Positions 1 to 64,000 of a DNA stretch of 64,000 nucleotides are shown here, in pieces. Source of the stretch: Hydrogenobacter sp. T-8 (GTDB lineage: Bacteria > Aquificota > Aquificia > Aquificales > Aquificaceae); the NCBI RefSeq assembly GCF_011006175.1, contig NZ_CP048795.1:62001-126000 (forward strand), read 5' to 3'. The notes beneath the pieces are model-generated. The model saw only the letters and a program-made list of their open reading frames with translations. It ran no database searches and was not told the DNA's origin. Numbering within the stretch: the stretch's first letter is position 1; every line of letters begins with the position of its first letter. The position numbers and the translations under genes are program-made.

Positions 1-11
1 ACGCAAAAATA

Positions 12-260
12 ATGGCAGGCAGATACGAGGACATAGAACTTTCTACTTCAGAGTGGTGGGATGACCCAGAGCTGAGAGATAAAGCTCCAAATGACTTCTT
101 CTTAGACCCATCCTCTCGCAGATACCCATACAAAACGTGGGATGGGAAAATCTCCTGCGAGAGACTTAAAGCGGCTATGCAGTTGTCCTCTTTGCACGGA
201 CACAAGCAAATATATGACAGAGCTAAAAGGCTTTATGAAAAACATTGCAAAGGAGGTTAA
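12..260 (+). CDS. Small phage protein, DUF6582-like
   Basis: This 82-residue protein is the first complete gene in the window and lies just upstream of the scaffold-like and capsid genes. Its central part (about residues 28-78) reads FFLDPSSRRYPYKTWDGKIS followed by an alanine-rich helix and a basic stretch ending in EKHC. That layout resembles the short DUF6582-type domain found alone or at the end of phage prohead proteases, where a folded FxLP...RYPI segment is followed by helices. A good ribosome binding site for the next gene (AGGAGG) sits in its last codons. The family match is from memory of the pattern and is weak; a structural or assembly role is inferred only from position. Confidence 0.5.
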   Translation: MAGRYEDIELSTSEWWDDPELRDKAPNDFFLDPSSRRYPYKTWDGKISCERLKAAMQLSSLHGHKQIYDRAKRLYEKHCKGG

Positions 261-263
261 AGC

Positions 264-668
264 ATGTTAGACAAGGAGACAATTTTGACACTTAGCAAGG
301 AAGAGCTACAAGAGGCGGTTGAAACACTTCAGCTCAAAGTTCAGGCGCTGGAAAAGGAAAGGGACGAACTCAAGCAACTTGCAGACATAGGCAAGAAATA
401 CTACGAGCATTTACAGACAGAAGCGATAAGGCTCGTGCGTGCGGTTGACGGAGAAAACGCAGCAATACTGAAGCTCATAGACAAAGCAGATGTGGACACT
501 CTAAAAGCGATAGTTGATAACTATCAAGAGAAAGCAAAAGAGAAATTCAAAGCATCTGCAACCCACACACAAGAAGAACCACAAGTCTTTAGTAAGGAAT
601 GGCTTGAAAAAGCAAGCTATCAAGACCTTATAAAACTCAGACAAAAACTTTATGAGGAGGTAAGATAA
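264..668 (+). CDS. Putative capsid scaffolding protein
   Basis: A 134-residue, highly charged, mostly helical protein directly before the major capsid gene. Residues about 10-45 form a heptad-rich coiled coil (EELQEAVETLQLKVQALEKE), with a further helix to residue 90 and a short basic C-terminal helix after a polar linker near 100-110. Phage scaffolds typically are small, acidic to neutral, coiled-coil proteins encoded immediately before the coat gene, so position and composition support that role. No enzyme motif is visible. Its stop codon overlaps the capsid start by one base (TAATG), which suggests coupled translation. Confidence 0.55.
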   Translation: MLDKETILTLSKEELQEAVETLQLKVQALEKERDELKQLADIGKKYYEHLQTEAIRLVRAVDGENAAILKLIDKADVDTLKAIVDNYQEKAKEKFKASATHTQEEPQVFSKEWLEKASYQDLIKLRQKLYEEVR

Positions 669-1564
669 TGAGCACAGTTAGCAGGACAACACACCCAGAG
701 CTTTTCCCCCTTTACTACGAGAAGAAGCTGCTTGAGTATGTAAAAGCCAACCTCGTAGCCACAAGGTTCGGACAAAGAAGAAGCCTTCCTGCCAACTCTG
801 GAAGAACTATAGAGTTTTACAGGGCAAATCCGAAACCCATAAACACTACGCCCATCACAGACCAGCCCACGCCCCCTGCTACAGCACTTCCAAACCTTAC
901 ACCGATACAGGTGACCGTGCAAGAATACGGCGATAGCATAGACCTGTATGAGTTTACGGACATGACTTCTTTTGTGCCACTTGTTGACTACATAACAGAC
1001 ATCCTCGCAGATCAAGCCCAAAGAAGTTTAGACACGATAGCCATGAACGAGCTTTGCAGTGGCACGAATGTGCTTTATGCAGGAGGAGTGAACTCCAGGT
1101 CTGCACTGGTGGGAACGCAAAAGCTTACAAAGACAGACATAAGAAAAGCTGTAAACCTTCTGCAGAGAGAGAATATCCCGCCTTTTGAGGATGGCTACTA
1201 TGTGTGTCTCATACATCCAGACAAGATCCTTGACCTCTTTACAGATGCTGAATTAATACAACTCGCAAACGCTAATATGTCTGCTTTTGAAAAGGGCTTC
1301 GTGGGTCAGTTTGCAGGCGTGAAGTTTTATGTGTCTACCACTTTGCCTATAGTAGACAACGGTGGCACGCCATCTGTCCCAGTTTATCAGACTCTCGTGC
1401 TTGGCAAGGACGCTTATGGCATCGTGGACTTGGACGGGACGACTCTGAAGATGGTGCAAACGAACGTAGACAGACTTGGAAGGGTAAAAACCCTCGGCTG
1501 GAAGGCTTACTTTGCAGTTAAGAGACTCTACGAGCCCGCAATAGTAAGGATAGAGAGCAACTGA
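668..1564 (+). CDS. Major capsid protein, N4-gp56 family
   Basis: A 298-residue coat protein that would form the icosahedral shell with an HK97-like fold. The N-terminal part (YYEKKLLEYVKANLVATRFG, then a PANSGRTIEFYR segment) and the middle ITVQEYGDSIDLYEFTDM-like stretch (about 85-110) match the pattern of the N4-gp56 coat family, which is usually 300-400 residues. Residues 120-180 carry the helical spine region, and the C terminus ends in a beta-rich GWKAYFAVKRLYEPAIVRIE segment typical of the family. It follows the scaffold-like gene and precedes connector genes, the normal order in tailed phages. The short length suggests no extra surface domains. Confidence 0.85.
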   Translation: MSTVSRTTHPELFPLYYEKKLLEYVKANLVATRFGQRRSLPANSGRTIEFYRANPKPINTTPITDQPTPPATALPNLTPIQVTVQEYGDSIDLYEFTDMTSFVPLVDYITDILADQAQRSLDTIAMNELCSGTNVLYAGGVNSRSALVGTQKLTKTDIRKAVNLLQRENIPPFEDGYYVCLIHPDKILDLFTDAELIQLANANMSAFEKGFVGQFAGVKFYVSTTLPIVDNGGTPSVPVYQTLVLGKDAYGIVDLDGTTLKMVQTNVDRLGRVKTLGWKAYFAVKRLYEPAIVRIESN

Positions 1565-1566
1565 TT

Positions 1567-1755
1567 ATGGTTAAGGTAAAGGTTTTGAAAGATACAGAAC
1601 TACGGATAAACGGCGTGCGGTATATCGTTAAGGCTGGAGTGCAAGATGTAGAAAGGCACGTGGCAGAGCTTTTGCTCCAGCTTTCTTTGGCAGAGCAAGT
1701 AGCAGAGAAAGAGGAAAGAAGAGAGGAAAGAAATGATAAGCGTAGAAGAGGTTAA
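1567..1755 (+). CDS. Small phage protein of unknown role
   Basis: A 62-residue protein starting two bases after the capsid stop. The N-terminal half is beta-like (VKVLKDTELRINGVRYIVKA) and looks like a small SH3-like or barrel fold seen in short phage head proteins; the C-terminal 20 residues are an extremely charged helix (EKEERREERNDKRRRG). The similar short gene at 2900-3073 shares the KVLK...G...V.EL pattern, so both may belong to one family of small head/tail accessory proteins. It overlaps the next gene by 23 bases. The function is not recognised. Confidence 0.6.
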   Translation: MVKVKVLKDTELRINGVRYIVKAGVQDVERHVAELLLQLSLAEQVAEKEERREERNDKRRRG

Positions 1756-2038
1756 GGAGTTTCTAAAAAACGCAGACATTCCAGACGCAGAAGTCCAAAA
1801 GGCTATCTCTCTTGCTTACGGTAGATTTGTAAGGCTCACAAACATAGCACCAGACGAGAGCAACCCACAGCACAGACAAGCACTCATAATCCTCGCAGTC
1901 TTAGAGCTGGCATCTTTTATAAACCTCTACTACAGACAGAACAACGCAGAGTTTATCAGAACGAAAGAGCTAACCGCAGAAGTAGAAAGACTGCTAAACC
2001 TAACACCCAAAGGAGCAGTGATATGGCAGACAATCTAA
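1733..2038 (+). CDS. Putative head-tail connector protein
   Basis: A 101-residue all-helical protein. It begins with an MISVEEVKEFLKNADIPDAEVQKAI pattern, in which a short helix is followed by a longer helix with a conserved Tyr/Phe (AYGRFVRL). This is the usual shape of gp6-type adaptor proteins that sit under the portal. It lies between the coat gene and the tail-completion gene, the canonical place for adaptors. The start codon lies inside the previous gene and the end overlaps the next by 16 bases, indicating coupled expression. The assignment rests on helix pattern and order, not on a diagnostic motif. Confidence 0.55.
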   Translation: MISVEEVKEFLKNADIPDAEVQKAISLAYGRFVRLTNIAPDESNPQHRQALIILAVLELASFINLYYRQNNAEFIRTKELTAEVERLLNLTPKGAVIWQTI

Positions 2039-2451
2039 GAGAGTTTGAGAACTATATGAGAAAACTCCCAGAGAAGATAAAGAGTGCGGTGCGTGTAAGT
2101 CTTGAAAGAATAGGAGCGTATGGAGTTTCTAAGCTATCAGAAGGCTTCAAAACAGAGGGTAGAAGCCTTGGCGTAGAGTGGAAGCCCGTAAAAGAGAGCT
2201 ATCTAAGACAGAAGATAAAGAAAGGTTTCTCTGAAAAAACCCTGCACAGAACCACGACATTAGCCCAGAGCTTTCACTCAAAAGCTACAGACACGCAAGT
2301 CCAAATAGGCACTCCAGTTCCATATGCAATATACCACGAATATGGGACAAAAAAGATGTCTGCAAGACCTTTTATGAAGCCTTTGGCTCAGTATCTGCAA
2401 GAAAGGGCTATCTCACAAATCTTTAAGAAGACACTAAGCGAGGTCTTGTGA
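2023..2451 (+). CDS. Tail completion / HK97-gp10-like protein
   Basis: A 142-residue protein of the phage virion morphogenesis/gp10 type, which joins head and tail or completes the tail tube. The diagnostic C-terminal pattern is clear: IGTPVPYAIYHEYGTKKMSARPFMKP (about 96-122) is the usual Y-x-x-xxEYGT-x-x-x-xARPFL segment of this family. The N-terminal 80 residues are helical and basic. It follows the adaptor and precedes a tail-terminator-like gene, as expected. The stop codon overlaps the start region of the next gene. Confidence 0.75.
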   Translation: MADNLREFENYMRKLPEKIKSAVRVSLERIGAYGVSKLSEGFKTEGRSLGVEWKPVKESYLRQKIKKGFSEKTLHRTTTLAQSFHSKATDTQVQIGTPVPYAIYHEYGTKKMSARPFMKPLAQYLQERAISQIFKKTLSEVL

Positions 2452-2903
2452 TGTGGCAGAAGATTGAAAATGGAATTACGGAACTTATAAAGCAGGTGGC
2501 ACAAATAGAAAATGTCCAGCTTTGGAGTGGCAAACCCGAAGACCTACTAAAAAGACCAAACACCTATCCAGCCATAAGGGTTATAGTCCAAAAGCATGAC
2601 CTAAAAAGCTTTGATATCTTTGACGCAAGTTATGAAAGCGTTTTTGACATATCTCTTCTTGTATTTTACAAAAGCCTCAGGGACGACGGGACTGGAGCTT
2701 ACAGCATAATAGATAGACTATACAAGTTAAACAATCACGTAGTAAATGGCTACACCATAAAGCCTCGAGGTTCACAGCTTTTAATGTCAGACACTTCTGA
2801 GTTTATTTTTGAAGTTAAGTTTGTTGCAGAGGGCAAAGAAGTGCTTTATAAGGAAGATGAGGTGCTTACAAGAAGAATAGACTTTGAGGAGGTTGTATCA
2901 TGA
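2451..2903 (+). CDS. Putative tail terminator (gp37-like)
   Basis: A 150-residue protein with an N-terminal helix, a beta-strand pattern around YPAIRVIVQKHD and VFDISLLVFYKS (about 40-80), and a second beta-rich half. This alpha/beta arrangement and the position between the tail-completion and sheath genes fit the small tail-terminator proteins that cap the tail tube. ATG at 2451 was chosen over GTG at 2448 because GAGG at about 2439 has better spacing to it. Its stop overlaps the ATG of the following small gene (ATGA). There is no family-specific motif, so the name is an inference. Confidence 0.5.
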   Translation: MWQKIENGITELIKQVAQIENVQLWSGKPEDLLKRPNTYPAIRVIVQKHDLKSFDIFDASYESVFDISLLVFYKSLRDDGTGAYSIIDRLYKLNNHVVNGYTIKPRGSQLLMSDTSEFIFEVKFVAEGKEVLYKEDEVLTRRIDFEEVVS

Positions 2904-3073
2904 AGACTTACAAGGTTTTAAAGGCAGACTTTCCTTTACTTGTTCAAGACAAAGTTTTGACAACTGGTATGGTTGTAGAGCTTGAAGAGAACGAACAAGT
3001 GAAATCTCTGCTTGAAGCAGGGATTTTAAAAGAAGAAACTGAAAAGAAGAAAAAGGAGGCTAAAGATGGCTGA
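2900..3073 (+). CDS. Small phage protein before the sheath gene
   Basis: A 57-residue gene, easily missed because of its size, that exactly bridges the terminator and sheath genes. It starts in an ATGA overlap with the upstream stop and ends 8 bases inside the sheath gene. The product begins MKTYKVLKADFPLLVQDKVL, continues with a G-MVVELEENEQV strand-turn, and finishes with a lysine-rich helix that also encodes the sheath ribosome binding site (AGGAGG). Its KVLK...TG..VEL pattern resembles the 62-residue protein at 1567-1755. Tight overlap on both sides supports it being translated; the role is unknown. Confidence 0.65.
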   Translation: MKTYKVLKADFPLLVQDKVLTTGMVVELEENEQVKSLLEAGILKEETEKKKKEAKDG

Positions 3074-4337
3074 TTTCTTGCATGGTGTTGAGACATTTAT
3101 ACTCACGAAAGGACCCGTTCCAGTCAGAGAAGTAAAAAGCGCTGTGGTGTTTCTCGTTGGGACTGCACCAGTGCATTTGACAAAGCCAAACGGCGTGTCT
3201 GAAGAAGATTGGTATAACGAGACTGTTAATAACCCGCTTTTGATACTTTCCAGAGAGGACGGAGCGAGATATTTTGGAGAACCAACTCCTGGATATACGA
3301 TACCTTATGCCCTTGATGCTATCTTTGACCACGGCGGAACGGTTGTTATAGCTGTTAATGTTTTTGACCCAAGAGTGCATAAGAACGCTCAGAACCAACC
3401 AGACCCTTCACAGGTTCAAGCAAGCGACATAATAGGCACAGTATCATCCACTGGCAAAAGAACGGGATTGCAGATAGTAGATACACTTTTCTCTCAATTT
3501 GGCTTTACAGCGAAGATAATCATCGCACCCACATATTCAACGATGCCGGCAGTTGCAACAGAGATGATAGCAAAGGCAAATCTAAAATCCGTAAGGGCAA
3601 TGGCTCTAATAGATGCGCCTGTGGGCTACACACCTCAGCAAGTTATAAATGCAAGAGGTAGCAATGGAATACTTAACTACTCAGACTACAGAGCTGTTAT
3701 ATGCTATCCGCATGTGAAGGTATGGGATACAGCAACCAACGCAGAAAGGCTTGAGCCCCTTTCCAGTAGATTGGCGGGTGTTATAGCCAGAACAGACCAC
3801 GAAAAAGGCTACTGGTGGTCTCCTTCCAATCAAGAAATACAAGGAATAATAGGAATAGAAAGACCCATAACCGCATCTGTCAATGACCCGAGCACAGAAG
3901 CAAACCAACTCAACGCAGCAGGTGTTGTGACAGTCTTCAATAGCTTTGGAACAGGCTACAGAGTTTGGGGCAACCGCTCATCTGCTTTCCCAAGCAAAAC
4001 AGACCCGCTAAACTTTATAAACATCCAAAGAACAGCAGACATAATAGCAGAAAGCCTTGAATACTACGCACTCCAATGGCTTGATAAACCTATTCAAGTT
4101 GCCATAGACGGAGTGCTATCGGGAACAAACGCCTTTATAAGAACCTTAATAGGTAGAGGAGCCCTCATAGATGGATACTGCTACTTCCCCAAAGACAAAA
4201 ACCCAGAGTCAGAACTTGCCAACGGACATCTTACTTTTGCCTATCACATAATGCCACCACCACCTGCCGAAAGAATAACCTTCTACGAAGTCATAGACAT
4301 AGACCTGCTAAAAGCACTAACAGGAGGTAAGTCATGA
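3066..4337 (+). CDS. Contractile tail sheath protein
   Basis: A 423-residue sheath subunit, which shows that the phage has a contractile (myovirus) tail. The N terminus (FLHGVETFILTKGPVPVREV, then SAVVFLVGTAPV) is the strand exchanged between subunits, typical of P2 FI/Mu gpL-like sheaths. The central region has the SNQEIQGIIGIERPIT and NAAGVVTVFNSFGTGYRVWGNRS motifs that mark the C-terminal conserved domain, and IQRTADIIAESLEYYALQWLDKP is the characteristic helix near residue 320. Length is in the normal 390-500 range. It is followed at once by the tube gene. Confidence 0.93.
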   Translation: MADFLHGVETFILTKGPVPVREVKSAVVFLVGTAPVHLTKPNGVSEEDWYNETVNNPLLILSREDGARYFGEPTPGYTIPYALDAIFDHGGTVVIAVNVFDPRVHKNAQNQPDPSQVQASDIIGTVSSTGKRTGLQIVDTLFSQFGFTAKIIIAPTYSTMPAVATEMIAKANLKSVRAMALIDAPVGYTPQQVINARGSNGILNYSDYRAVICYPHVKVWDTATNAERLEPLSSRLAGVIARTDHEKGYWWSPSNQEIQGIIGIERPITASVNDPSTEANQLNAAGVVTVFNSFGTGYRVWGNRSSAFPSKTDPLNFINIQRTADIIAESLEYYALQWLDKPIQVAIDGVLSGTNAFIRTLIGRGALIDGYCYFPKDKNPESELANGHLTFAYHIMPPPPAERITFYEVIDIDLLKALTGGKS

Positions 4338-4846
4338 TAGAGATTAACAAAGTTACAAACGCAAGAGTTTATATTAACGGCACAGATTTTATAGCAAGAG
4401 CCGAAGAGGTAGACCTTCCAAAGGTGAAATACAAGACCATAGAGCTAAAAGCGTTGGGACTTGTAGGAGAGGCAGACCTTCATACAATAGTGGACAAGAT
4501 GGAAGCAAGAATAAAGTTTAACTCTGTTTATCCAGACTTTATCGCATACGCATCAGACCCAACGAAAGTCCACTCAGTTATAGTCCGAGCACCCATACAG
4601 GTTTACGACCAAAACGGCGTGAGAGTAAAGCCAATGAGAGCTGAGCTAAGAGGATACTTCAAAGAGTTTGACACTGGCAAACTAAAAAAAGGAGACAACG
4701 CAGAAGCAGAGGCGAGCATGTCCGTGATTTACTACAAACTGGAAGTGGACGGCAAAGACATATACGAGATAGATGTGTTCAACAACATTCTTAAAGTGAA
4801 CGGAGAAGACAAGCTACAAGAATACAGACAGGCGATGGGAGGTTAA
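4334..4846 (+). CDS. Major tail tube protein
   Basis: A 170-residue P2 FII-type tail tube protein that would form the inner tube under the sheath. It has the family pattern: N-terminal INKVTNARVYINGTDFIARAEEVDLPK, a KYKTIELKALGLVGEADL segment, and a beta-hairpin AELRGYFKEFDTGKLKKGDN (about 103-124) like the tube loop in this family. The ending YYKLEVDGKDIYEIDVFNNI is typical. It overlaps the sheath stop in an ATGA arrangement. Length matches known homologues (about 170). Confidence 0.92.
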   Translation: MIEINKVTNARVYINGTDFIARAEEVDLPKVKYKTIELKALGLVGEADLHTIVDKMEARIKFNSVYPDFIAYASDPTKVHSVIVRAPIQVYDQNGVRVKPMRAELRGYFKEFDTGKLKKGDNAEAEASMSVIYYKLEVDGKDIYEIDVFNNILKVNGEDKLQEYRQAMGG

Positions 4847-4848
4847 AA

Positions 4849-5109
4849 ATGAAAGAGATAGTCTTGTCAGATGGCAGAAAAGCAGTCATAAAAGAAGGAA
4901 AAGGTAGAGACCTTTTCTGGGCTTTTGAAAATGCTACAACTCAAAACGAGATAATAAAGATGCTTGTTATAAGGCTTGTGGAAATAGAAGGCAAGCCAAT
5001 AACAGAGGACGAACTTGAAGACTTACCCATATCAGATACTATAAATCTACTTAATGAAGTAGGCAGACTCATAAGCCCTTTGTCAGTCCAAAGACCGTCC
5101 TCGCAATGA
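4849..5109 (+). CDS. Tail assembly chaperone E-like
   Basis: An 86-residue protein of the P2 gpE/Mu gp41 type (tail assembly chaperone), which binds the tape measure during tail assembly. The pattern KEIVLSDGRKAVIKEGKGRD, a short helix, then IEGKPITEDELEDLPISDTI is characteristic of this family. It sits between tube and tape-measure genes as in other myoviruses. Near its end the codons AGC CCT TTG contain a canonical -1 slippery heptamer (5076-5082) that would join it to the E'-like frame starting at 5106. It is therefore probably made as a short and a long form. Confidence 0.85.
   Translation: MKEIVLSDGRKAVIKEGKGRDLFWAFENATTQNEIIKMLVIRLVEIEGKPITEDELEDLPISDTINLLNEVGRLISPLSVQRPSSQ
5076..5082 (+). 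other. -1 ribosomal slippery site CCCTTTG
   Basis: The heptamer C CCT TTG fits the X_XXY_YYZ rule and lies in the correct register of the E-like frame (codons CCT at 5077 and TTG at 5080). After a -1 slip there is no stop before the E' frame, which closes at 5217-5219, giving a fusion of about 123 residues. In P2, lambda and many other phages the two tail chaperones are made exactly this way. No downstream pseudoknot was identified by eye, so efficiency is unknown. Confidence 0.65.
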
Positions 5110-5219
5110 TTAAACATGGTTTTAGTTATGAAGAGCTTTGCAGTATGCCTATATCAAGCATACGATTTTGGATTAAGGAGCTTGAGGAGTATTATGAAGA
5201 GCTCAGGGAAGATATCTAA
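5106..5219 (+). CDS. Tail chaperone second frame, E'-like
   Basis: A 37-residue open frame in the -1 register relative to the E-like gene, starting in an ATGA overlap with its stop. The sequence (IKHGFSYEELCSMPISSIRF, then WIKELEEYYEELRED) has the Phe-Ser...L..M....I.FWI.E pattern of GpE/E'-type proteins, in which a short hydrophobic turn is followed by one charged helix. It is most likely read as the C-terminal extension of the upstream chaperone through the slippery site at 5076, although independent initiation is possible. Its last 17 bases overlap the antisense gene at 5203-5439. Confidence 0.7.
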   Translation: MIKHGFSYEELCSMPISSIRFWIKELEEYYEELREDI

Positions 5220-5439
5220 GGTTTTTCCTGAGCATAGCCTTTATTCTTTTTCTCATCTCCCTTCTTTTAGAGCGTTCTGCAAACTTTCTTTTAAGTGGAG
5301 GAAATGCAAACTTGTAAACCACATACGACAACATAAGAACAGGAGCAAGTATAAAGGCAATAAACAGACCTATTATTCCCAAGACTGGGAAAAAGTAAAA
5401 AATCGCAATCAAAATAGCCCAGGATATGAGACCAGGCAT
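5203..5439 (-). CDS. Small basic membrane protein, antisense in tail operon
   Basis: A 78-residue protein encoded against the phage genes, between the chaperone and the tape measure. It has a hydrophobic N-terminal half with one or two membrane segments (LISWAILIAIFYFFPVLGII and a following stretch to about residue 45) and a strongly basic helical tail ending RREMRKRIKAMLRKNLRYLP. It is collinear without gaps and about 60% identical by eye with the 78-residue protein at 12595-12831, including start position and last six residues, so the start at 5439 was chosen by that alignment (a longer frame begins at 5481). Holin-like traits (short, membrane, basic tail) are present but no lysis genes are nearby. 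Its function is unknown. Confidence 0.75.
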   Translation of the reverse strand: MPGLISWAILIAIFYFFPVLGIIGLFIAFILAPVLMLSYVVYKFAFPPLKRKFAERSKRREMRKRIKAMLRKNLRYLP

Positions 5440-5456
5440 AATAAGGATTATAAACC

Positions 5457-7847
5457 ATGGACTACACAATAGCAATAACATTACAACTTATAGACAACTT
5501 CACAAGACAGATAACTCAATCTACATCAGCGGTGCAAGATCTCTCCAACCAAGTCAAACAAACAAAAAAACTATTTGATGAACTAAAAGAAAGCGTAAAA
5601 TCCGTCGTAAGCGTTGCAGAGAAGCTCGAAGATATATCTATAAAGAGCCTCCAATTTGGAGCTCCTGCGGTAGCCTTTACAAAAAGCATGGTCGATAGCT
5701 TCAAAGAGCTGGAGCAAGCCAGGACAGAAATGGAAGTTGCTTTTATGACAAGCACCGGAATTCCGAAAGAGCTTGAAGAGATAAACAGACAAGTAGAAGA
5801 GCTTGGAACGATTTTGCCAGGGTCAGCAACAGACTTTTATAAAGTAGCAACAACACTTAAAGCTCTTGGGATGACAGCAAACGAAATAGCAGCAGGAGGA
5901 TTAAAATCTGCTTCTTACGCATGGGTTCTTTTCAAAAACGAAGTAAGCCCAGAGAAAGCAGCAGAATACATGCTTCAATTTGCCAACGCCTTTAAGATAT
6001 CTGCAAAAGAACTAACACCTTTCCTTGATCAACTTCAAAGACTAAAATTTGCAGCAGGTCTAACCCTAACAGAAATATCTTATACAACAAAATACATTGC
6101 AGCAGACATGCAAGCTCTTGGCATACAGGGACAACTGGCTTTTAAATTCATGTCTGCTTGGATAGGCTCTTTGGCACAGGTAGGTTTAAAAGGAGAGTCT
6201 GCGGGGACAGCCATATCCAATATCCTAAGAAGCATACCACAACTTCAAGAAAAGCTAAAAAAACTTCCAGTTAAGCTAAACATAGATGTATCCAGCTTTT
6301 TTGACAAGGATGGAAAGTTTCAGTTGGAGCAATTTTTAATAACAATATCAAAACAGATAAGAGAAATAAAAGACCCACTAAAAAGAGCAGAGATAGTCCG
6401 ACAACTCTTTGATGTAGAAGGAGCAAGAGCTTTCTTACCACTACTTACAGCATCAAAAGAAGAAGCTCTCCAGTATCTCGAAGCCGTGAAAGACAAAATG
6501 ACTCTTGAAGAATATCAAGCCCTAAAAAAGCAGATAGAAGAAGGTGGATATACAGGCTTTGAAGCTATGGCAAAGAAGATGGAAGAGCAAGCAAACCTTC
6601 AAGCAAGGATAAACCGAATAATGCAAACTCTTGCCAATTCCATTGAAAGTCTCCAAGGAACATTCACACAATTGTTAGCCACACTTGGCGAAAAATTAGC
6701 ACCAACTCTCAAAAGCCTTGCGGACATTATTAACAATACAATTGGCAATATCATAGATTGGGTAGACCAGCACAAAACTCTTTCAAGCATTATAGTCCAC
6801 ACAGTAGCAGGCATTGCAGGTCTTACATTAGCCTTATCTACTCTCACTCTTGTAGCTGCTTCACTCTTAAAAATTTTCGGGCTTGCCTTTGCACCGTTTC
6901 TTTGGCTTGCAAGAGTTTTACACCTTAAAGCCTTCACGCTTGCCATCTGGAAAAACATCGTAGCCTTTATAGTCTGGGCTCGCACAGGTCAAGCAAGCAC
7001 AGGTTGGCTTAAAACTCTTGACTTTTTACTTTTAAAAACAAAACTTAGAATGCTATCTGCCATATCTGTGATAAAAGCCAAAACCGTGGCACTTTTACAG
7101 TGGACAATAGCCATGTCAAAAGTGGCTTTCGCACACATTCTTGCAGGTCTCAGGAACATGATTATGCTTTTTAGGGCTCTAACAATAGCCTTACTAACAA
7201 ACCCCATTTTCTTAGTAATTACTGCCATAGGCATAGCAATTTGGCTACTATGGAGAAACTGGGACAAAGTCGTAAAGCTCCTTGTGTCCGCATGGAACTG
7301 GCTAAAACAAAGCTGGCAAAGATTAGCACAGTTCCTCATAACATTAAACCCATTCACGGGCATACTCTTAGCTCTAAACAACTTAACACAAAAGCTGTTA
7401 GGGATAAATCTTTACGATGCAGGAGTGAAACTTGTCAAAACTCTCTGGGAAGGTATGAAGTCCTTTGCGAACAAGCCAGTAGAAGAGTTCAAAAACATCG
7501 TGCAACGCATAAGAAACTTGCTCCCCTTTAGCCCTGCAAAAGAGGGACCGCTCAGGGACATACACAGAATAAAGCTGATAGAGACAATAGCACAAAGCAT
7601 AAAGCCACAGCCTCTTATCACAGCTATGAGAAATACTCTCTCTCATATCTCTTTGCAAACGCTTACACCGACAAAACCCGCATTCGCAGGCACAAGCAAT
7701 GCAGTAAATATAAACATCAGTTTCGGTGATATTAAACTTACGAATGCTACCCCGGAGACCGCCAAAGTGTTTGCAAGCGAACTTGAAAAACGAATAAGAG
7801 AAGTTCTAAGAAAAATAGACAATGAACGCTTCAGGAGGGCTTATTAA
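5457..7847 (+). CDS. Tail tape measure protein
   Basis: A 796-residue tape measure that sets tail length and threads the tube. The N-terminal 100 residues are coiled coil (VQDLSNQVKQTKKLFDELKE). Residues about 110-360 match the TP901-type core, with FGAPAVAFTKSM, GSATDFYKVATTLKALGMT and TLTEISYTTKYIAADMQALG patterns. Hydrophobic stretches lie at about 439-482 and 568-603 (a NPIFLVITAIGIAIWLLWRN segment), as usual for membrane-inserting tape measures. The C terminus carries the LLPFSPAKEGPLRDI motif common in these proteins. By length it would correspond to a fairly short tail. Confidence 0.92.
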   Translation: MDYTIAITLQLIDNFTRQITQSTSAVQDLSNQVKQTKKLFDELKESVKSVVSVAEKLEDISIKSLQFGAPAVAFTKSMVDSFKELEQARTEMEVAFMTSTGIPKELEEINRQVEELGTILPGSATDFYKVATTLKALGMTANEIAAGGLKSASYAWVLFKNEVSPEKAAEYMLQFANAFKISAKELTPFLDQLQRLKFAAGLTLTEISYTTKYIAADMQALGIQGQLAFKFMSAWIGSLAQVGLKGESAGTAISNILRSIPQLQEKLKKLPVKLNIDVSSFFDKDGKFQLEQFLITISKQIREIKDPLKRAEIVRQLFDVEGARAFLPLLTASKEEALQYLEAVKDKMTLEEYQALKKQIEEGGYTGFEAMAKKMEEQANLQARINRIMQTLANSIESLQGTFTQLLATLGEKLAPTLKSLADIINNTIGNIIDWVDQHKTLSSIIVHTVAGIAGLTLALSTLTLVAASLLKIFGLAFAPFLWLARVLHLKAFTLAIWKNIVAFIVWARTGQASTGWLKTLDFLLLKTKLRMLSAISVIKAKTVALLQWTIAMSKVAFAHILAGLRNMIMLFRALTIALLTNPIFLVITAIGIAIWLLWRNWDKVVKLLVSAWNWLKQSWQRLAQFLITLNPFTGILLALNNLTQKLLGINLYDAGVKLVKTLWEGMKSFANKPVEEFKNIVQRIRNLLPFSPAKEGPLRDIHRIKLIETIAQSIKPQPLITAMRNTLSHISLQTLTPTKPAFAGTSNAVNINISFGDIKLTNATPETAKVFASELEKRIREVLRKIDNERFRRAY

Positions 7848-8353
7848 TGAAATACGGCAGTTTTGGAGACATAGTCTTTGAAGTCTACGAATACTACGCA
7901 CACAACGAAGAGAACACATACATCTACGCCAGACAGCAAACCATACAACCCCCATCCACAACGCAGTGGCTCGGTAGAGAGTTACAAAAAATTCGCATGA
8001 AACTTAAATTTCATTACCTACTCTCTAACCCCGCAGAAAGCTACAAGAAGTTAAAAGAAATAGCACAAAAGGGAGAGGCACAAAAATTAATAATTGCAGA
8101 ACAAGTTTTAGGAGACTTTGTTATAGACAAGATAAACGCAGAGTATACACAAGTGAATACATACGGGCAACCAGTCGCTATAGAGCTTGACATTGAGCTT
8201 ACCGAGTATGCAAAAAAAGAACTACAAAAAACACGACACAAAAGGGGTAGTCAAGGACAGAAAAAGAAGCAAAAGAACGCAACTCAAAAAACACAGCAAC
8301 AACAAGGCAGTAAACCAAAAGCAATCATAACGAAAGAGGGGGCTAAGAAATGA
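7847..8353 (+). CDS. Tail protein U (P2 gpU-like)
   Basis: A 168-residue homologue of P2 gpU, a tail tube terminator. The start MKYGSFGDIVFEVYEYYA, the TTQWLGRELQKIRMKLKFHY segment and the AIELDIELTEYAKKEL ending of the folded part are diagnostic. After residue 130 it has an unusual Lys/Gln-rich tail (KKKQKNATQKTQQQQ) of about 35 residues that standard gpU proteins lack or have shorter. Its ATG overlaps the tape-measure stop (TAATG) and its end overlaps the X gene by four bases, so it belongs to the same transcription unit. Confidence 0.88.
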   Translation: MKYGSFGDIVFEVYEYYAHNEENTYIYARQQTIQPPSTTQWLGRELQKIRMKLKFHYLLSNPAESYKKLKEIAQKGEAQKLIIAEQVLGDFVIDKINAEYTQVNTYGQPVAIELDIELTEYAKKELQKTRHKRGSQGQKKKQKNATQKTQQQQGSKPKAIITKEGAKK

Positions 8354-8553
8354 TATACATAACTAAGCAGGGAGACCGCTGGGACACCATAGCATACAAG
8401 CTATACGGAGACCCTTATGCCTATGACGCATTGCTTCTGTACAACCCGCAGTATGCAGGTATAACCGTCTTTCCGGCTGGCATACAACTCGTCGTCCCAG
8501 AAATAGAATACGAAGACATAAACGAGGTGTCTCCACCATGGCAGACAGACTAA
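8350..8553 (+). CDS. Tail protein X, LysM-like
   Basis: A 67-residue P2 gpX-type protein: a single LysM-like fold (ITKQGDRWDTIAYKLYGDPY, then a GIQLVVPEIE ending). In contractile phages X helps anchor the baseplate hub to the tube and follows U. Length and order match exactly. It overlaps both neighbours, ATGA with U and 16 bases with D. Confidence 0.9.
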   Translation: MIYITKQGDRWDTIAYKLYGDPYAYDALLLYNPQYAGITVFPAGIQLVVPEIEYEDINEVSPPWQTD

Positions 8554-9545
8554 TAGTGCCAGAACCATACCTGTATGTGGAGCTTAACAACACAGACATC
8601 ACTACGCACATAACACCCTTTCTCATTTCCTTCAGATACATAGACAACGACGGACTTCAAAAACAAGAAAGCGACGATATAGAGATAGAACTACACGACC
8701 CAGACGGCTTTTTCAGAGAAAACCCACCAGCAAGAGGCTCTGCTTTAAAGGTTAAGTTTGGCTACACAGACAAGATAAGAAATGCAGGCGTGTTTTTTAT
8801 AGATAGCTATACTTACTCTATAAGCAGGGATGGGGACATTTTCACCATAAAGGCTCTTGCAAAGGATGTAAAGTCCAGCTACAGAACCATAAAGACGACC
8901 GCCTTTGAAAACAAGACATTAAAGCAAATAGCAGAAGAGATAGCAAAGAGGCACGGGTATAAGCTTCATTTCAGGGGTGAAGACATTTCTTTTACGAGGC
9001 TAACCCAAAACCAAAAGCGAGACTTGGAATTTCTTTCTGAACTCTGCAGGCTCTATGGGAAAACCTGTAAGATTTCAAATAAAACGATTGTAATAATAGA
9101 CCTAGAGGAACCCGCAGGCATATATAAGCTAACAAGAGAGAACATCATCTCCGCCAGCTTTGAAGTTAGCTCCCTGTATGAACAAAGCTCAGAAGTTGTC
9201 TACTTTGACCCAAGTAAGAAAGAAACCACACAAGACAAAAAACAAAGCAAAGTCAAAGCATCAGGAGACACACAGAAGATAAACAAAAGAGTGGAAAACA
9301 AAAAACAGGCAGAGACAATAAGCAAAAAGCAAGCAATACTAAACAGCATGAAAGAACTACAAGCAAAAGTAGAATGTATCGGCATCCCCGACCTGCATGC
9401 AGGAGGCTGGGTAGCAATAGAAGGCTTTGGCAGATTTGATAGAGAGTATTACATACAGACCGCAACACACGTAATAACAAGAGATGGCTACACAACCGAG
9501 CTTGAATTATTGCTTGCACCATCCCAAGGAGGTAAGAAAAAATGA
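8538..9545 (+). CDS. Baseplate hub protein D (gpD / GPD family)
   Basis: A 335-residue hub protein related to P2 gpD and the gp27-like part of VgrG. Residues 10-110 include ELNNTDITTHITPFLISFRY, a DDIEIELHDPDGFFRENPP loop and VKFGYTD, the typical first barrel. The middle has LKQIAEEIAKRHGYKLHF, the usual helix of this family, and TRLTQNQKRDLEFLSELCRLYG. The last quarter, after a Lys/Gln-rich linker (about 215-265), has the second barrel ending ATHVITRDGYTTELELLLAP. In P2 this gene ends the tail operon, but here V and PAAR genes follow. Confidence 0.9.
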   Translation: MADRLIVPEPYLYVELNNTDITTHITPFLISFRYIDNDGLQKQESDDIEIELHDPDGFFRENPPARGSALKVKFGYTDKIRNAGVFFIDSYTYSISRDGDIFTIKALAKDVKSSYRTIKTTAFENKTLKQIAEEIAKRHGYKLHFRGEDISFTRLTQNQKRDLEFLSELCRLYGKTCKISNKTIVIIDLEEPAGIYKLTRENIISASFEVSSLYEQSSEVVYFDPSKKETTQDKKQSKVKASGDTQKINKRVENKKQAETISKKQAILNSMKELQAKVECIGIPDLHAGGWVAIEGFGRFDREYYIQTATHVITRDGYTTELELLLAPSQGGKKK

Positions 9546-9943
9546 TAAGAGTTGGCAAAGTCGTAGCGGTAGATGACAAAAACGCAAAAGTCAGAGTGCA
9601 GATAGAAGATGCAGATGCAGTCATCACATACTGGCTTTCGGTAGTCCACCAAAAGACACAAAACGACAAACACTACTGGCTCCCCGACGTCGGAGAGTTG
9701 GTTGTATGTGCTTTCTACGAAGATGACTGGGACACGGGTTTTGTGCTTGGGGCAGTCTACAACGATAAAGATAAACCACCTACACAAACAAGAGATAAGT
9801 TTGTAATAGAATTCAAAGATGGCACACGCATAGAATACGACAGAGCAGAACACAAGCTGCATATAAACGTGAAAGGCGACATTCTCATAGAGGCGGACGG
9901 AAACATGACGCTTAAAGCAAGTAGAATAGACCTGAACCCATAA
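9542..9943 (+). CDS. Baseplate assembly protein V (spike)
   Basis: A 133-residue gpV-like spike protein. The N-terminal OB-fold is visible as IRVGKVVAVDDKNAKVRVQI, then WLPDVGELVVCAFYEDDWDTGFVLGAVYN (about 55-85). It is followed by a repetitive beta-helix part, FVIEFKDGTRIEYDRAEHKL and VKGDILIEADGNMTLKASRI, which forms the trimeric needle. It would carry the PAAR tip encoded by the next gene. It overlaps the D gene by four bases. Confidence 0.9.
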   Translation: MIRVGKVVAVDDKNAKVRVQIEDADAVITYWLSVVHQKTQNDKHYWLPDVGELVVCAFYEDDWDTGFVLGAVYNDKDKPPTQTRDKFVIEFKDGTRIEYDRAEHKLHINVKGDILIEADGNMTLKASRIDLNP

Positions 9944-9953
9944 GGAGGGGCTA

Positions 9954-10241
9954 ATGCCAGCAGTTGTTAGACTTGGAGATATGAGTTGTGGTCATGGCTG
10001 TTTTCCAGCAAGACCGAGCGTGGAAGGCAGTCCAAACGTGTTTGTAAACGGGAAACCAGCACATCGTGTTGGAGATGCTTGGGCTACACATTGCTGTGGT
10101 CCAGCTTGCCATGACGGAGTCGCTTCGTCAGGAAGTGCTACTGTGTTCGTAAACGGAAAACCGCTGTGCAGGGTAGGAGATGCTATAAGCTGTGGAGATA
10201 CAATGTGTGAGGGGTCGGAGAACGTGTTTTGTTGGCGTTAA
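9954..10241 (+). CDS. PAAR-domain spike tip, probably frameshifted at C terminus
   Basis: A 95-residue PAAR protein that would sharpen the tip of the baseplate spike. It shows the repeated layout of the family: VVRLGDMSCGHGCF, SPNVFVNGKPAHRVGDAWATHC, then a second unit SATVFVNGKPLCRVGDAISC and a final GSENVF. His and Cys residues suitable for metal binding are present. The last residues read CWR and stop, whereas the family normally ends VFVxG. Dropping one T from the run near 10227-10230 would restore VFVGVNVN and open the frame well beyond 10241. A recent indel is therefore likely, although the folded domain is essentially complete. Confidence 0.85.
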   Translation: MPAVVRLGDMSCGHGCFPARPSVEGSPNVFVNGKPAHRVGDAWATHCCGPACHDGVASSGSATVFVNGKPLCRVGDAISCGDTMCEGSENVFCWR

Positions 10242-10531
10242 CGTTAACAGGGAGGAAAGCCCTCTCTTGGAAGGTGAAGAAATTGAAAAAATTTCAAAAA
10301 CTTCCCTTTCCCTGCCTCAGGGGTGTTTCAGATTTTTCAAAAACATGCATGTCGGCAAACCCTTGATACACAAGGCTTTGAGATATGTCGTGAAACACCC
10401 CTCATTTTGTTTGAAAAATATGAAACACTTTTGGCAGATTATATTAACAGATGCGTCAAAGCCTTGTGTTTCTTTATGTTCCGCTATGTCCCTGTATGTC
10501 CCGTAATCAAGGTGGGGGTGTTTCACATTTT

Positions 10532-10540
<9 letters not shown>
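10242..10540. repeat. Repeat-rich non-coding stretch after the prophage
   Basis: No convincing gene is seen. A roughly 21-base motif GTGTTTCAnATTTTTCAAA occurs at 10323-10343 and 10518-10538 in direct orientation and inverted at 10409-10428; GGGG precedes both direct copies, and GTGAAACACCCC (10390-10401) is a further inverted piece. A perfect 14-base inverted repeat, ACACAAGGCTTTGA, has arms at 10368-10381 and 10456-10469. The segment 10357-10382 closely matches part of the leader beside CRISPR array 1 (about 13641). A palindrome GTTAACGTTAAC at 10237-10248 spans the PAAR stop. It could be a phage end, an attachment region or a decayed CRISPR locus. Confidence 0.7.
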
Positions 10541-12572
<2,032 letters not shown>

Positions 12573-12594
12573 CCGCTACTTAGTCCTATGTTAT

Positions 12595-12831
12595 CTAAGG
12601 AAGATATCTGAGGTTTCTCTTGAGCATTGCTCTTATCCTTTTCCTCATTTCTCTTCTTCTGGAGCGTTCTTCAAGTTTTCTTTCAAGCCTTGGAGCTACT
12701 AACCTGTATGCCACATAAAGCAATATAACCACAGGAGCAAGCATAAAGCCCAAAGCCAAACCTATTATCGCTAATATGGGTGCATAGTAAAAGAGTGCAA
12801 TCAAGATAACTAAGGAAATAATTCCAGACAT
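12595..12831 (-). CDS. Small basic membrane protein at CRISPR trailer end
   Basis: A 78-residue protein with an N-terminal hydrophobic half (two probable membrane segments, IISLVILIALFYYAPILAII and GFMLAPVVILLYVAYRLV) and a C-terminal, very basic helix ending RREMRKRIRAMLKRNLRYLP. It is the gap-free paralogue of the antisense gene at 5203-5439. It lies convergent to metG and is read in the same direction as the CRISPR array to its right, starting 63 bases from the last repeat. A very good sigma-70-type promoter sits in that gap. No known family is recognised; a topology with the basic tail in the cytoplasm is inferred from the positive-inside rule. Confidence 0.75.
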   Translation of the reverse strand: MSGIISLVILIALFYYAPILAIIGLALGFMLAPVVILLYVAYRLVAPRLERKLEERSRRREMRKRIRAMLKRNLRYLP

Positions 12832-12864
12832 GGTGCTTTAAACTCCATAGGATGATTGGCACTA

Positions 12865-12893
12865 ACTATATATCTGGCTCTAATATCTGTCAA
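12865..12893 (-). promoter_or_regulatory. Sigma-70-type promoter for the small membrane gene
   Basis: On the minus strand TTGACA (12893-12888) is followed after exactly 17 bases by TATAGT (12870-12865). The -35 hexamer directly abuts the trailer-end CRISPR repeat, which begins at 12894. It faces the 78-residue membrane protein gene, whose ATG is about 34 bases beyond the -10 box. Confidence 0.75.
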
Positions 12894-13519
12894 GTTTCAA
12901 CTCCACACGGTGGATTAGCAACTTGAGAATAATGAGAAAATAATTGAAGAAGAACCACAGTTTCAACTCCACACGGTGGATTAGCAACAATATGCCATTA
13001 GAAGTGATAGAAAACTTTTTGAGAAGTTTCAACTCCACACGGTGGATTAGCAACACAAGCAAGGCAAGACCAAGAGTTTTGCCCTTACTGGTTTCAACTC
13101 CACACGGTGGATTAGCAACCGCGGTGGTGAGAGTGGTTTATCATATAGCGTTTCATAGTTTCAACTCCACACGGTGGATTAGCAACAAGACCTTTAAAGT
13201 GTCCACTGCTAAGGATGTTTTGGAGAAGGTTTCAACTCCACACGGTGGATTAGCAACTTCTTGAAGGTTTAAGCATTATCTTTCTACGTCAGGGTTTCAA
13301 CTCCACACGGTGGATTAGCAACCCCTTACTTACTTTTATGATTAGCATCATATCCTGACGTTTCAACTCCACACGGTGGATTAGCAACAATATGCCATTA
13401 GAAGTGATAGAAAACTTTTTGAGAAGTTTCAACTCCACACGGTGGATTAGCAACACAAGCAAGGCAAGACCAAGAGTTTTGCCCTTACTGGTTTCAACTC
13501 CACACGGTGGATTAGCAAC
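12894..13519 (-). CRISPR. CRISPR array 1, ten repeats, nine spacers
   Basis: Ten identical 29-base repeats, plus strand GTTTCAACTC-CACACGGTGG-ATTAGCAAC, start at 12894, 12960, 13026, 13091, 13158, 13229, 13294, 13360, 13426 and 13491. Spacers are 36-42 bases. Read on the minus strand the repeat ends GGAGTTGAAAC, the usual crRNA 5' handle type, so transcription is inferred leftward with the leader at 13520 onward. Spacers 2 and 3 (12989-13025, 13055-13090) are identical to spacers 8 and 9 (13389-13425, 13455-13490), a two-spacer duplication. No cas gene lies in the window. No spacer match to the prophage was found by eye. Confidence 0.97.
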
Positions 13520-13745
13520 CTCAACTCACCACATAAAGAATAATAAGACATATTTTGTCAAGGGGGCACCCCTCTCAAGTGAAGGTGGTTTGCCAAAAGT
13601 GGCAGGTCCTGCAAGGTTGAGTATGGTATTGTCAAATTTAAACCCTTGAGAGACAAGGCTTTGAGGCTTATGTCATCAAAACATCAAAGCATCACTGCAT
13701 CTTTATGCCAAAACATAAAAGCATAAGGGCATTAAAATATAACCT
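13520..13745 (-). promoter_or_regulatory. CRISPR array 1 leader
   Basis: An AT-rich, non-coding region next to the newest spacers that aligns along most of its length with 61281-61500 beside array 2. Shared elements include the hairpin AGGGG-loop-CCCCT about 45 bases from the array, a minus-strand CCTTGACAAAA motif next to it, TTTAAATTTGACAA (minus strand, around 13630-13643), CAAGGCTTTGAG or its variant, and a run of CATCAAAACATC-like short repeats. The TTGACA elements look like -35 boxes directed into the array; a clear -10 is not obvious here. Confidence 0.7.
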
Positions 13746-13958
13746 ATGAGAGGCAAGCAGAAGAAAAGGCAAAAGTTTAAGAGAACCACTATATCTCTAC
13801 CCTATGACCTTTGGGAGAGCCTGCGTATAGAAAGCATAAGGAAAAACACCTCAATGGGAGAGCTAATAGCCAAAAAGTTAAAGGAGTTGGAGGAGCTAAG
13901 GCAAAAGACCGTCATAATGCAAGTGGACGAGGAGGGACTTCTCAAACCTCTTGAATGA
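13746..13958 (+). CDS. Ribbon-helix-helix protein in CRISPR leader
   Basis: A 70-residue protein with a basic N-terminal arm (MRGKQKKRQKFKR), then the RHH core TTISLPYDLWESLRIESIRK and NTSMGELIAKKLKELEELRQ, and a short acidic tail. The strand-helix-helix pattern with alternating Thr/Ser contacts is that of CopG/MetJ-type DNA-binding proteins, often antitoxins or autoregulators. It is inserted between the leader and a conserved upstream block; the corresponding position beside array 2 (about 61489-61525) lacks nearly the whole gene. No toxin gene is adjacent. The ribosome binding site is poor, so expression is uncertain. Confidence 0.7.
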   Translation: MRGKQKKRQKFKRTTISLPYDLWESLRIESIRKNTSMGELIAKKLKELEELRQKTVIMQVDEEGLLKPLE

Positions 13959-14060
13959 ATACTACCCCCTTAACTTCAAGAAGCAAAAACCCTATTCAAC
14001 TGCCAAGATGTCATGGGTCTGTAAGACCCTAAAACCTTCTACGAAGATTATATCACAGAT
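13958..14060. repeat. Conserved block upstream of CRISPR leader, copy 1
   Basis: This block matches 61525-61627. It includes AATACTACCCCC, a 30-base identical stretch (13984-14013 against 61551-61580, containing CCCTATTCAACTGCCAAGAT), and a hairpin GGGTCT-GTA-AGACCC whose counterpart keeps a stem with different bases. It runs a few bases into the 3' end of the endonuclease V gene. Confidence 0.75.
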
Positions 14061-14703
14061 TAGCCTTTCTTACCCTCTGCAGAAGATTGTGGGCAAGTCT
14101 TGTGGGTTCTGGTATGCGGTAAAGGGATGTCCTAAGGACGAGGTCAATGGCGGTTCTTAGGCTTATTCTGTGTCCTACTGAGACATATACAGGTTCTGTG
14201 TTATCCTTCGTTCTCAAAATTGCTCCTATTACCTTTCCTCTGTAGGTTAGATAAGAATAGCTCCCTCTTTCTCTGTTTGGTTCTTTTCCATAACCAAAGA
14301 GGCGTGTTTTGGCAACGCCAACGCTTACCGCTCCCGTTTCTACTCCAAAGTGGGATGCTATACCACAGCCACGAGGATGGGCTATACCCTGACCGTCTAT
14401 GAAAAACACATCCGGCTTTAGCTCCGCCTCTTGGTAAAGCTTGAGCATTAGAGGAAGTTCTCTAAAGGCAAGAAAGGTGGGAATGTAGGGAAAGTCCACC
14501 ACGCCTTGGACCACCTTTTGGTAAATTACCCTTAGGTCCGAAAGCCTTATCACTACAAGGGATGCCCACGCACGGGTTGGGTTTTCCTTTATGCTTTCAA
14601 AGGTAAGGTCTATCCCTCCGATAAGCTCTATCTTTTCAAAGTCATCTCTTTGTATCACCCTTTTAGCACACTGGAGCTGTATTTCTTCAAGTTCTTTATG
14701 CAT
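14053..14703 (-). CDS. nfi: Endonuclease V
   Basis: A 216-residue deoxyinosine 3' endonuclease that nicks DNA one base past hypoxanthine arising from adenine deamination, a lesion favoured by heat. Family motifs are clear: the catalytic Asp in GGIDLTFE (about 29-36), the wedge-region [33 protein letters not shown] with the second acidic residue, and [14 protein letters not shown] with the conserved Lys. Length is normal (210-230). It is transcribed away from the glycerophosphodiesterase gene, with 16 bases between the starts. Its 3' end runs into the conserved CRISPR-upstream block. Confidence 0.94.
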
Positions 14704-14719
14704 GCTTTAAAATTCTAAC

Positions 14720-15412
14720 ATGGGAGTATTTGAGGCTTTAAAGACCTTTCTTGTGGGACACAGGGGAGTGCCAGAGCTTGAGTTGGAAAACACCTTACAG
14801 TCTATAGAGAAAGCCATTGAGCTTGGTGCACATGTGGTAGAGGTAGACATACAAAGAACGAGGGATGGGGTTTTTGTGCTTAGCCATGATGATAACCTGC
14901 TTAGAGTTTTTGGTGTAGGCTTAAATATAAGGGACGCAAGCTGGGAAGAGGTGGCAAAGGTTCAAAAAAATGGTTATCGCCCTGCAAGGCTTGAGGAAGC
15001 CTTTGAGTTGGTAAAAGGTAAGGTAGGCTTGTTTTTAGAGATAAAGCATCCAGAAGATGCGGAAGGGGTTTACAAAAAGGTATTAGAATACAAGGCAGAG
15101 GAATGGACCGCCATAATAAGTTTTTACCCTCAGGCACTTGAGGTGCTAAGGGGGAAAATAACCACTGGTCTTGTCTATTCAAAGCCACCGGGTATGATAC
15201 CAGAGGCTAAGAAATTAGGTTGTCTGTTTGTCCTTCCCAAGTATGGGCTTGCCACTCAAAAGGCGGTAGACTTTGCTCACAGACTAAAGCTAAAGGTGGT
15301 TGCTTGGACCGTAAACGACCCACAAAAGGCAAAGGAGCTTTTTGAAAGGGGTGTGGATGGCATAGCAACGGACAATGTAAAAAAGCTCAAGGAGACAATC
15401 CTTTCTACTTAG
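14720..15412 (+). CDS. ugpQ: Glycerophosphodiester phosphodiesterase
   Basis: A 230-residue GDPD TIM-barrel enzyme that hydrolyses glycerophosphodiesters to glycerol 3-phosphate and an alcohol. The active site is complete: GHRGVPELELENT with the first catalytic His, HVVEVDIQRTRDG with the metal-binding Glu and Asp, and LSHDDNLLRV with the second His. The C-terminal VVAWTVNDPQKAKELFERGV and GVDGIATDN motifs are typical. There is no signal peptide, so it is cytoplasmic (UgpQ-like). Its stop overlaps the old C-terminal reading frame of the convergent channel gene. Confidence 0.93.
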   Translation: MGVFEALKTFLVGHRGVPELELENTLQSIEKAIELGAHVVEVDIQRTRDGVFVLSHDDNLLRVFGVGLNIRDASWEEVAKVQKNGYRPARLEEAFELVKGKVGLFLEIKHPEDAEGVYKKVLEYKAEEWTAIISFYPQALEVLRGKITTGLVYSKPPGMIPEAKKLGCLFVLPKYGLATQKAVDFAHRLKLKVVAWTVNDPQKAKELFERGVDGIATDNVKKLKETILST

Positions 15413-15566
15413 ACTTTTCTCTTAATACGATTAGCTTTTCTCCCTCTGACAGCTTATGAGATAGCTTTGGAAAGTAGCTTATACGATTTTCCTTCATTAC
15501 GCCCAAAATGCGGTTACCCTTGTCTTCCAACTCTCTTTCTATTTCTCCTATCCTTTTTCCTGCCTA
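15405..15566 (-). pseudogene. Orphaned TrkA-C end of the channel gene
   Basis: Downstream of the channel's TAG (15566-15564), the same reading frame stays open for 52 codons up to a TAG at 15407-15405. It encodes AGKRIGEIERELEDKGNRIL, GVMKENRISYFPKLSHKLSE and GEKLIVLREKSK. This is the expected second half of a TrkA-C domain (the usual pattern is an acidic/Gly turn, a GK.I.E helix, a V/I strand, P....L..GD.L). No frameshift is needed to join it; a single sense codon in place of TAG would. Confidence 0.85.
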
Positions 15567-16760
15567 CGCAGGCAGAACCTCAACTTCAAGATGCTCCTCA
15601 ATGTAGTCTATAAGGTTTGCAAGCACCCTACCATGCACAAGGCTGGCTATAAGAGAACCAACCACTTCCCCACCTATCACAACGTAGTCCGCCACATTCC
15701 TCCTTTTTATTAGCTTGGCATTCTCTCTTAAAAGAATTTCTAATACAATAACCGCATTACGGTTTAGGTCTCTTGCTTGCATACCTGCGAGTATGGTTCT
15801 TGCATCTACGGAATCTTCAGAGTAGCCTGGGAGTTTTTCCGCAAGCACTATAACCATATGAGCCTTGTCTATGCCCGCATCCTTCATAACCTCTTCACTT
15901 CCAAAGTCTCCCTTCTTGTAGTGAAAGCCTCTATAACCGCTAAGGTCCTGCGTGGTTATAACCACAATATCTCTACCATAATCCTTGAGCTTTTCTACTA
16001 TCACATTACCTGTTTCGTTCCATCCACATATCACTATGTGGTCTTTCATGTCTCTGTAGCTGAGCATTCCTGACCTTAACATGTTAACATAATTGGATAG
16101 TCCTGCACTCATAGTGGCTACAAGGCTTGAAAAGGCAAATATGCCAGCAACGGCGGTTATCATAGCCAAAACTTTACCCTCCCAGGTAATAGGCGTTATA
16201 TCACCGTATCCTACCGTGGTCATGGTTATAAAAAGGACATAAAAAGCGTCAAAAATACTCTTTATTTCTGGATTTCTCGCACTTTTTTCTATGGAATAGA
16301 AGACAATGAGGATTATTAAGAAGACAAGAGGAAAAGAAGACAGCAAAAGAAGGAGCTCAAAGGATACACTTTTGAATATATCTCTATAGGCTATAAGCAC
16401 GTATCTGTATCTGTATGTAATCCTGAAAAGCCTTGCGAAAAGCACCACAAACCTGAGAATCCTAAAGGGTTGGAAAAAGGGAATAAGAGCTACGAGGTCA
16501 ATAATTGACAAAGGATGGACAACGTAAGCTAATTTATTCCTTGAAAGGTATAGCCTTCCAAGGTATTCAAAAAGAATAATCGCAGACACAAAAAGCTCAA
16601 GTTTAAATATAACGGGATGCAAATCCTTAGGAAAGTCACTGATTTCATCGTAAAGCCCAAGAAGAACAGAAAGCAAAAGCACACCAAAGGAAAAGCTCTG
16701 ATAGAGGATGAAAAGGCTGGAGGCTGTGTTTTCCAACAGGTTGTGTAGGAGTTTGTGCAT
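15564..16760 (-). CDS. Two-TM/six-TM type K+ channel with TrkA-N domain, truncated by amber
   Basis: A 398-residue potassium channel protein. The N-terminal 200 residues hold several membrane segments with a voltage-sensor-like arginine helix (LRFVVLFARLFRITYRYRYV), a pore helix, and the K+ selectivity filter TMTTVGYGDITP. Residues about 245-380 form an RCK/TrkA-N domain (HIVICGWNETGNVIVEKLKD). ATG at 16760 was chosen because the upstream extension (to 16871) is hydrophilic and would overlap the next promoter. The protein stops at VEVLPA, at the first strand of TrkA-C, owing to an in-frame TAG; the missing 52 residues are still encoded downstream. Gating by the RCK ring may therefore be altered, or the stop may be read through. 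Confidence 0.85.
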   Translation of the reverse strand: MHKLLHNLLENTASSLFILYQSFSFGVLLLSVLLGLYDEISDFPKDLHPVIFKLELFVSAIILFEYLGRLYLSRNKLAYVVHPLSIIDLVALIPFFQPFRILRFVVLFARLFRITYRYRYVLIAYRDIFKSVSFELLLLLSSFPLVFLIILIVFYSIEKSARNPEIKSIFDAFYVLFITMTTVGYGDITPITWEGKVLAMITAVAGIFAFSSLVATMSAGLSNYVNMLRSGMLSYRDMKDHIVICGWNETGNVIVEKLKDYGRDIVVITTQDLSGYRGFHYKKGDFGSEEVMKDAGIDKAHMVIVLAEKLPGYSEDSVDARTILAGMQARDLNRNAVIVLEILLRENAKLIKRRNVADYVVIGGEVVGSLIASLVHGRVLANLIDYIEEHLEVEVLPA

Positions 16761-16812
16761 ATAATTAAGTTTATACTTGGCTAAAGCACATCTGTGGTTT
16801 AAAATTCTAAGT

Positions 16813-17175
16813 ATGAAAAGGTTTAGCCTTGTTGCAGTGTTTTGTGGTTTTCTGTTTTCCTGTAAAAGCAATCAAACAGCCATGCCCTCTACACACGCTG
16901 ATTGGTGTCCACAGAGTCTGCAAGTGGGTAGCTATGCCAAAATAGAAGGGATAGTAGATTACGAAGGGATAAACTGGTGTAAGATGGTGGTTAAGGGACA
17001 AGAGGCAACGCTTGAGGTTTACTATACACAGGACGGCTTAAGGCAGAGGGTTATCCAGTATGTGAAGGGTGTAAAAAGGACTGAAACGGAAATAAGGAAG
17101 AGCAAGGCGGTAATGAGGATATACGATGACCAGGGAAACCTTGTAGAGGAAATAAGGAGCAGGGAAGCTTTTTAG
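16813..17175 (+). CDS. Small lipoprotein
   Basis: A 120-residue predicted lipoprotein. The start at 16813 gives MKRFSLVAVFCGFLFSCKSN, a signal peptide with lipobox ending at Cys17, whereas longer in-frame starts would destroy it. The mature part has paired Cys residues (WCPQSL and WCKMVV) and a beta-rich pattern (SYAKIEGIVDYEGI, ATLEVYYTQDGL), with a charged C-terminal end. No family is recognised. It is divergent from the channel gene and sits 18 bases before mnmG. Confidence 0.65.
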   Translation: MKRFSLVAVFCGFLFSCKSNQTAMPSTHADWCPQSLQVGSYAKIEGIVDYEGINWCKMVVKGQEATLEVYYTQDGLRQRVIQYVKGVKRTETEIRKSKAVMRIYDDQGNLVEEIRSREAF

Positions 17176-17193
17176 AGAATATATTTTTATCCT

Positions 17194-19038
17194 ATGCTGG
17201 TGGATGAGTTTGACGTAGCGGTTATAGGTGGGGGTCATGCAGGCATAGAGGCTGCACTGGCATCTGCACGCATGGGAGCAAAGACTGTCCTCTTTGTGCT
17301 AAATGCGGACACTATAGGTCAGATGTCCTGCAATCCCGCCATAGGTGGTATAGCAAAGGGAATAGTGGTTAGAGAGATAGACGCACTTGGTGGCGAGATG
17401 GGAAAGGCTATAGACCACACGGGCATACAGTTTAAGATGCTAAACACTCGCAAAGGCAAGGCGGTTTGGTCTCCGAGGGCTCAGGCGGACAAAAAGCTAT
17501 ACAGAGAATACATGAAGAGGGTTTGCGAAACCCAAGAAAATCTCCACATAAAGCAAGATGAGGTGGTGGACATCATTGTAGAAAATGACCGTGTGGTAGC
17601 GGTAAAGACCAAGCTGGGGCTTGAGTATAGGGTAAAGGCGGTGGTTGTGGCAACGGGAACTTTTCTAAAGGGTCTTATATACATAGGAGATAAAACCTTT
17701 CCTGCAGGTAGGGCATGGGAACCACCTTCTACGGGTCTTGCGGACTTTTACAAAAGACATGGCTTTCCACTTCTTAGGTTTAAGACAGGCACTCCCGCAA
17801 GGCTTGACAAGAGAACCATAGACTTTTCTAACCTTGAACCTGCACCGGGAGATGACCCACCACCCAAGTTTTCCTTTTGGACAGAGCCAGTAGGAAGCTA
17901 CTGGTTTGAAAAGGGCAAAAAGCAAGCTCTATGCTGGATAACCTACACCACACCCAAAACTCACGAAATAATCCGTAAAAACCTACACAGAACAGCACTA
18001 TATGGAGGTCTTATAAAAGGTATAGGACCAAGATATTGTCCCTCCATAGAGGACAAGGTGGTAAAATTCTCCGACAAGGATAGGCACACGGTCTTTCTTG
18101 AGCCAGAGGGCTGGGATACAGTGGAGATATATCCCAACGGTCTTTCTACCTCTTTGCCAGAAGAGGTCCAATGGGAGATGTATAGGAGCATACCAGGGCT
18201 TGAAAAAGTAGAGCTTATAAGACCTGCTTATGCCATAGAATACGACGTAGTGCCACCCACAGAACTCTATCCTACCCTTGAAACCAAAAAGATAAAAGGT
18301 CTCTTCCATGCAGGAAACCTAAACGGAACTACTGGTTATGAAGAGGCAGCAGGGCAAGGTATCCTTGCGGGTATAAATGCAGCACTTAGAGCCTTTGGCA
18401 AAGAGCCAGTATACCTAAGAAGAGATGAAAGTTATATTGGCATAATGGTGGATGACCTCGTAACGAAAGGCGTGCTTGAGCCTTATAGGCTTTTTACTTC
18501 AAGGTCTGAATACAGACTTCAACTCCGACAAGACAACGCCATTCTTAGGCTCTCTAAACTTGGCTACGAGCTTGGTCTCCTCACAGAGGAGCAATACAAA
18601 ATGGTAAAGGAGCTACAGAGAGAAATAGAGAGCTGGGTGGAGTTTTACAAGTCTCAAAGGGTTGCAGTGGCGGTTGGCTCTGACACAAGGAGCTATACAC
18701 CCTCACAACTTCTCACTGCGGAGTATAACATAGATGACCTAAAAGCTCTTGGTTTTGAAGTTCCAGAGCATCCCTACGTAAAGGAAGAGGTGGAAATACA
18801 GCTAAAGTATGAGCCTTATATAGAAAGGGAGCAGAAGCTAAATGAAAGGCTAAAGAAACTGGAGGGTATAGCACTTCCACAGGATATGGATTATGACAAG
18901 GTCCCAGGGCTCACCCACGAAGCAAGAGAAAAGCTCAAGAAATTCAGACCCATGACGGTGGGTCAAGCAAGCAGGATAGATGGCATAACTCCAGCCACAA
19001 TAACCGCCCTCTTGGCATATCTTGGAAAGTTAGATTAG
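17194..19038 (+). CDS. mnmG: tRNA U34 carboxymethylaminomethyl synthase MnmG
   Basis: A 614-residue FAD protein (GidA) that, with the GTPase MnmE, installs the cmnm5 group on wobble uridine 34. The Rossmann FAD motif VIGGGHAGIEAALASARMGA is at the N terminus. MSCNPAIGGIAKGIVVREID and FKMLNTRKGKAVWSPRAQAD are the family signatures, and GLFHAGNLNGTTGYEEAAGQ carries the second signature. The C-terminal helical domain ends in AREKLKKFRPMTVGQASRID, the MnmE-binding part. Length is normal. It is convergent with the next gene, overlapping by four bases. Confidence 0.96.
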   Translation: MLVDEFDVAVIGGGHAGIEAALASARMGAKTVLFVLNADTIGQMSCNPAIGGIAKGIVVREIDALGGEMGKAIDHTGIQFKMLNTRKGKAVWSPRAQADKKLYREYMKRVCETQENLHIKQDEVVDIIVENDRVVAVKTKLGLEYRVKAVVVATGTFLKGLIYIGDKTFPAGRAWEPPSTGLADFYKRHGFPLLRFKTGTPARLDKRTIDFSNLEPAPGDDPPPKFSFWTEPVGSYWFEKGKKQALCWITYTTPKTHEIIRKNLHRTALYGGLIKGIGPRYCPSIEDKVVKFSDKDRHTVFLEPEGWDTVEIYPNGLSTSLPEEVQWEMYRSIPGLEKVELIRPAYAIEYDVVPPTELYPTLETKKIKGLFHAGNLNGTTGYEEAAGQGILAGINAALRAFGKEPVYLRRDESYIGIMVDDLVTKGVLEPYRLFTSRSEYRLQLRQDNAILRLSKLGYELGLLTEEQYKMVKELQREIESWVEFYKSQRVAVAVGSDTRSYTPSQLLTAEYNIDDLKALGFEVPEHPYVKEEVEIQLKYEPYIEREQKLNERLKKLEGIALPQDMDYDKVPGLTHEAREKLKKFRPMTVGQASRIDGITPATITALLAYLGKLD

Positions 19039-19718
19039 AGCATATCCCTTACCACCTTGCAAAGGATTGGAAGCTCCTCCTTTACCACCTTCCAAAGAAG
19101 CTCATAGTCCACGCCAAAGTATGCGTGAGCCAGCCTGTCTCTCATGCCTTTTACCCTTTTCCATTCTATCTGTGGATATTTTTCCAAAAGCTCATTGGGC
19201 AGGTTCTTTACCGCCTCGCCTATTACTTCCAAGGCACGCACCACCGCATGCCTAAGTAGGTCGCTTTCCAAAAAGTCTTCGTATTCTATGCCTTGCGTGT
19301 ATTTTCTTACAAACTCACACTCTTGCAGAATGTCTTTTATGTATTCCCTGTAGTCTCTTTTTGGCATCTCCTTTTGTCTTATTATATCCTTCCAGTTTTC
19401 CATCACAGGCACATAGCTTTTTAGAATCTTCTCTGCGGTATGAGGTCTAAACCTCAAAGAGCTTTTCATAATGAGGTCAACCCTCACTCCAAGCCTCTCA
19501 GAGAGAAACTCCTCAAGCTCCATAACATCCCAAAGAGAAATATCCTTTTCAAAGTCCACAAGAAGGTCAAGGTCGCTGTCTTGTCTTTGCTCTCCTCTCA
19601 GGTATGAGCCAAAAACTCCAAGCTCTTTCACTCCATACCTCTCTCTCAAGTAGGGCAAGAGGCTTAAAAGCTCTTCCATGAAAAGCTCAAGAGTTGGTAG
19701 AGTCTTCTCTTTTGGCAT
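19035..19718 (-). CDS. Fused MNT nucleotidyltransferase-HEPN protein
   Basis: One 227-residue frame joins the two halves of a MntA/HepT toxin-antitoxin pair. Residues 1-110 are a minimal nucleotidyltransferase with the intact GS-x10-D-x-D motif (Gly37-Ser38 to Asp49/Asp51). Residues 118-227 are a HEPN domain with the RNase motif R-x4-H-x-Y (Arg193, His198, Tyr200). In known systems MntA is a separate protein that adenylylates the Tyr-bearing region of HepT. Met118 (codon at 19367-19365) has AAGGAG directly before it, too close for an ideal ribosome site, so separate HEPN production is possible but doubtful. Here toxin and antitoxin appear covalently joined. Confidence 0.88.
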   Translation of the reverse strand: MPKEKTLPTLELFMEELLSLLPYLRERYGVKELGVFGSYLRGEQRQDSDLDLLVDFEKDISLWDVMELEEFLSERLGVRVDLIMKSSLRFRPHTAEKILKSYVPVMENWKDIIRQKEMPKRDYREYIKDILQECEFVRKYTQGIEYEDFLESDLLRHAVVRALEVIGEAVKNLPNELLEKYPQIEWKRVKGMRDRLAHAYFGVDYELLWKVVKEELPILCKVVRDML

Positions 19719-19735
19719 AGGTTAAAATATACTCT

Positions 19736-20050
19736 ATGCTGGGCTACTATGTGGTTTTTATCACTACACCAGTGGACAAGGCTCAAGAAATAGCCAATTA
19801 CATAATAGAGAATAAGCTGGGTGCTTGCGTAAACGTGGTTCCAGAAGTTAGCTCCATATACTGGTGGAAGGGGAACATAGAAAGGGATAAGGAAAGCCTT
19901 CTTGTGGTAAAGACCTCCGCTCAAAAGTTTAAAGACTTGCTTGAGGGTGTAAAGTCTATTCATCCCTATACAGTTCCCGAGATAATTGCCTTGCCTATAG
20001 TTGCAGGCAATGAGGACTACCTTAAATGGATAGATGACTCTATTGCATGA
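19736..20050 (+). CDS. cutA: Divalent cation tolerance protein CutA
   Basis: A 104-residue trimeric ferredoxin-fold protein of the CutA family, named for effects on copper tolerance though its exact role is unsettled. The family pattern is complete: VVFITTPVDKAQEIANYIIE, LGACVNVVPEVSSIYWWKGN, ESLLVVKTSA and HPYTVPEIIALPIVAGNEDY. The start is 17 bases from the divergent MNT-HEPN start. Length is typical. Confidence 0.95.
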   Translation: MLGYYVVFITTPVDKAQEIANYIIENKLGACVNVVPEVSSIYWWKGNIERDKESLLVVKTSAQKFKDLLEGVKSIHPYTVPEIIALPIVAGNEDYLKWIDDSIA

Positions 20051-20094
20051 GCTGTTTCATAGCCCAGTAGTCAGTAAGTTTCTATAATTTCCTC

Positions 20095-20976
20095 ATGGTT
20101 TGCAAGCACCAGCATGAGTTTTATACACCGCACCACAGAGCCCAAAGACGGGTTTTGATAGTTTTCCTTATCACGCTTTTTACCATGTTCTTGGAGATAT
20201 TGGCAGGCTATATGTTTAACTCTGTTGCTCTCCTTGCGGATGGGATTCATATGTCTACACACGCCTTTGCTTTTGCCATAGCCTATATGGCTTACTTTTT
20301 TGCAAAAAGATGGGCAAGGGATGGTAGTTTTACCTTTGGCACTTGGAAGGTGGAGGTGCTTGGAGCATATACCAGTGCTATTTTGCTTTTCTTCGTTTCC
20401 TTTCTCATATTGGAAGAGAGCCTCTCAAAGTTCCTAAGGGGTGGAGAAACCAAGTATGAGGAGGCACTGCTTGTGGCTTTTGTGGGGCTTGGGGTAAATA
20501 TCCTTAGTGCCTACATACTCCATGGTGGACAGCACCACCACCATCATGACTTAAACCTCAGGGGTGCTTATTTGCATGTGCTTGCGGATGCTCTTACCTC
20601 TGTGCTTGCCATAGGTGGTTTGCTGGCAGGAAAGTATCTTGGTTTGTGGTTTATGGACCCTCTAATGGGTTTGCTGGGCTTTGTGCTTATAATAAGGTGG
20701 TCTTTGTCTCTCATGAAAGAAACAACACCCATACTCCTTGACAGGGAAGGCAAAAATCCTTTAGTGAAAGAGATAATAAATGCCCTTGAGGAAGGTGGTA
20801 AAAGCAAGGTCTATGACATACACCTTCTTAAGATATATAGTGGCAAATACGCTTGTATAGTGGGAATTGAAACCTCTGAAAACTACGACCTTGAACACTA
20901 CCATAGGATAATATCCCGCTTTGAACAGATAGCCCACGCAACGGTAGAGCTGAAAAGCTGTGCCAAAGGTGAGTGA
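20095..20976 (+). CDS. Cation diffusion facilitator transporter
   Basis: A 293-residue CDF-family metal-proton antiporter exporting Zn, Co or a similar divalent ion. Six membrane segments are visible from residue 18 to about 205. The metal site uses SVALLADGIHMSTHAFAF in TM2 and LRGAYLHVLADALTSVLAIG in TM5. A His-rich loop (HGGQHHHHHD) precedes TM5, and an N-terminal HQHEFYTPHH segment adds further ligands. The D-x-x-H and H-x-x-x-D pattern resembles DmeF-type members. The C-terminal cytoplasmic ferredoxin-like domain (VYDIHLLKIYSGKYACIVGI) is present. CutA next door suggests a metal-handling pair. Confidence 0.92.
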   Translation: MVCKHQHEFYTPHHRAQRRVLIVFLITLFTMFLEILAGYMFNSVALLADGIHMSTHAFAFAIAYMAYFFAKRWARDGSFTFGTWKVEVLGAYTSAILLFFVSFLILEESLSKFLRGGETKYEEALLVAFVGLGVNILSAYILHGGQHHHHHDLNLRGAYLHVLADALTSVLAIGGLLAGKYLGLWFMDPLMGLLGFVLIIRWSLSLMKETTPILLDREGKNPLVKEIINALEEGGKSKVYDIHLLKIYSGKYACIVGIETSENYDLEHYHRIISRFEQIAHATVELKSCAKGE

Positions 20977-21070
20977 ACAATTTTACAATTTTGTAAACAA
21001 TTTTACATAACTTCTCAAGGCTCACCCCTCTAAAAGGTAGTAAAATTAACCCTTAGCCAGCTCCTTGTGG
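20977..21070 (+). promoter_or_regulatory. AT-rich upstream activator region of glnB
   Basis: Between the CDF gene and the sigma-54 promoter lies a perfect inverted repeat TTTACAATTTTGTAAA (20982-20997) followed by another ACAATTTTACAT copy. Similar TTTTGTAAA words occur upstream of the nitrite reductase operon (about 34488 and 34531). This spacing (75-90 bases upstream of -24) is right for an NtrC-type activator, but the protein that binds is not known. Confidence 0.5.
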
Positions 21071-21087
21071 TTGGCATGTTTTTTGCA
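21071..21087 (+). promoter_or_regulatory. Sigma-54 promoter of glnB-glnA-amt
   Basis: TTGGCATGTTTTTTGCA fits the -24/-12 consensus: GG at 21073-21074 and GC at 21085-21086, separated by exactly ten bases. It lies 25 bases before the glnB ATG, which has AGGAGG at 21099-21104. Confidence 0.88.
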
Positions 21088-21108
21088 AAATAACTCACAG
21101 GAGGTTAA

Positions 21109-21450
<342 letters not shown>

Positions 21451-21474
21451 AAACTTTATAAAGGAGGTTTAAAC

Positions 21475-22884
21475 ATGCCCAAGTATTCACCAGCTGAGGT
21501 GCTAAGCCTCATCGAGCAGGAAGGAGTCCAGTATGTGGACCTGAGGTTTTCTGACCTCTTTGGTCAGTGGCAACACCTTACCATCCCAGCCTATGAGCTG
21601 TCCCTGGATACCTTTGAGGAAGGTAGAGGCTTTGACGGCTCATCCATAAGGGGATGGCAATCCATTCATGAGTCAGATATGCTTGCCTTTCCCGACCCTA
21701 CTACCGCTTTTATTGACCCCTTTATGGAGCCAAAGACCTTGGTGATGATATGCGATATCTATGACCCTATAACAAGAGAGAGGTATGGTAGGGATACTCG
21801 CTATATTGCTCAAAAGGCAGAGCAATACCTAAAGCAGACAGGTATAGGAGACACCGCCTACTATGGACCAGAGGCGGAGTTTTTCATCTTTGACTCTGTG
21901 GAGTTTGGAACCTCTGCCAATTATGCCTTTTGGAGGATAGACTCAGAGGAAGGATGGTGGAACAGAGAGATAACCTCTTCTGGCTACAAAATACCACACA
22001 AAAGGGGCTACTTCCCAGTGCCACCCTTGGATAAGGTTCATGGACTTAGGAACGAAATGGTTTCTATAATGTCCCAGTTGGGAATAGTGGTAGAGCTTCA
22101 CCACCACGAGGTTGCCACCGCAGGTCAAGGAGAGATAGACATTCGTTATGACTCTTTGGTAAATCAGGCAGACAAACTTTTCCTTTACAAGTATATAGTG
22201 CGTATGGTCGCCCACAAGTATGGAAAGTTTGCCACCTTTATGCCAAAGGTTTTACCTAACGACAACGGTTCAGGTATGCATACCCACTTTTCTATATGGA
22301 AGGAGGGTCAAAACCTCTTTGCAGGTTCTGAGTATGCAGGTCTTTCTGAATTAGCCCTATATGCAATAGGTGGTATCCTCAAGCATGGACCTGCCCTTAC
22401 TGCTTTTACGAACCCTACTATAAATTCCTACCACAGGCTTGTGCCAGGCTTTGAAGCCCCCGTAAGGCTTGCCTATTCTGCAAGAAACAGGTCTGCTGCC
22501 ATAAGGATACCCATGTATTCCGCATCACCAAAGGCGAAAAGAATAGAAATTCGTTTCCCAGACGCCACTTGCAATCCTTATCTTGCCTTTTCCGCCATAC
22601 TCATGGCAGCAATAGACGGTATAGAAAACCGCATACACCCCGGAGAGCCCTTTGACAAGGACATATACTCCCTACCACCAGAGGAGCTAAAAGACATACC
22701 ACAGCTACCCGGCTCACTGGAAGAATCCCTCAAGGCTCTTGAAAATGACTACGAGTTTCTCCTAAAGGGTGGGGTGTTTACGGAGGAGCTTATAGAGCTC
22801 TGGATAAGCTCCAAGAAGAAGGAAATTGATGAGATGAGGTTCATACCCCATCCTAAGGAGTTTGAGCTTTACTTTGACATCTAA
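21475..22884 (+). CDS. glnA: Glutamine synthetase type I
   Basis: A 469-residue GSI enzyme making glutamine from glutamate, ammonium and ATP. Hallmarks include the beta-grasp DLRFSDLFGQWQHLTIP, GFDGSSIRGW, EAEFFIFDSV, NDNGSGMHTHFSIW and the ATP-binding KAKRIEIRFPDATCNPYLAF. The Tyr in KDIYSLPPEEL near residue 397 corresponds to the adenylylation site of the GSI-beta group. The AAGGAGG ribosome site precedes the ATG. It is co-transcribed with glnB, and a GC-rich hairpin lies right after its stop. Confidence 0.97.
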   Translation: MPKYSPAEVLSLIEQEGVQYVDLRFSDLFGQWQHLTIPAYELSLDTFEEGRGFDGSSIRGWQSIHESDMLAFPDPTTAFIDPFMEPKTLVMICDIYDPITRERYGRDTRYIAQKAEQYLKQTGIGDTAYYGPEAEFFIFDSVEFGTSANYAFWRIDSEEGWWNREITSSGYKIPHKRGYFPVPPLDKVHGLRNEMVSIMSQLGIVVELHHHEVATAGQGEIDIRYDSLVNQADKLFLYKYIVRMVAHKYGKFATFMPKVLPNDNGSGMHTHFSIWKEGQNLFAGSEYAGLSELALYAIGGILKHGPALTAFTNPTINSYHRLVPGFEAPVRLAYSARNRSAAIRIPMYSASPKAKRIEIRFPDATCNPYLAFSAILMAAIDGIENRIHPGEPFDKDIYSLPPEELKDIPQLPGSLEESLKALENDYEFLLKGGVFTEELIELWISSKKKEIDEMRFIPHPKEFELYFDI

Positions 22885-22895
22885 GTAAAAAAACC

Positions 22896-22918
22896 GCCCC
22901 GCCCTTTTTGGGTGGGGC
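22896..22918 (+). terminator. GC-rich hairpin between glnA and amt
   Basis: GCCCCGCCC (22896-22904), a T5 loop and GGGTGGGGC (22910-22918) form a nine-pair stem. There is no U-tract on the plus strand; the amt ribosome site AAAGGAGG follows at once. On the minus strand the stem is followed by a T-run. It probably acts as a partial terminator or mRNA stabiliser that lowers amt relative to glnA. Confidence 0.5.
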
Positions 22919-22933
22919 AAAGGAGGAGATAAA

Positions 22934-24211
22934 ATGCGTCGCCTGACAACTATTATACCATTGCTTTTGGTGAGCCTTTCCTTTGCGGAGGAATCCACTC
23001 CAAAGTTAGATACTGGAGACACCGCCTGGCTTTTGGTGTCTTCTGCCCTTGTTATGCTCATGACCCTGCCGGGTCTTGCCCTCTTCTACGGAGGCATGGC
23101 AAAGAGAAAGGACACCTTAAACACCATAGCTATGTCCTTCGTAGCATACTGCCTTGCGTCTTTGGTCTGGTTTGCCTACGGCTATAGCCTTGCCTTTGGA
23201 GAAGACATCGGAGGCATCATAGGCAGTGCAAGCAAAATATTTTTAAGCGGAGTGGGTGTTAAAAGCCTTCAGGGCACCATCCCCGAGCTTCTCTTTGTCA
23301 TGTTTCAGCTTACCTTTGCGGCAATTACCGTAGCCTTAGCAAGTGGTTCTTATGTGGAAAGGCTTAAGTTCTCCGCTTGGGTGATATTTGTGGTCTTGTG
23401 GGTGAGCTTGGTTTATGTTCCAATAGCCCACTGGGTGTGGGGTGGAGGCTTTTTGGCAAAGGACGGAGCCCTTGACTTTGCAGGGGGAACGGTGGTTCAC
23501 ATAAACGCTGGCATTGCAGGTCTTGTGGGTGCTTTAATCCTTGGCAGGAGAAAGGATGCGGTCTTACTGCCCAACAACCTGCCACTTGTGGTGCTTGGTG
23601 CAGGGCTTTTGTGGTTTGGATGGTTTGGCTTTAATGCTGGCTCTGCGGTAGGTGCCAATGGACTTGCTGCGGTAGCCATGCTAAACACCAACATAGCAAC
23701 AGCCACTGCAGCTTTGGCATGGATGTTTACCGAATGGCTTCATAGGAAAAAACCTACAGTTCTTGGACTTGCCTCCGGTGTGATAGCAGGACTTGTGGCT
23801 ATCACTCCTGCTGCGGGCTTTGTGAACGTGGTGGGTGCTTTCATAATAGGCTTGGTGGCAGGACCTATATGCTACTTCATGGTAGCTGAGGTAAAAGAGA
23901 AACTGGGCTATGACGACGCCCTTGACGTGTTTGGCATACACGGTGTAGCGGGTATCATAGGAGCTATCCTCACGGGTGTCTTTGCAGACCCATCTATAAA
24001 CGAGGCAGGTAAAGGGCTTCTTTACGGAAACCCCGGGCAGGTTATTACACAGATATGGTCTGTGATAGTGACGGTGGTATACAGTGGTGTTATGACCGCC
24101 ATAATCCTCTTTGTTGCCAAGGCTTTAACTGGTCTAAAGGTTAAAGAGGAAGAGGAAATAACTGGGCTTGACAGGTCCCAGCACGGAGAAAGTGCATACA
24201 ACATCTCATAA
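22934..24211 (+). CDS. amt: Ammonium transporter
   Basis: A 425-residue Amt/MEP/Rh channel with an N-terminal signal peptide ([17 protein letters not shown]) and eleven membrane segments. Family signatures are visible: [40 protein letters not shown] (with the first pore His region) and [20 protein letters not shown] (second pore His). The C-terminal tail [20 protein letters not shown] is the PII (GlnK)-responsive segment. Linkage to glnB and glnA fits ammonium uptake under nitrogen limitation. Confidence 0.96.
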
Positions 24212-24223
24212 GGAGGTATAGAC

Positions 24224-25279
24224 ATGAGAAAGTTAGCCCTCATAGGTTCAGTCCTTGGAGCCCTTGGCTCTGCCCATGCCCTTGAGCTAAAAACAGACTT
24301 GCTTGGAACCCTCAAGATAGAGGGAGCCCTCACAGGCTATATGCTCCACAGCAACAACACCTCAGACACAAAGAAAACGCGCTACGATGTAGGCTCAGCT
24401 ATTATAAGCCTTTCAAAGCCTGCTGAACCCTTTGGCTTTACCCTAATGGGTGGTGCCTATGCAACGCCAGTGGTGGGGGCAGGACTCTTAAAGACCTCAG
24501 ATACTACAGACCTCTTTAGTGCTCTTCCTGTTGCCTATGTGGAATATGCACCCATAAAGGGGCTTTCCCTACAAGCTGGAAAACTGCCCACCATAATAGG
24601 TTATGAGTCCGCCTTTACCTATCTGAATAACTATATTCAGAGAGGTTTAATATGGAACATGCAGCCAGTTATAAACAACGGTGTGAGGGTAGCTTACAGC
24701 ACGGACCTCTTTACGGTGAAAGCGGGTATTAACGACGGCTTTTATACCCTTAGCACCACTGACCCAAAGGTAGCCTTTGAAGGAAGTATAGGCATAACGC
24801 CTATAAAGGATGCTTCCCTATCTTTTAACTTTCTAATTCCAGACAAGGACTCCAAACCAAATGATACCGCTTTTCCCGCAAATAAAAGGGAATACAACAT
24901 AGTGGCAAGTTACACCTTTGAAAACCTCTCCTTTGGTGCAGACCTTATGTATGTGGAAGCTCCAAAAAGCTCAAAGGCAGGAGTGCCAGAAAAGGCAAAG
25001 GCAAGCGGAGGCTGTGTGCATTTCTCTTATAACATAAAACCCTTTAAGCTATCTGGAAGAGCAGAGTATGTAAAGGACAATTCAGATGTGGGTGGTATAG
25101 ACCTTTTAGGTCTGGGAGATGGAAACAAAGGCTGGACATTCACGATTACGCCTGCCTACAAGTCGGGTCCTCTTATGGTAAGAGCAGAGGTATCTTATGT
25201 AAAAGCGGACAATCCCTTCACCACCAACGGTAAAAAGAATCAAACAAGGCTGGGACTGGAGGTAGGCTTCCTGTTCTGA
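24224..25279 (+). CDS. Outer-membrane porin of nitrogen operon
   Basis: A 351-residue beta-barrel protein with a signal peptide (LALIGSVLGALGSAHALELK). The mature part shows alternating beta strands throughout, an N-terminal LKTDLLGTLKIEGALTGYML strand, a GLSLQAGKLPTIIGYESAFT motif as in small-substrate porins, and an aromatic C-terminal Phe (LGLEVGFLF) used by the BAM machinery. It is last in the glnB-glnA-amt unit before a strong terminator, so a role in passage of ammonium or small nitrogen compounds across the outer membrane is inferred. The exact porin family was not identified. Confidence 0.8.
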   Translation: MRKLALIGSVLGALGSAHALELKTDLLGTLKIEGALTGYMLHSNNTSDTKKTRYDVGSAIISLSKPAEPFGFTLMGGAYATPVVGAGLLKTSDTTDLFSALPVAYVEYAPIKGLSLQAGKLPTIIGYESAFTYLNNYIQRGLIWNMQPVINNGVRVAYSTDLFTVKAGINDGFYTLSTTDPKVAFEGSIGITPIKDASLSFNFLIPDKDSKPNDTAFPANKREYNIVASYTFENLSFGADLMYVEAPKSSKAGVPEKAKASGGCVHFSYNIKPFKLSGRAEYVKDNSDVGGIDLLGLGDGNKGWTFTITPAYKSGPLMVRAEVSYVKADNPFTTNGKKNQTRLGLEVGFLF

Positions 25280-25292
25280 GGCTTGTGCCTCA

Positions 25293-25315
25293 CCCCCTTT
25301 CTGGGGGGCTTTTTT
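25293..25315 (+). terminator. Rho-independent terminator after the porin
   Basis: CCCCC-TTTCT-GGGGGG followed by C and six T residues closes the glnB-amt operon. A second short stem, GAGGCTTGTGCCTC (25278-25291), precedes it directly at the stop codon. Confidence 0.9.
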
Positions 25316-25329
25316 GATAAAATAGCCTT

Positions 25330-25596
25330 ATGTGGCTTTTGAGCCTTCTTTTAGCCTTGGAGAGCTGTGCCTTTTCCACGAATGGCTACATAACCTCCTG
25401 CGAACCAGTGCTTGGAAAAGACTCTCTTAGACCAGCGGTTTGTGGAAAGTGTCATATAGAGGTAAAGGATGGAAAACTTCTTATCACTCCTGCGGAGGAT
25501 TGCCCAGCCTATCAAGTTTATAAATGCACCACAAGGGAGGGAAAAACTTTCTTTATAAACACCCTTGGCTGTAGACCCTACAAAGAGAAAAACTAA
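25330..25596 (+). CDS. Small cysteine-rich exported protein
   Basis: An 88-residue protein with an N-terminal hydrophobic signal (LLSLLLALESC) and seven cysteines (13, 24, 38, 41, 58, 66, 81). Cys13 could be a lipobox cysteine. Residues 38-42 read CGKCH, a formal CxxCH haem-c motif, but the domain is tiny and other cysteines suggest disulfides instead. It ends immediately before the arsB ATG with no gap, so the two are probably expressed together. No family is recognised. Confidence 0.6.
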   Translation: MWLLSLLLALESCAFSTNGYITSCEPVLGKDSLRPAVCGKCHIEVKDGKLLITPAEDCPAYQVYKCTTREGKTFFINTLGCRPYKEKN

Positions 25597-26901
25597 ATGG
25601 AAACCTTTCTTGCACCAACTGTTTTCCTTTTAACCCTTCTTCTCGTCCTTCTTAGACCCAAAGGTCTTGGTATAGGCTGGTCTGCATGGCTGGGTGCTGG
25701 TCTTTCTTTGGCTTTTGGTCTTATAGAGCCGGGAGATATTCTCTACATTGCTGGTCTTGTGTGGGATGCCACCCTTGCCTTTGTGTTTCTTATTGTTATA
25801 TCCATAATCCTTGATAAGGCTGGCTTTTTTGAGTGGTTTGCCCTAAAGGCTATAGAGTTAGGCAAGGGTAGAGGGATTTATCTCTTTGTTTCTCTTATGC
25901 TTCTTGGTGCTTTTATTTCAGCAATTTTTGCCAACGACGGCTCTGCCCTTATGCTAACTCCCATAATCTACTCCAAGATAAAATACCTCAACCTACCCAA
26001 AAGGCACATTCTACCCTACATTATGGGAGCTGGCTTTATATCAGATACTACAAGCCTGCCCCTGGTGATATCTAACCTAACAAACATAATAACCGCCCAC
26101 TACTTTGGCATAGACTTTTGGAGATACGCCCTTTATATGTTCTTCCCCAACCTTGTGTCTGTGCTTTTGAGCTTGCTTGTGCTATATGTTTTCTACCGCA
26201 AAGACCTTATAAGGAGCTATGACCCAGAGGTGCTTTTGAGCTCTCCACCCCACTACGCAATAAGGGACAGGCTTGTTTTCAAGGTTGGCTTCCTGCTAAT
26301 AGCCCTGCTTGGCTCTACCTTTCTGTTGCTTGAGCTTTTGAACCTTAAAATTCCTGTCTCTTTTGTGCTTGGCTTGTGTGCCTTTTTGCTGGCTCTTGCC
26401 ACTTTGAAAAATAGGGTAGTTAACCTAAAAGAGGTTTTCCTTTTTGCCCCATGGAACATTGTCTTTTTCTCCATTGGTATGTATGCGGTGGTTTATGCTC
26501 TAAAAAGAGCAGGATATACAGACAGCCTTACAGGACTTATTCATAAATTTCTAAGCTACGGAGAGCTGACCGCCATAATGGGTGTGGGTATAACCTCCGC
26601 ACTTCTTTCCGCTTTGATGAATAACTTACCAACGGTAATGACAGTAAACATATCAATAGGTGAGGCTGGGCTTGAGCCAAAAATGGCTGAGTTTCTCGCC
26701 CTTGCAAACCTTGTGGGAACAAACATAGGACCCAAGCTCACACCCATTGGCTCTTTGGCAACCCTCCTGTGGCTTCATGTTTTGGATAAAAAAGGTATAC
26801 GCATAGGCTGGTGGTATTACACTAAGGTAGGCTTTGTCCTAACCTTCCCCGTGCTTGTGGGGACGCTTTTTGCTTTGTGGCTGTGTTTGGAAGTTCGTTA
26901 G
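25597..26901 (+). CDS. arsB: ArsB-type arsenite efflux permease
   Basis: A 434-residue integral membrane protein of the ArsB/NhaD ion transporter superfamily that exports arsenite. About eleven or twelve membrane segments are present. The first inverted repeat carries FANDGSALMLTPIIYSKIKY and the second ALMNNLPTVMTVNISIGEAG and LANLVGTNIGPKLTPIGSLA, which are the characteristic re-entrant motifs of ArsB. No arsR, arsC or arsA lies beside it. The stop overlaps the convergent cobA stop by four bases. Confidence 0.9.
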   Translation: METFLAPTVFLLTLLLVLLRPKGLGIGWSAWLGAGLSLAFGLIEPGDILYIAGLVWDATLAFVFLIVISIILDKAGFFEWFALKAIELGKGRGIYLFVSLMLLGAFISAIFANDGSALMLTPIIYSKIKYLNLPKRHILPYIMGAGFISDTTSLPLVISNLTNIITAHYFGIDFWRYALYMFFPNLVSVLLSLLVLYVFYRKDLIRSYDPEVLLSSPPHYAIRDRLVFKVGFLLIALLGSTFLLLELLNLKIPVSFVLGLCAFLLALATLKNRVVNLKEVFLFAPWNIVFFSIGMYAVVYALKRAGYTDSLTGLIHKFLSYGELTAIMGVGITSALLSALMNNLPTVMTVNISIGEAGLEPKMAEFLALANLVGTNIGPKLTPIGSLATLLWLHVLDKKGIRIGWWYYTKVGFVLTFPVLVGTLFALWLCLEVR

Positions 26902-27647
26902 TAGTGCATATTAGCTAAATGTTTTAGTGATATAAAATCTCTTAAACCTACCACCTTTCCCACCACCATAACCGCAGGTGGCTTTACCTCTGGAGGGTTT
27001 CCAGAAAGTTCTCCAAGGTTTGTTATGACAACCCTCTGTTCTGATGTTGTTCCCTTTTCTATAAAAGCGGTAGGTTCATCTGGCTCCCTACCCACCTCAA
27101 TAAGCCTTCTTGCTATCTCCTGTCTGTTAGAAACCGCCATAAGAAAAACAAGAGTGTTTATTCCTTTGAGGCTTTCCCAGTCTATGCTTGAGTTTTTCTT
27201 TTTAGGGTCTTCATGTCCAGTTATAACCGCAAAGGAAGAAGAGATGCCTCTAAAGGTCAAAGGAATACCCGCATAGGCTGGGACTGCTATAGCGGAGCTT
27301 ATACCTGGGACAATCTCAAAGTCTATGCCATGCTGGGCTAAGAACAGAGCTTCCTCGCCACCTCTTCCAAAGACAAAGGGGTCTCCACCCTTGAGCCTAA
27401 CCACAATTTCCCTCGTATGAGCATATTGAAGGAGTAGCTCATTTATCTTTTCCTGCTCTATGGTATGCTTTCCATCCTCTTTACCCACATACACGAGCTC
27501 ACAGTCTGGTTTTGCAAGCAATAACACCTCAGGGTTTACAAGCCTGTCGTAGAGTATAACGTCCGCAGATCTTACGAGCCTGTAAGCCTTAAGGGTTAAA
27601 AGCTCTATATCTCCTGGACCTGCTCCTACAAGGTAAACCTTACCCAT
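26898..27647 (-). CDS. cobA: Uroporphyrinogen-III C-methyltransferase
   Basis: A 249-residue SUMT enzyme that methylates uroporphyrinogen III at C2 and C7 to precorrin-2, leading to siroheme. VYLVGAGPGDIELLTLKAYR is the N-terminal signature; VRLKGGDPFVFGRGGEEALF and PGISSAIAVPAYAGIPLTFR are the second SAM-binding set. It lacks the CysG oxidase-chelatase domain, so siroheme completion needs another gene. ATG at 27647 (SD AGAAGG) was chosen over a TTG at 27665. It overlaps hemD and belongs to the nitrate operon, which explains its need: nitrite reductase uses siroheme. Confidence 0.93.
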   Translation of the reverse strand: MGKVYLVGAGPGDIELLTLKAYRLVRSADVILYDRLVNPEVLLLAKPDCELVYVGKEDGKHTIEQEKINELLLQYAHTREIVVRLKGGDPFVFGRGGEEALFLAQHGIDFEIVPGISSAIAVPAYAGIPLTFRGISSSFAVITGHEDPKKKNSSIDWESLKGINTLVFLMAVSNRQEIARRLIEVGREPDEPTAFIEKGTTSEQRVVITNLGELSGNPPEVKPPAVMVVGKVVGLRDFISLKHLANMHY

Positions 27648-28431
27648 TTCCAAAAGCCTTCTCAAGTTCTTTGAGAGCTAATATCAGTCTTTCCTTTTGA
27701 GGAAATAATACCCTTAGCACTCCTTCTTCAAATAAGGCTTTGGCTGTGGTTCGTCCAACAGCAAGTATAAGGACATTGTTGGTCATCTTTTGTGCCAGCT
27801 TCCTGTTTAACTCTCTTTCCTTTGCCCTTTGGAAGAGGTTTTTTACCTGAAAGGCTGAGGTAAAAACAACTGCGTGGTAATGGTCTTTTAGAAACCTGTC
27901 AATAAAAGCGTCTATTTTTTCTTCATCTGGGATATATCTATAAACCCACACCTTTAGCAAAACCCCACCACCTTTTAGAATGTATTTTTCAAGCTCTGGC
28001 ATCTCTTCTCCATACATCTGGACAAAAACGCATCTACCTTCTATGGGTTCAAGGAAACTTATAAAATCCCTTGTGTGGTCTACTGTTTGAAAATCTTTAA
28101 AATTCTCTTCCAGCAAGACCTTTCTTGTCTTGTATCCTCTGGCAAATATCCTGCCCTTCAGCATGAGGTCTTTAATCTCCTTAAAGTCTTCCCTTTTCCT
28201 TGCTATCTGAAAGACCCTCTTTGCCCCTTCACCAGTGGTAAATAGGAAATAAGAAGGTTTAAGTAGCAAGGCATTTTCAAGGGACCTATTCACCTCTTCC
28301 TCTGGCAAATACTCTATCCTTACCAAATCCTCAAGCACTGGAATACCACCGTGCTGAGCTATGTATTCCGCTATGTCCTCAGCCCTTCTGGTTGCACAGA
28401 TGCCTACCCTTTTACCCTTTAACATGCTCAT
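27640..28431 (-). CDS. hemD: Uroporphyrinogen-III synthase-like protein
   Basis: A 263-residue protein with the bilobal HemD pattern: an N-terminal GKRVGICATRRAEDIAEYIA, LFTTGEGAKRVFQIA in the first lobe, VWVYRYIPDEEKIDAFIDRF at the hinge, and VVFTSAFQVKNLFQRAKERE plus ILAVGRTTAKALFEEGVLRV in the second lobe. It cyclises hydroxymethylbilane to uroporphyrinogen III, the substrate of the next gene's product. It overlaps nasA by 20 bases and cobA by 8. HemD sequences are poorly conserved, so the name rests on pattern and context together. Confidence 0.85.
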   Translation of the reverse strand: MSMLKGKRVGICATRRAEDIAEYIAQHGGIPVLEDLVRIEYLPEEEVNRSLENALLLKPSYFLFTTGEGAKRVFQIARKREDFKEIKDLMLKGRIFARGYKTRKVLLEENFKDFQTVDHTRDFISFLEPIEGRCVFVQMYGEEMPELEKYILKGGGVLLKVWVYRYIPDEEKIDAFIDRFLKDHYHAVVFTSAFQVKNLFQRAKERELNRKLAQKMTNNVLILAVGRTTAKALFEEGVLRVLFPQKERLILALKELEKAFGNG

Positions 28432-30427
28432 GGGTCACAGCCCCCTTGACTTTTATAGCCACAGGTGTTAGCTTAAGGTCTGGCTCTTTTGAAATAGGGT
28501 CAATCTTGTCTCCTGTAAGAGCATTAATAATGCTTCCATGCTTCAAGCCATAACCAAAGGGTGCGAAAAGATGTCCCTCTTTTATACCTCCAAATCTTAC
28601 CCTTAGCTTCACCTTTCCATGCTCAGAGGCAAGCTCAACAAACTCACCCTCTTCTATGCCAAGCCTTTCTCCGTCTTCTGGGTTCATCAAAAGAAAGGGC
28701 TCTTCTTCACCCCTCAATAATTCCTCGCTCTTTCCCGTTCTCGTCATGGTATGCCACTGGTTCTTTGTCCTACCCGTCAAAAGGATAAATTCAAACTCTT
28801 CGTGTTTATAAACCGCAGGGTGCATCTTAGCCTTACCATCTTCCGTCTGAAATCTGAGTTCAGGGTATAGCCACCTGCCTCCCCACCTTTTTGGAAGGTC
28901 TTCATAGTCAAGCTCTGATATATCACAGAGCTTCCCCCTTGTGGCACTTTTGAGCTCTTCAAATATTTCTCTACTGTTGTGGTAGTTAAAGGCATCTCCC
29001 ATACCCATATACTTAGCTACCTCCACAAAAATAAGCCAGTCTGGCTTTGCTTCCCCTGGTGGCTCTGAAAACTTTTGGCAAAGGCTTAGCGTCCTGTCTG
29101 AACCCGTCATTACACCCTCCTTCTCTCCCATCTGTGAGGCTGGGAGTATAAGGTTGGCAAACTCACAGGTATCGTTCCAGTAGGCATCCTGCACAATAAG
29201 GAAAGCCCTTTCAAAGGCTTTCCAGACCTTGTTAAGATTAGGCAAGGTTATAGCAGGGTTTGTGCATACAACCCATAGAAGTTTTATCTTTCCTTCCAAC
29301 ATAAGGTCAATGGCTTCTGTTATGGTTGGTCCTGGATTTGGTTTTATACTTCCAACCTCTATACCCCAAAATTCCTCCATGAATCTTCTGTCCTCTTCTT
29401 TTCTTATGTCCCTGTATCCCGGCAGACCATGAGATAAGTATCCCATCTCCCTTCCGCCCATGGCGTTGGGTTGTCCCGTAAGGGAGAAAGGACATCCCCT
29501 GTGGTTTAATCTTCCTGTAGCTAAGTGGAGGTTTATAAGACTAAGGTTTTTCATAACACCCTGAGAGGACTGATTAAGCCCCTGACACCACAGAGATATG
29601 AGTTTTTTACTAAAGGCGTAAAGCTCCGCAAGTTCGTATATCTGACCTTCTTCTATCTGGCATATGTCTGAAACTATCTCAGGCGTATACTTTACAGCTT
29701 CGTTAATGGCTTCCTCATAGCCTGCCACATGTTTTTTCAAAAATTCCCAGTTTATCCAACCCTTTTTATAAAGCACACAAAGAACCGAATTAAATAGTGC
29801 AGTATCTGTGCCTGCCCTTATCTGAATATGTAAATCTGCCTTTTTTGCGGTTTCTGTCTTTACCGGGTCTATTACCACAATCTTTACTTCAGGTTTTTCC
29901 GCTTTCTTTTTTAATATCCTTTTAAAAACTACTGGATGCGTCCAGAGAGCGTTTGACCCTGCAAATACAAAGGCATCTGCATCTTCAAAGTCTTCATAAG
30001 AACATGGTGGACCATCAGAACCAAAGACTAACCTGTAGGCGGTTGCGGGCGTTGCCATGCAGAGCCTTGAGTTGGCATCTATGTTGTTTGTCTTCAAAAA
30101 GCCTTTGATAAACTTGTTCATCACATATATGTCTTCTGTCATAAGCTGTCCAGAGAGGTAAAAATAGACTTCTTCTGGGCTTAGGCTTTTCAACTTTGAG
30201 GAAATTATGCTGTATGCCCTTTCCCAATCTATCTCCTTGAAAGAGCCTCTTTTGCTTTCCCTAAAGAGAGGTCTTAAAAGTCTATCCTTGTGCATAACCT
30301 TTGGATAGTAAAGTGGCTTTTGACATACATCTCCTTTAGATGCCATATGGTCTTTATCTCCCTTCACCCTCCCACCCTCATAGAGGAGGCCACAACCAAC
30401 GCCACAGTATGGGCACTGAAACCTCAT
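28412..30427 (-). CDS. nasA: Assimilatory nitrate reductase, catalytic subunit
   Basis: A 671-residue cytoplasmic molybdopterin enzyme reducing nitrate to nitrite. CPYCGVGCGLLYEGGRVKGD with a further Cys (GDVCQKP) gives the C-x2-C-x3-C-xn-C 4Fe-4S site at the N terminus. MGGREMGYLSHGLPGYR and the TGQPNAMGGRE region are characteristic of assimilatory NasA/NarB, and the C-terminal molydopterin-dinucleotide domain (LLTGRTKNQWHTMTRTGKSE) closes the protein. It lacks a Tat signal and a C-terminal ferredoxin domain, like the NarB form that uses ferredoxin. It is the fifth to sixth gene of the leftward operon. Confidence 0.94.
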   Translation of the reverse strand: MRFQCPYCGVGCGLLYEGGRVKGDKDHMASKGDVCQKPLYYPKVMHKDRLLRPLFRESKRGSFKEIDWERAYSIISSKLKSLSPEEVYFYLSGQLMTEDIYVMNKFIKGFLKTNNIDANSRLCMATPATAYRLVFGSDGPPCSYEDFEDADAFVFAGSNALWTHPVVFKRILKKKAEKPEVKIVVIDPVKTETAKKADLHIQIRAGTDTALFNSVLCVLYKKGWINWEFLKKHVAGYEEAINEAVKYTPEIVSDICQIEEGQIYELAELYAFSKKLISLWCQGLNQSSQGVMKNLSLINLHLATGRLNHRGCPFSLTGQPNAMGGREMGYLSHGLPGYRDIRKEEDRRFMEEFWGIEVGSIKPNPGPTITEAIDLMLEGKIKLLWVVCTNPAITLPNLNKVWKAFERAFLIVQDAYWNDTCEFANLILPASQMGEKEGVMTGSDRTLSLCQKFSEPPGEAKPDWLIFVEVAKYMGMGDAFNYHNSREIFEELKSATRGKLCDISELDYEDLPKRWGGRWLYPELRFQTEDGKAKMHPAVYKHEEFEFILLTGRTKNQWHTMTRTGKSEELLRGEEEPFLLMNPEDGERLGIEEGEFVELASEHGKVKLRVRFGGIKEGHLFAPFGYGLKHGSIINALTGDKIDPISKEPDLKLTPVAIKVKGAVTHEHVKG

Positions 30428-31203
30428 GCTACCTCCCTTTTCTTAAGCTTCTCCCTTAAGGTATATATCAGGTATTCCTTAAGGTCAATATACTCCTTTG
30501 ACCTTATCATCTCTTCCCTTGTCCTTGGTCTCCTTATGTTAACCTTCACAATGTCATAAACTTTAGCGGATGGTCCGTTGCTCATGATAACTATACGGTC
30601 AGACATATATATGGCTTCTTCCACATCGTGAGTTACCATAAGCATGGTCTTTTTGTCCTTTTCCCATATTCTCAAAAGCTCATCTTGCAAGACAGACCTT
30701 GTCAGAGCATCAAGAGCTCCAAAGGGTTCATCAAGGAGAAGCACCTTTGGGTCTACCGACAAAGCCCTAACCAGCGCGGTTCTTTGCTTCATACCACCAG
30801 AGATCTGAGATGGAAGTTTGTTTCTATGCTCCCAGAGACCTGCCAGCTTAAGGTAGGATTCCGCTTTTTTCTTAGCCTTTTCAAGGTCTTCACCTTTAAA
30901 GACAGACTTCACTGCAAGCATGACGTTCTCATAAACTGAGACCCAGGGTAGAAGGGAGTAGTTTTGAAAAACCATAGCCCTGTCTGGACCTGGGCTTGTA
31001 ATTTCCTTACCATCAAGCACCACAGACCCTTCAGAAGGTTTTACAAGACCTGCAACAACACTTAAAAGTGTAGATTTACCACAGCCAGAATGTCCTATTA
31101 TGCTTACAAATTCGCCCCCTTCCACAAGAAGTTCAAGCTCATTAAGTATGATATTGTTGCCAAAGCGGACTGTAAGGTTAAAAATCTCCAAGTATGCTCT
31201 CAT
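30424..31203 (-). CDS. nrtD: Nitrate ABC transporter ATPase
   Basis: A 259-residue ABC ATPase. The Walker A motif is GHSGCGKSTLLS, the Q-loop lies in VFQNYSLLPW, the signature is ISGGMKQRTALVRAL, Walker B is KVLLLDEPFGAL and the H-loop is MLMVTHDVEEA. The pattern is that of the NrtD/SsuB/TauB group. The linked periplasmic protein and permease are of NrtA/NrtB type. Its start overlaps the permease region closely (four-base gap), and its end overlaps nasA by four bases. Confidence 0.94.
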   Translation of the reverse strand: MRAYLEIFNLTVRFGNNIILNELELLVEGGEFVSIIGHSGCGKSTLLSVVAGLVKPSEGSVVLDGKEITSPGPDRAMVFQNYSLLPWVSVYENVMLAVKSVFKGEDLEKAKKKAESYLKLAGLWEHRNKLPSQISGGMKQRTALVRALSVDPKVLLLDEPFGALDALTRSVLQDELLRIWEKDKKTMLMVTHDVEEAIYMSDRIVIMSNGPSAKVYDIVKVNIRRPRTREEMIRSKEYIDLKEYLIYTLREKLKKREVA

Positions 31204-31207
31204 AACT

Positions 31208-32032
31208 TTACCTCCTTACTCTTTCCATTAGCTTTGCAAAGAAAAAGTCTATAAAAAGCCCAACTATGCCTATGAGGAGGATGGCGGACAGGACATTTTC
31301 TAAGTTCAGAGCGTTCCATGAGTCCCATACGAAGAAGCCTATACCAACACCACCAGCCAGCATCTCAGAGGCAACTATAACCATCCACCCTATACCAAGA
31401 CTAAGGCGAAAGCCTGTGAGAATGTAAGGAAGGCTATAAGGAAGCAAAACTTTTAGTATGTAATAGCGAAGAGGAAAGCCAAAGACCCTTGATAGGTTCT
31501 TATAGTCTTCTGGTAGGGAGGAGATGCCCAAGGCGGTGTTTATAAGAGTTGGCCAGAGGGAGGTTATGGCAATAACGAATATGGATGCCTCGTTGGAAGC
31601 CTTTAACACCGCAAGCCCTATGGGAAACCATGCCATGGGTGAAACTGGTCTTAGCACTTGCACCACGGGATTTAAAACCCTCCTCACTGTTGAACTCATA
31701 CCTATAAGAAAACCAAGAGGCAGGGCTATAAGTGAACCTATTAGAAACCCCAAAAAGACCCTTTTCAGAGAAGCTAACATCTGCCATCCTATACCCTTAT
31801 CGTTTGGACCAAGGTCGTAAAAGGGGTTGGAAAGAAGTTCAAAAAGAGTTTTTAGAGTGTTGATGGGTCCTGGCAGTTCCTTTATGAAGATGGATATAAA
31901 AAACCAAAAAAGGAAAAAAAGGAAGATACCAAAGATAGGAGGAAGGATTACCGTAACAATAACGGAAAGTTTCCCAAAGTTTACAGAAAAACTTAAAAGT
32001 TTAGACCTTATGCCCTTTTCTACGTTAACCAT
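31208..32032 (-). CDS. nrtB: Nitrate ABC transporter permease
   Basis: A 274-residue inner-membrane permease with six membrane segments. The EAA coupling loop is visible in RVFGFPLRYYILKVLLPYSL, and GFLIGSLIALPLGFLIGMSS and GIGWMVIVASEMLAGGVGIG are typical of NrtB/SsuC-type permeases. The N-terminal cytoplasmic segment is about 30 residues. It lies between nrtA and nrtD with gaps of 2 and 4 bases. Confidence 0.93.
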   Translation of the reverse strand: MVNVEKGIRSKLLSFSVNFGKLSVIVTVILPPIFGIFLFFLFWFFISIFIKELPGPINTLKTLFELLSNPFYDLGPNDKGIGWQMLASLKRVFLGFLIGSLIALPLGFLIGMSSTVRRVLNPVVQVLRPVSPMAWFPIGLAVLKASNEASIFVIAITSLWPTLINTALGISSLPEDYKNLSRVFGFPLRYYILKVLLPYSLPYILTGFRLSLGIGWMVIVASEMLAGGVGIGFFVWDSWNALNLENVLSAILLIGIVGLFIDFFFAKLMERVRR

Positions 32033-32034
32033 TT

Positions 32035-33255
32035 TTATACCTCCCTGACCTTATACGCCTTTATAGACTCTTCTGGTTTATTTGGGTCAAAGACCACATT
32101 GTCTATAAAGCCTCTTAAAGGTTTCATATCGTCGTCTTTTACGCTTATGTTCATCTCCTTTGCTACCTGAAGGAAGAGAGGCTTGGCTATTAGCTTCTTT
32201 GATATGCCAAGATAATCAGGAGCTTGCTTTACCATTCCCCATCTTCTGTATTGGGCAAGGAAGAAGACACCATAAGAGTATTTGGGAAGGTTTACCTCGC
32301 CATTTTTGAAAAATAGCATGTAGTCATCCTTGTATTTGTGTTCTCCAAGCCCCTTACCAAGATGGTAAACTCCAAGAAGCCTTGTTTCTATGTCCTCAGC
32401 TTTAGCGTTGACATACCTTGCAATCACCTTGGAAGCCTCTTTTCTATTTTTTAGGTCATCAAGCCATCTACTTGCTTCAAGCACCGCCTTCATGATAGCT
32501 TTTACTTCTTCTACGTTTTTACTGAAAAATTCCTGATTAAAGACAAGAGCTTTTTCTGGATGGTCTTTCCATAAATCTTGAGTTGCAAGATGGGTAAAAC
32601 CTACACCTTCTCTTACAGCTACTTCGTTCCACGGCTCCCCAACACAGTAGCCATCCATATTGCCAACTCTCATGTTTGCCACCATCTGTGGAGGTGGTAT
32701 AGGTATAACTCTTACATCTTTGTTTGGGTTTATACCGCAGGCACCAAGCCAATACCTGAGCCATATATCGTGGGTTCCTCCTGGGAATGTCATGGCAAAG
32801 GTAACATTCTTACCCGCTCCCTTTAAACCATCCACTATCGCCTTTACCTTGCTTATTTCTCTAAAGCCCACTTTACCACCAAAATCTTTCTGAGAAAGCG
32901 TTATGGCTTGCCCGTTAAAGTTTATAATCATGGCTATGGGCATTATTTTTCCTGCAGGTCCTCCTATGCCTGTGTAAACAGAAAAGGGCATGCTAAAAAG
33001 GCAATGAGAAGCCTTAAGTTCTCCGTTTAAAAGTTTGTCTCTGACGTTAGGCCAGCTTGCCTCCTTTGATACATCCACATCCACGCTGTATTTCTTGTAG
33101 AGACCAAGTTCCTTAGCCATAACAACAGACGCACAGTCTGTAAGAGGTATGTAGCCTATCCTGAGCTTTCCCTGAGCCCTGCTTATGTAAGGTCCCGCTA
33201 AGCCAGCCCCCGCAAGGGCTAAAGAGCCCCTTTTGATAAAGTCTCTCCTGTCCAT
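32035..33255 (-). CDS. nrtA: Nitrate-binding protein, Tat-exported
   Basis: A 406-residue periplasmic binding protein. The N-terminal MDRRDFIKRGSLALAGAGLA is a twin-arginine signal (RRDFIK). The mature part, LRIGYIPLTDCASVVMAKEL then NVRDKLLNGELKASHCLFSM, with GGTHDIWLRYWLGACGINPN and NMDGYCVGEPWNEVAVREGV, is the NrtA pattern for nitrate/nitrite binding. It would deliver nitrate to NrtBD. A good AGGAGG precedes the ATG. The protein lacks a lipobox, so it is soluble. Confidence 0.94.
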   Translation of the reverse strand: MDRRDFIKRGSLALAGAGLAGPYISRAQGKLRIGYIPLTDCASVVMAKELGLYKKYSVDVDVSKEASWPNVRDKLLNGELKASHCLFSMPFSVYTGIGGPAGKIMPIAMIINFNGQAITLSQKDFGGKVGFREISKVKAIVDGLKGAGKNVTFAMTFPGGTHDIWLRYWLGACGINPNKDVRVIPIPPPQMVANMRVGNMDGYCVGEPWNEVAVREGVGFTHLATQDLWKDHPEKALVFNQEFFSKNVEEVKAIMKAVLEASRWLDDLKNRKEASKVIARYVNAKAEDIETRLLGVYHLGKGLGEHKYKDDYMLFFKNGEVNLPKYSYGVFFLAQYRRWGMVKQAPDYLGISKKLIAKPLFLQVAKEMNISVKDDDMKPLRGFIDNVVFDPNKPEESIKAYKVREV

Positions 33256-33265
33256 GTTTACCTCC

Positions 33266-33685
33266 TTAGAACTTTATATGCTTTTTTGCCCAAACAGCAT
33301 ACTTCTTATCCGTTCTGGCTATGTGGTTATATAACCATCCCCATGACAAAGATAGAGCTTGCCTGTAACCCTTTGGATCACCTCTTTCCACGTAAGGAAG
33401 AAGGTTGTAAATTTCACTCCTAAAAATTCCATGAACCAACTTATGAGAACTTAATTCTGGATATTCTATAGATTTCATAAATTCTTCTTCATTGTTCAAG
33501 TGCAATTCAACATAGGCTATTAAATTACCTATAAAGAATTCATTTATCTCAGCAATTTTATCTTTATCTTTTGCGTCCGAGGTTTTGAGGAGTTTATAGG
33601 TGTGATTCAGCATGTCTACCAGCGTTCTATGTTCCTTGTCTATATTCTCTATACCAAGTATTAATTCGGAACCAAACTCTATCAT
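33266..33685 (-). CDS. Bacteriohemerythrin
   Basis: A 139-residue four-helix di-iron protein. Metal ligands follow the hemerythrin pattern: His in NIDKEHRTLVDML, HLNNEEEFMKSIEYPELSSH (H-x3-E, then H-x3-H region) and the C-terminal LYNHIARTDKKYAVW. It would bind O2 or NO. Placement in the middle of the nitrate operon, just before nrtA, suggests oxygen delivery or NO scavenging during nitrite metabolism, which is inference. The AGGAGG site for its ATG is clear. Confidence 0.9.
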   Translation of the reverse strand: MIEFGSELILGIENIDKEHRTLVDMLNHTYKLLKTSDAKDKDKIAEINEFFIGNLIAYVELHLNNEEEFMKSIEYPELSSHKLVHGIFRSEIYNLLPYVERGDPKGYRQALSLSWGWLYNHIARTDKKYAVWAKKHIKF

Positions 33686-33749
33686 GGCAAACCTCCTATA
33701 ACAAGATTTTTATAACTATCACTTAATTTACAAACTGCTATCCTCATTC

Positions 33750-34073
33750 CTACACCTCCAACTCCCTCTTACCAGTCCTTATAGTCCACACCTCTTCAAT
33801 AGGACACACGAATACTTTTCCATCTCCGAACATACCAAGGCTTGCGTGCCTTTTTATGACCTCTACCACCCTTTCCACATCCTCATCATGAACCGCCACC
33901 ATCAGAAGAGTTTTAGCAAGCTCCATGTAGCTTGCCTCTCCAAATTTCAACCCTCCCTCCCTACCCCTTCCAACTACATCCATCACAGTAAACCCTCTAA
34001 AACCCTTCTCCTCAAGAGCTGTTATCACCTCATACAGCCTTTCTGGTCTTATAACCGCCTTTATTAGCCTCAT
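33750..34073 (-). CDS. PII-family protein, second of tandem pair
   Basis: A 107-residue PII protein with the normal start MRLIKAVIRPERLYEVITAL and C-terminal GMFGDGKVFVCPIEEVWTIR. Its T-loop (GREGGLKFGEASYMELAKTL) lacks the RGxEY uridylylation site of GlnB and is of different composition. It overlaps the other PII gene by four bases. Paired, T-loop-variant PIIs resemble NifI1/NifI2 of nitrogen fixers, but here the context is nitrate uptake and reduction. It may sense 2-oxoglutarate to tune NrtABD. Confidence 0.9.
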   Translation of the reverse strand: MRLIKAVIRPERLYEVITALEEKGFRGFTVMDVVGRGREGGLKFGEASYMELAKTLLMVAVHDEDVERVVEVIKRHASLGMFGDGKVFVCPIEEVWTIRTGKRELEV

Positions 34074-34360
34074 GGCAGACCTCCTATCACAAAGATTTTT
34101 CCATCACCGTAATGACCCGTATGGGCAATCCTAAGGACTCTGCTAACTACGTCGTTATACAAGGCATCCTCCACCCAGCTCATGATTAGGACTTTTGGGA
34201 CCATAGATGTAAAGACGCCCTTCCTTGTTGAATAGCCAAATCCACCTTCCTTACCCTTTCCAAGCACAGGCTTTGAAACATAGTCAATCCCCATATCATG
34301 AAGAAGTGCCTTAACATCTTGAGCCTTCTCTCGCCTGACTATGATTATCAGCTCCTTCAA
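34070..34360 (-). CDS. PII-family protein, first of tandem pair
   Basis: A 96-residue PII-like protein starting at TTG, which has an ideal AAGGAGG seven bases upstream. It keeps the ferredoxin-like frame (KELIIIVRREKAQDVKALLH, VLGKGKEGGFGYSTRKGVFT, and HTGHYGDGKIFVIGGLP) but has a short, Tyr51-lacking T-loop and ends early after the GDGKIFV strand, so the C-terminal part is reduced. It is the first gene of the leftward nitrate operon under a -24/-12 promoter. It is expected to act with the next PII as a pair or mixed trimer. Confidence 0.87.
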   Translation of the reverse strand: MKELIIIVRREKAQDVKALLHDMGIDYVSKPVLGKGKEGGFGYSTRKGVFTSMVPKVLIMSWVEDALYNDVVSRVLRIAHTGHYGDGKIFVIGGLP

Positions 34361-34388
34361 ACTTTGACCTCCTTCACATCACTCTTAT

Positions 34389-34402
34389 GCAAGATAAATG
34401 CC
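34389..34402 (-). promoter_or_regulatory. Sigma-54 promoter of the leftward nitrate operon
   Basis: On the minus strand TTTGGCATTTATCTTGCATA carries GG (34402-34401) and GC (34390-34389) with exactly ten bases between. It reads toward the PII gene at 34360, with AAGGAGG between promoter and start. Confidence 0.82.
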
Positions 34403-34576
34403 AAAGGATGGATATATTTGAAAGCCTTGTAGGATTTGACTTTTATGTCTAAGATGTTTTGCTCTTTTATGTTAACTTGTTAACATTTTTGTAAAGATGT
34501 AAACAAACAAAGTGTATTCCCTCAAATATTCTTTGTAAAACTTCAATACTAAAGCGACCTCGCTTGCCAGCTCCTT
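34403..34576. promoter_or_regulatory. Shared activator region between the nitrate operons
   Basis: A non-coding, AT-rich stretch separating two divergent -24/-12 promoters. It has an inverted repeat GTTAACTTGTTAAC (34471-34484), then TTTTTGTAAAGATGTAAAC (34487 on) and TTTGTAAAAC near 34531. Similar TTTTGTAAA words lie upstream of glnB. One activator bound here could serve both directions. Confidence 0.55.
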
Positions 34577-34591
34577 GGCATGCTTGTTGCA
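34575..34591 (+). promoter_or_regulatory. Sigma-54 promoter of nitrite reductase operon
   Basis: TTGGCATGCTTGTTGCA has GG at 34577-34578 and GC at 34589-34590, ten bases apart. The upstream GCCAGCTCCTTG is also found just before the glnB promoter (21057-21068), so the two promoters share extended sequence. Confidence 0.88.
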
Positions 34592-34616
34592 TAAGAAAAG
34601 ATGAAGGAGGTTTTGC

Positions 34617-37442
34617 ATGAAGGTTTTTATTGTTGGTGCGGGTATGGCAGGGCATGCCCTTGTGGAAGAGCTTTTAAAGGCAGGTAAGGGCTTGGATATA
34701 CACCTTTTTGGGGATGAAAAGGCACTACCCTATAACAGAATATTTCTTGCGGACATAATCGCAGGGAGGAAACTACCATCGCAACTCCTTTTGAAAAGCT
34801 ATCTGAGATATGAAGAAGAGGGTGTTAGACTGCATTTAGGCGAGCGTGTAGAGAGGATATTTCCAGATATGAAGAAGATAATAACCTCAAAGGGAGGTGT
34901 GTATTCCTATGACAAGCTTGTGCTGGCGGTAGGTAGCACTCCCTACATACCACCTATAAAAGGAGTTGAAAAGAAGGGTGTGTTTACCTTTAGAAGTCTT
35001 AGGGATGTGTATGAAATCATGGATATGGCAAGGGTTTCAAAAAGGGCAATAGTTATCGGTGGTGGCTTGTTAGGTATAGAGCTGGCATCCTCCCTAAGGG
35101 AGCTGGGGCTTGAGGTTTTTCTTATTCATATTCTTGACAGGCTCATGGAGCAATGGCTGGACCATACTGCAAGCAAGATGCTGTCAAAGAGGCTTGAGGA
35201 CATGGGTATAAAGCTGATACTAAACGCTAAGACTGTGGAAATATTAGGAGGAAAAAGGAGTGAAGGTGTAAGGCTTTCCACCGATGAGGTTATCTATGGA
35301 GATTTTGTGGTGCTTGCCACAGGTGTAAGACCAAACACTTCACTGGCAGTGGCAAGTAATCTAAAGGTTAACAGGGGTATTCTCGTCAACGATTTCCTTG
35401 AAACCTCCGCTCAGGACGCGTATGCGGTAGGTGAATGCATAGAACATAGAGGCAGGACCTTTGGACTGCTAAGTCCTGTGATGGAGCAGGTAAGGGTGTG
35501 TGCCAGAAACCTTCTTTATGGGAATGTGGAAAAGTATGAGGGCTCTGTTGACTATGCTCTTCTTAAGGTTGCTGGGGTCAGGCTACTCTCTGCGGGAAGG
35601 GTTCACGAAAGAGAGGTGGACGAGATTGCCTTATACAGGGACAAGGAAAATTATCGGAAGGCAGTGGTCAGCAATGGTAAGCTGGTAGGCGTAATACTCT
35701 ACGGAAACCTCTCTGGAAGTGAAAAGATGCTTAGCATGATAAAGTCTGGTGAGGGTATAAAGGATTACAGTTTCCTGATAAAAGACTTAATTGTTGAAGA
35801 AAGGGAGTTAAAGCCCGAAGATACGGTATGCAACTGCAATTTAGTCACTTATGCGGATATTCTTAAGGCAATAAGGGAGGGTGCAAGAACTATTGAAGAT
35901 GTGCAAAGGATGACCAAAGCGTCCACATCCTGCGGTGGTTGTGCACCCATTGTGGAGGAAATACTCAAAAAGCATGTGAAAGCAAGACCTCAGAGGATAA
36001 ACAAAGTAGAAGAATACAAAAGGGCAAAGCATCCCTTTGAAAGGGAGCTCATACAGAAATTAGAAGCATGGGCGGAGGAAGAAGACTGGCAGAAAATACC
36101 AGAGGAAGACAGGGACATAGGACTAAAATGGTACGGCATCTTCTACAGAAAGGCGACGCCAGGCTATTTCATGGTAAGGGTAAGGATAACCCATGGAAAG
36201 CTAAGCTCAGAGCAAGCTCTTGTGCTTGCACATCTTTCAAAGAAGTTTGGCAGGAACGATATAGACATAACGTCAAGACAGCAAATACAACTTAGATGGA
36301 TAGAAGTAAAAGACTTGCCAAAGGTGCTTGAGGCGATAGAGTCTGTGGGTCTTAGCACTCTTCAGACTGGTATGGACAACATAAGGAACATCACTGGTGA
36401 CCCGCTTTCTGGTCTTGTTGAAGAAAGCCTCATAGATACAGTTCCTATAGCAAAGAGGATAACGGAGGTTTTCCTCGGAAAAAAGCAGTATGCAGACCTT
36501 CCAAGAAAGTTCAACCTTGCCCTTCTTGGTTCGGAACGCGACTGTATAAACTGCAGGTTTAACGACCTATGTTTTTCTCTGGCGGTTAAGGATGGAAAGT
36601 ATGGCTTTAATGTTTACGGTGGAGGTAAGATAGGGTCTGGGGGACCCGAGCCAGCCCTTGACCTAAACATGTTTGTATTGCCCTATGAGAGTATTGAACT
36701 AAGCAAGGCGGTTTTTGAGTTGTATTCGGATATGGGGAATAGAGAAGACAGAAACAAAAACAGGTTTTATTTCCTCATAAAGGAGCTCGGTGTAGAAGGT
36801 CTGAGAAAAGAATTGGAAAGAAGGCTTTTGAGAAGACTGGAGGACAAAGGTCAGGACCTCGTAAAGACATGGGGTGAGAGAGAGGGTATCATAGAGCAGA
36901 AGAATGGTCTTTACACGGTAAGCCTTATGGTGCCAGGGGGAATTTTTACCGGTGAAGACCTTGAAACGGTCGCTCATCTTTCAAGAAGATACGGAAGCGG
37001 GGAAATAAGGCTCAGCGTATATCAGAATATATACATAGTTAACGTTCCAGAGGAAAAACTCAACGACCTTTTGAGTCACCCAATATTTGAAAAATACTCA
37101 ATCTCTACATCGCCTTATTTTACGAACCTTATAGCCTGTCAGGGTAGCAAGACCTGTGCCTTTGGAGTTATAGAGAACAAGCCCGACGCCATAAGGCTTG
37201 CCAATTATCTCTCTGAACACCTTCCCACCAACAAAGCTATAAGGATGCACTGGTCTGGATGTGCAAAGGGCTGTGGTCAGCACGGTGCTGGAGACCTTGG
37301 TTTCGTAGGAACAAAGATGAGGTTTAACGGAGAGGTCATGCTTGCGGTGGAAGTTTTTCTGAAGGGCAAAAAGCTCAACACCGTTCCTCTAAAGGATATT
37401 AACGAATATGTGAGAAAATTAATTACGGAAGGTGTAATATGA
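34617..37442 (+). CDS. NirB-NirA fusion nitrite reductase
   Basis: A 941-residue siroheme nitrite reductase. Residues 1-400 are an NAD(P)H:FAD oxidoreductase as in NirB (FIVGAGMAGHALVEELLKAG; second Rossmann AIVIGGGLLGIELASSLREL). Residues about 404-453 form a BFD-type [2Fe-2S] site (VCNCNL...SCGGC). From about 490 the protein is a full two-repeat, NirA-type catalytic part, with TSRQQIQLRWIEVKDLPKVL and LQTGMDNIRNITGDPLSGL. The siroheme/4Fe-4S ligands are C-x5-C in IACQGSKTCAFG (about 840) and C-x3-C in SGCAKGCGQH (about 880). Standard NirB has only one repeat (about 840 residues), and NirA lacks the flavin part. It reduces nitrite to ammonium. Confidence 0.92.
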   Translation: MKVFIVGAGMAGHALVEELLKAGKGLDIHLFGDEKALPYNRIFLADIIAGRKLPSQLLLKSYLRYEEEGVRLHLGERVERIFPDMKKIITSKGGVYSYDKLVLAVGSTPYIPPIKGVEKKGVFTFRSLRDVYEIMDMARVSKRAIVIGGGLLGIELASSLRELGLEVFLIHILDRLMEQWLDHTASKMLSKRLEDMGIKLILNAKTVEILGGKRSEGVRLSTDEVIYGDFVVLATGVRPNTSLAVASNLKVNRGILVNDFLETSAQDAYAVGECIEHRGRTFGLLSPVMEQVRVCARNLLYGNVEKYEGSVDYALLKVAGVRLLSAGRVHEREVDEIALYRDKENYRKAVVSNGKLVGVILYGNLSGSEKMLSMIKSGEGIKDYSFLIKDLIVEERELKPEDTVCNCNLVTYADILKAIREGARTIEDVQRMTKASTSCGGCAPIVEEILKKHVKARPQRINKVEEYKRAKHPFERELIQKLEAWAEEEDWQKIPEEDRDIGLKWYGIFYRKATPGYFMVRVRITHGKLSSEQALVLAHLSKKFGRNDIDITSRQQIQLRWIEVKDLPKVLEAIESVGLSTLQTGMDNIRNITGDPLSGLVEESLIDTVPIAKRITEVFLGKKQYADLPRKFNLALLGSERDCINCRFNDLCFSLAVKDGKYGFNVYGGGKIGSGGPEPALDLNMFVLPYESIELSKAVFELYSDMGNREDRNKNRFYFLIKELGVEGLRKELERRLLRRLEDKGQDLVKTWGEREGIIEQKNGLYTVSLMVPGGIFTGEDLETVAHLSRRYGSGEIRLSVYQNIYIVNVPEEKLNDLLSHPIFEKYSISTSPYFTNLIACQGSKTCAFGVIENKPDAIRLANYLSEHLPTNKAIRMHWSGCAKGCGQHGAGDLGFVGTKMRFNGEVMLAVEVFLKGKKLNTVPLKDINEYVRKLITEGVI

Positions 37443-38113
37443 AAGCCTTAGCCATAAGGCATGTAAGGATAGAACACCTTGGCTTGCTTGAGCCTATTTT
37501 GAAAGAGCTTGGCTTTGATGTGGATTATGTGGATACCGCAGAGGGCATGCTCCTGAGTAGACCTCTTGAGGATTATTCCCTTGTGGTGGTTCTTGGTGGT
37601 TATATGGGAGCTTACGAAGAGGCAAAGTATCCCTTTCTGTCTTACGAATACAAAGTCATGGAAAAGGCTTTGAAAAGTGGTATACCTCTCTTGGGCATAT
37701 GCCTTGGTGCTCAGATGTTGGCAAAGGTGCTTGGTGCAAGGGTTTATAAGGGTGAAAGAGGCAAGGAGATAGGATGGATGGAAGTTTATAAAGTAGGAGA
37801 CCATGAGTATTTCAAGGATTTTCCACAAAGCCTTATGGTCTTTCAGTGGCATGGTGATACCTTTGACCTACCTCAGGGGGCAATTAGGCTCTACTCCTCT
37901 AAAAACTACGAAAATCAGGCTTTTGTCTTTCAAAGGGCTGTGGGCTTGCAGTTTCATATAGAGGTGGACAAAGACATGGTAAAGGAGTGGGCTGAAGTCT
38001 ACAAGGATGAGTTAAGCCAAGAAGGTATACAAGTCTCACAACTTTTAGCCTATGAGGGAGAGAGCCATAGGGACTCTCTCCAAAAACTTATAAAAAGACT
38101 TTTAAACCTTTAG
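37439..38113 (+). CDS. Class I glutamine amidotransferase
   Basis: A 224-residue GATase1 protein. The nucleophile elbow is LLGICLGAQMLAKVL (Cys near 86), and the catalytic His/Glu lie in GLQFHIEVDKD near the C terminus. QWHGDTFDLPQGAIRL is the segment typical of GMP-synthase-like (GuaA-related) amidotransferases of unknown substrate. It overlaps the nitrite reductase stop by four bases, so it is co-expressed and may use or release glutamine nitrogen. Its 3' end overlaps the convergent AdoMet decarboxylase gene by 12 bases. Confidence 0.88.
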   Translation: MKALAIRHVRIEHLGLLEPILKELGFDVDYVDTAEGMLLSRPLEDYSLVVVLGGYMGAYEEAKYPFLSYEYKVMEKALKSGIPLLGICLGAQMLAKVLGARVYKGERGKEIGWMEVYKVGDHEYFKDFPQSLMVFQWHGDTFDLPQGAIRLYSSKNYENQAFVFQRAVGLQFHIEVDKDMVKEWAEVYKDELSQEGIQVSQLLAYEGESHRDSLQKLIKRLLNL

Positions 38114-38497
38114 CAGAATACTTCGCAATTGGTCCGCCTCGGACTGACCAACCAAACCTCGCTCATGCACCTGCTTATCAACCCTTGCAGGCTCAAGGGT
38201 GGCAATGATGTAGTCCATTGCCCTGTAAGCCTTTGTGGGGTCTCCGCAGGTGTAGACGTCAATGGTAGCAAGACCATGTTCTGGCCATGTGTGAATGGAA
38301 ATATGGGACTCCGCCAAAAGCACCACACCAGTGGCACCGTGAGGCTGGAACTGGTAGTAGTGAGAAGATATCTTTGTAAGGTCTGCTACCTTGACTGCGC
38401 TCTCAAGGAGCTGACGCACATCCTCCACCCTGTCAATAAGGTCAGGGTGGACCCCATACAGGTCTGCTAGGATATGCAGTCCGAGGGCTTTGACCAT
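38102..38497 (-). CDS. speH: S-adenosylmethionine decarboxylase proenzyme
   Basis: A 131-residue class 1B AdoMet decarboxylase proenzyme that self-cleaves to make a pyruvoyl group and supplies decarboxylated AdoMet for spermidine and longer polyamines. The cleavage region LLAESHISIHTWPEHGLATI is intact (cut between Glu and Ser), and VYTCGDPTKAYRAMDYII contains the second conserved Cys. ATG at 38497 has AAGGAGGAG at the right spacing; an upstream TTG is less likely. A 25-codon frame with its own strong ribosome site overlaps the start. Confidence 0.95.
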   Translation of the reverse strand: MVKALGLHILADLYGVHPDLIDRVEDVRQLLESAVKVADLTKISSHYYQFQPHGATGVVLLAESHISIHTWPEHGLATIDVYTCGDPTKAYRAMDYIIATLEPARVDKQVHERGLVGQSEADQLRSILLKV

Positions 38498-38544
38498 TTG
38501 CACTCCTCCTTATCAAGTTTTTGTAGCAGTTTAAACTGCCTCAT
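38467..38544 (-). CDS. Upstream overlapping leader ORF of speH
   Basis: A 25-codon frame (MRQFKLLQKLDKEECKWSKP, then SDCIS) that begins 8 bases after a perfect AAGGAGG and ends 30 bases inside speH in another frame. The speH ribosome site (AAGGAGGAG) lies within it. A perfect palindrome GCAGTTTAAACTGC (38526-38539) covers its codons 2-6. Such an arrangement would couple or repress speH translation. Whether a peptide is made is unknown. Confidence 0.55.
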   Translation of the reverse strand: MRQFKLLQKLDKEECKWSKPSDCIS

Positions 38545-38590
38545 GGCAAAAACCTCCTTAAAAACAGAAAACTAAATTATAATACTTTTT

Positions 38591-39049
38591 GTGAAAAAAG
38601 CAAGTGGAAAGCAAAAACTTAGACCAACTTCTAACCTTGTCAAGCAGGCAGTGTTTAATATGTTAGGAGACATAGAAGGGATGCTATTTCTTGACCTTTT
38701 CGCTGGAACTGGTCAGATGGGTATGTTTGCAGAAGAGAGAGGTGCGGAGGTTATTTTTGTGGAAAAGAACCCAAAGTTTGCAGAAAAGATAAGGCAGAAA
38801 ACCAAGGGTAAGGTGGTTATTGAAGATGCACTTAGGTTTTTGGAAAGGGCAAATATAAGAGCGGACATAATCTTTGCAGACCCACCATACGCTTATGAAT
38901 TCTACGATAAGCTAATTGAACTGGCTTTGAAAAGCCTCAACAAAGGAGGAATTTTTATACTTGAACATTCAAAAAAGTTGGATTTTTCTGCGGAAAAGAA
39001 AAAAATATACGGCGATACCGTCCTATCCATATGGAGGAAGGAAGAATGA
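38591..39049 (+). CDS. rsmD: 16S rRNA m2G966 methyltransferase RsmD-like
   Basis: A 152-residue SAM methyltransferase. RPTSNLVKQAVFNMLGDIEG and MLFLDLFAGTGQMGMFAEER are the RsmD start and SAM-binding motif I, FVEKNPKFAEKIRQ is motif II, and ADIIFADPPYAYEFYDKLI is the DPPY catalytic motif. The N-terminal RNA-binding extension is very short compared with the usual 180-200 residues. It starts at GTG with no clear ribosome site. Its stop overlaps the coaD start (ATGA). Confidence 0.88.
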   Translation: MKKASGKQKLRPTSNLVKQAVFNMLGDIEGMLFLDLFAGTGQMGMFAEERGAEVIFVEKNPKFAEKIRQKTKGKVVIEDALRFLERANIRADIIFADPPYAYEFYDKLIELALKSLNKGGIFILEHSKKLDFSAEKKKIYGDTVLSIWRKEE

Positions 39050-39525
39050 AAAGAGCGGTTTATCCTGGCACCTTTGACCCGCCCCACTTAGGACATTTAG
39101 ACATAGTAAAAAGAGCGGTGAGAATATTTGACCGTCTTGTGATAGCGGTAGCAAGAAACCCCAGAAAGAACCTCCTCTTTAGCATGGAAGAGAGAGTAGA
39201 CATGTTTTCAAAGATGGTAGAGGATATACAGGCTGTGGAAGTGCGTGGTTTTGATGGGCTACTGGTGGATTTTATGAAAAAAGAAAACCTTGAGGTTATA
39301 GTGCGTGGTGTGAGGCTCTTTACAGATTTTGAGTATGAACTTCAGATTGCTTTGAATAACTACAAATTGGCAAAGGTAGAAACGGTTTTTATGATGCCAT
39401 CGCAAGACTACATACACATAAGTTCCACCATAGTAAGAGACATAGCGAGCTACTGTGGATGCCTAAAGGGCTTGGTGCATCCTTATGTGGAAGAAAGGTT
39501 AAGGGAAAAGTTTGGTTGTAGATGA
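39046..39525 (+). CDS. coaD: Phosphopantetheine adenylyltransferase
   Basis: A 159-residue CoaD that joins ATP and 4'-phosphopantetheine in coenzyme A synthesis. AVYPGTFDPPHLGHLDIVKR contains the T/HxGH nucleotidyl-transferase signature, VIVRGVRLFTDFEYELQIAL the substrate site, and YIHISSTIVRDIASYCG the C-terminal ISSTxVR motif. ATG at 39046 was chosen because it matches the family start and overlaps the rsmD stop; an earlier in-frame ATG at 39031 exists. Confidence 0.95.
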   Translation: MKRAVYPGTFDPPHLGHLDIVKRAVRIFDRLVIAVARNPRKNLLFSMEERVDMFSKMVEDIQAVEVRGFDGLLVDFMKKENLEVIVRGVRLFTDFEYELQIALNNYKLAKVETVFMMPSQDYIHISSTIVRDIASYCGCLKGLVHPYVEERLREKFGCR

Positions 39526-39587
39526 GAGTGAAGGGCTACCTCTTTCCGAAAGGAGCTTTAAATTTTTATCCTTATCCCAGCAAAACT

Positions 39588-40037
39588 TCATTCACCCCTG
39601 CACTCTACACCCTCTCTGTCTACGTATTCTTGCATTTTTCTAACCGCTTCCTCTCCAGTAACTAAGTCCTTTAGGTCTCTTTCAAGGTTTGTAGGTTTTA
39701 GCCTTGCTATCCAACCCTTGGTGTATGGATAGTCGTTTATGAGGTCTGGGGTGTCAAAAAGTTCCTCGTTTCTTTCTACCACCTCGCCTTCTATTACCGC
39801 TGGGATTGGTCCTGTCCACTTTCCACTTTCAAGGCTTGCTATAGGTTTTCCCTTTGGCACATTTTTGCCTACCGCCTTTATCCTTACGTTTACCATTCTT
39901 CCTGCCCTTGTTTGACCTATGTCTGTAGCTCCAACTACCACTGTGCCATCTGGCTCAAGCCTATACCATACTTGATTTTCTATGTCGTAGTAAAGCTCCG
40001 GCGGTATTCTACAGCCTTTGTATTTTACCTCGCTCAT
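39588..40037 (-). CDS. GcvH-like lipoyl carrier protein
   Basis: A 149-residue biotinyl/lipoyl-domain protein of the glycine-cleavage H type. VWYRLEPDGTVVVGATDIGQ is the usual GcvH start and YTKGWIARLKPTNLERDLKD its end. The lipoylation site is atypical: Lys73 in ASLESGKWTGPIPAV rather than the ESVKAxSD of classic GcvH. Aquificales have several GcvH paralogues, some of which may serve sulfur oxidation (LbpA-type) rather than glycine cleavage, so this could be such a protein. ATG at 40037 was chosen; an upstream extension lies inside the aldolase gene. No gcvT or gcvP is nearby. Confidence 0.82.
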   Translation of the reverse strand: MSEVKYKGCRIPPELYYDIENQVWYRLEPDGTVVVGATDIGQTRAGRMVNVRIKAVGKNVPKGKPIASLESGKWTGPIPAVIEGEVVERNEELFDTPDLINDYPYTKGWIARLKPTNLERDLKDLVTGEEAVRKMQEYVDREGVECRGE

Positions 40038-40575
40038 AGAGGAGTATTTTACAGGAACGCTCAAGGACAGAAATATGAGCATAAGCATAAAAGGGGTCAA
40101 GGTCAGCAGAGAAAACTCCATGAGACCTCACCACCACAAGCCTTGAGGACCTCAGAACAAAGGCTACCGCCCTTGCGAGCTCAAGACTTCCAGGGGGATA
40201 GGCGGGGATTACTTCAACCCTTCCAAGAAGGTCTTTGCCCTCGGAGTCTATGGGTTCTATGTAGTCTCTCTCAAAGGACAGCACTGTAGTTGCCAATGGA
40301 TGGGCATGAACCACCGCACTGTGAGGTGTCTGAAGGTGTATCTCTTTGTGAACCACGAGCTCTGAGGAAGCTCTATCTTGAAGGAGATGCTCTCCCCTTA
40401 AGGGAAGGGAGATAAAGTCCCAATCTTGGAGTTTTCCAAGATGGCTTCCTCTGCGGGTTATGACCATCTTATCCTTTAACCTTACCGACAGGTTTCCTGC
40501 CCTTGCATCCACGAGACCTTCCGCGTATAAGAGCCTACCAACCTCTATGAGCCTTTTTATAGCTATCTTCTCCAT
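40009..40575 (-). CDS. Class II aldolase / fuculose-phosphate aldolase-like
   Basis: A 188-residue zinc-dependent class II (AraD/FucA-type) aldolase or epimerase. GLVDARAGNLSVRLKDKMVI is the phosphate-binding start, SSELVVHKEIHLQTPHSAVV and VHAHPLATTVLSF carry Glu and the HAH zinc ligands, and VVVRSHGVFS supplies the third His. It would cleave a short sugar phosphate such as fuculose 1-phosphate or methylthioribulose 1-phosphate; the true substrate is not clear. It overlaps the upstream symporter by 13 bases. Confidence 0.88.
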   Translation of the reverse strand: MEKIAIKRLIEVGRLLYAEGLVDARAGNLSVRLKDKMVITRRGSHLGKLQDWDFISLPLRGEHLLQDRASSELVVHKEIHLQTPHSAVVHAHPLATTVLSFERDYIEPIDSEGKDLLGRVEVIPAYPPGSLELARAVAFVLRSSRLVVVRSHGVFSADLDPFYAYAHISVLERSCKILLYERGKIQRL

Positions 40576-41930
40576 AGTAGGCTAAGAAGCACAAAAGATG
40601 AAATGCTAAAACCTAAGCCTACCAACAAAGCAAACTCGTTGTGAAGCACATACTCCAAGAAAGCCCAACTGAAAAAGCCAGAGAGCATGGAAACCAAAGC
40701 GGACACAGGGTTTGAACCCTTAAAGTAAAGCCCTGCGGTAAGAGGAACAAAGAGAGATACAAGGCTCAAGGCTGAGGAGCTTCCTACGAGGTGGTATATG
40801 GACTCGCCCGAAAGGGCAAAGCCTAGGGATGCAAGAGAAACAACTACTACGCAGGCTCTCGTGAGCCACAGAAAGCCCTTGTCTGAGAGGTTTCTTATGT
40901 ATGGCTTTATAAGGTTCTCGCTTAGCACAGACGCAGGTGCAAGCACTGCAGCACTTGCGGTGCTCATAATAGCAGAAAGCAGGGCACCAAAGAAGAGCAC
41001 CTTTGTGGGCAGGCTTGCATGCTCCATTATCATGGTGGGAAGCATAAGCTGGGGGTCCATTTGTAAAAGCTCAGGATATTTTACTCTGGCGAAAACCGCA
41101 AGGATAAGGGGGATGAAGGCAACGGTAAGATACATAAAACCTGCAGATATGGCAGAAAGGACCGCCACCCTCTCGCTCCTTGACGCCATAACTCTCTGAA
41201 ACACATCCTGCTGAGGGATAGAGCCAAGCCCTATGGTTATCCATGCGGAGATATAAAGCAGAACATCCTTGAGGCTTGGCTCTGGCAAAAGCCTATAGTA
41301 ATCTGGAGGTTGAGAGGCGAGCACTGGGGCTATCTGAGAAAAGCCAGAGGAAACCTCGTATAGAACTGCAATCAAACCCATTATTATCATTATGGTTTGC
41401 AAAAAGTCTGTAAGGGACACCGCCCACATACCACCTAAAAAGGTATAAAAAAGCACAACACCAAAGCCCAAAAGGATGCCCCACAGGTGAGGAATTCCCA
41501 ACACAAGCTGAAGGATGACTCCTATAGCTACCATCTGTGCACCCACCCACCCAAAGTAAGAAAACACCATCATAAGACTTGCCACCACCTCTGCTTTTCT
41601 GCCGTATACCACCCTGTAGAAATCTCCCATGGTAAGGAGGTTCATCCTGTATAGGGGCTTGGCAAAGAAAAGACCTACGAGTATGAGACACAGGGCTGCA
41701 CCAAAGGGGTCTTCTATCACACCTAAAAGCCCCTCCTTTGCCATCACAGAAGAAGCACCAAGCACCGTTTCTGAGCCAAACCATGTAGCAAAGGACACAA
41801 AGGTAGCCATATAGAGGGGTAGGCTTCTGCCCGCAAGTATGTAGTCCTTTGAATTTTTAACGAGCCTTGATGCCAGAACCCCTATAAGGAGAGTGCCTAA
41901 TATATACAGAAGGATAAACCCCAAAAGCAT
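40563..41930 (-). CDS. Sodium/solute symporter family protein
   Basis: A 455-residue SSS-family transporter with about 13 membrane segments. ASRLVKNSKDYILAGRSLPL and FATWFGSETVLGASSVMAKE are the conserved first segments, and GLGSIPQQDVFQRVMASRSE is the SSS signature near residue 235. The substrate is not predictable from sequence; related proteins carry proline, pantothenate, acetate or sugars. It lies in a leftward run with an MFS transporter before it and the aldolase after it. Confidence 0.9.
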   Translation of the reverse strand: MLLGFILLYILGTLLIGVLASRLVKNSKDYILAGRSLPLYMATFVSFATWFGSETVLGASSVMAKEGLLGVIEDPFGAALCLILVGLFFAKPLYRMNLLTMGDFYRVVYGRKAEVVASLMMVFSYFGWVGAQMVAIGVILQLVLGIPHLWGILLGFGVVLFYTFLGGMWAVSLTDFLQTIMIIMGLIAVLYEVSSGFSQIAPVLASQPPDYYRLLPEPSLKDVLLYISAWITIGLGSIPQQDVFQRVMASRSERVAVLSAISAGFMYLTVAFIPLILAVFARVKYPELLQMDPQLMLPTMIMEHASLPTKVLFFGALLSAIMSTASAAVLAPASVLSENLIKPYIRNLSDKGFLWLTRACVVVVSLASLGFALSGESIYHLVGSSSALSLVSLFVPLTAGLYFKGSNPVSALVSMLSGFFSWAFLEYVLHNEFALLVGLGFSISSFVLLSLLWRR

Positions 41931-41939
41931 GCCATTATT

Positions 41940-43280
41940 TTATGAAATTTGCTCTAAAGGTTTACCCTTTGTTTCCATGCCCCTAAAAGCCCATATAACA
42001 AAGGCGATAAAGCCCACAAGCCAGAAAAAGGCAAGCCCAAACATAGCGTATTTAAAACCAAACTGAGAAAGGCTTACAAGAAAGAGTGGAGAAAAGGCAC
42101 CAGAAAGCCTGCCTATTATGGACAAAATTCCTATGGCGTATGCCCTTATGTAGGAGGGATATATCTCCGTTGCTATCACATAGGCAACAGAGGCAAAGGA
42201 AAAGGCTATAAGGGAGTATACAAAGAAGGTAAGCCTTATGTCAAAACCCAAGAGGAAAGAAAGGCTAAGAAGGGCTGACGCCAAGCTAATAGCGATGCCC
42301 AGTGGAATTCTTCCCACCTTATCCACAAGCAGAGCCACCACAAGCCCACCAATAAGTCCACCAAGACTTCCCAGCGTGAGAAGTTGAGGTATCTCCTTAC
42401 TGCTCAGGGAGTAAACCTCAGAGAGAATTACAGGAAGCAGGGTTATCATGCCATAGTAGGTGGTAAGAATGGTAAAGCTCATGCTGGCACTAAAGAGAAA
42501 ACGCCACTTGTATCTACTAAGAATTATTTTTGAAGCGTCAAGAATTGTTCCCTCGAAGACTGGAATTTCACACCTTTCGTAAGTTTTCCTTCCACCAACT
42601 TCTAACTCAAGCCTTTGTATTATTCTCTCCGCATCCTCAAGCCTTCCTCTTGATAAGAGCCACCTTGGAGATTCTGGAACATAAAGCCTAACAAAAACCA
42701 CCAAAAGAGCAAGCACTCCACCAAAAAAGTATGCGATACGCCACGCAGTTCCTTCATCCATCACTTTGAGCAATCCGATAGCACTAAGAGACGCCATAAG
42801 GCTTCCAAGATTCCAAAGAGCGGTTATTGTGCCGTCTACCTTGCCCCTGTGACGAGATGGGACAAACTCATCTATGGCGGACTGTATGGCAGCGAACTCG
42901 CCACCAAGCCCAGCACCTGCAAGGATTCTAAAGAGCAGGGCAGTTTCAAAGCTGTTGGCAAAGCCAGTCAGAAAAGTGCCACCTGCATAGAGCAAAAGGG
43001 TAATAAGAAAGAGCTTTTTTCTGCCGTATTTGTCCGCAAGGTAGCCAAAGAGTAAAGACCCAAGGATTGCACCCAATAGGAAACCGCTCACCATCATAGA
43101 GCTTTGCTGAGGTGTAAATTCAAGGCTTTTTGCCATAGGCTTTAGGACCGCACTGACTATGACCACCTCAAAGGCGTCAAGCACCCAAGTGATGCCAAGG
43201 GCAAAGACAAAACGCGTATGAAAGCCTGTCCAGGGAAGGCTATCAAGCCTGCAGGTTATGTCCGTATTTATAAACTTCAC
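41940..43280 (-). CDS. MFS transporter, sugar/aromatic acid porter type
   Basis: A 446-residue major facilitator protein with 12 membrane segments in two halves. The loop 2-3 motif is GYLADKYGRKKLFLITLLLY and the matching loop in the second half VDKVGRIPLGIAISLASALL. PESPRWLLSRGRLEDAERII is the sugar-porter-type signature, and residues 230-260 form the central cytoplasmic loop. D in WVLDAFEVVIVSAVLKP suggests an acid/H+ symporter of the AAHS-like group. It heads the leftward unit; the start lies 23 bases from the divergent glgP. Confidence 0.88.
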   Translation of the reverse strand: MKFINTDITCRLDSLPWTGFHTRFVFALGITWVLDAFEVVIVSAVLKPMAKSLEFTPQQSSMMVSGFLLGAILGSLLFGYLADKYGRKKLFLITLLLYAGGTFLTGFANSFETALLFRILAGAGLGGEFAAIQSAIDEFVPSRHRGKVDGTITALWNLGSLMASLSAIGLLKVMDEGTAWRIAYFFGGVLALLVVFVRLYVPESPRWLLSRGRLEDAERIIQRLELEVGGRKTYERCEIPVFEGTILDASKIILSRYKWRFLFSASMSFTILTTYYGMITLLPVILSEVYSLSSKEIPQLLTLGSLGGLIGGLVVALLVDKVGRIPLGIAISLASALLSLSFLLGFDIRLTFFVYSLIAFSFASVAYVIATEIYPSYIRAYAIGILSIIGRLSGAFSPLFLVSLSQFGFKYAMFGLAFFWLVGFIAFVIWAFRGMETKGKPLEQIS

Positions 43281-43303
43281 GATGCTATAAAATATAAACC
43301 ATC

Positions 43304-44965
43304 ATGATAGCTTACTTTGTGATGGAGTTGGGGCTTGAAGACAATATGCCTATATACAGCGGAGGGTTGGGAACACTTGCAGGAGACACGCTCTTTTCCT
43401 ATGCAGATATGGACATACCCGCAGTTTGTGTGACCCTACTCTACAAGAGAGGCTACAATCTTCAGAAGATAACACCTCACGGCATGCAGTTGGACTTTGA
43501 TGCCCTCTGGGACTACAAAAGATACCTAAGGAAACTTGACCTTGAAGTGGAGATATACTTTGGAGATAAAAAGCAGAAGGTTGCCTGTTGGGAATACTGG
43601 GTCAGGTCAAAGAGCGATGTGAGGGTTCTCTTCCTTGATGCAGATATAGAGGGCAACGACCCAGAAATAAGAAGGCTCAACAGCAAGCTATACTTTGACG
43701 ATGGTCTTTACAGGCTAAGACAGGAGATACTTTTGGGAATTGGGGGATACAGAGTCCTTAAGGCTCTTGGCTATGCCATTCATATCTACCACATGAACGA
43801 AAGCCATTCTGCCTTTCTCGTGGTGGAGCTTCTTAGAGAGCTGGGCAGTCTTGAGGAAGTGAGAAAAAGATGCGTTTTTACAACTCACACTCCTGTGCCT
43901 GCAGGGCATGACAGGTTCCCAGTGGAGATGGTAAAGGAAGAGCTAAAGGTCTACGACCATATAGACTGGGACAAGGAAACAGAAGAGGGTAACATAAACC
44001 TCTCCTTACTTGCTTCTAAGTATTCTGGCAAGGTAAATGCAGTGTCTCACAGGCATAAGTTCGTAACCGCTGGCATATTTCCAGAGCTTGCTGAAGGCAT
44101 TGAGTATGTTACCAACGGCGTCTACCACAAGAGGTGGGTCCATGAAGAAATTCAGGATCTCTTTAACGAATACATGCCTGGCTGGGATGAAAACCCCATC
44201 CTGCTACAGAGGGCTTATGAAATCCCATCAGAGCTTCTTCTCAGAAAGCATAACAGGATAAAGAGTGAACTGGTAAACTTGGTAAACAAGCAGACAGATG
44301 CCAGCTTTTCTGACGATGTGCTTACCATAGGTGTGGCAAGAAGGGTGACACCATACAAAAGAAATGACCTTATTCTTAGGGATGTAGACAGGTTGGTGCA
44401 TATAGCGGAGAGCTTTGGCGAAATCCAAATAGTGTTTGCTGGCAAGGCTCATCCAAGGGATGGTCTGGGTAAGGAGATGATAAAGAACATATTTGAAAAG
44501 ATAAAACTTATAAGAGGTAAAACCAAAGCTGTTAAAGTTGCCTTTCTTGAAAACTATGGCATAGATATGGCAAGGCTTTTGATAGCTGGATGTGATGTAT
44601 GGCTCAACAATCCCAAAAGACCTTACGAAGCCTGTGGCACAAGCGGTATGAAGGCGGGCATGAACGGGGTTCTAAACTTTTCCACGTGGGATGGATGGTG
44701 GCTTGAGGGTGGCATAGAGGGTGTAAACGGCTGGGGCATAGGTCCAAAGCCAAGCTGGCAGGATATGACGGAGTCTAAGGATGAGGAAGACCTTGAAGAC
44801 TTGTATGGAAAGTTAGCTTATGTGATCATACCTACCTTTTACAGGCACAGGGACGAGTGGGTTCGCCTTATGAAAAACAGCATAGCCACCATAGGACCAT
44901 ACTTTAACACCCACAGGATGGTCAGTGAATATATTAGTAAAGTGTATAAAATTGGATTGAGGTGA
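43304..44965 (+). CDS. glgP: Alpha-glucan phosphorylase, short archaeal type
   Basis: A 553-residue GT35 glucan phosphorylase that releases glucose 1-phosphate. The N-terminal AYFVMELGLEDNMPIYSGGL and GTLAGDTLFSYADMDIPAVC, FTTHTPVPAGHDRFP, and RVTPYKRNDLILRDV are all present, with the PLP Lys in PYEACGTSGMKAGMNGVLNF near 450. It is far shorter than the 800-residue GlgP and matches the archaeal/thermophile subtype. It is followed by a ferritin-like gene with a ribosome site in the stop region. Confidence 0.93.
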   Translation: MIAYFVMELGLEDNMPIYSGGLGTLAGDTLFSYADMDIPAVCVTLLYKRGYNLQKITPHGMQLDFDALWDYKRYLRKLDLEVEIYFGDKKQKVACWEYWVRSKSDVRVLFLDADIEGNDPEIRRLNSKLYFDDGLYRLRQEILLGIGGYRVLKALGYAIHIYHMNESHSAFLVVELLRELGSLEEVRKRCVFTTHTPVPAGHDRFPVEMVKEELKVYDHIDWDKETEEGNINLSLLASKYSGKVNAVSHRHKFVTAGIFPELAEGIEYVTNGVYHKRWVHEEIQDLFNEYMPGWDENPILLQRAYEIPSELLLRKHNRIKSELVNLVNKQTDASFSDDVLTIGVARRVTPYKRNDLILRDVDRLVHIAESFGEIQIVFAGKAHPRDGLGKEMIKNIFEKIKLIRGKTKAVKVAFLENYGIDMARLLIAGCDVWLNNPKRPYEACGTSGMKAGMNGVLNFSTWDGWWLEGGIEGVNGWGIGPKPSWQDMTESKDEEDLEDLYGKLAYVIIPTFYRHRDEWVRLMKNSIATIGPYFNTHRMVSEYISKVYKIGLR

Positions 44966-44970
44966 GAGCT

Positions 44971-45861
44971 ATGGATAAAAAAGAGACCATAAGTATGCTT
45001 CTCTATGATGTTGCCCTTGAGCACTCCGCCATAGTGCAGTATCTGTATCATATATTCCTTATAACCGACGGAAACATAACTTCGGAAATAGAGGAAATAG
45101 CCCGTCAGGAGATGAGGCATCTCAAATGGTTTGCCCAGAAGGTGGTTCAGCTGGGTGGTCAGGTAGTTTTGGACAGGCTTGAGGATATGATAATGATAGG
45201 TGGACCCGACTGGGCGGATATGCTCTCAAAGGATGTGTGGGCGGAAGAGGAAGCTATAAGGATATACAGCCAGCAGTTGGAAATGGTCAAAGATGACTCT
45301 GTGAAGAAACTCCTTGAGAGGGTAATAAAAGATGAGCAGGACCACAGGATAGAGTTCTCAGAGCTTATGGAAAAGGTAAAGGAGGGGCTCGTATGCGTTC
45401 CACTGGAAGAACAAAGACCAGACCCTAAAACCCTTGAAGTGCTTAACAAATTCCTAAGGGAGGAGTATCAGACTATAATCAACTACCTTTATCAGTTTTT
45501 TCACTCCAAAAATTGCGACTACAAGGACATAATGCTTGACCTTGCCATAGAGAGCATGGTTCATATGGGCAAGCTAGGTGAGAAGATAGGTGAGCTTGGT
45601 GGAATGCCCAACATTCAACGGGTGGACTTTTCACCAAAGCCTCTAAAGAGCTTCCAAGAGCAGGTCAAGGCGGAGATAATCTACGAGCAGGAAACTGGCG
45701 GTGAGTATGGAAAAGAGATTGCAGGAATTGATGACCCAGAAATAAAGAGGCTTTTCACCTTCATAGAAAACCAAGAGGAATATCACAAACAAAAGCTCAT
45801 GGAATTTTTCAAGCTAATGAACAGGCTTACAGTGGGAGACCTCAGAAGGAAGGATGCTTGA
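44971..45861 (+). CDS. Double ferritin-like di-iron protein
   Basis: A 296-residue protein built of two ferritin-like four-helix units. Unit 1 has [20 protein letters not shown] and [16 protein letters not shown] with E-x2-H ligands; [16 protein letters not shown] completes it. Unit 2 repeats the pattern in [39 protein letters not shown] and [17 protein letters not shown]. Bacterioferritin-like di-iron centres are likely in unit 1; unit 2 has a modified ligand set. A role in iron storage or peroxide handling is inferred. The start at ATG 44971 was preferred over GTG at 44962. Confidence 0.82.
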
Positions 45862-46417
45862 CCTTGTGATAAACTCCTTCAGAGAAAGTGCGGACATAAA
45901 GCTGGCCTTTGTAGAGCTTTATGCAGAGAGGGTTGTGGAAGTTGGGGAAATAATAGCAAGGGCTTTAAAAGATGGCAATAAACTCCTCCTTTTTGGCAAC
46001 GGAGGGAGCGCCGCAGATGCCCAGCACATAGCCGGAGAGATAGTGGGAAGGTTCAAAAGGGAAAGAAGGGCTTTGCCAGCCATAGCCCTTACCACAGACA
46101 CTTCCATCCTTACCGCAGTAGGGAACGATTACGGCTTTGAAAGGGTTTTTGAAAGGCAGGTGGAAGCCCTGTGTATGCCTGGAGACATTGCTATTGGCAT
46201 TAGCACCTCTGGAAACTCGCCCAATGTGATAAGAGGTCTCATGAAGGCTCATGACCTGGGTGCTACCACCATAGCTTTTACTGGAAGGGATGGGGGTAAG
46301 CTGGTAGATATAGCCCATTACAGCTTTGTAGTGCCTTCCTACGATACCGCACGCATTCAAGAGTGCCATATAACCCTTGCCCATGTGCTTTGTGAGATAA
46401 TTGACAGGCTTCTATGA
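45854..46417 (+). CDS. gmhA: Sedoheptulose 7-phosphate isomerase
   Basis: A 187-residue SIS-domain isomerase making D-glycero-D-manno-heptose 7-phosphate for lipopolysaccharide core. [60 protein letters not shown] and [16 protein letters not shown] are the GmhA motifs. It supports a diderm envelope with heptose-containing LPS. It overlaps genes on both sides (8 and 4 bases). Confidence 0.94.
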
Positions 46418-47235
46418 GGGTTCTCCTCTTTGTGAAGGACAGCCAGAGGGCTATGGAGGTTTCTCAAAAGGTGGCACAGTTGATGAGGTCTTATAGCATT
46501 GACCCAGAGGTTTTTGTCAACGAACGCTCAAAGAAGGAAAAGCCCACTCTCAAGGGCACTGACCTACTTGTGGTGGTGGGTGGGGATGGCACCTTTCTTG
46601 CAGGGGCAAGGCTTGCCTCAAAGGAAGGTGTGCCACTACTTGGCATAAACGTGGGAAGGTTTGGCTTTCTCACAGAAGTGGAGCTGGAGGAGGCGGAAGA
46701 GGTTTTTAAACTTCTCTTAGAGAGCAGAATAGAACCTCAGAAGAGGATGATGCTTTCCGCTTCTCTCCTTAGAGGGTCTGAGGAGCTTTATCTGGGGGAT
46801 TACCTAAACGATGTGGTGGTTTCAAAGGAAAGCCTTGCCCGTATGGTGGAGGTGGAAATAGAGCTTCAAGGAGAGAGGGTGCTTAGGGTATATGGAGACG
46901 GGGTTATAGTATCCACACCTACAGGTTCTACCGCCTATGCACTTTCCGCAGGAGGACCCATCCTTTACCCACTAATGGAAGCCCTTCTCTTTGTTCCCAT
47001 ATGCCCCCATACCCTCTCCAACAGACCTCTTGTAGTCCCACCGAACTTTGAGATAAGGCTTGTAAACCTCTCTGAAGACCACATGGCATACCTCACCCTT
47101 GATGGACAAGAGGGCATGAGCCTAAGAAGGGGAGATACAGTTATAGTAAAGAAGTCCAAGCACTCCTGCCTTATGTATCCAAACCCCAGCAGGAGTTTCT
47201 TTAGCATCCTAAAGGAAAAACTCAGATGGGGGTGA
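46414..47235 (+). CDS. nadK: NAD kinase
   Basis: A 273-residue NAD kinase making NADP from NAD and ATP. The GGDGT motif appears in [20 protein letters not shown], followed by [15 protein letters not shown] and the [20 protein letters not shown] signature. The C-terminal beta-sandwich includes [19 protein letters not shown] overlap with gmhA suggests co-transcription. Length is standard. Confidence 0.95.
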
Positions 47236-47244
47236 GATAGGGCT

Positions 47245-47976
47245 ATGGAATACTTGGCATACCGCTTTAAGGAAGGTGAGCTTCTACCTGTAAGACATGC
47301 TCATGTGCCTGATTTTCATAGCCTGCTCCACATAGACACGCAAAAGGAAACCCTCAGAAGAAACACTCTTCAGTTCGTGAGAGGCTTGCCCGCCAACGAC
47401 GCCCTTCTCTGGGGAGACAGAGGCACAGGCAAATCTTCGCTGGTGAAGTCCATGTTAGGGCTTTTTGCAAAGGATGGGCTCAGGCTCGTGCAGGTTTACA
47501 AGATGGACATCAGCCACCTCTCTGAGCTTTATGACCTTTTGAGAGGGCGTCAAGAAAAATTCATTCTCTTTTTTGACGACCTTTCCTTTGAAGCTGGGGA
47601 CGAGGAAGTAAGAATTCTGAAATCTCTCATGGACGGCGATGTGGAAGAAAGACCAAGCAATGTGCTTGTGTATGCCACCTCCAACAGGAGACATCTCATG
47701 CCAGAGAGGGAAGAGGAAGGCAAATTTCCAGAGGAGAGCTATTGGGAGAGGGTCTCCCTTGTAGAAAGGTTTGGCATAAGGCTCGGCTTTTTCAGTTTTG
47801 GCAAAAAGCAGTATTTAGACATAGTGAAATATCTGGCTCTGTGTAGGGGGCTTGAGCTGGAAGAGGAGGAGTTAAAGAGGCTTGCCCTTGAGTGGGCTAT
47901 GCAGAGGGGCTTTTCTGGAAGAAGCGCAAACCAGTTTATAAAGGACTTAGAGGGCAGATTGAGGCTAAAATTTTAA
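47245..47976 (+). CDS. DUF815-type AAA ATPase
   Basis: A 243-residue P-loop ATPase of the DUF815 group. Walker A is LLWGDRGTGKSSLVKSMLGL, Walker B FILFFDDLSFEAGDEEVRIL, and sensor 1 VLVYATSNRRHLM, with a C-terminal lid (RGFSGRSANQFIKDLE). Such proteins are widespread in thermophiles and Gram-negatives; the job is not known. It lies between nadK and the ligase with tiny gaps, so it may help in DNA metabolism or quality control, but that is inference. Confidence 0.88.
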   Translation: MEYLAYRFKEGELLPVRHAHVPDFHSLLHIDTQKETLRRNTLQFVRGLPANDALLWGDRGTGKSSLVKSMLGLFAKDGLRLVQVYKMDISHLSELYDLLRGRQEKFILFFDDLSFEAGDEEVRILKSLMDGDVEERPSNVLVYATSNRRHLMPEREEEGKFPEESYWERVSLVERFGIRLGFFSFGKKQYLDIVKYLALCRGLELEEEELKRLALEWAMQRGFSGRSANQFIKDLEGRLRLKF

Positions 47977-47977
47977 C

Positions 47978-49696
47978 ATGACCTTTAGGGAGCTTTCTGA
48001 ATACTTCTACCGCCTTGAGCAGATCACCAGCAGGCTTGAGATGGCGGACATACTAAGAGACCTTTTAGAGAGGGCGAAGGCTGAGGAGATTGATAAGGTA
48101 GTTTATCTTACCCTTGGTGAGCTTATGCCCGCCTTCAGAGGTGTGGAGTTTGGAGTTTCGGAGAAACTCATGATGGAAGCCCTCTCTAAAGCCAGCGGTG
48201 TAAAGGTAAAGCAGGTGGAAGCCCTTTACAAGCAAAAGGGAGACCTTGGAGAAACCGCACAGGGAATTATCAGCTGGCAGGGAAGAGGTCTAAGCCTTGT
48301 AAGGGTCTATGAGGAACTTCTTGATGTTGCACGCACAAGGGGAACCTTAGACAAGGTCATGAAGCTCATAAATCTTCTGAAGGGTCTTTCGGGCTTTGAA
48401 GCCAAATATGCGGTGAGGGTTATCATAGGTAGGCTGAGGCTTGGTGTGGGGGATGCCACCATAATAGATGCACTTTCTCTTACCATGGGAGATAAAGAAC
48501 TCAAACCCTACATAGAAAGAGCATACAATCTATGCTCAGACCTTGGGCTTGTGGCTAAAAGGCTAAAGGAGGGCGGGCTTGACGCCATAAGGGAATTCAA
48601 GATTCAAGTGGGTTATCCCATAAGGATGGCTCTCGCAGAAAGGGTCTCAAGCGCAGAGGAAATAATCCAGAGGCTTAGGAGGTGTGCGATAGAGGCAAAA
48701 TACGATGGCTTTAGGCTTCAGGTTCACAAGGATGGAAGCAAGGTGGAAATATATTCAAGAAACCTTGAACCTATGACAGAGATGTTTCCAGATGTAGTTA
48801 AGGCGGTTATAGGAGACATAAAAGCTCAAAGTGTTATCCTTGAAGGGGAGGCTCTGGCGGTAAACGAAGAGACGGGCGAGTTTTATCCCTTTCAGGTCAC
48901 CATACAGAGAAAGAGAAAATACAGCGTAGAGGAATACGCCAAAGAATACCCCCTGAGGCTCTTTGTCTTTGACCTCCTCTACCTTGAGGGCGAAGACTAC
49001 ACGGTAAAACCCTACATAGAAAGAAGAAGGGCTCTTGAGGAACTTCTTACCCATACAAACACCCTTCGGGCTTCTGAGATGTTCATAACGGATAGTGTGA
49101 AGGAGGTGGAAGCCTTCTTTGAGGATGCCATAACGAGGGGTCTTGAGGGTATTATGGCAAAACGCCTTGATGCACCCTACACCGCAGGTTCAAGAAACTT
49201 CAACTGGATAAAACTAAAAAGAAGCTACAGAGGAAGCCTTGCAGATACCATAGATGTGGTCATAGTGGGTTATTACTACGGAAGGGGTGCAAGGGCAAAG
49301 CTGGGCATAGGAGGCATTCTCGTGGCGGTCTATGAGCCCTCAACGGACACCTTCAAGACCATAAGCAAGGTAGGCTCGGGCTTCACAGAGGAGGAATGGG
49401 TAAGGCTCAAAGAAATGCTGGACAAAATAAGGCTCGACCACAGGCATCCAAGGGTGGACAGCCTCATGGATGTGGATGTTTGGGTAGAGCCAAGGTATGT
49501 GATAACGGTTAATGCGGATGAGATAACTCGCTCCCCTCTGCACACCGCAGGCAGGACCCTTGAAGAGCCGGGCTACGCTTTGCGTTTTCCAAGGGCGGTT
49601 AGTTTTATAAGAGAGGATAAAAATCCAGAGGATGCCAACACTGTGGAAGAGATAATAAGGCTTTATCAGCTCCAGAAGAGGGTGTCGGTAGAATAA
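47978..49696 (+). CDS. lig: ATP-dependent DNA ligase
   Basis: A 572-residue ATP-dependent DNA ligase of the archaeal type. Residues 1-210 are the DNA-binding domain (SGFEAKYAVRVIIGRLRLGV). The adenylated Lys lies in IEAKYDGFRLQVHKDG near 239; motif III is VEIYSRNL..MTEMFPD, motif IV VILEGEALAVN, and motif V EGIMAKRLD...NFNWIKLKR. The OB-fold follows with VGSGFTEEEWVRLKEML. Aquificales are unusual bacteria in carrying such an enzyme, probably by old transfer from archaea. The stop lies one base before the tRNA. Confidence 0.95.
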   Translation: MTFRELSEYFYRLEQITSRLEMADILRDLLERAKAEEIDKVVYLTLGELMPAFRGVEFGVSEKLMMEALSKASGVKVKQVEALYKQKGDLGETAQGIISWQGRGLSLVRVYEELLDVARTRGTLDKVMKLINLLKGLSGFEAKYAVRVIIGRLRLGVGDATIIDALSLTMGDKELKPYIERAYNLCSDLGLVAKRLKEGGLDAIREFKIQVGYPIRMALAERVSSAEEIIQRLRRCAIEAKYDGFRLQVHKDGSKVEIYSRNLEPMTEMFPDVVKAVIGDIKAQSVILEGEALAVNEETGEFYPFQVTIQRKRKYSVEEYAKEYPLRLFVFDLLYLEGEDYTVKPYIERRRALEELLTHTNTLRASEMFITDSVKEVEAFFEDAITRGLEGIMAKRLDAPYTAGSRNFNWIKLKRSYRGSLADTIDVVIVGYYYGRGARAKLGIGGILVAVYEPSTDTFKTISKVGSGFTEEEWVRLKEMLDKIRLDHRHPRVDSLMDVDVWVEPRYVITVNADEITRSPLHTAGRTLEEPGYALRFPRAVSFIREDKNPEDANTVEEIIRLYQLQKRVSVE

Positions 49697-49770
49697 TGGC
49701 GGCGGGAGGACTCGAACCTCCGACCTGAGACTTATGAGATCTCCGCTCTAACCAACTGAGCTACGCCGCC
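49697..49770 (-). tRNA. tRNA-Met (anticodon CAT)
   Basis: A 74-base cloverleaf on the minus strand with acceptor stem GGCGGCG/CGCCGCC, D-arm GCTC...GAGC, anticodon loop CTCATAA (anticodon CAT), T-arm GGAGG-TTCGAGT-CCTCC and discriminator A. CCA is not encoded. The perfectly paired first base pair argues against an initiator; an Ile2 tRNA (lysidine-modified CAT) cannot be excluded. Confidence 0.93.
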
Positions 49771-49794
49771 TATATTGGGTATATATTATAAACA

Positions 49795-50757
49795 ATGAGA
49801 CCTGTATTGGCAATTTTATTGTCTCTTACGCTTGTCTCTTGTTGGTTCGGTGAAAGGAAGATAGTCATAGGTGTTCTTATATCTGGAGAGGGAAGGTTGA
49901 CTAAGTTGGATGGTTTCAGGGACGGGCTAAAAAATCTTGGACTTAATAATGTGGAATTTGTAATATACAATGGAGAAAATAACTTAAAAAGTTTAGAAGA
50001 GAAAGCTATTGAGATAGTAAAAAGGGAAAAAGAGTTCAGGCTTGTAGCAGTAGGTGGTAGCCTTGAAGCTTACTACATTAAAAAGATAAAGAACGACTTT
50101 GAACCTCCAATTGTAATAATGGGTGGCACTGCCATAAAAGCTTGGGGCTTTGTGGATGACGAAAACAAACCTATAAAGGGTGTAACAGGCGTTGACAACC
50201 TAAATATGGAGTTAATGGAAAAACGCATAGAAATATTCAAAAGATTATTCCCTCATGTAGAAAAGGCTATAGTTTTTTGCACACCCAACTTTGAAGCTTC
50301 AAAGTTGGCAACTAAATTAACCATAAAAGCAGGTGAAAAGCATGGATTAAAAATTTATCCATTAGAAGTTAGGGACGTTCAGGATCTTGAGTATGTAATA
50401 AGCCATATGAAAGAAGATGGATTTGAGGCTATTGTAATGACCCCGTGTTTCTATACAGATAATTTTTTAACATCCTACATCTTGCACTATGCGCGGTTTT
50501 ATCATATACCGGTAGTATGCTTATCCCCAGAGCATGCTACAAAAGGTTGTGCGGTGGCTTACGGTAGCTCTGGTTATGATCAAGGTTATCAGGCTTCTTA
50601 TATTGCTTATCAGATAATAAAAGGAGCCAGAGTTGCAGATATACCCTTTGAAAAAGTGACAAAAATAAGACTTTCTATAAATGAGAGCGTTTTTAGGGAA
50701 ATGGGATATGTTTTAGATAATAGCAAGACTCTTCTCGCAGACCAAGTTTTTAAATGA
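49795..50757 (+). CDS. ABC-type substrate-binding lipoprotein
   Basis: A 320-residue lipoprotein of the ABC_sub_bind (DUF534/TrpX-like) type. The N terminus RPVLAILLSLTLVSCWFGER has a lipobox at Cys16. The mature part has two Rossmann-like lobes: VIGVLISGEGRLTKLDGFRD and LVAVGGSLEAYYIKKIKNDF, a GVTGVDNLNMELMEKRIEIF hinge segment, and VVCLSPEHATKGCAVAYGSS near the end. No permease or ATPase gene follows; instead a histidine kinase overlaps it by four bases. It is therefore likely a sensor partner rather than an importer. The region appears AT-richer than its neighbours. Confidence 0.88.
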   Translation: MRPVLAILLSLTLVSCWFGERKIVIGVLISGEGRLTKLDGFRDGLKNLGLNNVEFVIYNGENNLKSLEEKAIEIVKREKEFRLVAVGGSLEAYYIKKIKNDFEPPIVIMGGTAIKAWGFVDDENKPIKGVTGVDNLNMELMEKRIEIFKRLFPHVEKAIVFCTPNFEASKLATKLTIKAGEKHGLKIYPLEVRDVQDLEYVISHMKEDGFEAIVMTPCFYTDNFLTSYILHYARFYHIPVVCLSPEHATKGCAVAYGSSGYDQGYQASYIAYQIIKGARVADIPFEKVTKIRLSINESVFREMGYVLDNSKTLLADQVFK

Positions 50758-52655
50758 GGTGTAGCATCAAAAATAGAATATTAGCACTCATTTTCCTTAT
50801 GGTTTTTGTCCAGATTCTTTTTGTTTTCATCTATTTCCGTATATTGAAAGAACAGCTTAGAATATCATGGCAAGAAGACAAAGGTGTTATAACCAAGATC
50901 CTTGCGGATAGATTTAGGGAAGATATAGTATCCACTCAGGTAAAAATAAAATCTATAGCAACAAAATACAGAAGCCTAAACATAAGTTTGAAAGAAATTC
51001 TATGGAGACTGACAGGAGATATTGAACATATTAAGGGATGCGCTTATTACGATACAAGGGGCAGACTTATTTATCTTGAAACAAGGTCTATCAACTTTGA
51101 AGGTTTGCCTAAAACGTTGAGTAAGTTGGAATGGGTAGACGAAGTATTAGATGTATATTCAATGGGTACTAACGAGATGTATATGCTCCTGAAGGTGTTT
51201 GATATTAGCAACAATGTGCCTATGGGTTTTATAGTTTGTGCTATGAATGTAAGAGATTTGATTAAAGATTATGCTCACCAGTACGGAATACATGATGCTA
51301 CAATTAGGTTATTAGATACTAATGGTAGGACTATGGTGTCATTGAACAACTGGGCAACCGGAAAAATGCTTAGTTTGCAATCTCATATAAGAGGTACAAA
51401 TATGATTATTGAACTAAGCGAACCTGAAGACCTCATTTATGCGAATGCTTACAATTTTTTAAAAGTTTCCTTTTTGCTAAGTTCAGTTCTATGCGGTGGA
51501 CTCTTTTGGGTGGGCTTTTTTACCGTGAAAAGGATATTCAAGCCTCTTGAAGACTTGAAGTTATCTGTTATAAATTGGATGGATAGGAAAAATTTGGAGA
51601 TTAAAGGATATGGTGAGGTTTACGTGCTTGCAAGAGCTTTTCAAAATCTTCTTGACAGAATTGAAAGGGAAAAAAGTGTTTACATAAATTTGTTTAATAA
51701 ACTTAGAGACGGCATTTTATTGGTAGAGAATGAGAGTGGCACATTAGAGATGGTAAATGACAATTTTTTGAACATGTTTGATGTTACAGCTAATGAGGTA
51801 CTTGGAATGAATATAAAGGATGTGTGTGAACATTTTACAACAGGTGTATTCCTGTTCATACCAGAAAGTATTATAAGTATCGGAGGAAAAACTAAATGCG
51901 TAAGTGTGACTTCAATACCTCTTAAATTAGAGGATAAAGACTATACACTTTTCCATATAAAAGATATTACAGATAAAAAGAGTACTGAGTTTCTTCTTGG
52001 ACAATACTCCAAATTAGCCATATTAGGAGAAATAGCGTGTTCCTTAGCACATCAACTTAACAACCCTCTTGCTTCTATAATGGCATATACTGAGTATATA
52101 AGAAATGTGTCCAATGAAAAGGAAGTGAAGGAAATGGCGGAAGTGGTTCTTAAAAATGTTGAAAGAGCGAGGGATACAATAAGCAGGTTGCTATACATGG
52201 CAAAGAGCTATGATGGTTCACCGCAGGAAATAGATCCCTTAAGTTTTACAAAAAATTTATTAGATATAATCCATTTCAAAGCGAAGCATAAAGGGATAAT
52301 TATAGAACTAAACCCGAAAACGAAGTATCAAAAACTCCTAACATATCCATGGAAACTGGAACAGATTCTTATTAACCTTATAGATAACGCTATAGACGCG
52401 TCTCCAATGCAGGGTAAAATCTATGTGGGTATTGAAGATGTTGATCCTTTTATAGTTTGGAAAATAAGGGATGAAGGTCCGGGTGTAAACTCTGAAGAAA
52501 TTTTCCAACCCTTTTATACTACAAAAGCTAAAGGTTTTGGTTTGGGGCTGTCTATTGCAAAGAGGTTTGTGGAGGACATGGGGGGCAAAATAGAGTATGA
52601 AAACCTAGACAGAGGTTGCGAGTTTCGCGTGTATATTAAAAGTGAGGACGCATAA
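50754..52655 (+). CDS. Membrane sensor histidine kinase
   Basis: A 633-residue kinase. TM1 is at about 6-26 and TM2 at 239-263, enclosing an extracytoplasmic sensor of 210 residues. A HAMP-like segment follows (RIFKPLEDLKLSVINWMDRK), then a PAS domain (about 305-420), HisKA with the phospho-His in SLAHQLNNPLASIMAYTEYI (about 431) and HATPase with NLIDNAIDASPM, DEGPGVNSEEIF and GFGLGLSIAKRFVEDMGGKI. It should pass phosphate to the NtrC-type regulator that overlaps it. The ligand is probably presented by the upstream lipoprotein, which is inference. Confidence 0.93.
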   Translation: MRCSIKNRILALIFLMVFVQILFVFIYFRILKEQLRISWQEDKGVITKILADRFREDIVSTQVKIKSIATKYRSLNISLKEILWRLTGDIEHIKGCAYYDTRGRLIYLETRSINFEGLPKTLSKLEWVDEVLDVYSMGTNEMYMLLKVFDISNNVPMGFIVCAMNVRDLIKDYAHQYGIHDATIRLLDTNGRTMVSLNNWATGKMLSLQSHIRGTNMIIELSEPEDLIYANAYNFLKVSFLLSSVLCGGLFWVGFFTVKRIFKPLEDLKLSVINWMDRKNLEIKGYGEVYVLARAFQNLLDRIEREKSVYINLFNKLRDGILLVENESGTLEMVNDNFLNMFDVTANEVLGMNIKDVCEHFTTGVFLFIPESIISIGGKTKCVSVTSIPLKLEDKDYTLFHIKDITDKKSTEFLLGQYSKLAILGEIACSLAHQLNNPLASIMAYTEYIRNVSNEKEVKEMAEVVLKNVERARDTISRLLYMAKSYDGSPQEIDPLSFTKNLLDIIHFKAKHKGIIIELNPKTKYQKLLTYPWKLEQILINLIDNAIDASPMQGKIYVGIEDVDPFIVWKIRDEGPGVNSEEIFQPFYTTKAKGFGLGLSIAKRFVEDMGGKIEYENLDRGCEFRVYIKSEDA

Positions 52656-52656
52656 C

Positions 52657-53961
52657 ATGAAGATACTTATAATTGAAGATGAAATAGAATACGGTTGGCT
52701 AATATCAAAGTTTTTAAGAGAAAAGGGGCACTCTGTTGACCATGTTTCAAGAGGTGAGTTAGCCATAGACTCTATCGATAAACAGCATTATGACCTGATT
52801 ATACTTGACCTGCTTCTACCTGATATGAACGGCATGGACATTCTCAGAAAGATAAAGGAAATCCCCAGTATTCAGGAAGTGGTTGTTATAACCGGCCATG
52901 GAACAATAAAGATAGCGGTTGAGGCTATGAAGCTGGGGGCTTTTGACTTTTTGACAAAACCTTGCAGTTTGGAAGAGGTTGAACTTGTGGTGAAAAAGGT
53001 AGAAGATATGTTAAGCCTAAAGAGAGAAAATAGCCTCTTAAAAAGCGAAAAAAGGCTGACGGAAGAGGATATGATAATAGCAAGTCCCGCAATGAAAAAT
53101 GTAGTGGATATTATAGGAAAGATAGCTTGCAGTGATTGTAGTGTTATAATACAGGGGGAAAGTGGGGTCGGTAAAGAGCTTGTTGCTAAACTTATACATA
53201 GACTAAGTGATAGAAAGGATAAACCCTTCGTCGCCATAAATATATCCGCTATACCTCAGGAACTCTTGGAAGCTGAGCTTTTCGGTTATGAAAAGGGAGC
53301 ATTTACTGGTGCAGGCAATCAAAAGGCAGGCTTTATGGAATTAGCTAAGGGAGGGACGCTTTTTTTAGATGAAATAACAGACCTTGACCTCAAATTACAG
53401 GCTAAGCTTCTGAGGGCTATAGAAGAAAAGAAATTTTATAGATTAGGTGGTAGAAGAGAAGTAGAGAGTGATGTACGCATTATCTGTGCAACAAATAGAG
53501 ATATTAAAAAGCTAGTTGATGATGGGCTTTTCCGAGAGGATCTGTATTACAGACTAAACACAGTTGAAATTAAAATCCCTCCTTTAAGGGAGAGAAAGGA
53601 GGACATAATCCCATTAGTTGAACATTTTCTTGAAAAATTCTGTAGAAAGTACAATAAAAAAATAAAGGGTTTTACTGAAAAAGCTAAGGCAACTCTCCTA
53701 TCTTACAATTATCCCGGTAATGTAAGAGAGCTAAGAAACATAGTAGAGAGAGCGGTACTATTATGCAATGAAACTTTGATTGATGAAAACCACCTCAACA
53801 TATCCTTCCACAAGAAGCCTGATAGTATTAAGGAAATAGAAAAGATGAAGATTGAAGAAGTATTGAAGAGAGTTAATTTTGACAAGAGAAAGGCTGCAGA
53901 ACTTTTGGATATTCCTTTAAGAACCTTCTACAGAAAACTTAAGAAATACAATCTTTTGTAA
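52657..53961 (+). CDS. NtrC-family sigma-54 response regulator
   Basis: A 434-residue activator. The receiver domain has acidic Glu-Asp-Glu at 7-9, phospho-acceptor Asp51 in LIILDLLLPDMNG, and Lys in FLTKPCSLEE. The AAA+ domain has Walker A GESGVGKELVAKLIHR, the sigma-54-contact loop GAFTGA (about 215), Walker B GGTLFLDEITDLDL and the R-finger region. A Fis-type HTH ends the protein (DKRKAAELLDIPLRTFYRKL). ATG at 52657 follows the kinase stop; the frame is also open to 52642. Its target is probably the -24/-12 promoter 100 bases downstream. Confidence 0.94.
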   Translation: MKILIIEDEIEYGWLISKFLREKGHSVDHVSRGELAIDSIDKQHYDLIILDLLLPDMNGMDILRKIKEIPSIQEVVVITGHGTIKIAVEAMKLGAFDFLTKPCSLEEVELVVKKVEDMLSLKRENSLLKSEKRLTEEDMIIASPAMKNVVDIIGKIACSDCSVIIQGESGVGKELVAKLIHRLSDRKDKPFVAINISAIPQELLEAELFGYEKGAFTGAGNQKAGFMELAKGGTLFLDEITDLDLKLQAKLLRAIEEKKFYRLGGRREVESDVRIICATNRDIKKLVDDGLFREDLYYRLNTVEIKIPPLRERKEDIIPLVEHFLEKFCRKYNKKIKGFTEKAKATLLSYNYPGNVRELRNIVERAVLLCNETLIDENHLNISFHKKPDSIKEIEKMKIEEVLKRVNFDKRKAAELLDIPLRTFYRKLKKYNLL

Positions 53962-53962
53962 A

Positions 53963-54046
53963 TGCCAAAATGGCAAAACATTTGACAAATTGACACATCT
54001 GAACCTAACATCAAAAGCGAGAGGCACTTGATTTATCAGTAAAAGA
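53963..54046 (+). promoter_or_regulatory. Putative activator site upstream of DsrE-porin promoter
   Basis: A perfect inverted repeat TGCCAAAATGGCA (53963-53975) is followed by TTTGACAAATTGACA, which has a direct TTGACA repeat at 8-base spacing. Its distance (about 90 bases) from the -24 element fits an enhancer for the NtrC-like protein encoded just upstream. Confidence 0.5.
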
Positions 54047-54060
54047 TCCATTACAGGTTT

Positions 54061-54077
54061 TTGGCATACTTCTTGCA
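54061..54077 (+). promoter_or_regulatory. Sigma-54 promoter of DsrE-porin operon
   Basis: TTGGCATACTTCTTGCA has GG at 54063-54064 and GC at 54075-54076, ten bases apart, the same layout as the nitrogen promoters. The first gene starts at 54119 with AAGGAGG before it. Confidence 0.87.
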
Positions 54078-54118
54078 TACTACATCTATGAAAGGATCAA
54101 TCCTAAGGAGGTAGTAAC

Positions 54119-54625
54119 ATGGATAGAAGAGGCTTTTTTAGATTAGCAAGTCTATTAGCTTCTGTGCCCTTTATAAATAAGATTGCGGAAGCTGCTCCAC
54201 CAAAGGTAAAAATGGAAGATATTAAAAAAGACGCCAAAATAGCTGTGGTCTATCACTGTGATTTTCCTCAGGAAGCAAGGTTTAAGGCTATGCTGGGTAA
54301 TATAAGAAACCATCTGTCTGTTTATGACAATGACCCCTTTAGGATAAAGATAGTTGTCGTGGCTCATGGTGCAGGTGTTAAGTTCTTTATGAAAGACCTT
54401 TCCGGCAGTCCATGGGAGACAGAAGGTATAAAGATTGACGAACTCTACCAGACAGAAAAGGATCTGTTGGCTTATGGTGTTGAGTTTTATATATGTAATA
54501 TAACTTTGCAAAGGTTAAGACTTGATGCTAATAAGCTACATGAGTTTACTAAGATAGTGCCTTCTGGAGTTGGAGCCATTGGAGACTTGCAATCAAAGGG
54601 TTTTGCTTACATAAAAGTACAGTAA
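54119..54625 (+). CDS. Tat-exported DsrE-like protein
   Basis: A 168-residue protein with an N-terminal twin-arginine signal (MDRRGFFRLASLLASVPFIN). The mature part has the DsrE/DsrF fold pattern: AKIAVVYHCDFPQEARFKAM, an FRIKIVVVAHGAGVKFFMKD middle and YGVEFYICNITLQRLRLDAN with a conserved Cys, then GVGAIGDLQSKGFAYIKVQ. DsrE proteins bind or pass sulfur, normally in the cytoplasm, and export across the membrane is uncommon. It is first in a sigma-54 transcript with a porin, behind a sensor-kinase block. Sulfur-compound handling in the periplasm is the likely but unproven role. Confidence 0.87.
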   Translation: MDRRGFFRLASLLASVPFINKIAEAAPPKVKMEDIKKDAKIAVVYHCDFPQEARFKAMLGNIRNHLSVYDNDPFRIKIVVVAHGAGVKFFMKDLSGSPWETEGIKIDELYQTEKDLLAYGVEFYICNITLQRLRLDANKLHEFTKIVPSGVGAIGDLQSKGFAYIKVQ

Positions 54626-54636
54626 GGAGGTGATAT

Positions 54637-56214
54637 ATGAAAAACAAGAAGTTAATAGGAGGCTTACTTTTTGCGGCAGTTTTCGCATTACCAGAACCTT
54701 CTCATGCCATAAGACTTTCTGGTCCTGCGGAAGACCAGTACATGGACATTAACCTTCTTATGCAGTTGTGGTTTAGACAGCAGGACATTAGCGATCAAAA
54801 TAGACCCAATTTCATAGGGGCAAGTGATAGAACAGATGTGTTCTTTAGAAGGGTGAGGCTGAGGTTTGGAGGGAGCGTTAATCCTTGGTTTAAGTTTAAC
54901 TTTGTTCTAAGAGATAACGATTTTGGAAGAGACCCTTATGATGCACCTTTTGGTGGACAGCCTACACATGGAAGGAGACAGAGTAACAGGAATACCGGAG
55001 TTATTCACGAGCTGGATGTAGTGCTTGTCCCAAGTGCCATGACAGACATGAGGGGTATAACCCTTGACCTACACTTAGGCTATCCAAGAGTTCCTCTGGG
55101 TAGGGAGCAGTTTCAAAGAGCCTATGACAACATAGACCTGGATAGGACAAATGCAACGCTTAGGTGGACTCATCTTACTATTGGAGACGTCACCGGCAGA
55201 GCCTTTGGTGGCTACGCCCATATAAGAGGAGCAAGCAAGGGACAGGGTTATTCCAGGGTTACCTTTGATGGATTCTTAGGTTTATTTGGAGGGTTTAAAA
55301 ACGTCCGAAATCCGTGGGATGATACCGTTGTAGGTGCTTCTTCCACTACTCCCTTGTGTGGCTTTACTGCACCAAATCCGGGTGTGGGCACTTGTCTTTC
55401 GAAGGCAAGGGGCAACTCCTCTAATAGCCCGCTTGTAACCTTGCGAGGAACCGTGACCTTTGGCGACCAAGAGGGTAGACCTGCAATATACAATTGGCTT
55501 TATAGAGATACCTACCTTGGAAAGCGGAAAGGCATCACCCTTGGTGTATCCTACGCATTTCAAAACAAAATAGACCAACACATAATAACAGATACACAAG
55601 GTATATCACCGGGCTTTCTTGGCAACGGTAGCCCTCAAAACGGTGCTGGCACGGTTAATGTAAGAATACCTTATCTATTACTGCCTAACCCTTTATCTGT
55701 ACCTAATAGTACTCTGGCTAACAATCTTCTCGATAATAAGGTTGATATGAAGTTTTATGGTGTGGATTTTGCATGGCATCACGGTCCAGTATCCCTTGTT
55801 GCGGAGCTTGGTCAGGTTAAGTTTAGCAAGCTAATACTACTTGATGGTGCTAACAATGTTTACCCTAACAGAAGTATAAAAAACGACTTCTGGCTTTTGA
55901 AGGCAGGCTACATGCTAAATCCAAAGTCCAAACACAAGTTTGAACCCTACATAACCTACTCTGAGTATAAACCCCAAATAGTTCAGGTTGGAACTGGTGC
56001 AAACGCGAGATTTTACGGAGATGCTACAAACTTCGTGGGTCCCAATACGAGTGCCACTGGAAATCTGGGTAACATAAAGCAGATGGGCTTAGGTATTAAC
56101 TATTACTTCATAAATGAAAACTTCCGATGGACACTTGAATACACAAAGTTTGATGAACAGAGGAATAGCATAAAAAACGATGCAGTTACCCTTCAGTTCC
56201 AATGGATCTTCTGA
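54637..56214 (+). CDS. Outer-membrane porin, OprP/O-like
   Basis: A 525-residue beta-barrel with a signal peptide (LIGGLLFAAVFALPEPSHA). Residues 30-110 (YMDINLLMQLWFRQQDISDQ, then FFRRVRLRFGGSVNPWFKFN) match the start of OprP-type porins, with later alternating strands, a Cys pair (LCGFTAPNPGVGTC) in an outer loop and a C-terminal aromatic (LQFQWIF). It overlaps none of its neighbours but follows the DsrE-like gene by 11 bases. It probably admits the substrate sensed by the upstream lipoprotein. Confidence 0.85.
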   Translation: MKNKKLIGGLLFAAVFALPEPSHAIRLSGPAEDQYMDINLLMQLWFRQQDISDQNRPNFIGASDRTDVFFRRVRLRFGGSVNPWFKFNFVLRDNDFGRDPYDAPFGGQPTHGRRQSNRNTGVIHELDVVLVPSAMTDMRGITLDLHLGYPRVPLGREQFQRAYDNIDLDRTNATLRWTHLTIGDVTGRAFGGYAHIRGASKGQGYSRVTFDGFLGLFGGFKNVRNPWDDTVVGASSTTPLCGFTAPNPGVGTCLSKARGNSSNSPLVTLRGTVTFGDQEGRPAIYNWLYRDTYLGKRKGITLGVSYAFQNKIDQHIITDTQGISPGFLGNGSPQNGAGTVNVRIPYLLLPNPLSVPNSTLANNLLDNKVDMKFYGVDFAWHHGPVSLVAELGQVKFSKLILLDGANNVYPNRSIKNDFWLLKAGYMLNPKSKHKFEPYITYSEYKPQIVQVGTGANARFYGDATNFVGPNTSATGNLGNIKQMGLGINYYFINENFRWTLEYTKFDEQRNSIKNDAVTLQFQWIF

Positions 56215-56237
56215 GGGGCTGCTCCTGCCTTTTTTTA
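56214..56237 (+). terminator. Terminator after the porin
   Basis: AGGGGCTGCTCCT can form a five-pair stem with one G-T pair, followed by GCC and seven T residues. Stem is short but the T-run is clear. Confidence 0.6.
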
Positions 56238-56347
56238 ACCAAACAGAGTATAGCCCCTGCTCACCTCCCTTCTCTTTTCCCCCTTTTTTTAATTTTTCTG
56301 TTTTCTGCAAAGAACAAGGTACAATTGGATTAGATTCAATTGAAAAA

Positions 56348-57256
56348 TCAGTTTCCACACCTTAGGGTTTCTTCCACCAACAGCCCCTCCTTTAAACCCC
56401 AGTCGCTTACCCTTATCCTGTTTTTCCCGAAAAGAACCATGCTTCTATAAAAGATAACAAGCCCAGGAATTATCACCTTTGCCCTCTTTGGCTCTATGTG
56501 GGGAAAATTGGCAATGCGATCCCTTTCCTTCATAGAGCTTAGTGTCTCAAGCCAGAACATGAGCCTATCTAAGGAAAGCTCCTTTCCATGAATATCCTTA
56601 CCCCTGTAGGGATATATACCGTATTCAATGGCGGTTATGGTGGTTATAGTGCCACCAAGACCCACAAGCTCATCGCAGGGTTGGACTACTTCTCTTATAT
56701 GCTCGTCAAGGAAGTTTTTCAGAGACTCAAGCTCATAGTTTTTTGGTGGGTCGTTGTGGATAAATTCTTCTGTGAGGTTTACAATTCCAAAGGGAAAAGA
56801 CCTTATGCTCTCTATTTGAAAGCCTCTACCACATACAAACTCTGTTGACCCACCCCCTTGGTCTATGATACAAAACCTTCCAGAGGGTCTAAGAGAATAG
56901 GCTACAGAGAGAAAGGCATACCTTCCTTCCTCTTCAGGAGTAATAACCCTCAGCTCAAGCCCTGTGAGAGCCTTTAGCCTTTCTAAAAACTCCCTTGAGT
57001 TTTTTGCTCTCCTTAGGGCTTCTGTCCCCACTATCTTTATGCGTTCCGCCCCAAGCTCCTTTGCCTTCTGGAAAAATTCTCTTATAACCTCAAGGCTTTC
57101 TTCTATCCTGTCTTGCCTTAGGAGACCACTATCCTTTAGGTCTGTTGCCAAGGCTGTTATCCTTCCCTCTTCGTGGATAAGCTCTAAACCTGCATTAACT
57201 TCTGCTACACTGAGCCTTATGGAGTATGAGCCTACATCTATGCTGGCAACTTTCAT
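56348..57256 (-). CDS. ppx: Ppx/GppA-type phosphatase
   Basis: A 302-residue exopolyphosphatase or pppGpp phosphatase of the ASKHA fold. VASIDVGSYSIRLSVAEVNA and VIDQGGGSTEFVCGRGFQIE are the two nucleotide-binding signatures, and ELVGLGGTITTITAIEYGIY the third. It is shorter than the 500-residue PPX, corresponding to the two-domain type without the C-terminal HD part. Whether it acts on polyphosphate or pppGpp cannot be told from sequence. The start lies 32 bases from the tRNA-Ser, on the opposite strand. Confidence 0.9.
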   Translation of the reverse strand: MKVASIDVGSYSIRLSVAEVNAGLELIHEEGRITALATDLKDSGLLRQDRIEESLEVIREFFQKAKELGAERIKIVGTEALRRAKNSREFLERLKALTGLELRVITPEEEGRYAFLSVAYSLRPSGRFCIIDQGGGSTEFVCGRGFQIESIRSFPFGIVNLTEEFIHNDPPKNYELESLKNFLDEHIREVVQPCDELVGLGGTITTITAIEYGIYPYRGKDIHGKELSLDRLMFWLETLSSMKERDRIANFPHIEPKRAKVIIPGLVIFYRSMVLFGKNRIRVSDWGLKEGLLVEETLRCGN

Positions 57257-57288
57257 GGCGGAGAGATATTATAATATTTAACTCCTAA

Positions 57289-57378
57289 GGAGAGGTGACC
57301 GAGTGGCCGAAGGTGCAGCACTGGAAATGCTGTGTACGGGCAAACCCCGTACCGCGGGTTCGAATCCCGCCCTCTCCG
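57289..57378 (+). tRNA. tRNA-Ser (anticodon GGA)
   Basis: A 90-base type II tRNA. Acceptor stem GGAGAGG/CCTCTCC, anticodon stem-loop GCACTGGAAATGCTG (loop CTGGAAA, anticodon GGA), long variable arm with TACGGG-C-AAA-CCCCGTA pattern, T-arm GCGGG-TTCGAAT-CCCGC, discriminator G. CCA is not encoded. Confidence 0.96.
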
Positions 57379-57379
57379 T

Positions 57380-58639
57380 TTAAGCTTTTCTAACCTTCAA
57401 CACAAAGCCTCTGACCTCCTCCACTATTATCGTATCCCCCTTCCTTATGGCTTCATCGCTTACCGCGTTCCATATCTCACCGTGGATAAAGACCTTACCC
57501 TTGCCTTCCACAAAGTCAGTAAAGGCTTCTCCTTGCTCACCCAGTAGCTCCTCTGTGCCAAGCATTTTCTTTCTCTTTTGAGCCTTTAAGCCAAGTCTTC
57601 CTGCAAAGAGGAAAAAGGCTACAGTAAGAGCTACCATTGTCCCTATGACGCTAAGAGGTATATCCCCGTAGGGTGAGTCTGGGCTTATAAGGATAAAGGA
57701 GCCAAGGGCTAAGGCTACAGCACCTGCAAGAGCAAGACCTCCAAAGGTGGGAGTTATAAGCTCAAGCACCAACAAAAGCAATCCCGCAAGGATAAGCAAA
57801 AGCCCAAGCCAGTTTATGCCAATAATACCAAGCCCATACAAACCCAAAAGCAGAGATATAACACCCACCGCACCCGGGATAATACTACCCGGGTTGTAAA
57901 GCTCAAAGAAAATCCCATAAAAGCCTATAAGCAGGAGCATGTAGGCAAGGGTTGGGTTTGTTATAACGCTGAGGAGCTCTTCCCTTAGGCTCTTGCCTAT
58001 CTCTACTGTCTGAAGTCCTTGAGTTTTAAGAGTTGTTTCCTTTCCATGCTTTTTTATCTTCCTACCCTCAAGTTTTTTCAAAAGGTCTACCCTGTCCACC
58101 GCTATGAAGTCTATGACCTTTTCCCTTAAGGCTTCCTCTGGTGTGAGGGAGATGGCTTCCTTTACCATCCTCTCTATCACCTCTGGGTTTCTTCCCTTTT
58201 CCTTTGCTATGCTCCTGACAAAGGCGAGCATGTCTTGCATCACCTTCTCCCTCATAGCCTCGTCCATCCTCTCACCACCCATCTGCACGGGAGTTGCTGC
58301 ACCTATATTTGTCCCCGGTGCCATCACAGCCACGTCTGCAGAAACGGTTATAATAGCCCCCGCAGAGGCTGCACGACCTCCCGGTGGAGAAACATAAACC
58401 ACCACAGGAATAGAAGTCCTCTGAAACTCTTGAATGACCTCCCTCATGGAGCTTTCAAGACCCCCGGGAGTGTTAAGTTCAAGGATAAAGAGCGTTCCAC
58501 CCTCCTTTTCTGCCTTCTCAAGGCTTCTTTTTATGTAGTCCACCATAAGAGGAGTGACCGCATCCTGCCACTGGGATACAAAGACCTTTGCGTGAGAAAA
58601 GCCCACCAGTAGGACAAGGAAGAGAAATATGACTAACAT
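57380..58639 (-). CDS. nfeD: NfeD-family membrane serine protease
   Basis: A 419-residue NfeD protein with an N-terminal signal peptide. Residues 25-230 are a ClpP/SppA-type protease: LELNTPGGLESSMREVIQEF, the nucleophile in PPGGRAASAGAIITVSADVA, and a Lys in the later EREK segment. Four or five membrane segments follow at about 230-350, and the last 80 residues are the OB-fold NfeD domain (LLGEQGEAFTDFVEGKGKVF). It normally partners with stomatin/flotillin (SPFH) proteins, none of which is nearby here. It is leftward, adjacent to hisIE. Confidence 0.92.
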   Translation of the reverse strand: MLVIFLFLVLLVGFSHAKVFVSQWQDAVTPLMVDYIKRSLEKAEKEGGTLFILELNTPGGLESSMREVIQEFQRTSIPVVVYVSPPGGRAASAGAIITVSADVAVMAPGTNIGAATPVQMGGERMDEAMREKVMQDMLAFVRSIAKEKGRNPEVIERMVKEAISLTPEEALREKVIDFIAVDRVDLLKKLEGRKIKKHGKETTLKTQGLQTVEIGKSLREELLSVITNPTLAYMLLLIGFYGIFFELYNPGSIIPGAVGVISLLLGLYGLGIIGINWLGLLLILAGLLLLVLELITPTFGGLALAGAVALALGSFILISPDSPYGDIPLSVIGTMVALTVAFFLFAGRLGLKAQKRKKMLGTEELLGEQGEAFTDFVEGKGKVFIHGEIWNAVSDEAIRKGDTIIVEEVRGFVLKVRKA

Positions 58640-58654
58640 AAGAAAATCTTAAGC

Positions 58655-59275
58655 CTATTTCATCCTGCTTGCAAGCTCTTGGAGAACCTCCTCTATGCCT
58701 ATGCCTCTTATGGTAAGCATAAGGATAAGGTGGTAGAACATGTCAGAGACCTCCGCCCTTATCTCCTCTGGAATGCCTCTCTTTAGTGCTATGAGGGTCT
58801 CTATGGCTTCTTCCCCAAACTTTTGTAGCACACGGTCTTCTCCCTCCTTGTATAGCCTTACCGTGTAGGAGTCTTCTGGCATTTCCTCAAGCCTTTGACG
58901 TATTATCTCCTGTAGCCTTTGCAAGGCTTCAAAGGGTAAGACCCTTTTTGCCTCTCTTCCCTCAGGGTCTCTAAAAAAGCAGTTTCTTTCACCCGTATGG
59001 CAGGCTCTGTTTTTTTCTTGCTCTATTATGTATAGCACCGCATCCTCGTCGCAGTCCACTCGCACCTCAATGACTTTTTGAAGTTCTCCAGAGGTCTCTC
59101 CCTTTTTCCATACGCTTTTTCTTGACCTTGAGTAGTAGTGGGCGTAGCCTGTCTGTAGGGTCTTTTCTATGGCTTCTTCGTTAGCCCAAGCAAACATCCT
59201 TATCTCACCAGTCCTGTAGTCTTGAGCTATGACGGGTATAAGACCCTCTTGGTTAAACTTAAGCCTTAGCACCAC
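58655..59275 (-). CDS. hisIE: Bifunctional PR-AMP cyclohydrolase / PR-ATP pyrophosphatase
   Basis: A 206-residue fusion of the second and third steps of histidine synthesis. Residues 1-110 are HisI ([60 protein letters not shown] and HTGERNCF with the zinc-binding Cys/His). Residues about 115-206 are HisE ([20 protein letters not shown] and [20 protein letters not shown]). This gene order is the standard fused form. It lies between nfeD and scpA. Confidence 0.95.
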
Positions 59276-59286
59276 AAACCTCCTAA

Positions 59287-59895
59287 TTAAATATGCTCTC
59301 CTACAAGGCTTATTTTCAAGTCACCGTAAGGCACTTCTTGCTCTATATCCACCACACCCTCTTGGTATAGCACCATAAGAGCCATCAAGTAAGGCACTAT
59401 ATTTTTCCCCAAGAGAAGTCCATAAAAGGAGTTTATAACTCCCATTTCCCTTACCATCTCCCTTAGCTCCTGCAGAGCATCCTCAAACTTGGAGATATGA
59501 ACGGGAAAGCGTCTTTCCCTTCTTCTTTTCCTTTCAGCCCCAGTCTTAGAAGCCCTTATGACCCTTTTGACCTTTTCTATCCTTTGCAGGAGCTCCTCTT
59601 GAACTTCCTCCTCTTGACTTTCAAATTGCTCCACTATCTCCTTTAGGGTGAGCCTCTTTCTTTCCTTTTTTTGCTTTGGCTCGGGAAAGAGGACTTCCGC
59701 CTGCTTTTTCAAGAGAAAGGACGCAGCGAGCACCGCCCTCGCAGGCACTCTAAGGTCCAAAAGCTCATGCCTTCTTATCTCTTCCATATAAGCCCTTGCC
59801 AACACAGATATATCCACATCCCAAGGGTCAAGTTTACCCTCTTCCACAAGCCTGTAGGCAAGAGCAAAGGGATGCTCTTCTTCAAACCTCCACAT
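59287..59895 (-). CDS. scpA: Segregation and condensation protein A
   Basis: A 202-residue kleisin subunit of the SMC-ScpAB chromosome condensation complex. [20 protein letters not shown] and [28 protein letters not shown] are the N-terminal ScpA signatures, the middle is a charged linker (about 90-150), and the C-terminal winged helix ends [20 protein letters not shown]. It is coupled with accD by a 14-base overlap. No scpB is in view. Confidence 0.92.
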
Positions 59896-60715
59896 GCCTT
59901 CTCCAATAGGTGGTGAACTTTATGAGCTGGTGCAGGGTGTCCTTTAGGTCTTTTCTGTGGACTACCATATCCACCATGCCCTTTTGGAGCAAAAACTCCG
60001 CAGTCTGAAAGCCCTCTGGCAGTTGCTGTTTTATGGTCTGCTCTATAACCCTCGGTCCTGCAAAGCCTATGAGAGCCTTTGGCTCTGCTATTATAATGTC
60101 TCCAAGAAAGGCAAAGCTGGCAGAAACGCCTCCGGTGGTAGGGTCTGTCAAAAGGGTAATGTAGGGAATACCCTTTTCTTTTAGATAACCCACTCCAATG
60201 GAAGTCTTTGCCATCTGCATTAGAGATAGTATGCCCTCCTGCATCCTTGCACCACCAGAGGTGATAACCGCTATGAGAGGAATTTCCTTTTGACTTGCGT
60301 GCTTGCAGGCTCTATAGAACCTCTCACCCACCACAGAACCCATACTACCACCAATAAACCCAAAGTCCATAACCACAAGCACCACCCTTTCGTCCTTTAG
60401 AAAACCCTCCGCCACAAGCATAGCCTCAGAAAGACCCGTTTGCTCCTGTGCCTGCTTTAGCCTGTCCTTGTAGCTTTTTGTATCCTTGAAGTTTAGAGGG
60501 TCTGTGGGTCTTATGTTTTCAAAGAGAAGCTCGTAGTTTTCCAAAAGATGCTCAAGCCTTTCCTTTGCAGGAACATTGAAGTGATGCTGACACTTGGGAC
60601 ACACATTGAGGTTTGCCTTTAGCTCTGGTATATACAAGATAGACTTGCAGTTTTCACACTTTGTCCAAAGAACTTCTTTCTGCTCCTTTTTCCTAAACCT
60701 ATCAAAAAAGCCCAT
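59882..60715 (-). CDS. accD: Acetyl-CoA carboxylase carboxyltransferase beta subunit
   Basis: A 277-residue AccD that, with AccA, moves the carboxyl group from biotin to acetyl-CoA. The N-terminal four-Cys zinc ribbon is WTKCENCKSILYIPEL and NVCPKCQHHF. The crotonase-like domain has VITSGGARMQEGILSLMQMA, TLLTDPTTGGVSASFAFLGD and GFAGPRVIEQTIKQQLPEGF. Length is standard. It starts the leftward accD-scpA-hisIE-nfeD run. Confidence 0.96.
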   Translation of the reverse strand: MGFFDRFRKKEQKEVLWTKCENCKSILYIPELKANLNVCPKCQHHFNVPAKERLEHLLENYELLFENIRPTDPLNFKDTKSYKDRLKQAQEQTGLSEAMLVAEGFLKDERVVLVVMDFGFIGGSMGSVVGERFYRACKHASQKEIPLIAVITSGGARMQEGILSLMQMAKTSIGVGYLKEKGIPYITLLTDPTTGGVSASFAFLGDIIIAEPKALIGFAGPRVIEQTIKQQLPEGFQTAEFLLQKGMVDMVVHRKDLKDTLHQLIKFTTYWRRHVEV

Positions 60716-60800
60716 GCCTATGGTATTTTACCACGCTCTTGTGAGATAAATTAGCAACCAAAAGAAGTGCCTTTTAGGAATGCCAAAAACACAACTTAGC

Positions 60801-61049
60801 TTAGCTATGAGAACCTTGAGAATATGTGGATATCTCCGCCCTCTTTTTGGCTACATAGTCTTGAACTGCCTTACGAAGTGCCTTTTGCTGTGAACGATAC
60901 TTGAGATAAGAACTTATGCCATACGCTACGAGGTAGAGAATTAGGAAGATAAAAAGTGTGTAAAAGGCAATAGGGTAAATAAGAAGCACAAAGGCAAAAA
61001 AGGCTAGGGCAAAAAGGTATAGGGCTATGATGAGCAGAGTAGCAATCAT
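60801..61049 (-). CDS. Small membrane protein at trailer end of CRISPR array 2
   Basis: An 82-residue protein with an almost wholly hydrophobic N-terminal 55 residues (two or three membrane segments; LLIIALYLFALAFFAFVLLI, then FLILYLVAYGISSYL) and a basic helix (KYRSQQKALRKAVQDYVAKK) ending in a polar tail. The overall design resembles the 78-residue proteins at 5203 and 12595, but the motifs differ, so homology is not certain. ATG at 61049 was chosen; TATAAT lies seven bases upstream and no ribosome site is seen, which fits leaderless translation. It is read in the direction of the array on its right. Confidence 0.6.
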   Translation of the reverse strand: MIATLLIIALYLFALAFFAFVLLIYPIAFYTLFIFLILYLVAYGISSYLKYRSQQKALRKAVQDYVAKKRAEISTYSQGSHS

Positions 61050-61120
61050 AAAGTTTATTATAGGCAAGATGTGGGTTGTGGAAGCCTTTGGCAAACATAC
61101 AGCTTTTTAGCAGTTTTTGG

Positions 61121-61280
61121 TCTATATCCCTCACAGTGGGCTTAAAACTGAGGTATTAACATGAAAAACGCAGTTGTGAAAAAAATCTCCATCCCTCACA
61201 GTGGGCTTAAAACTTTAGTATCTACACACAACAAGCACTAAGGGAGATATGGTCTCCATCCCTCACAGTGGGCTTAAAAC
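61121..61280 (-). CRISPR. Mini CRISPR array 2, three repeats, two spacers
   Basis: Three 28-base repeats at 61121-61148, 61186-61213 and 61253-61280. The common plus-strand core is ATCCCTCACAGTGGGCTTAA followed by AAC; the second and third begin TCTCC while the first begins TCTAT, so the leftmost copy is degenerate as expected at the trailer end. Spacers are 37 and 39 bases. The repeat differs clearly from array 1, yet the right-hand flank is homologous to the array 1 leader. Orientation (leader right, transcription leftward) follows from that and the decayed left copy. Confidence 0.93.
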
Positions 61281-61524
61281 CCAAAGCCACGTATAAAGAA
61301 AAATAAGATACAGCAAGCCTTTTGTCAAGGGGATACCCCTCTCAAATGAGGGTAATTTTTCTCCAACCTCCGATAATGCACAATTTAGTATGCAGTTGTC
61401 AAATTTAAAGCCTTGAAAGACAAGGCTCTAAAGCACTTGCCATCAAAGCATCAAAACATCAAAACATAAAGACACCAAAATATAACCCGTGAAGGACGGG
61501 GAAACCACCATATTCTTCTTAGTC
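61281..61524 (-). promoter_or_regulatory. CRISPR array 2 leader
   Basis: An AT-rich non-coding stretch homologous to 13520-13745. It has the hairpin AGGGGATACCCCT near 61327-61339, minus-strand CCTTGACAAAA beside it, and a promoter-like TTGACA (61402-61397) with CATTAT (61378-61373) after 18 bases, pointing into the array. A run of CATCAAAACATC-like words at about 61441-61465 and CAAGGCTCTAAAG-type sequence are shared with array 1. Where array 1 has the ribbon-helix-helix gene, only about 35 bases remain here (61489-61524). Confidence 0.7.
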
Positions 61525-61627
61525 AATACTACCCCCTCGTTTTCAAAGACCAAAAACCCTATTCAACTGCCAAGATGTCAAGGGGCTTTAGACCCCTAAG
61601 TTTAATCTACGATTTATTGTATCACAA
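61525..61627. repeat. Conserved block upstream of CRISPR leader, copy 2
   Basis: The counterpart of 13958-14060. It includes AATACTACCCCC, the 30-base identical stretch (61551-61580) and a stem AGGGG-CTTTAGA-CCCCT at about 61580-61597. The region 61628-61656 before cysS contains little else beyond a probable cysS promoter. Confidence 0.7.
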
Positions 61628-61656
61628 AGTGGTCTCTTGCGTGCTAAAATACTACT

Positions 61657-63129
61657 ATGAGTATCCGCATTTATAACACCCTTACTGGTAAGGTTGAGGA
61701 GTTTGTTCCAATAGACCCGCCAAAGGTTTCCATATATACCTGTGGTGTGACGGTTTATGATGACTCTCATGTGGGGCATGGGAGGAGTCTTATAGTCTTT
61801 GATGTTCTTAGACGTTTTCTTGAGCATATGGGATATAGGGTAAGGTTTGTGAGAAACTTTACCGATGTGGATGACAAGATAATAAACAGGGCTCTTCAAG
61901 AATGCACGGACTTTATGACTATTGCCAACAGATACATTGCAAGCTACTACAGGGATATGGAAAACATAAGGGTTAAGCCTGCGGATGTGGAGCCAAGGGT
62001 AACGGAGCATATAAAGGAGATTATTGAGGTTATACAGGGTCTTATTCAAAAGGGTTATGCCTACGAGTCGGGTGGTGATGTTTACTTTTCTGTTTCTGCC
62101 TTTCCTGAGTATGGGAAACTTTCAAAGAGGAATATAGAGGAGCTTGAGGCTGGTGCAAGGGTAGAGCCATCGGAGAAAAAGAGAAATCCTCTTGACTTTG
62201 CTCTTTGGAAGTCCGCAAAGGCTGGCGAGCCTGCTTGGGATTCTCCCTGGGGACACGGGAGACCGGGTTGGCACACGGAGTGTGTTGCTATGATTTTTAA
62301 GCATCTTGGTGAGACTATAGATATTCATGGTGGGGGTCTTGACCTCGTTTTCCCTCATCACGAAAATGAGATAGCTCAGGCGGAGGCACTCACTGGCAAG
62401 CCTTTTGCTCGCTATTGGGTTCACAACGGGCTGGTGACGGTGGGTGGTCAAAAGATGTCTAAATCTCTTGGCAACTACATAACCCTAAAGGAGGTCTACT
62501 CTAAATATCATCCTGATATCCTTAGGCTCTTGGTGCTATTTACTCACTACAGAAGCCCTCTGGACTTTTCTTGGGAGAAGATGGAGGAGACAAAGAGAGC
62601 TTATGAGAGGCTCATAGACGCTCTTGAGGGTCTTGAACTTTTAAAGAAGCTACCCACTTACGAGGAGCGTGGCACTCATCCTCTCTTTGAAAAGGTCAAG
62701 GAAGCGGAAGAGGAGTTCTTTAGGGCTTTGAGCGATGACTTTAATACTCCTCAAGCTCTTGCGGTGGTCTATGGTCTTGTCTCTGAGCTAAACAAGGTGA
62801 GAAACAAAGCCTTTTCTGAAGGTAGAATATCTCTGCAGGAGCTACAGGCTTATGAGTTTGCGGTCAACTCTCTTATAAAGAACCTAAGGGGTGTTTTTGG
62901 ACTTCTTGAGGACTACAAGCCAGAGTGTGAGGTGGAAAGGGTGGTCCAAAGGGAGTTGGAGGCGGGGCAGGTTTTGGACGAAGGACTTTTAAACCTTTTG
63001 GTAGAGGTCAGAAGCGTAGCAAGAAAGGAAAAGCTCTATCACATTTCAGACCTCATAAGGGACAGGTTAAAGGAGCTTGGCATAGTTCTTGAGGACACGC
63101 CTGCGGGGACAAGATGGAAAAGGCAATAG
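61657..63129 (+). CDS. cysS: Cysteinyl-tRNA synthetase
   Basis: A 490-residue class I synthetase charging tRNA-Cys. Motifs: [20 protein letters not shown] with the zinc Cys and HVGH (HIGH), [18 protein letters not shown] and [20 protein letters not shown] for zinc/substrate, and [17 protein letters not shown] (KMSKS). The C-terminal helical and anticodon-binding part (about 310-490) is complete. Its 3' end overlaps folD by 16 bases. Confidence 0.96.
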
Positions 63130-63998
63130 GCACATACCTTTTGCTTGACGGAAAAAGTCTATCAGAAAAGATAAGGGCGGATATACGCAGAGAGGTGGAA
63201 GCCTTTGTCTCAAGGGATCTAAGACCCCCTACCCTTGCGGTGGTGCTTGTGGGTGATGACCCTGCCAGCAAGGTCTATGTGGGAAACAAGAAAAAAGCCT
63301 GCGAAAAGGTAGGCATAAGGTCCATATCCTATGAACTTCCAGAGAACACCACTACCGAAGAACTGCTTGAGCTTATAGCCCAGCTAAATGCAGAGGATGA
63401 GGTGGATGGTATTCTTGTCCAACTTCCTCTACCACCTCACATAAACCAGCAAGAAGTTATCCTTGCCATAAGCCCCAAAAAGGATGTGGATGGTTTCCAC
63501 CCCGAGAATATGGGAAGGCTTGTGGCGCGTATAGAGGATGGCTTTATTCCTTGCACTCCTCTTGGTATAGACCTGCTCCTTAGGCACTACAACATAGAGG
63601 TAAAGGGGAAGGATGTGGTTATTGTGGGTGCGGGTTTTATTGTGGGGAGACCTCTTAGTCTTTTGATGCTATGGCGGGATGCGACCATAAGCGTGTGTCA
63701 TATACACACAAAAGACATAAGCAAATACACAAGGCAGGCGGACATACTTATCTCTGCCACAGGCGTGCCACACCTTATAAAGGCTCATATGGTAAAGGAA
63801 GGTGCGGTGGTGGTGGATGTGGGTATATCACGGGTAGGAGACAAGATAGTGGGTGATGTGGACTTTGAGGAGGTAAAAGAAAAGGTCTATGCCATAACAC
63901 CCGTGCCAGGGGGTGTGGGTCCTATGACCGTTAGTGCCCTGCTTTTGAATACCCTAAAGGCTTACAAGAGAAAGCTACAACCCAAGCCTATTCCATAG
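63114..63998 (+). CDS. folD: Methylenetetrahydrofolate dehydrogenase/cyclohydrolase
   Basis: A 294-residue FolD interconverting 5,10-methylene- and 10-formyl-tetrahydrofolate. [20 protein letters not shown] is the signature containing the catalytic Tyr/Lys region, [20 protein letters not shown] the second, and [20 protein letters not shown] the NADP-binding turn (GRS-V-G variants). The C-terminal [20 protein letters not shown] is standard. It overlaps cysS and ends just before the window edge, complete. Confidence 0.96.
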
Positions 63999-64000
63999 GC

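Follow-up and report, generated by a model that had tools for sequence, protein, structure and literature searches.

The stretch of DNA analysed here (the window) comprises 64,000 nucleotides of the genome of Hydrogenobacter sp. T-8 (contig NZ_CP048795.1, positions 62,001 to 126,000) and includes the tail genes of a Mu-like prophage, for which a MuA-type transposase, a MuB-type protein, a terminase and a portal are encoded upstream in the genome. The features at the junction between the tail assembly chaperone and the tape measure protein (TMP) of this prophage are as follows:

4849..5109 (+), tail assembly chaperone, E frame (phrog_21320, 3e-11; orthologues in related phages)
5110..5219 (+), end of the E' frame (...FWIKELEEYYEELREDI*), placed by its sequence and its alignment with phage loci L011, L015 and L016
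5203..5439 (-), antisense moron gene, an ORF with homologues at the equivalent place in related phages
5447..5475 (-), promoter-like site TTGCTA-17-TATAAT, with 7 nt between the end of its -10 element and the ATG at 5439; the site spans the TMP start
5457..7847 (+), tail tape measure protein (PF10145, E=5.5e-25; phrog_28, 7e-63)

The first-pass annotation of this DNA had placed the antisense ORF between the tail chaperone and the TMP, with its 3' end overlapping E', and the coordinates agree with that description, the overlap between the two 3' ends being 17 nt. The frame at 5203-5439(-) is open and specifies 78 amino acids; an in-frame ATG at 5481, upstream of the start at 5439, would extend the protein to 92 amino acids. 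As read from the sequence, the 78-residue product is hydrophobic from about residue 4 to residue 45 and ends in a strongly basic tail. When the region was shuffled 1000 times with its dinucleotides preserved, a hydrophobic ORF of this kind appeared on the antisense strand only once, so the frame is not a product of chance. Searches of the Pfam, PHROGs, NCBIfam and PADLOC libraries gave scores at the noise level and matched no described defence or phage family, and an AlphaFold model of the protein (one long helix, pTM 0.36) was uninformative.

The tail module in the window ends after a PAAR-like gene at 10241. A baseplate J-like gene (L192:657-1754(-), G000:C1:44657-45754, G000 being the genome of the window) lies on the opposite strand far upstream of the module, an arrangement that may mean that the prophage has been rearranged or that a second prophage is present. 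Between the tail module and metG, and antisense to the tail genes, is a gene for a lipoprotein-like DUF4352 protein (10532-11080(-)), which could be another conversion gene or simply a host gene.

A second copy of the antisense gene lies beside metG, at the end of a CRISPR array:

12595..12831 (-), host copy at the metG locus, an intact ORF, 63% identical to the phage copy by alignment
12837..12862, terminal CRISPR repeat in degenerate form; 5 nt separate it from the start codon (ATG) of the host copy
12865..12893 (-), promoter-like site TTGACA-17-TATAGT (11/12 match), situated in the last spacer of array 1 and directed into the host copy
12894..13519 (-), CRISPR array 1, with 10 repeats, its leader at the right and inferred transcription leftward, towards the gene

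The chromosomal protein of 78 residues had been described as collinear with the phage product, about 60% identical to it and located beside array 1, and all three points hold: 49 of the 78 residues (63%) are identical in an ungapped alignment, and the repeat that adjoins the gene, although degenerate, scored better than any of 4896 random windows (0/4896 scored as well). The two genes are the only copies of their subfamily in the complete 1.8 Mb genome. Their divergence (dN 0.23, dS 0.87, dN/dS 0.26; p=0.0005 against random substitution) implies that both copies have evolved as proteins. No E' flank can be recognised at the metG copy, which has a repeat, the degenerate one, on one side only; in the sister genome G013 the metG locus contains one repeat of this type and lacks the gene. 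Array 1 itself includes an exact duplication of 161 nt (12960-13120 is identical to 13360-13520), so that two of its spacers are present twice.

When the phage and metG copies (the window pair) were the only queries, direct searches of phage and plasmid collections, IMG/VR and GTDB yielded no relatives. Phage relatives were instead reached through the tail genes and synteny, and the neighbouring tail tube protein, when used as a query, led to more than 60 tail loci. At most of the close loci E' runs directly into the TMP gene, which begins ~375-400 nt after the tube gene. Inserts of ~160-350 nt occupy this junction in the window and at L009/L017, L011, L028/L033/L039/L042, L014, L070 and L121, and each of them holds an antisense ORF for a protein of 59-87 aa that has an extended hydrophobic segment and usually a basic tail. 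For the six inserts tested, such antisense ORFs arose in 0-1.1% of shuffles and the sense strand carried no such hydrophobic ORF. A similar antisense frame, which lacks an ATG, is found at L242, 350-677 nt after the tube gene. Homology among the window gene, the metG copy and the genes of L011 and L028 is firm by profile comparison (window/metG pair against L011/L028: hhalign 93%, E=3.4e-7), and the genes of L009 and L121 are probably homologous to these via L011. At L014 (1394-1654), L070 (5838-6038) and L242, the slot is taken by antisense hydrophobic ORFs with no demonstrable sequence homology, as though the site were shared by membrane morons of unrelated origin.

Independent support comes from 136 Aquificota genomes, in which the window pair was matched best, outside its own genus, by the antisense gene in the tail operon of G110, a Sulfurihydrogenibium; taken together with L121, which is from Thermovibrio, this match indicates that the slot is used across the phylum. 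Phages from three Aquificota families have homologues in this antisense slot. Occupancy is patchy: 10 of 41 distinct loci are occupied and 31 are empty, at least 5-6 gains or losses are required on the trees, and the slot is empty at L015 and L016 even though their tube proteins are 94-95% identical. We considered whether presence of the gene is tied to one TMP clade and rejected this, as no single clade accounts for the distribution. Pseudomonas phages with a long gap between chaperone and TMP have no comparable antisense gene. The window gene is inserted between two genes that are adjacent in relatives, as the empty junctions at L015, L016 and most other loci demonstrate. The first-pass annotation had recommended a search of phage genomes for the gene at this position, and homologues were found in the equivalent antisense slot; the pattern that it had named as contrary to its proposal, recent paralogues with no phage relatives, did not appear.

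The -10 element of the antisense gene is flanked by the ATG of that gene and the start of the TMP. Seven phage lineages were compared, and in five of them (the window phage, L011, L028 and its kin, L009 and L014) a spacing of 6-7 nt separates the ATG from the -10 element of the best sigma-70-like site upstream, from which leaderless mRNAs are predicted; taken singly, several of the sites do not exceed chance, and the point of note is their common spacing. The gene had been credited with a promoter of its own, and at the level of sequence it has a predicted one, in a position repeated in other phages. A simple consensus scan of the minus strand downstream (5000-5203) detected no terminator-like site. 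As the late operon reads straight across the antisense gene, lytic transcription should silence it. The antisense orientation, the promoter-like site and an insertion point that is fixed, though only patchily occupied, in related phages together support the reading of the gene as a moron. The noncontiguous operon of Tha and Ith in S. aureus phages resembles this arrangement, in that an antisense overlap acts there as a lysogeny/lysis switch for a defence gene (PMC11087260), but the antisense gene in that system is the inhibitor, whereas the antisense gene of the window would itself be the exclusion gene.

A further copy of the gene lies at the far end of the window, near accD and a second CRISPR array:

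60797..60905 (+), E' relic overlapping the accD copy; the frame is open here and has stop codons in G013 and G003
60804..61049 (-), second host copy, beside accD, with homology to the L009/L017 phage antisense gene
61121..61280 (-), second CRISPR array, with 3 repeats, the terminal one ~70 nt from the gene

The first-pass annotation overlooked this third, distant member of the family. The accD copy of the L009-type gene is found in genomes G000, G003 and G013, at ~70 nt from the terminal repeat in G000 and G013 (in G003 the contig stops at the gene), and no such gene lies directly upstream of accD in the other members of the genus examined (G004, G005, G006 and G010). A relic of the TMP start upstream of the accD copy was sought and was not significant. 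The accD copies exhibit weak constraint (dN/dS 0.17-0.5, on few changes), and their antisense frame remains open in G013 and G003, the genomes in which the E' frame has acquired stops.

The dN/dS of 0.26 for the phage and metG copies and the decay of the overlapping E' frame indicate, at the sequence level, that selection acts on the protein. These same observations bear on the idea that an antisense RNA is the active product, which would block tail gene expression of a superinfecting or spontaneously induced phage and leave the ORF secondary. The position of the gene over structural genes fits such a role, and there is a precedent in STnc6030 of prophage BTP1, an antisense superinfection-exclusion RNA with a transcript over structural genes (PMC7067206); the window locus differs from it in having a conserved protein. 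Given this protein-level constraint, the retention of the ORF in host copies while the E' complement decayed, and the preservation of the same topology and basic tail in divergent phages, we think it unlikely that RNA is the active product. A lytic or virion role, as a holin/antiholin-like protein or a membrane factor for tail assembly, appears still less probable: the product is indeed a small hydrophobic protein with a basic tail, and some holin and spanin profiles gave weak scores, but these are at noise level, the gene is absent from most close relatives and is transcribed against the late operon, and such a role would leave the maintained host copies unexplained.

The third host locus is at nadB. 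The nadB arrays of G000 and G013 are orthologous, with leader and trailer flank in common. The G000 array has five repeats and four ordinary spacers; in G013, phage-homologous DNA lies between the terminal repeat and the next repeat. The corresponding segment of the window is:

5170..5457, segment homologous to the phage insert of G013, the counterpart of which (L007:9323-10547) is broken by an IS

In all, the G013 insert comprises ~288 bp of phage DNA, which runs from the last part of E' through the antisense gene as far as the start of the TMP; the IS broke it later, and 66 bp of the phage sequence are missing. Both ends of the phage homology coincide with repeat boundaries, and the repeat is a genuine CRISPR repeat that is associated with other arrays in both G000 and G013. 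Cas1 and Cas4 are present in the two genomes. Like an ordinary spacer, the phage DNA lies exactly between repeats on both sides in a real array; it departs from one in its length (~288 bp vs 36-38 bp) and in having an entire gene inside. On its sequence, the nadB copy of G013 can be recognised as a giant spacer carrying a gene, and its exact boundaries favour integration as an oversized spacer. We found no report of a gene-sized phage spacer in the literature searched, the coverage of which was incomplete. A long "spacer" in G012 proved to be a run of N and was discarded.

Host copies are confined to three close species, at the metG, nadB and accD loci, and two of the three loci keep phage E' sequence. 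The presence of the phage slot in three families, the narrow range of hosts and the E' relics together point to transfer from phage to host, and the gene, as judged from these sequences, is a phage gene. The first-pass annotation had called it a host-type gene, a claim not supported in view of the homologues in the antisense slot across three families and the E' relics at two of the three host loci; its suggestion of a phage-carried mimic of a host protein is not supported either, as the transfer went the other way. That two chromosomal copies occur in one genome might be taken to mean that a host gene was taken up by a phage; with host copies in three close species only, phage copies in one slot in three Aquificota families and phage E' sequence in the host copies, we regard such uptake as very improbable.

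At all three host loci the gene is found at the trailer end of an array and on the strand inferred to be transcribed with the array; other array ends in G000, G010 and G012 adjoin ordinary host genes. A role in phage-host conflict near CRISPR had also been proposed, and what favours it is this position alone. A spacer of G010 (L197, G010:C12, reverse-complement position 1815) matches the baseplate J gene at L192:984-1020 in 34 of 37 nt, and this match to a gene upstream of the prophage suggests that the CRISPR systems of the genus probably target such phages. The metG and accD copies could reflect events similar to that at nadB, with a decayed outer repeat, or other recombination at array ends. 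Because the metG copy has neither an E' flank nor a far-side repeat, a spacer can be demonstrated at only one of the three host loci, where the copy is broken. The association with CRISPR might be passive, with fragments joined to array ends by illegitimate recombination and tolerated there without a role in immunity, as the IS-broken nadB copy of G013 and the presence of repeats on both sides of only one copy might suggest. Against this stand the recurrence at three different loci, all trailer ends and all on the array strand, the exact repeat boundaries in G013, and the promoter-like site and purifying selection of the metG copy, and we consider a passive link doubtful. A somewhat better prospect, which we offer tentatively, is that in these bacteria an entire exclusion gene of a phage is captured by a CRISPR array, retained at its trailer end as an oversized spacer and expressed as a protein, so that an array would store protein-level as well as RNA-guided immunity.

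By analogy with known systems, the most likely function of the phage gene is superinfection exclusion, aimed at DNA entry or at the TMP. HK97 gp15 is a superinfection-exclusion protein with a predicted inner-membrane location, and hybrids of HK97 that have a different tail tube and TMP escape its action (PMC10883804). As with the window gene, for which a hydrophobic span at residues 4-45 is encoded beside the TMP, the HK97 gene specifies a small predicted inner-membrane protein between a frameshifted tail chaperone and the TMP, and is annotated as a moron; unlike it, the HK97 gene is on the sense strand, encodes 62 aa and belongs to a siphophage, whereas the window gene has the antisense orientation and belongs to a Mu-like phage whose tail is of the contractile type. 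Sequence homology between the two proteins is not detectable, and for this reason we propose that the window protein may work like gp15 and do not file it as a member of that family. Tab of phage JBD26, a tail-assembly blocker, is likewise a small moron product of a Mu-like phage with an activity linked to the TMP (PMC10884400), but its gene is located between terminase genes in the late operon.

Our preferred explanation, to which we give about an even chance, is that the phage moron specifies an inner-membrane exclusion protein made in the lysogen, and that the host copies are phage-derived genes at array ends that have been kept as immunity. In the lysogen, a leaderless promoter of its own would drive synthesis of the small protein, and late-operon transcription across the gene would silence it. 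Its position and topology, and the example of HK97 gp15, suggest that superinfecting phages might be excluded through genome entry or through the tape measure of related phages. The host copies derive from such phages and occupy the distal ends of CRISPR arrays; by its sequence, at least one was incorporated as a giant spacer of ~288 bp between repeats, and the selection on the intact copies suggests that these might be maintained as chromosomal protein-level immunity.

A 2020 study stated that no virus had been isolated from the Aquificota (PMC7689252). The genes described here constitute a concrete candidate family of superinfection-exclusion genes for phages of hot-spring Aquificota. They also reveal that genes of the phage exclusion type and the ends of CRISPR arrays are repeatedly linked (three loci, in three close species), the cases including a gene-sized spacer. 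If the host copies protect the cells that carry them, CRISPR arrays would offer hosts a way to capture ready-made protein immunity from their viruses.
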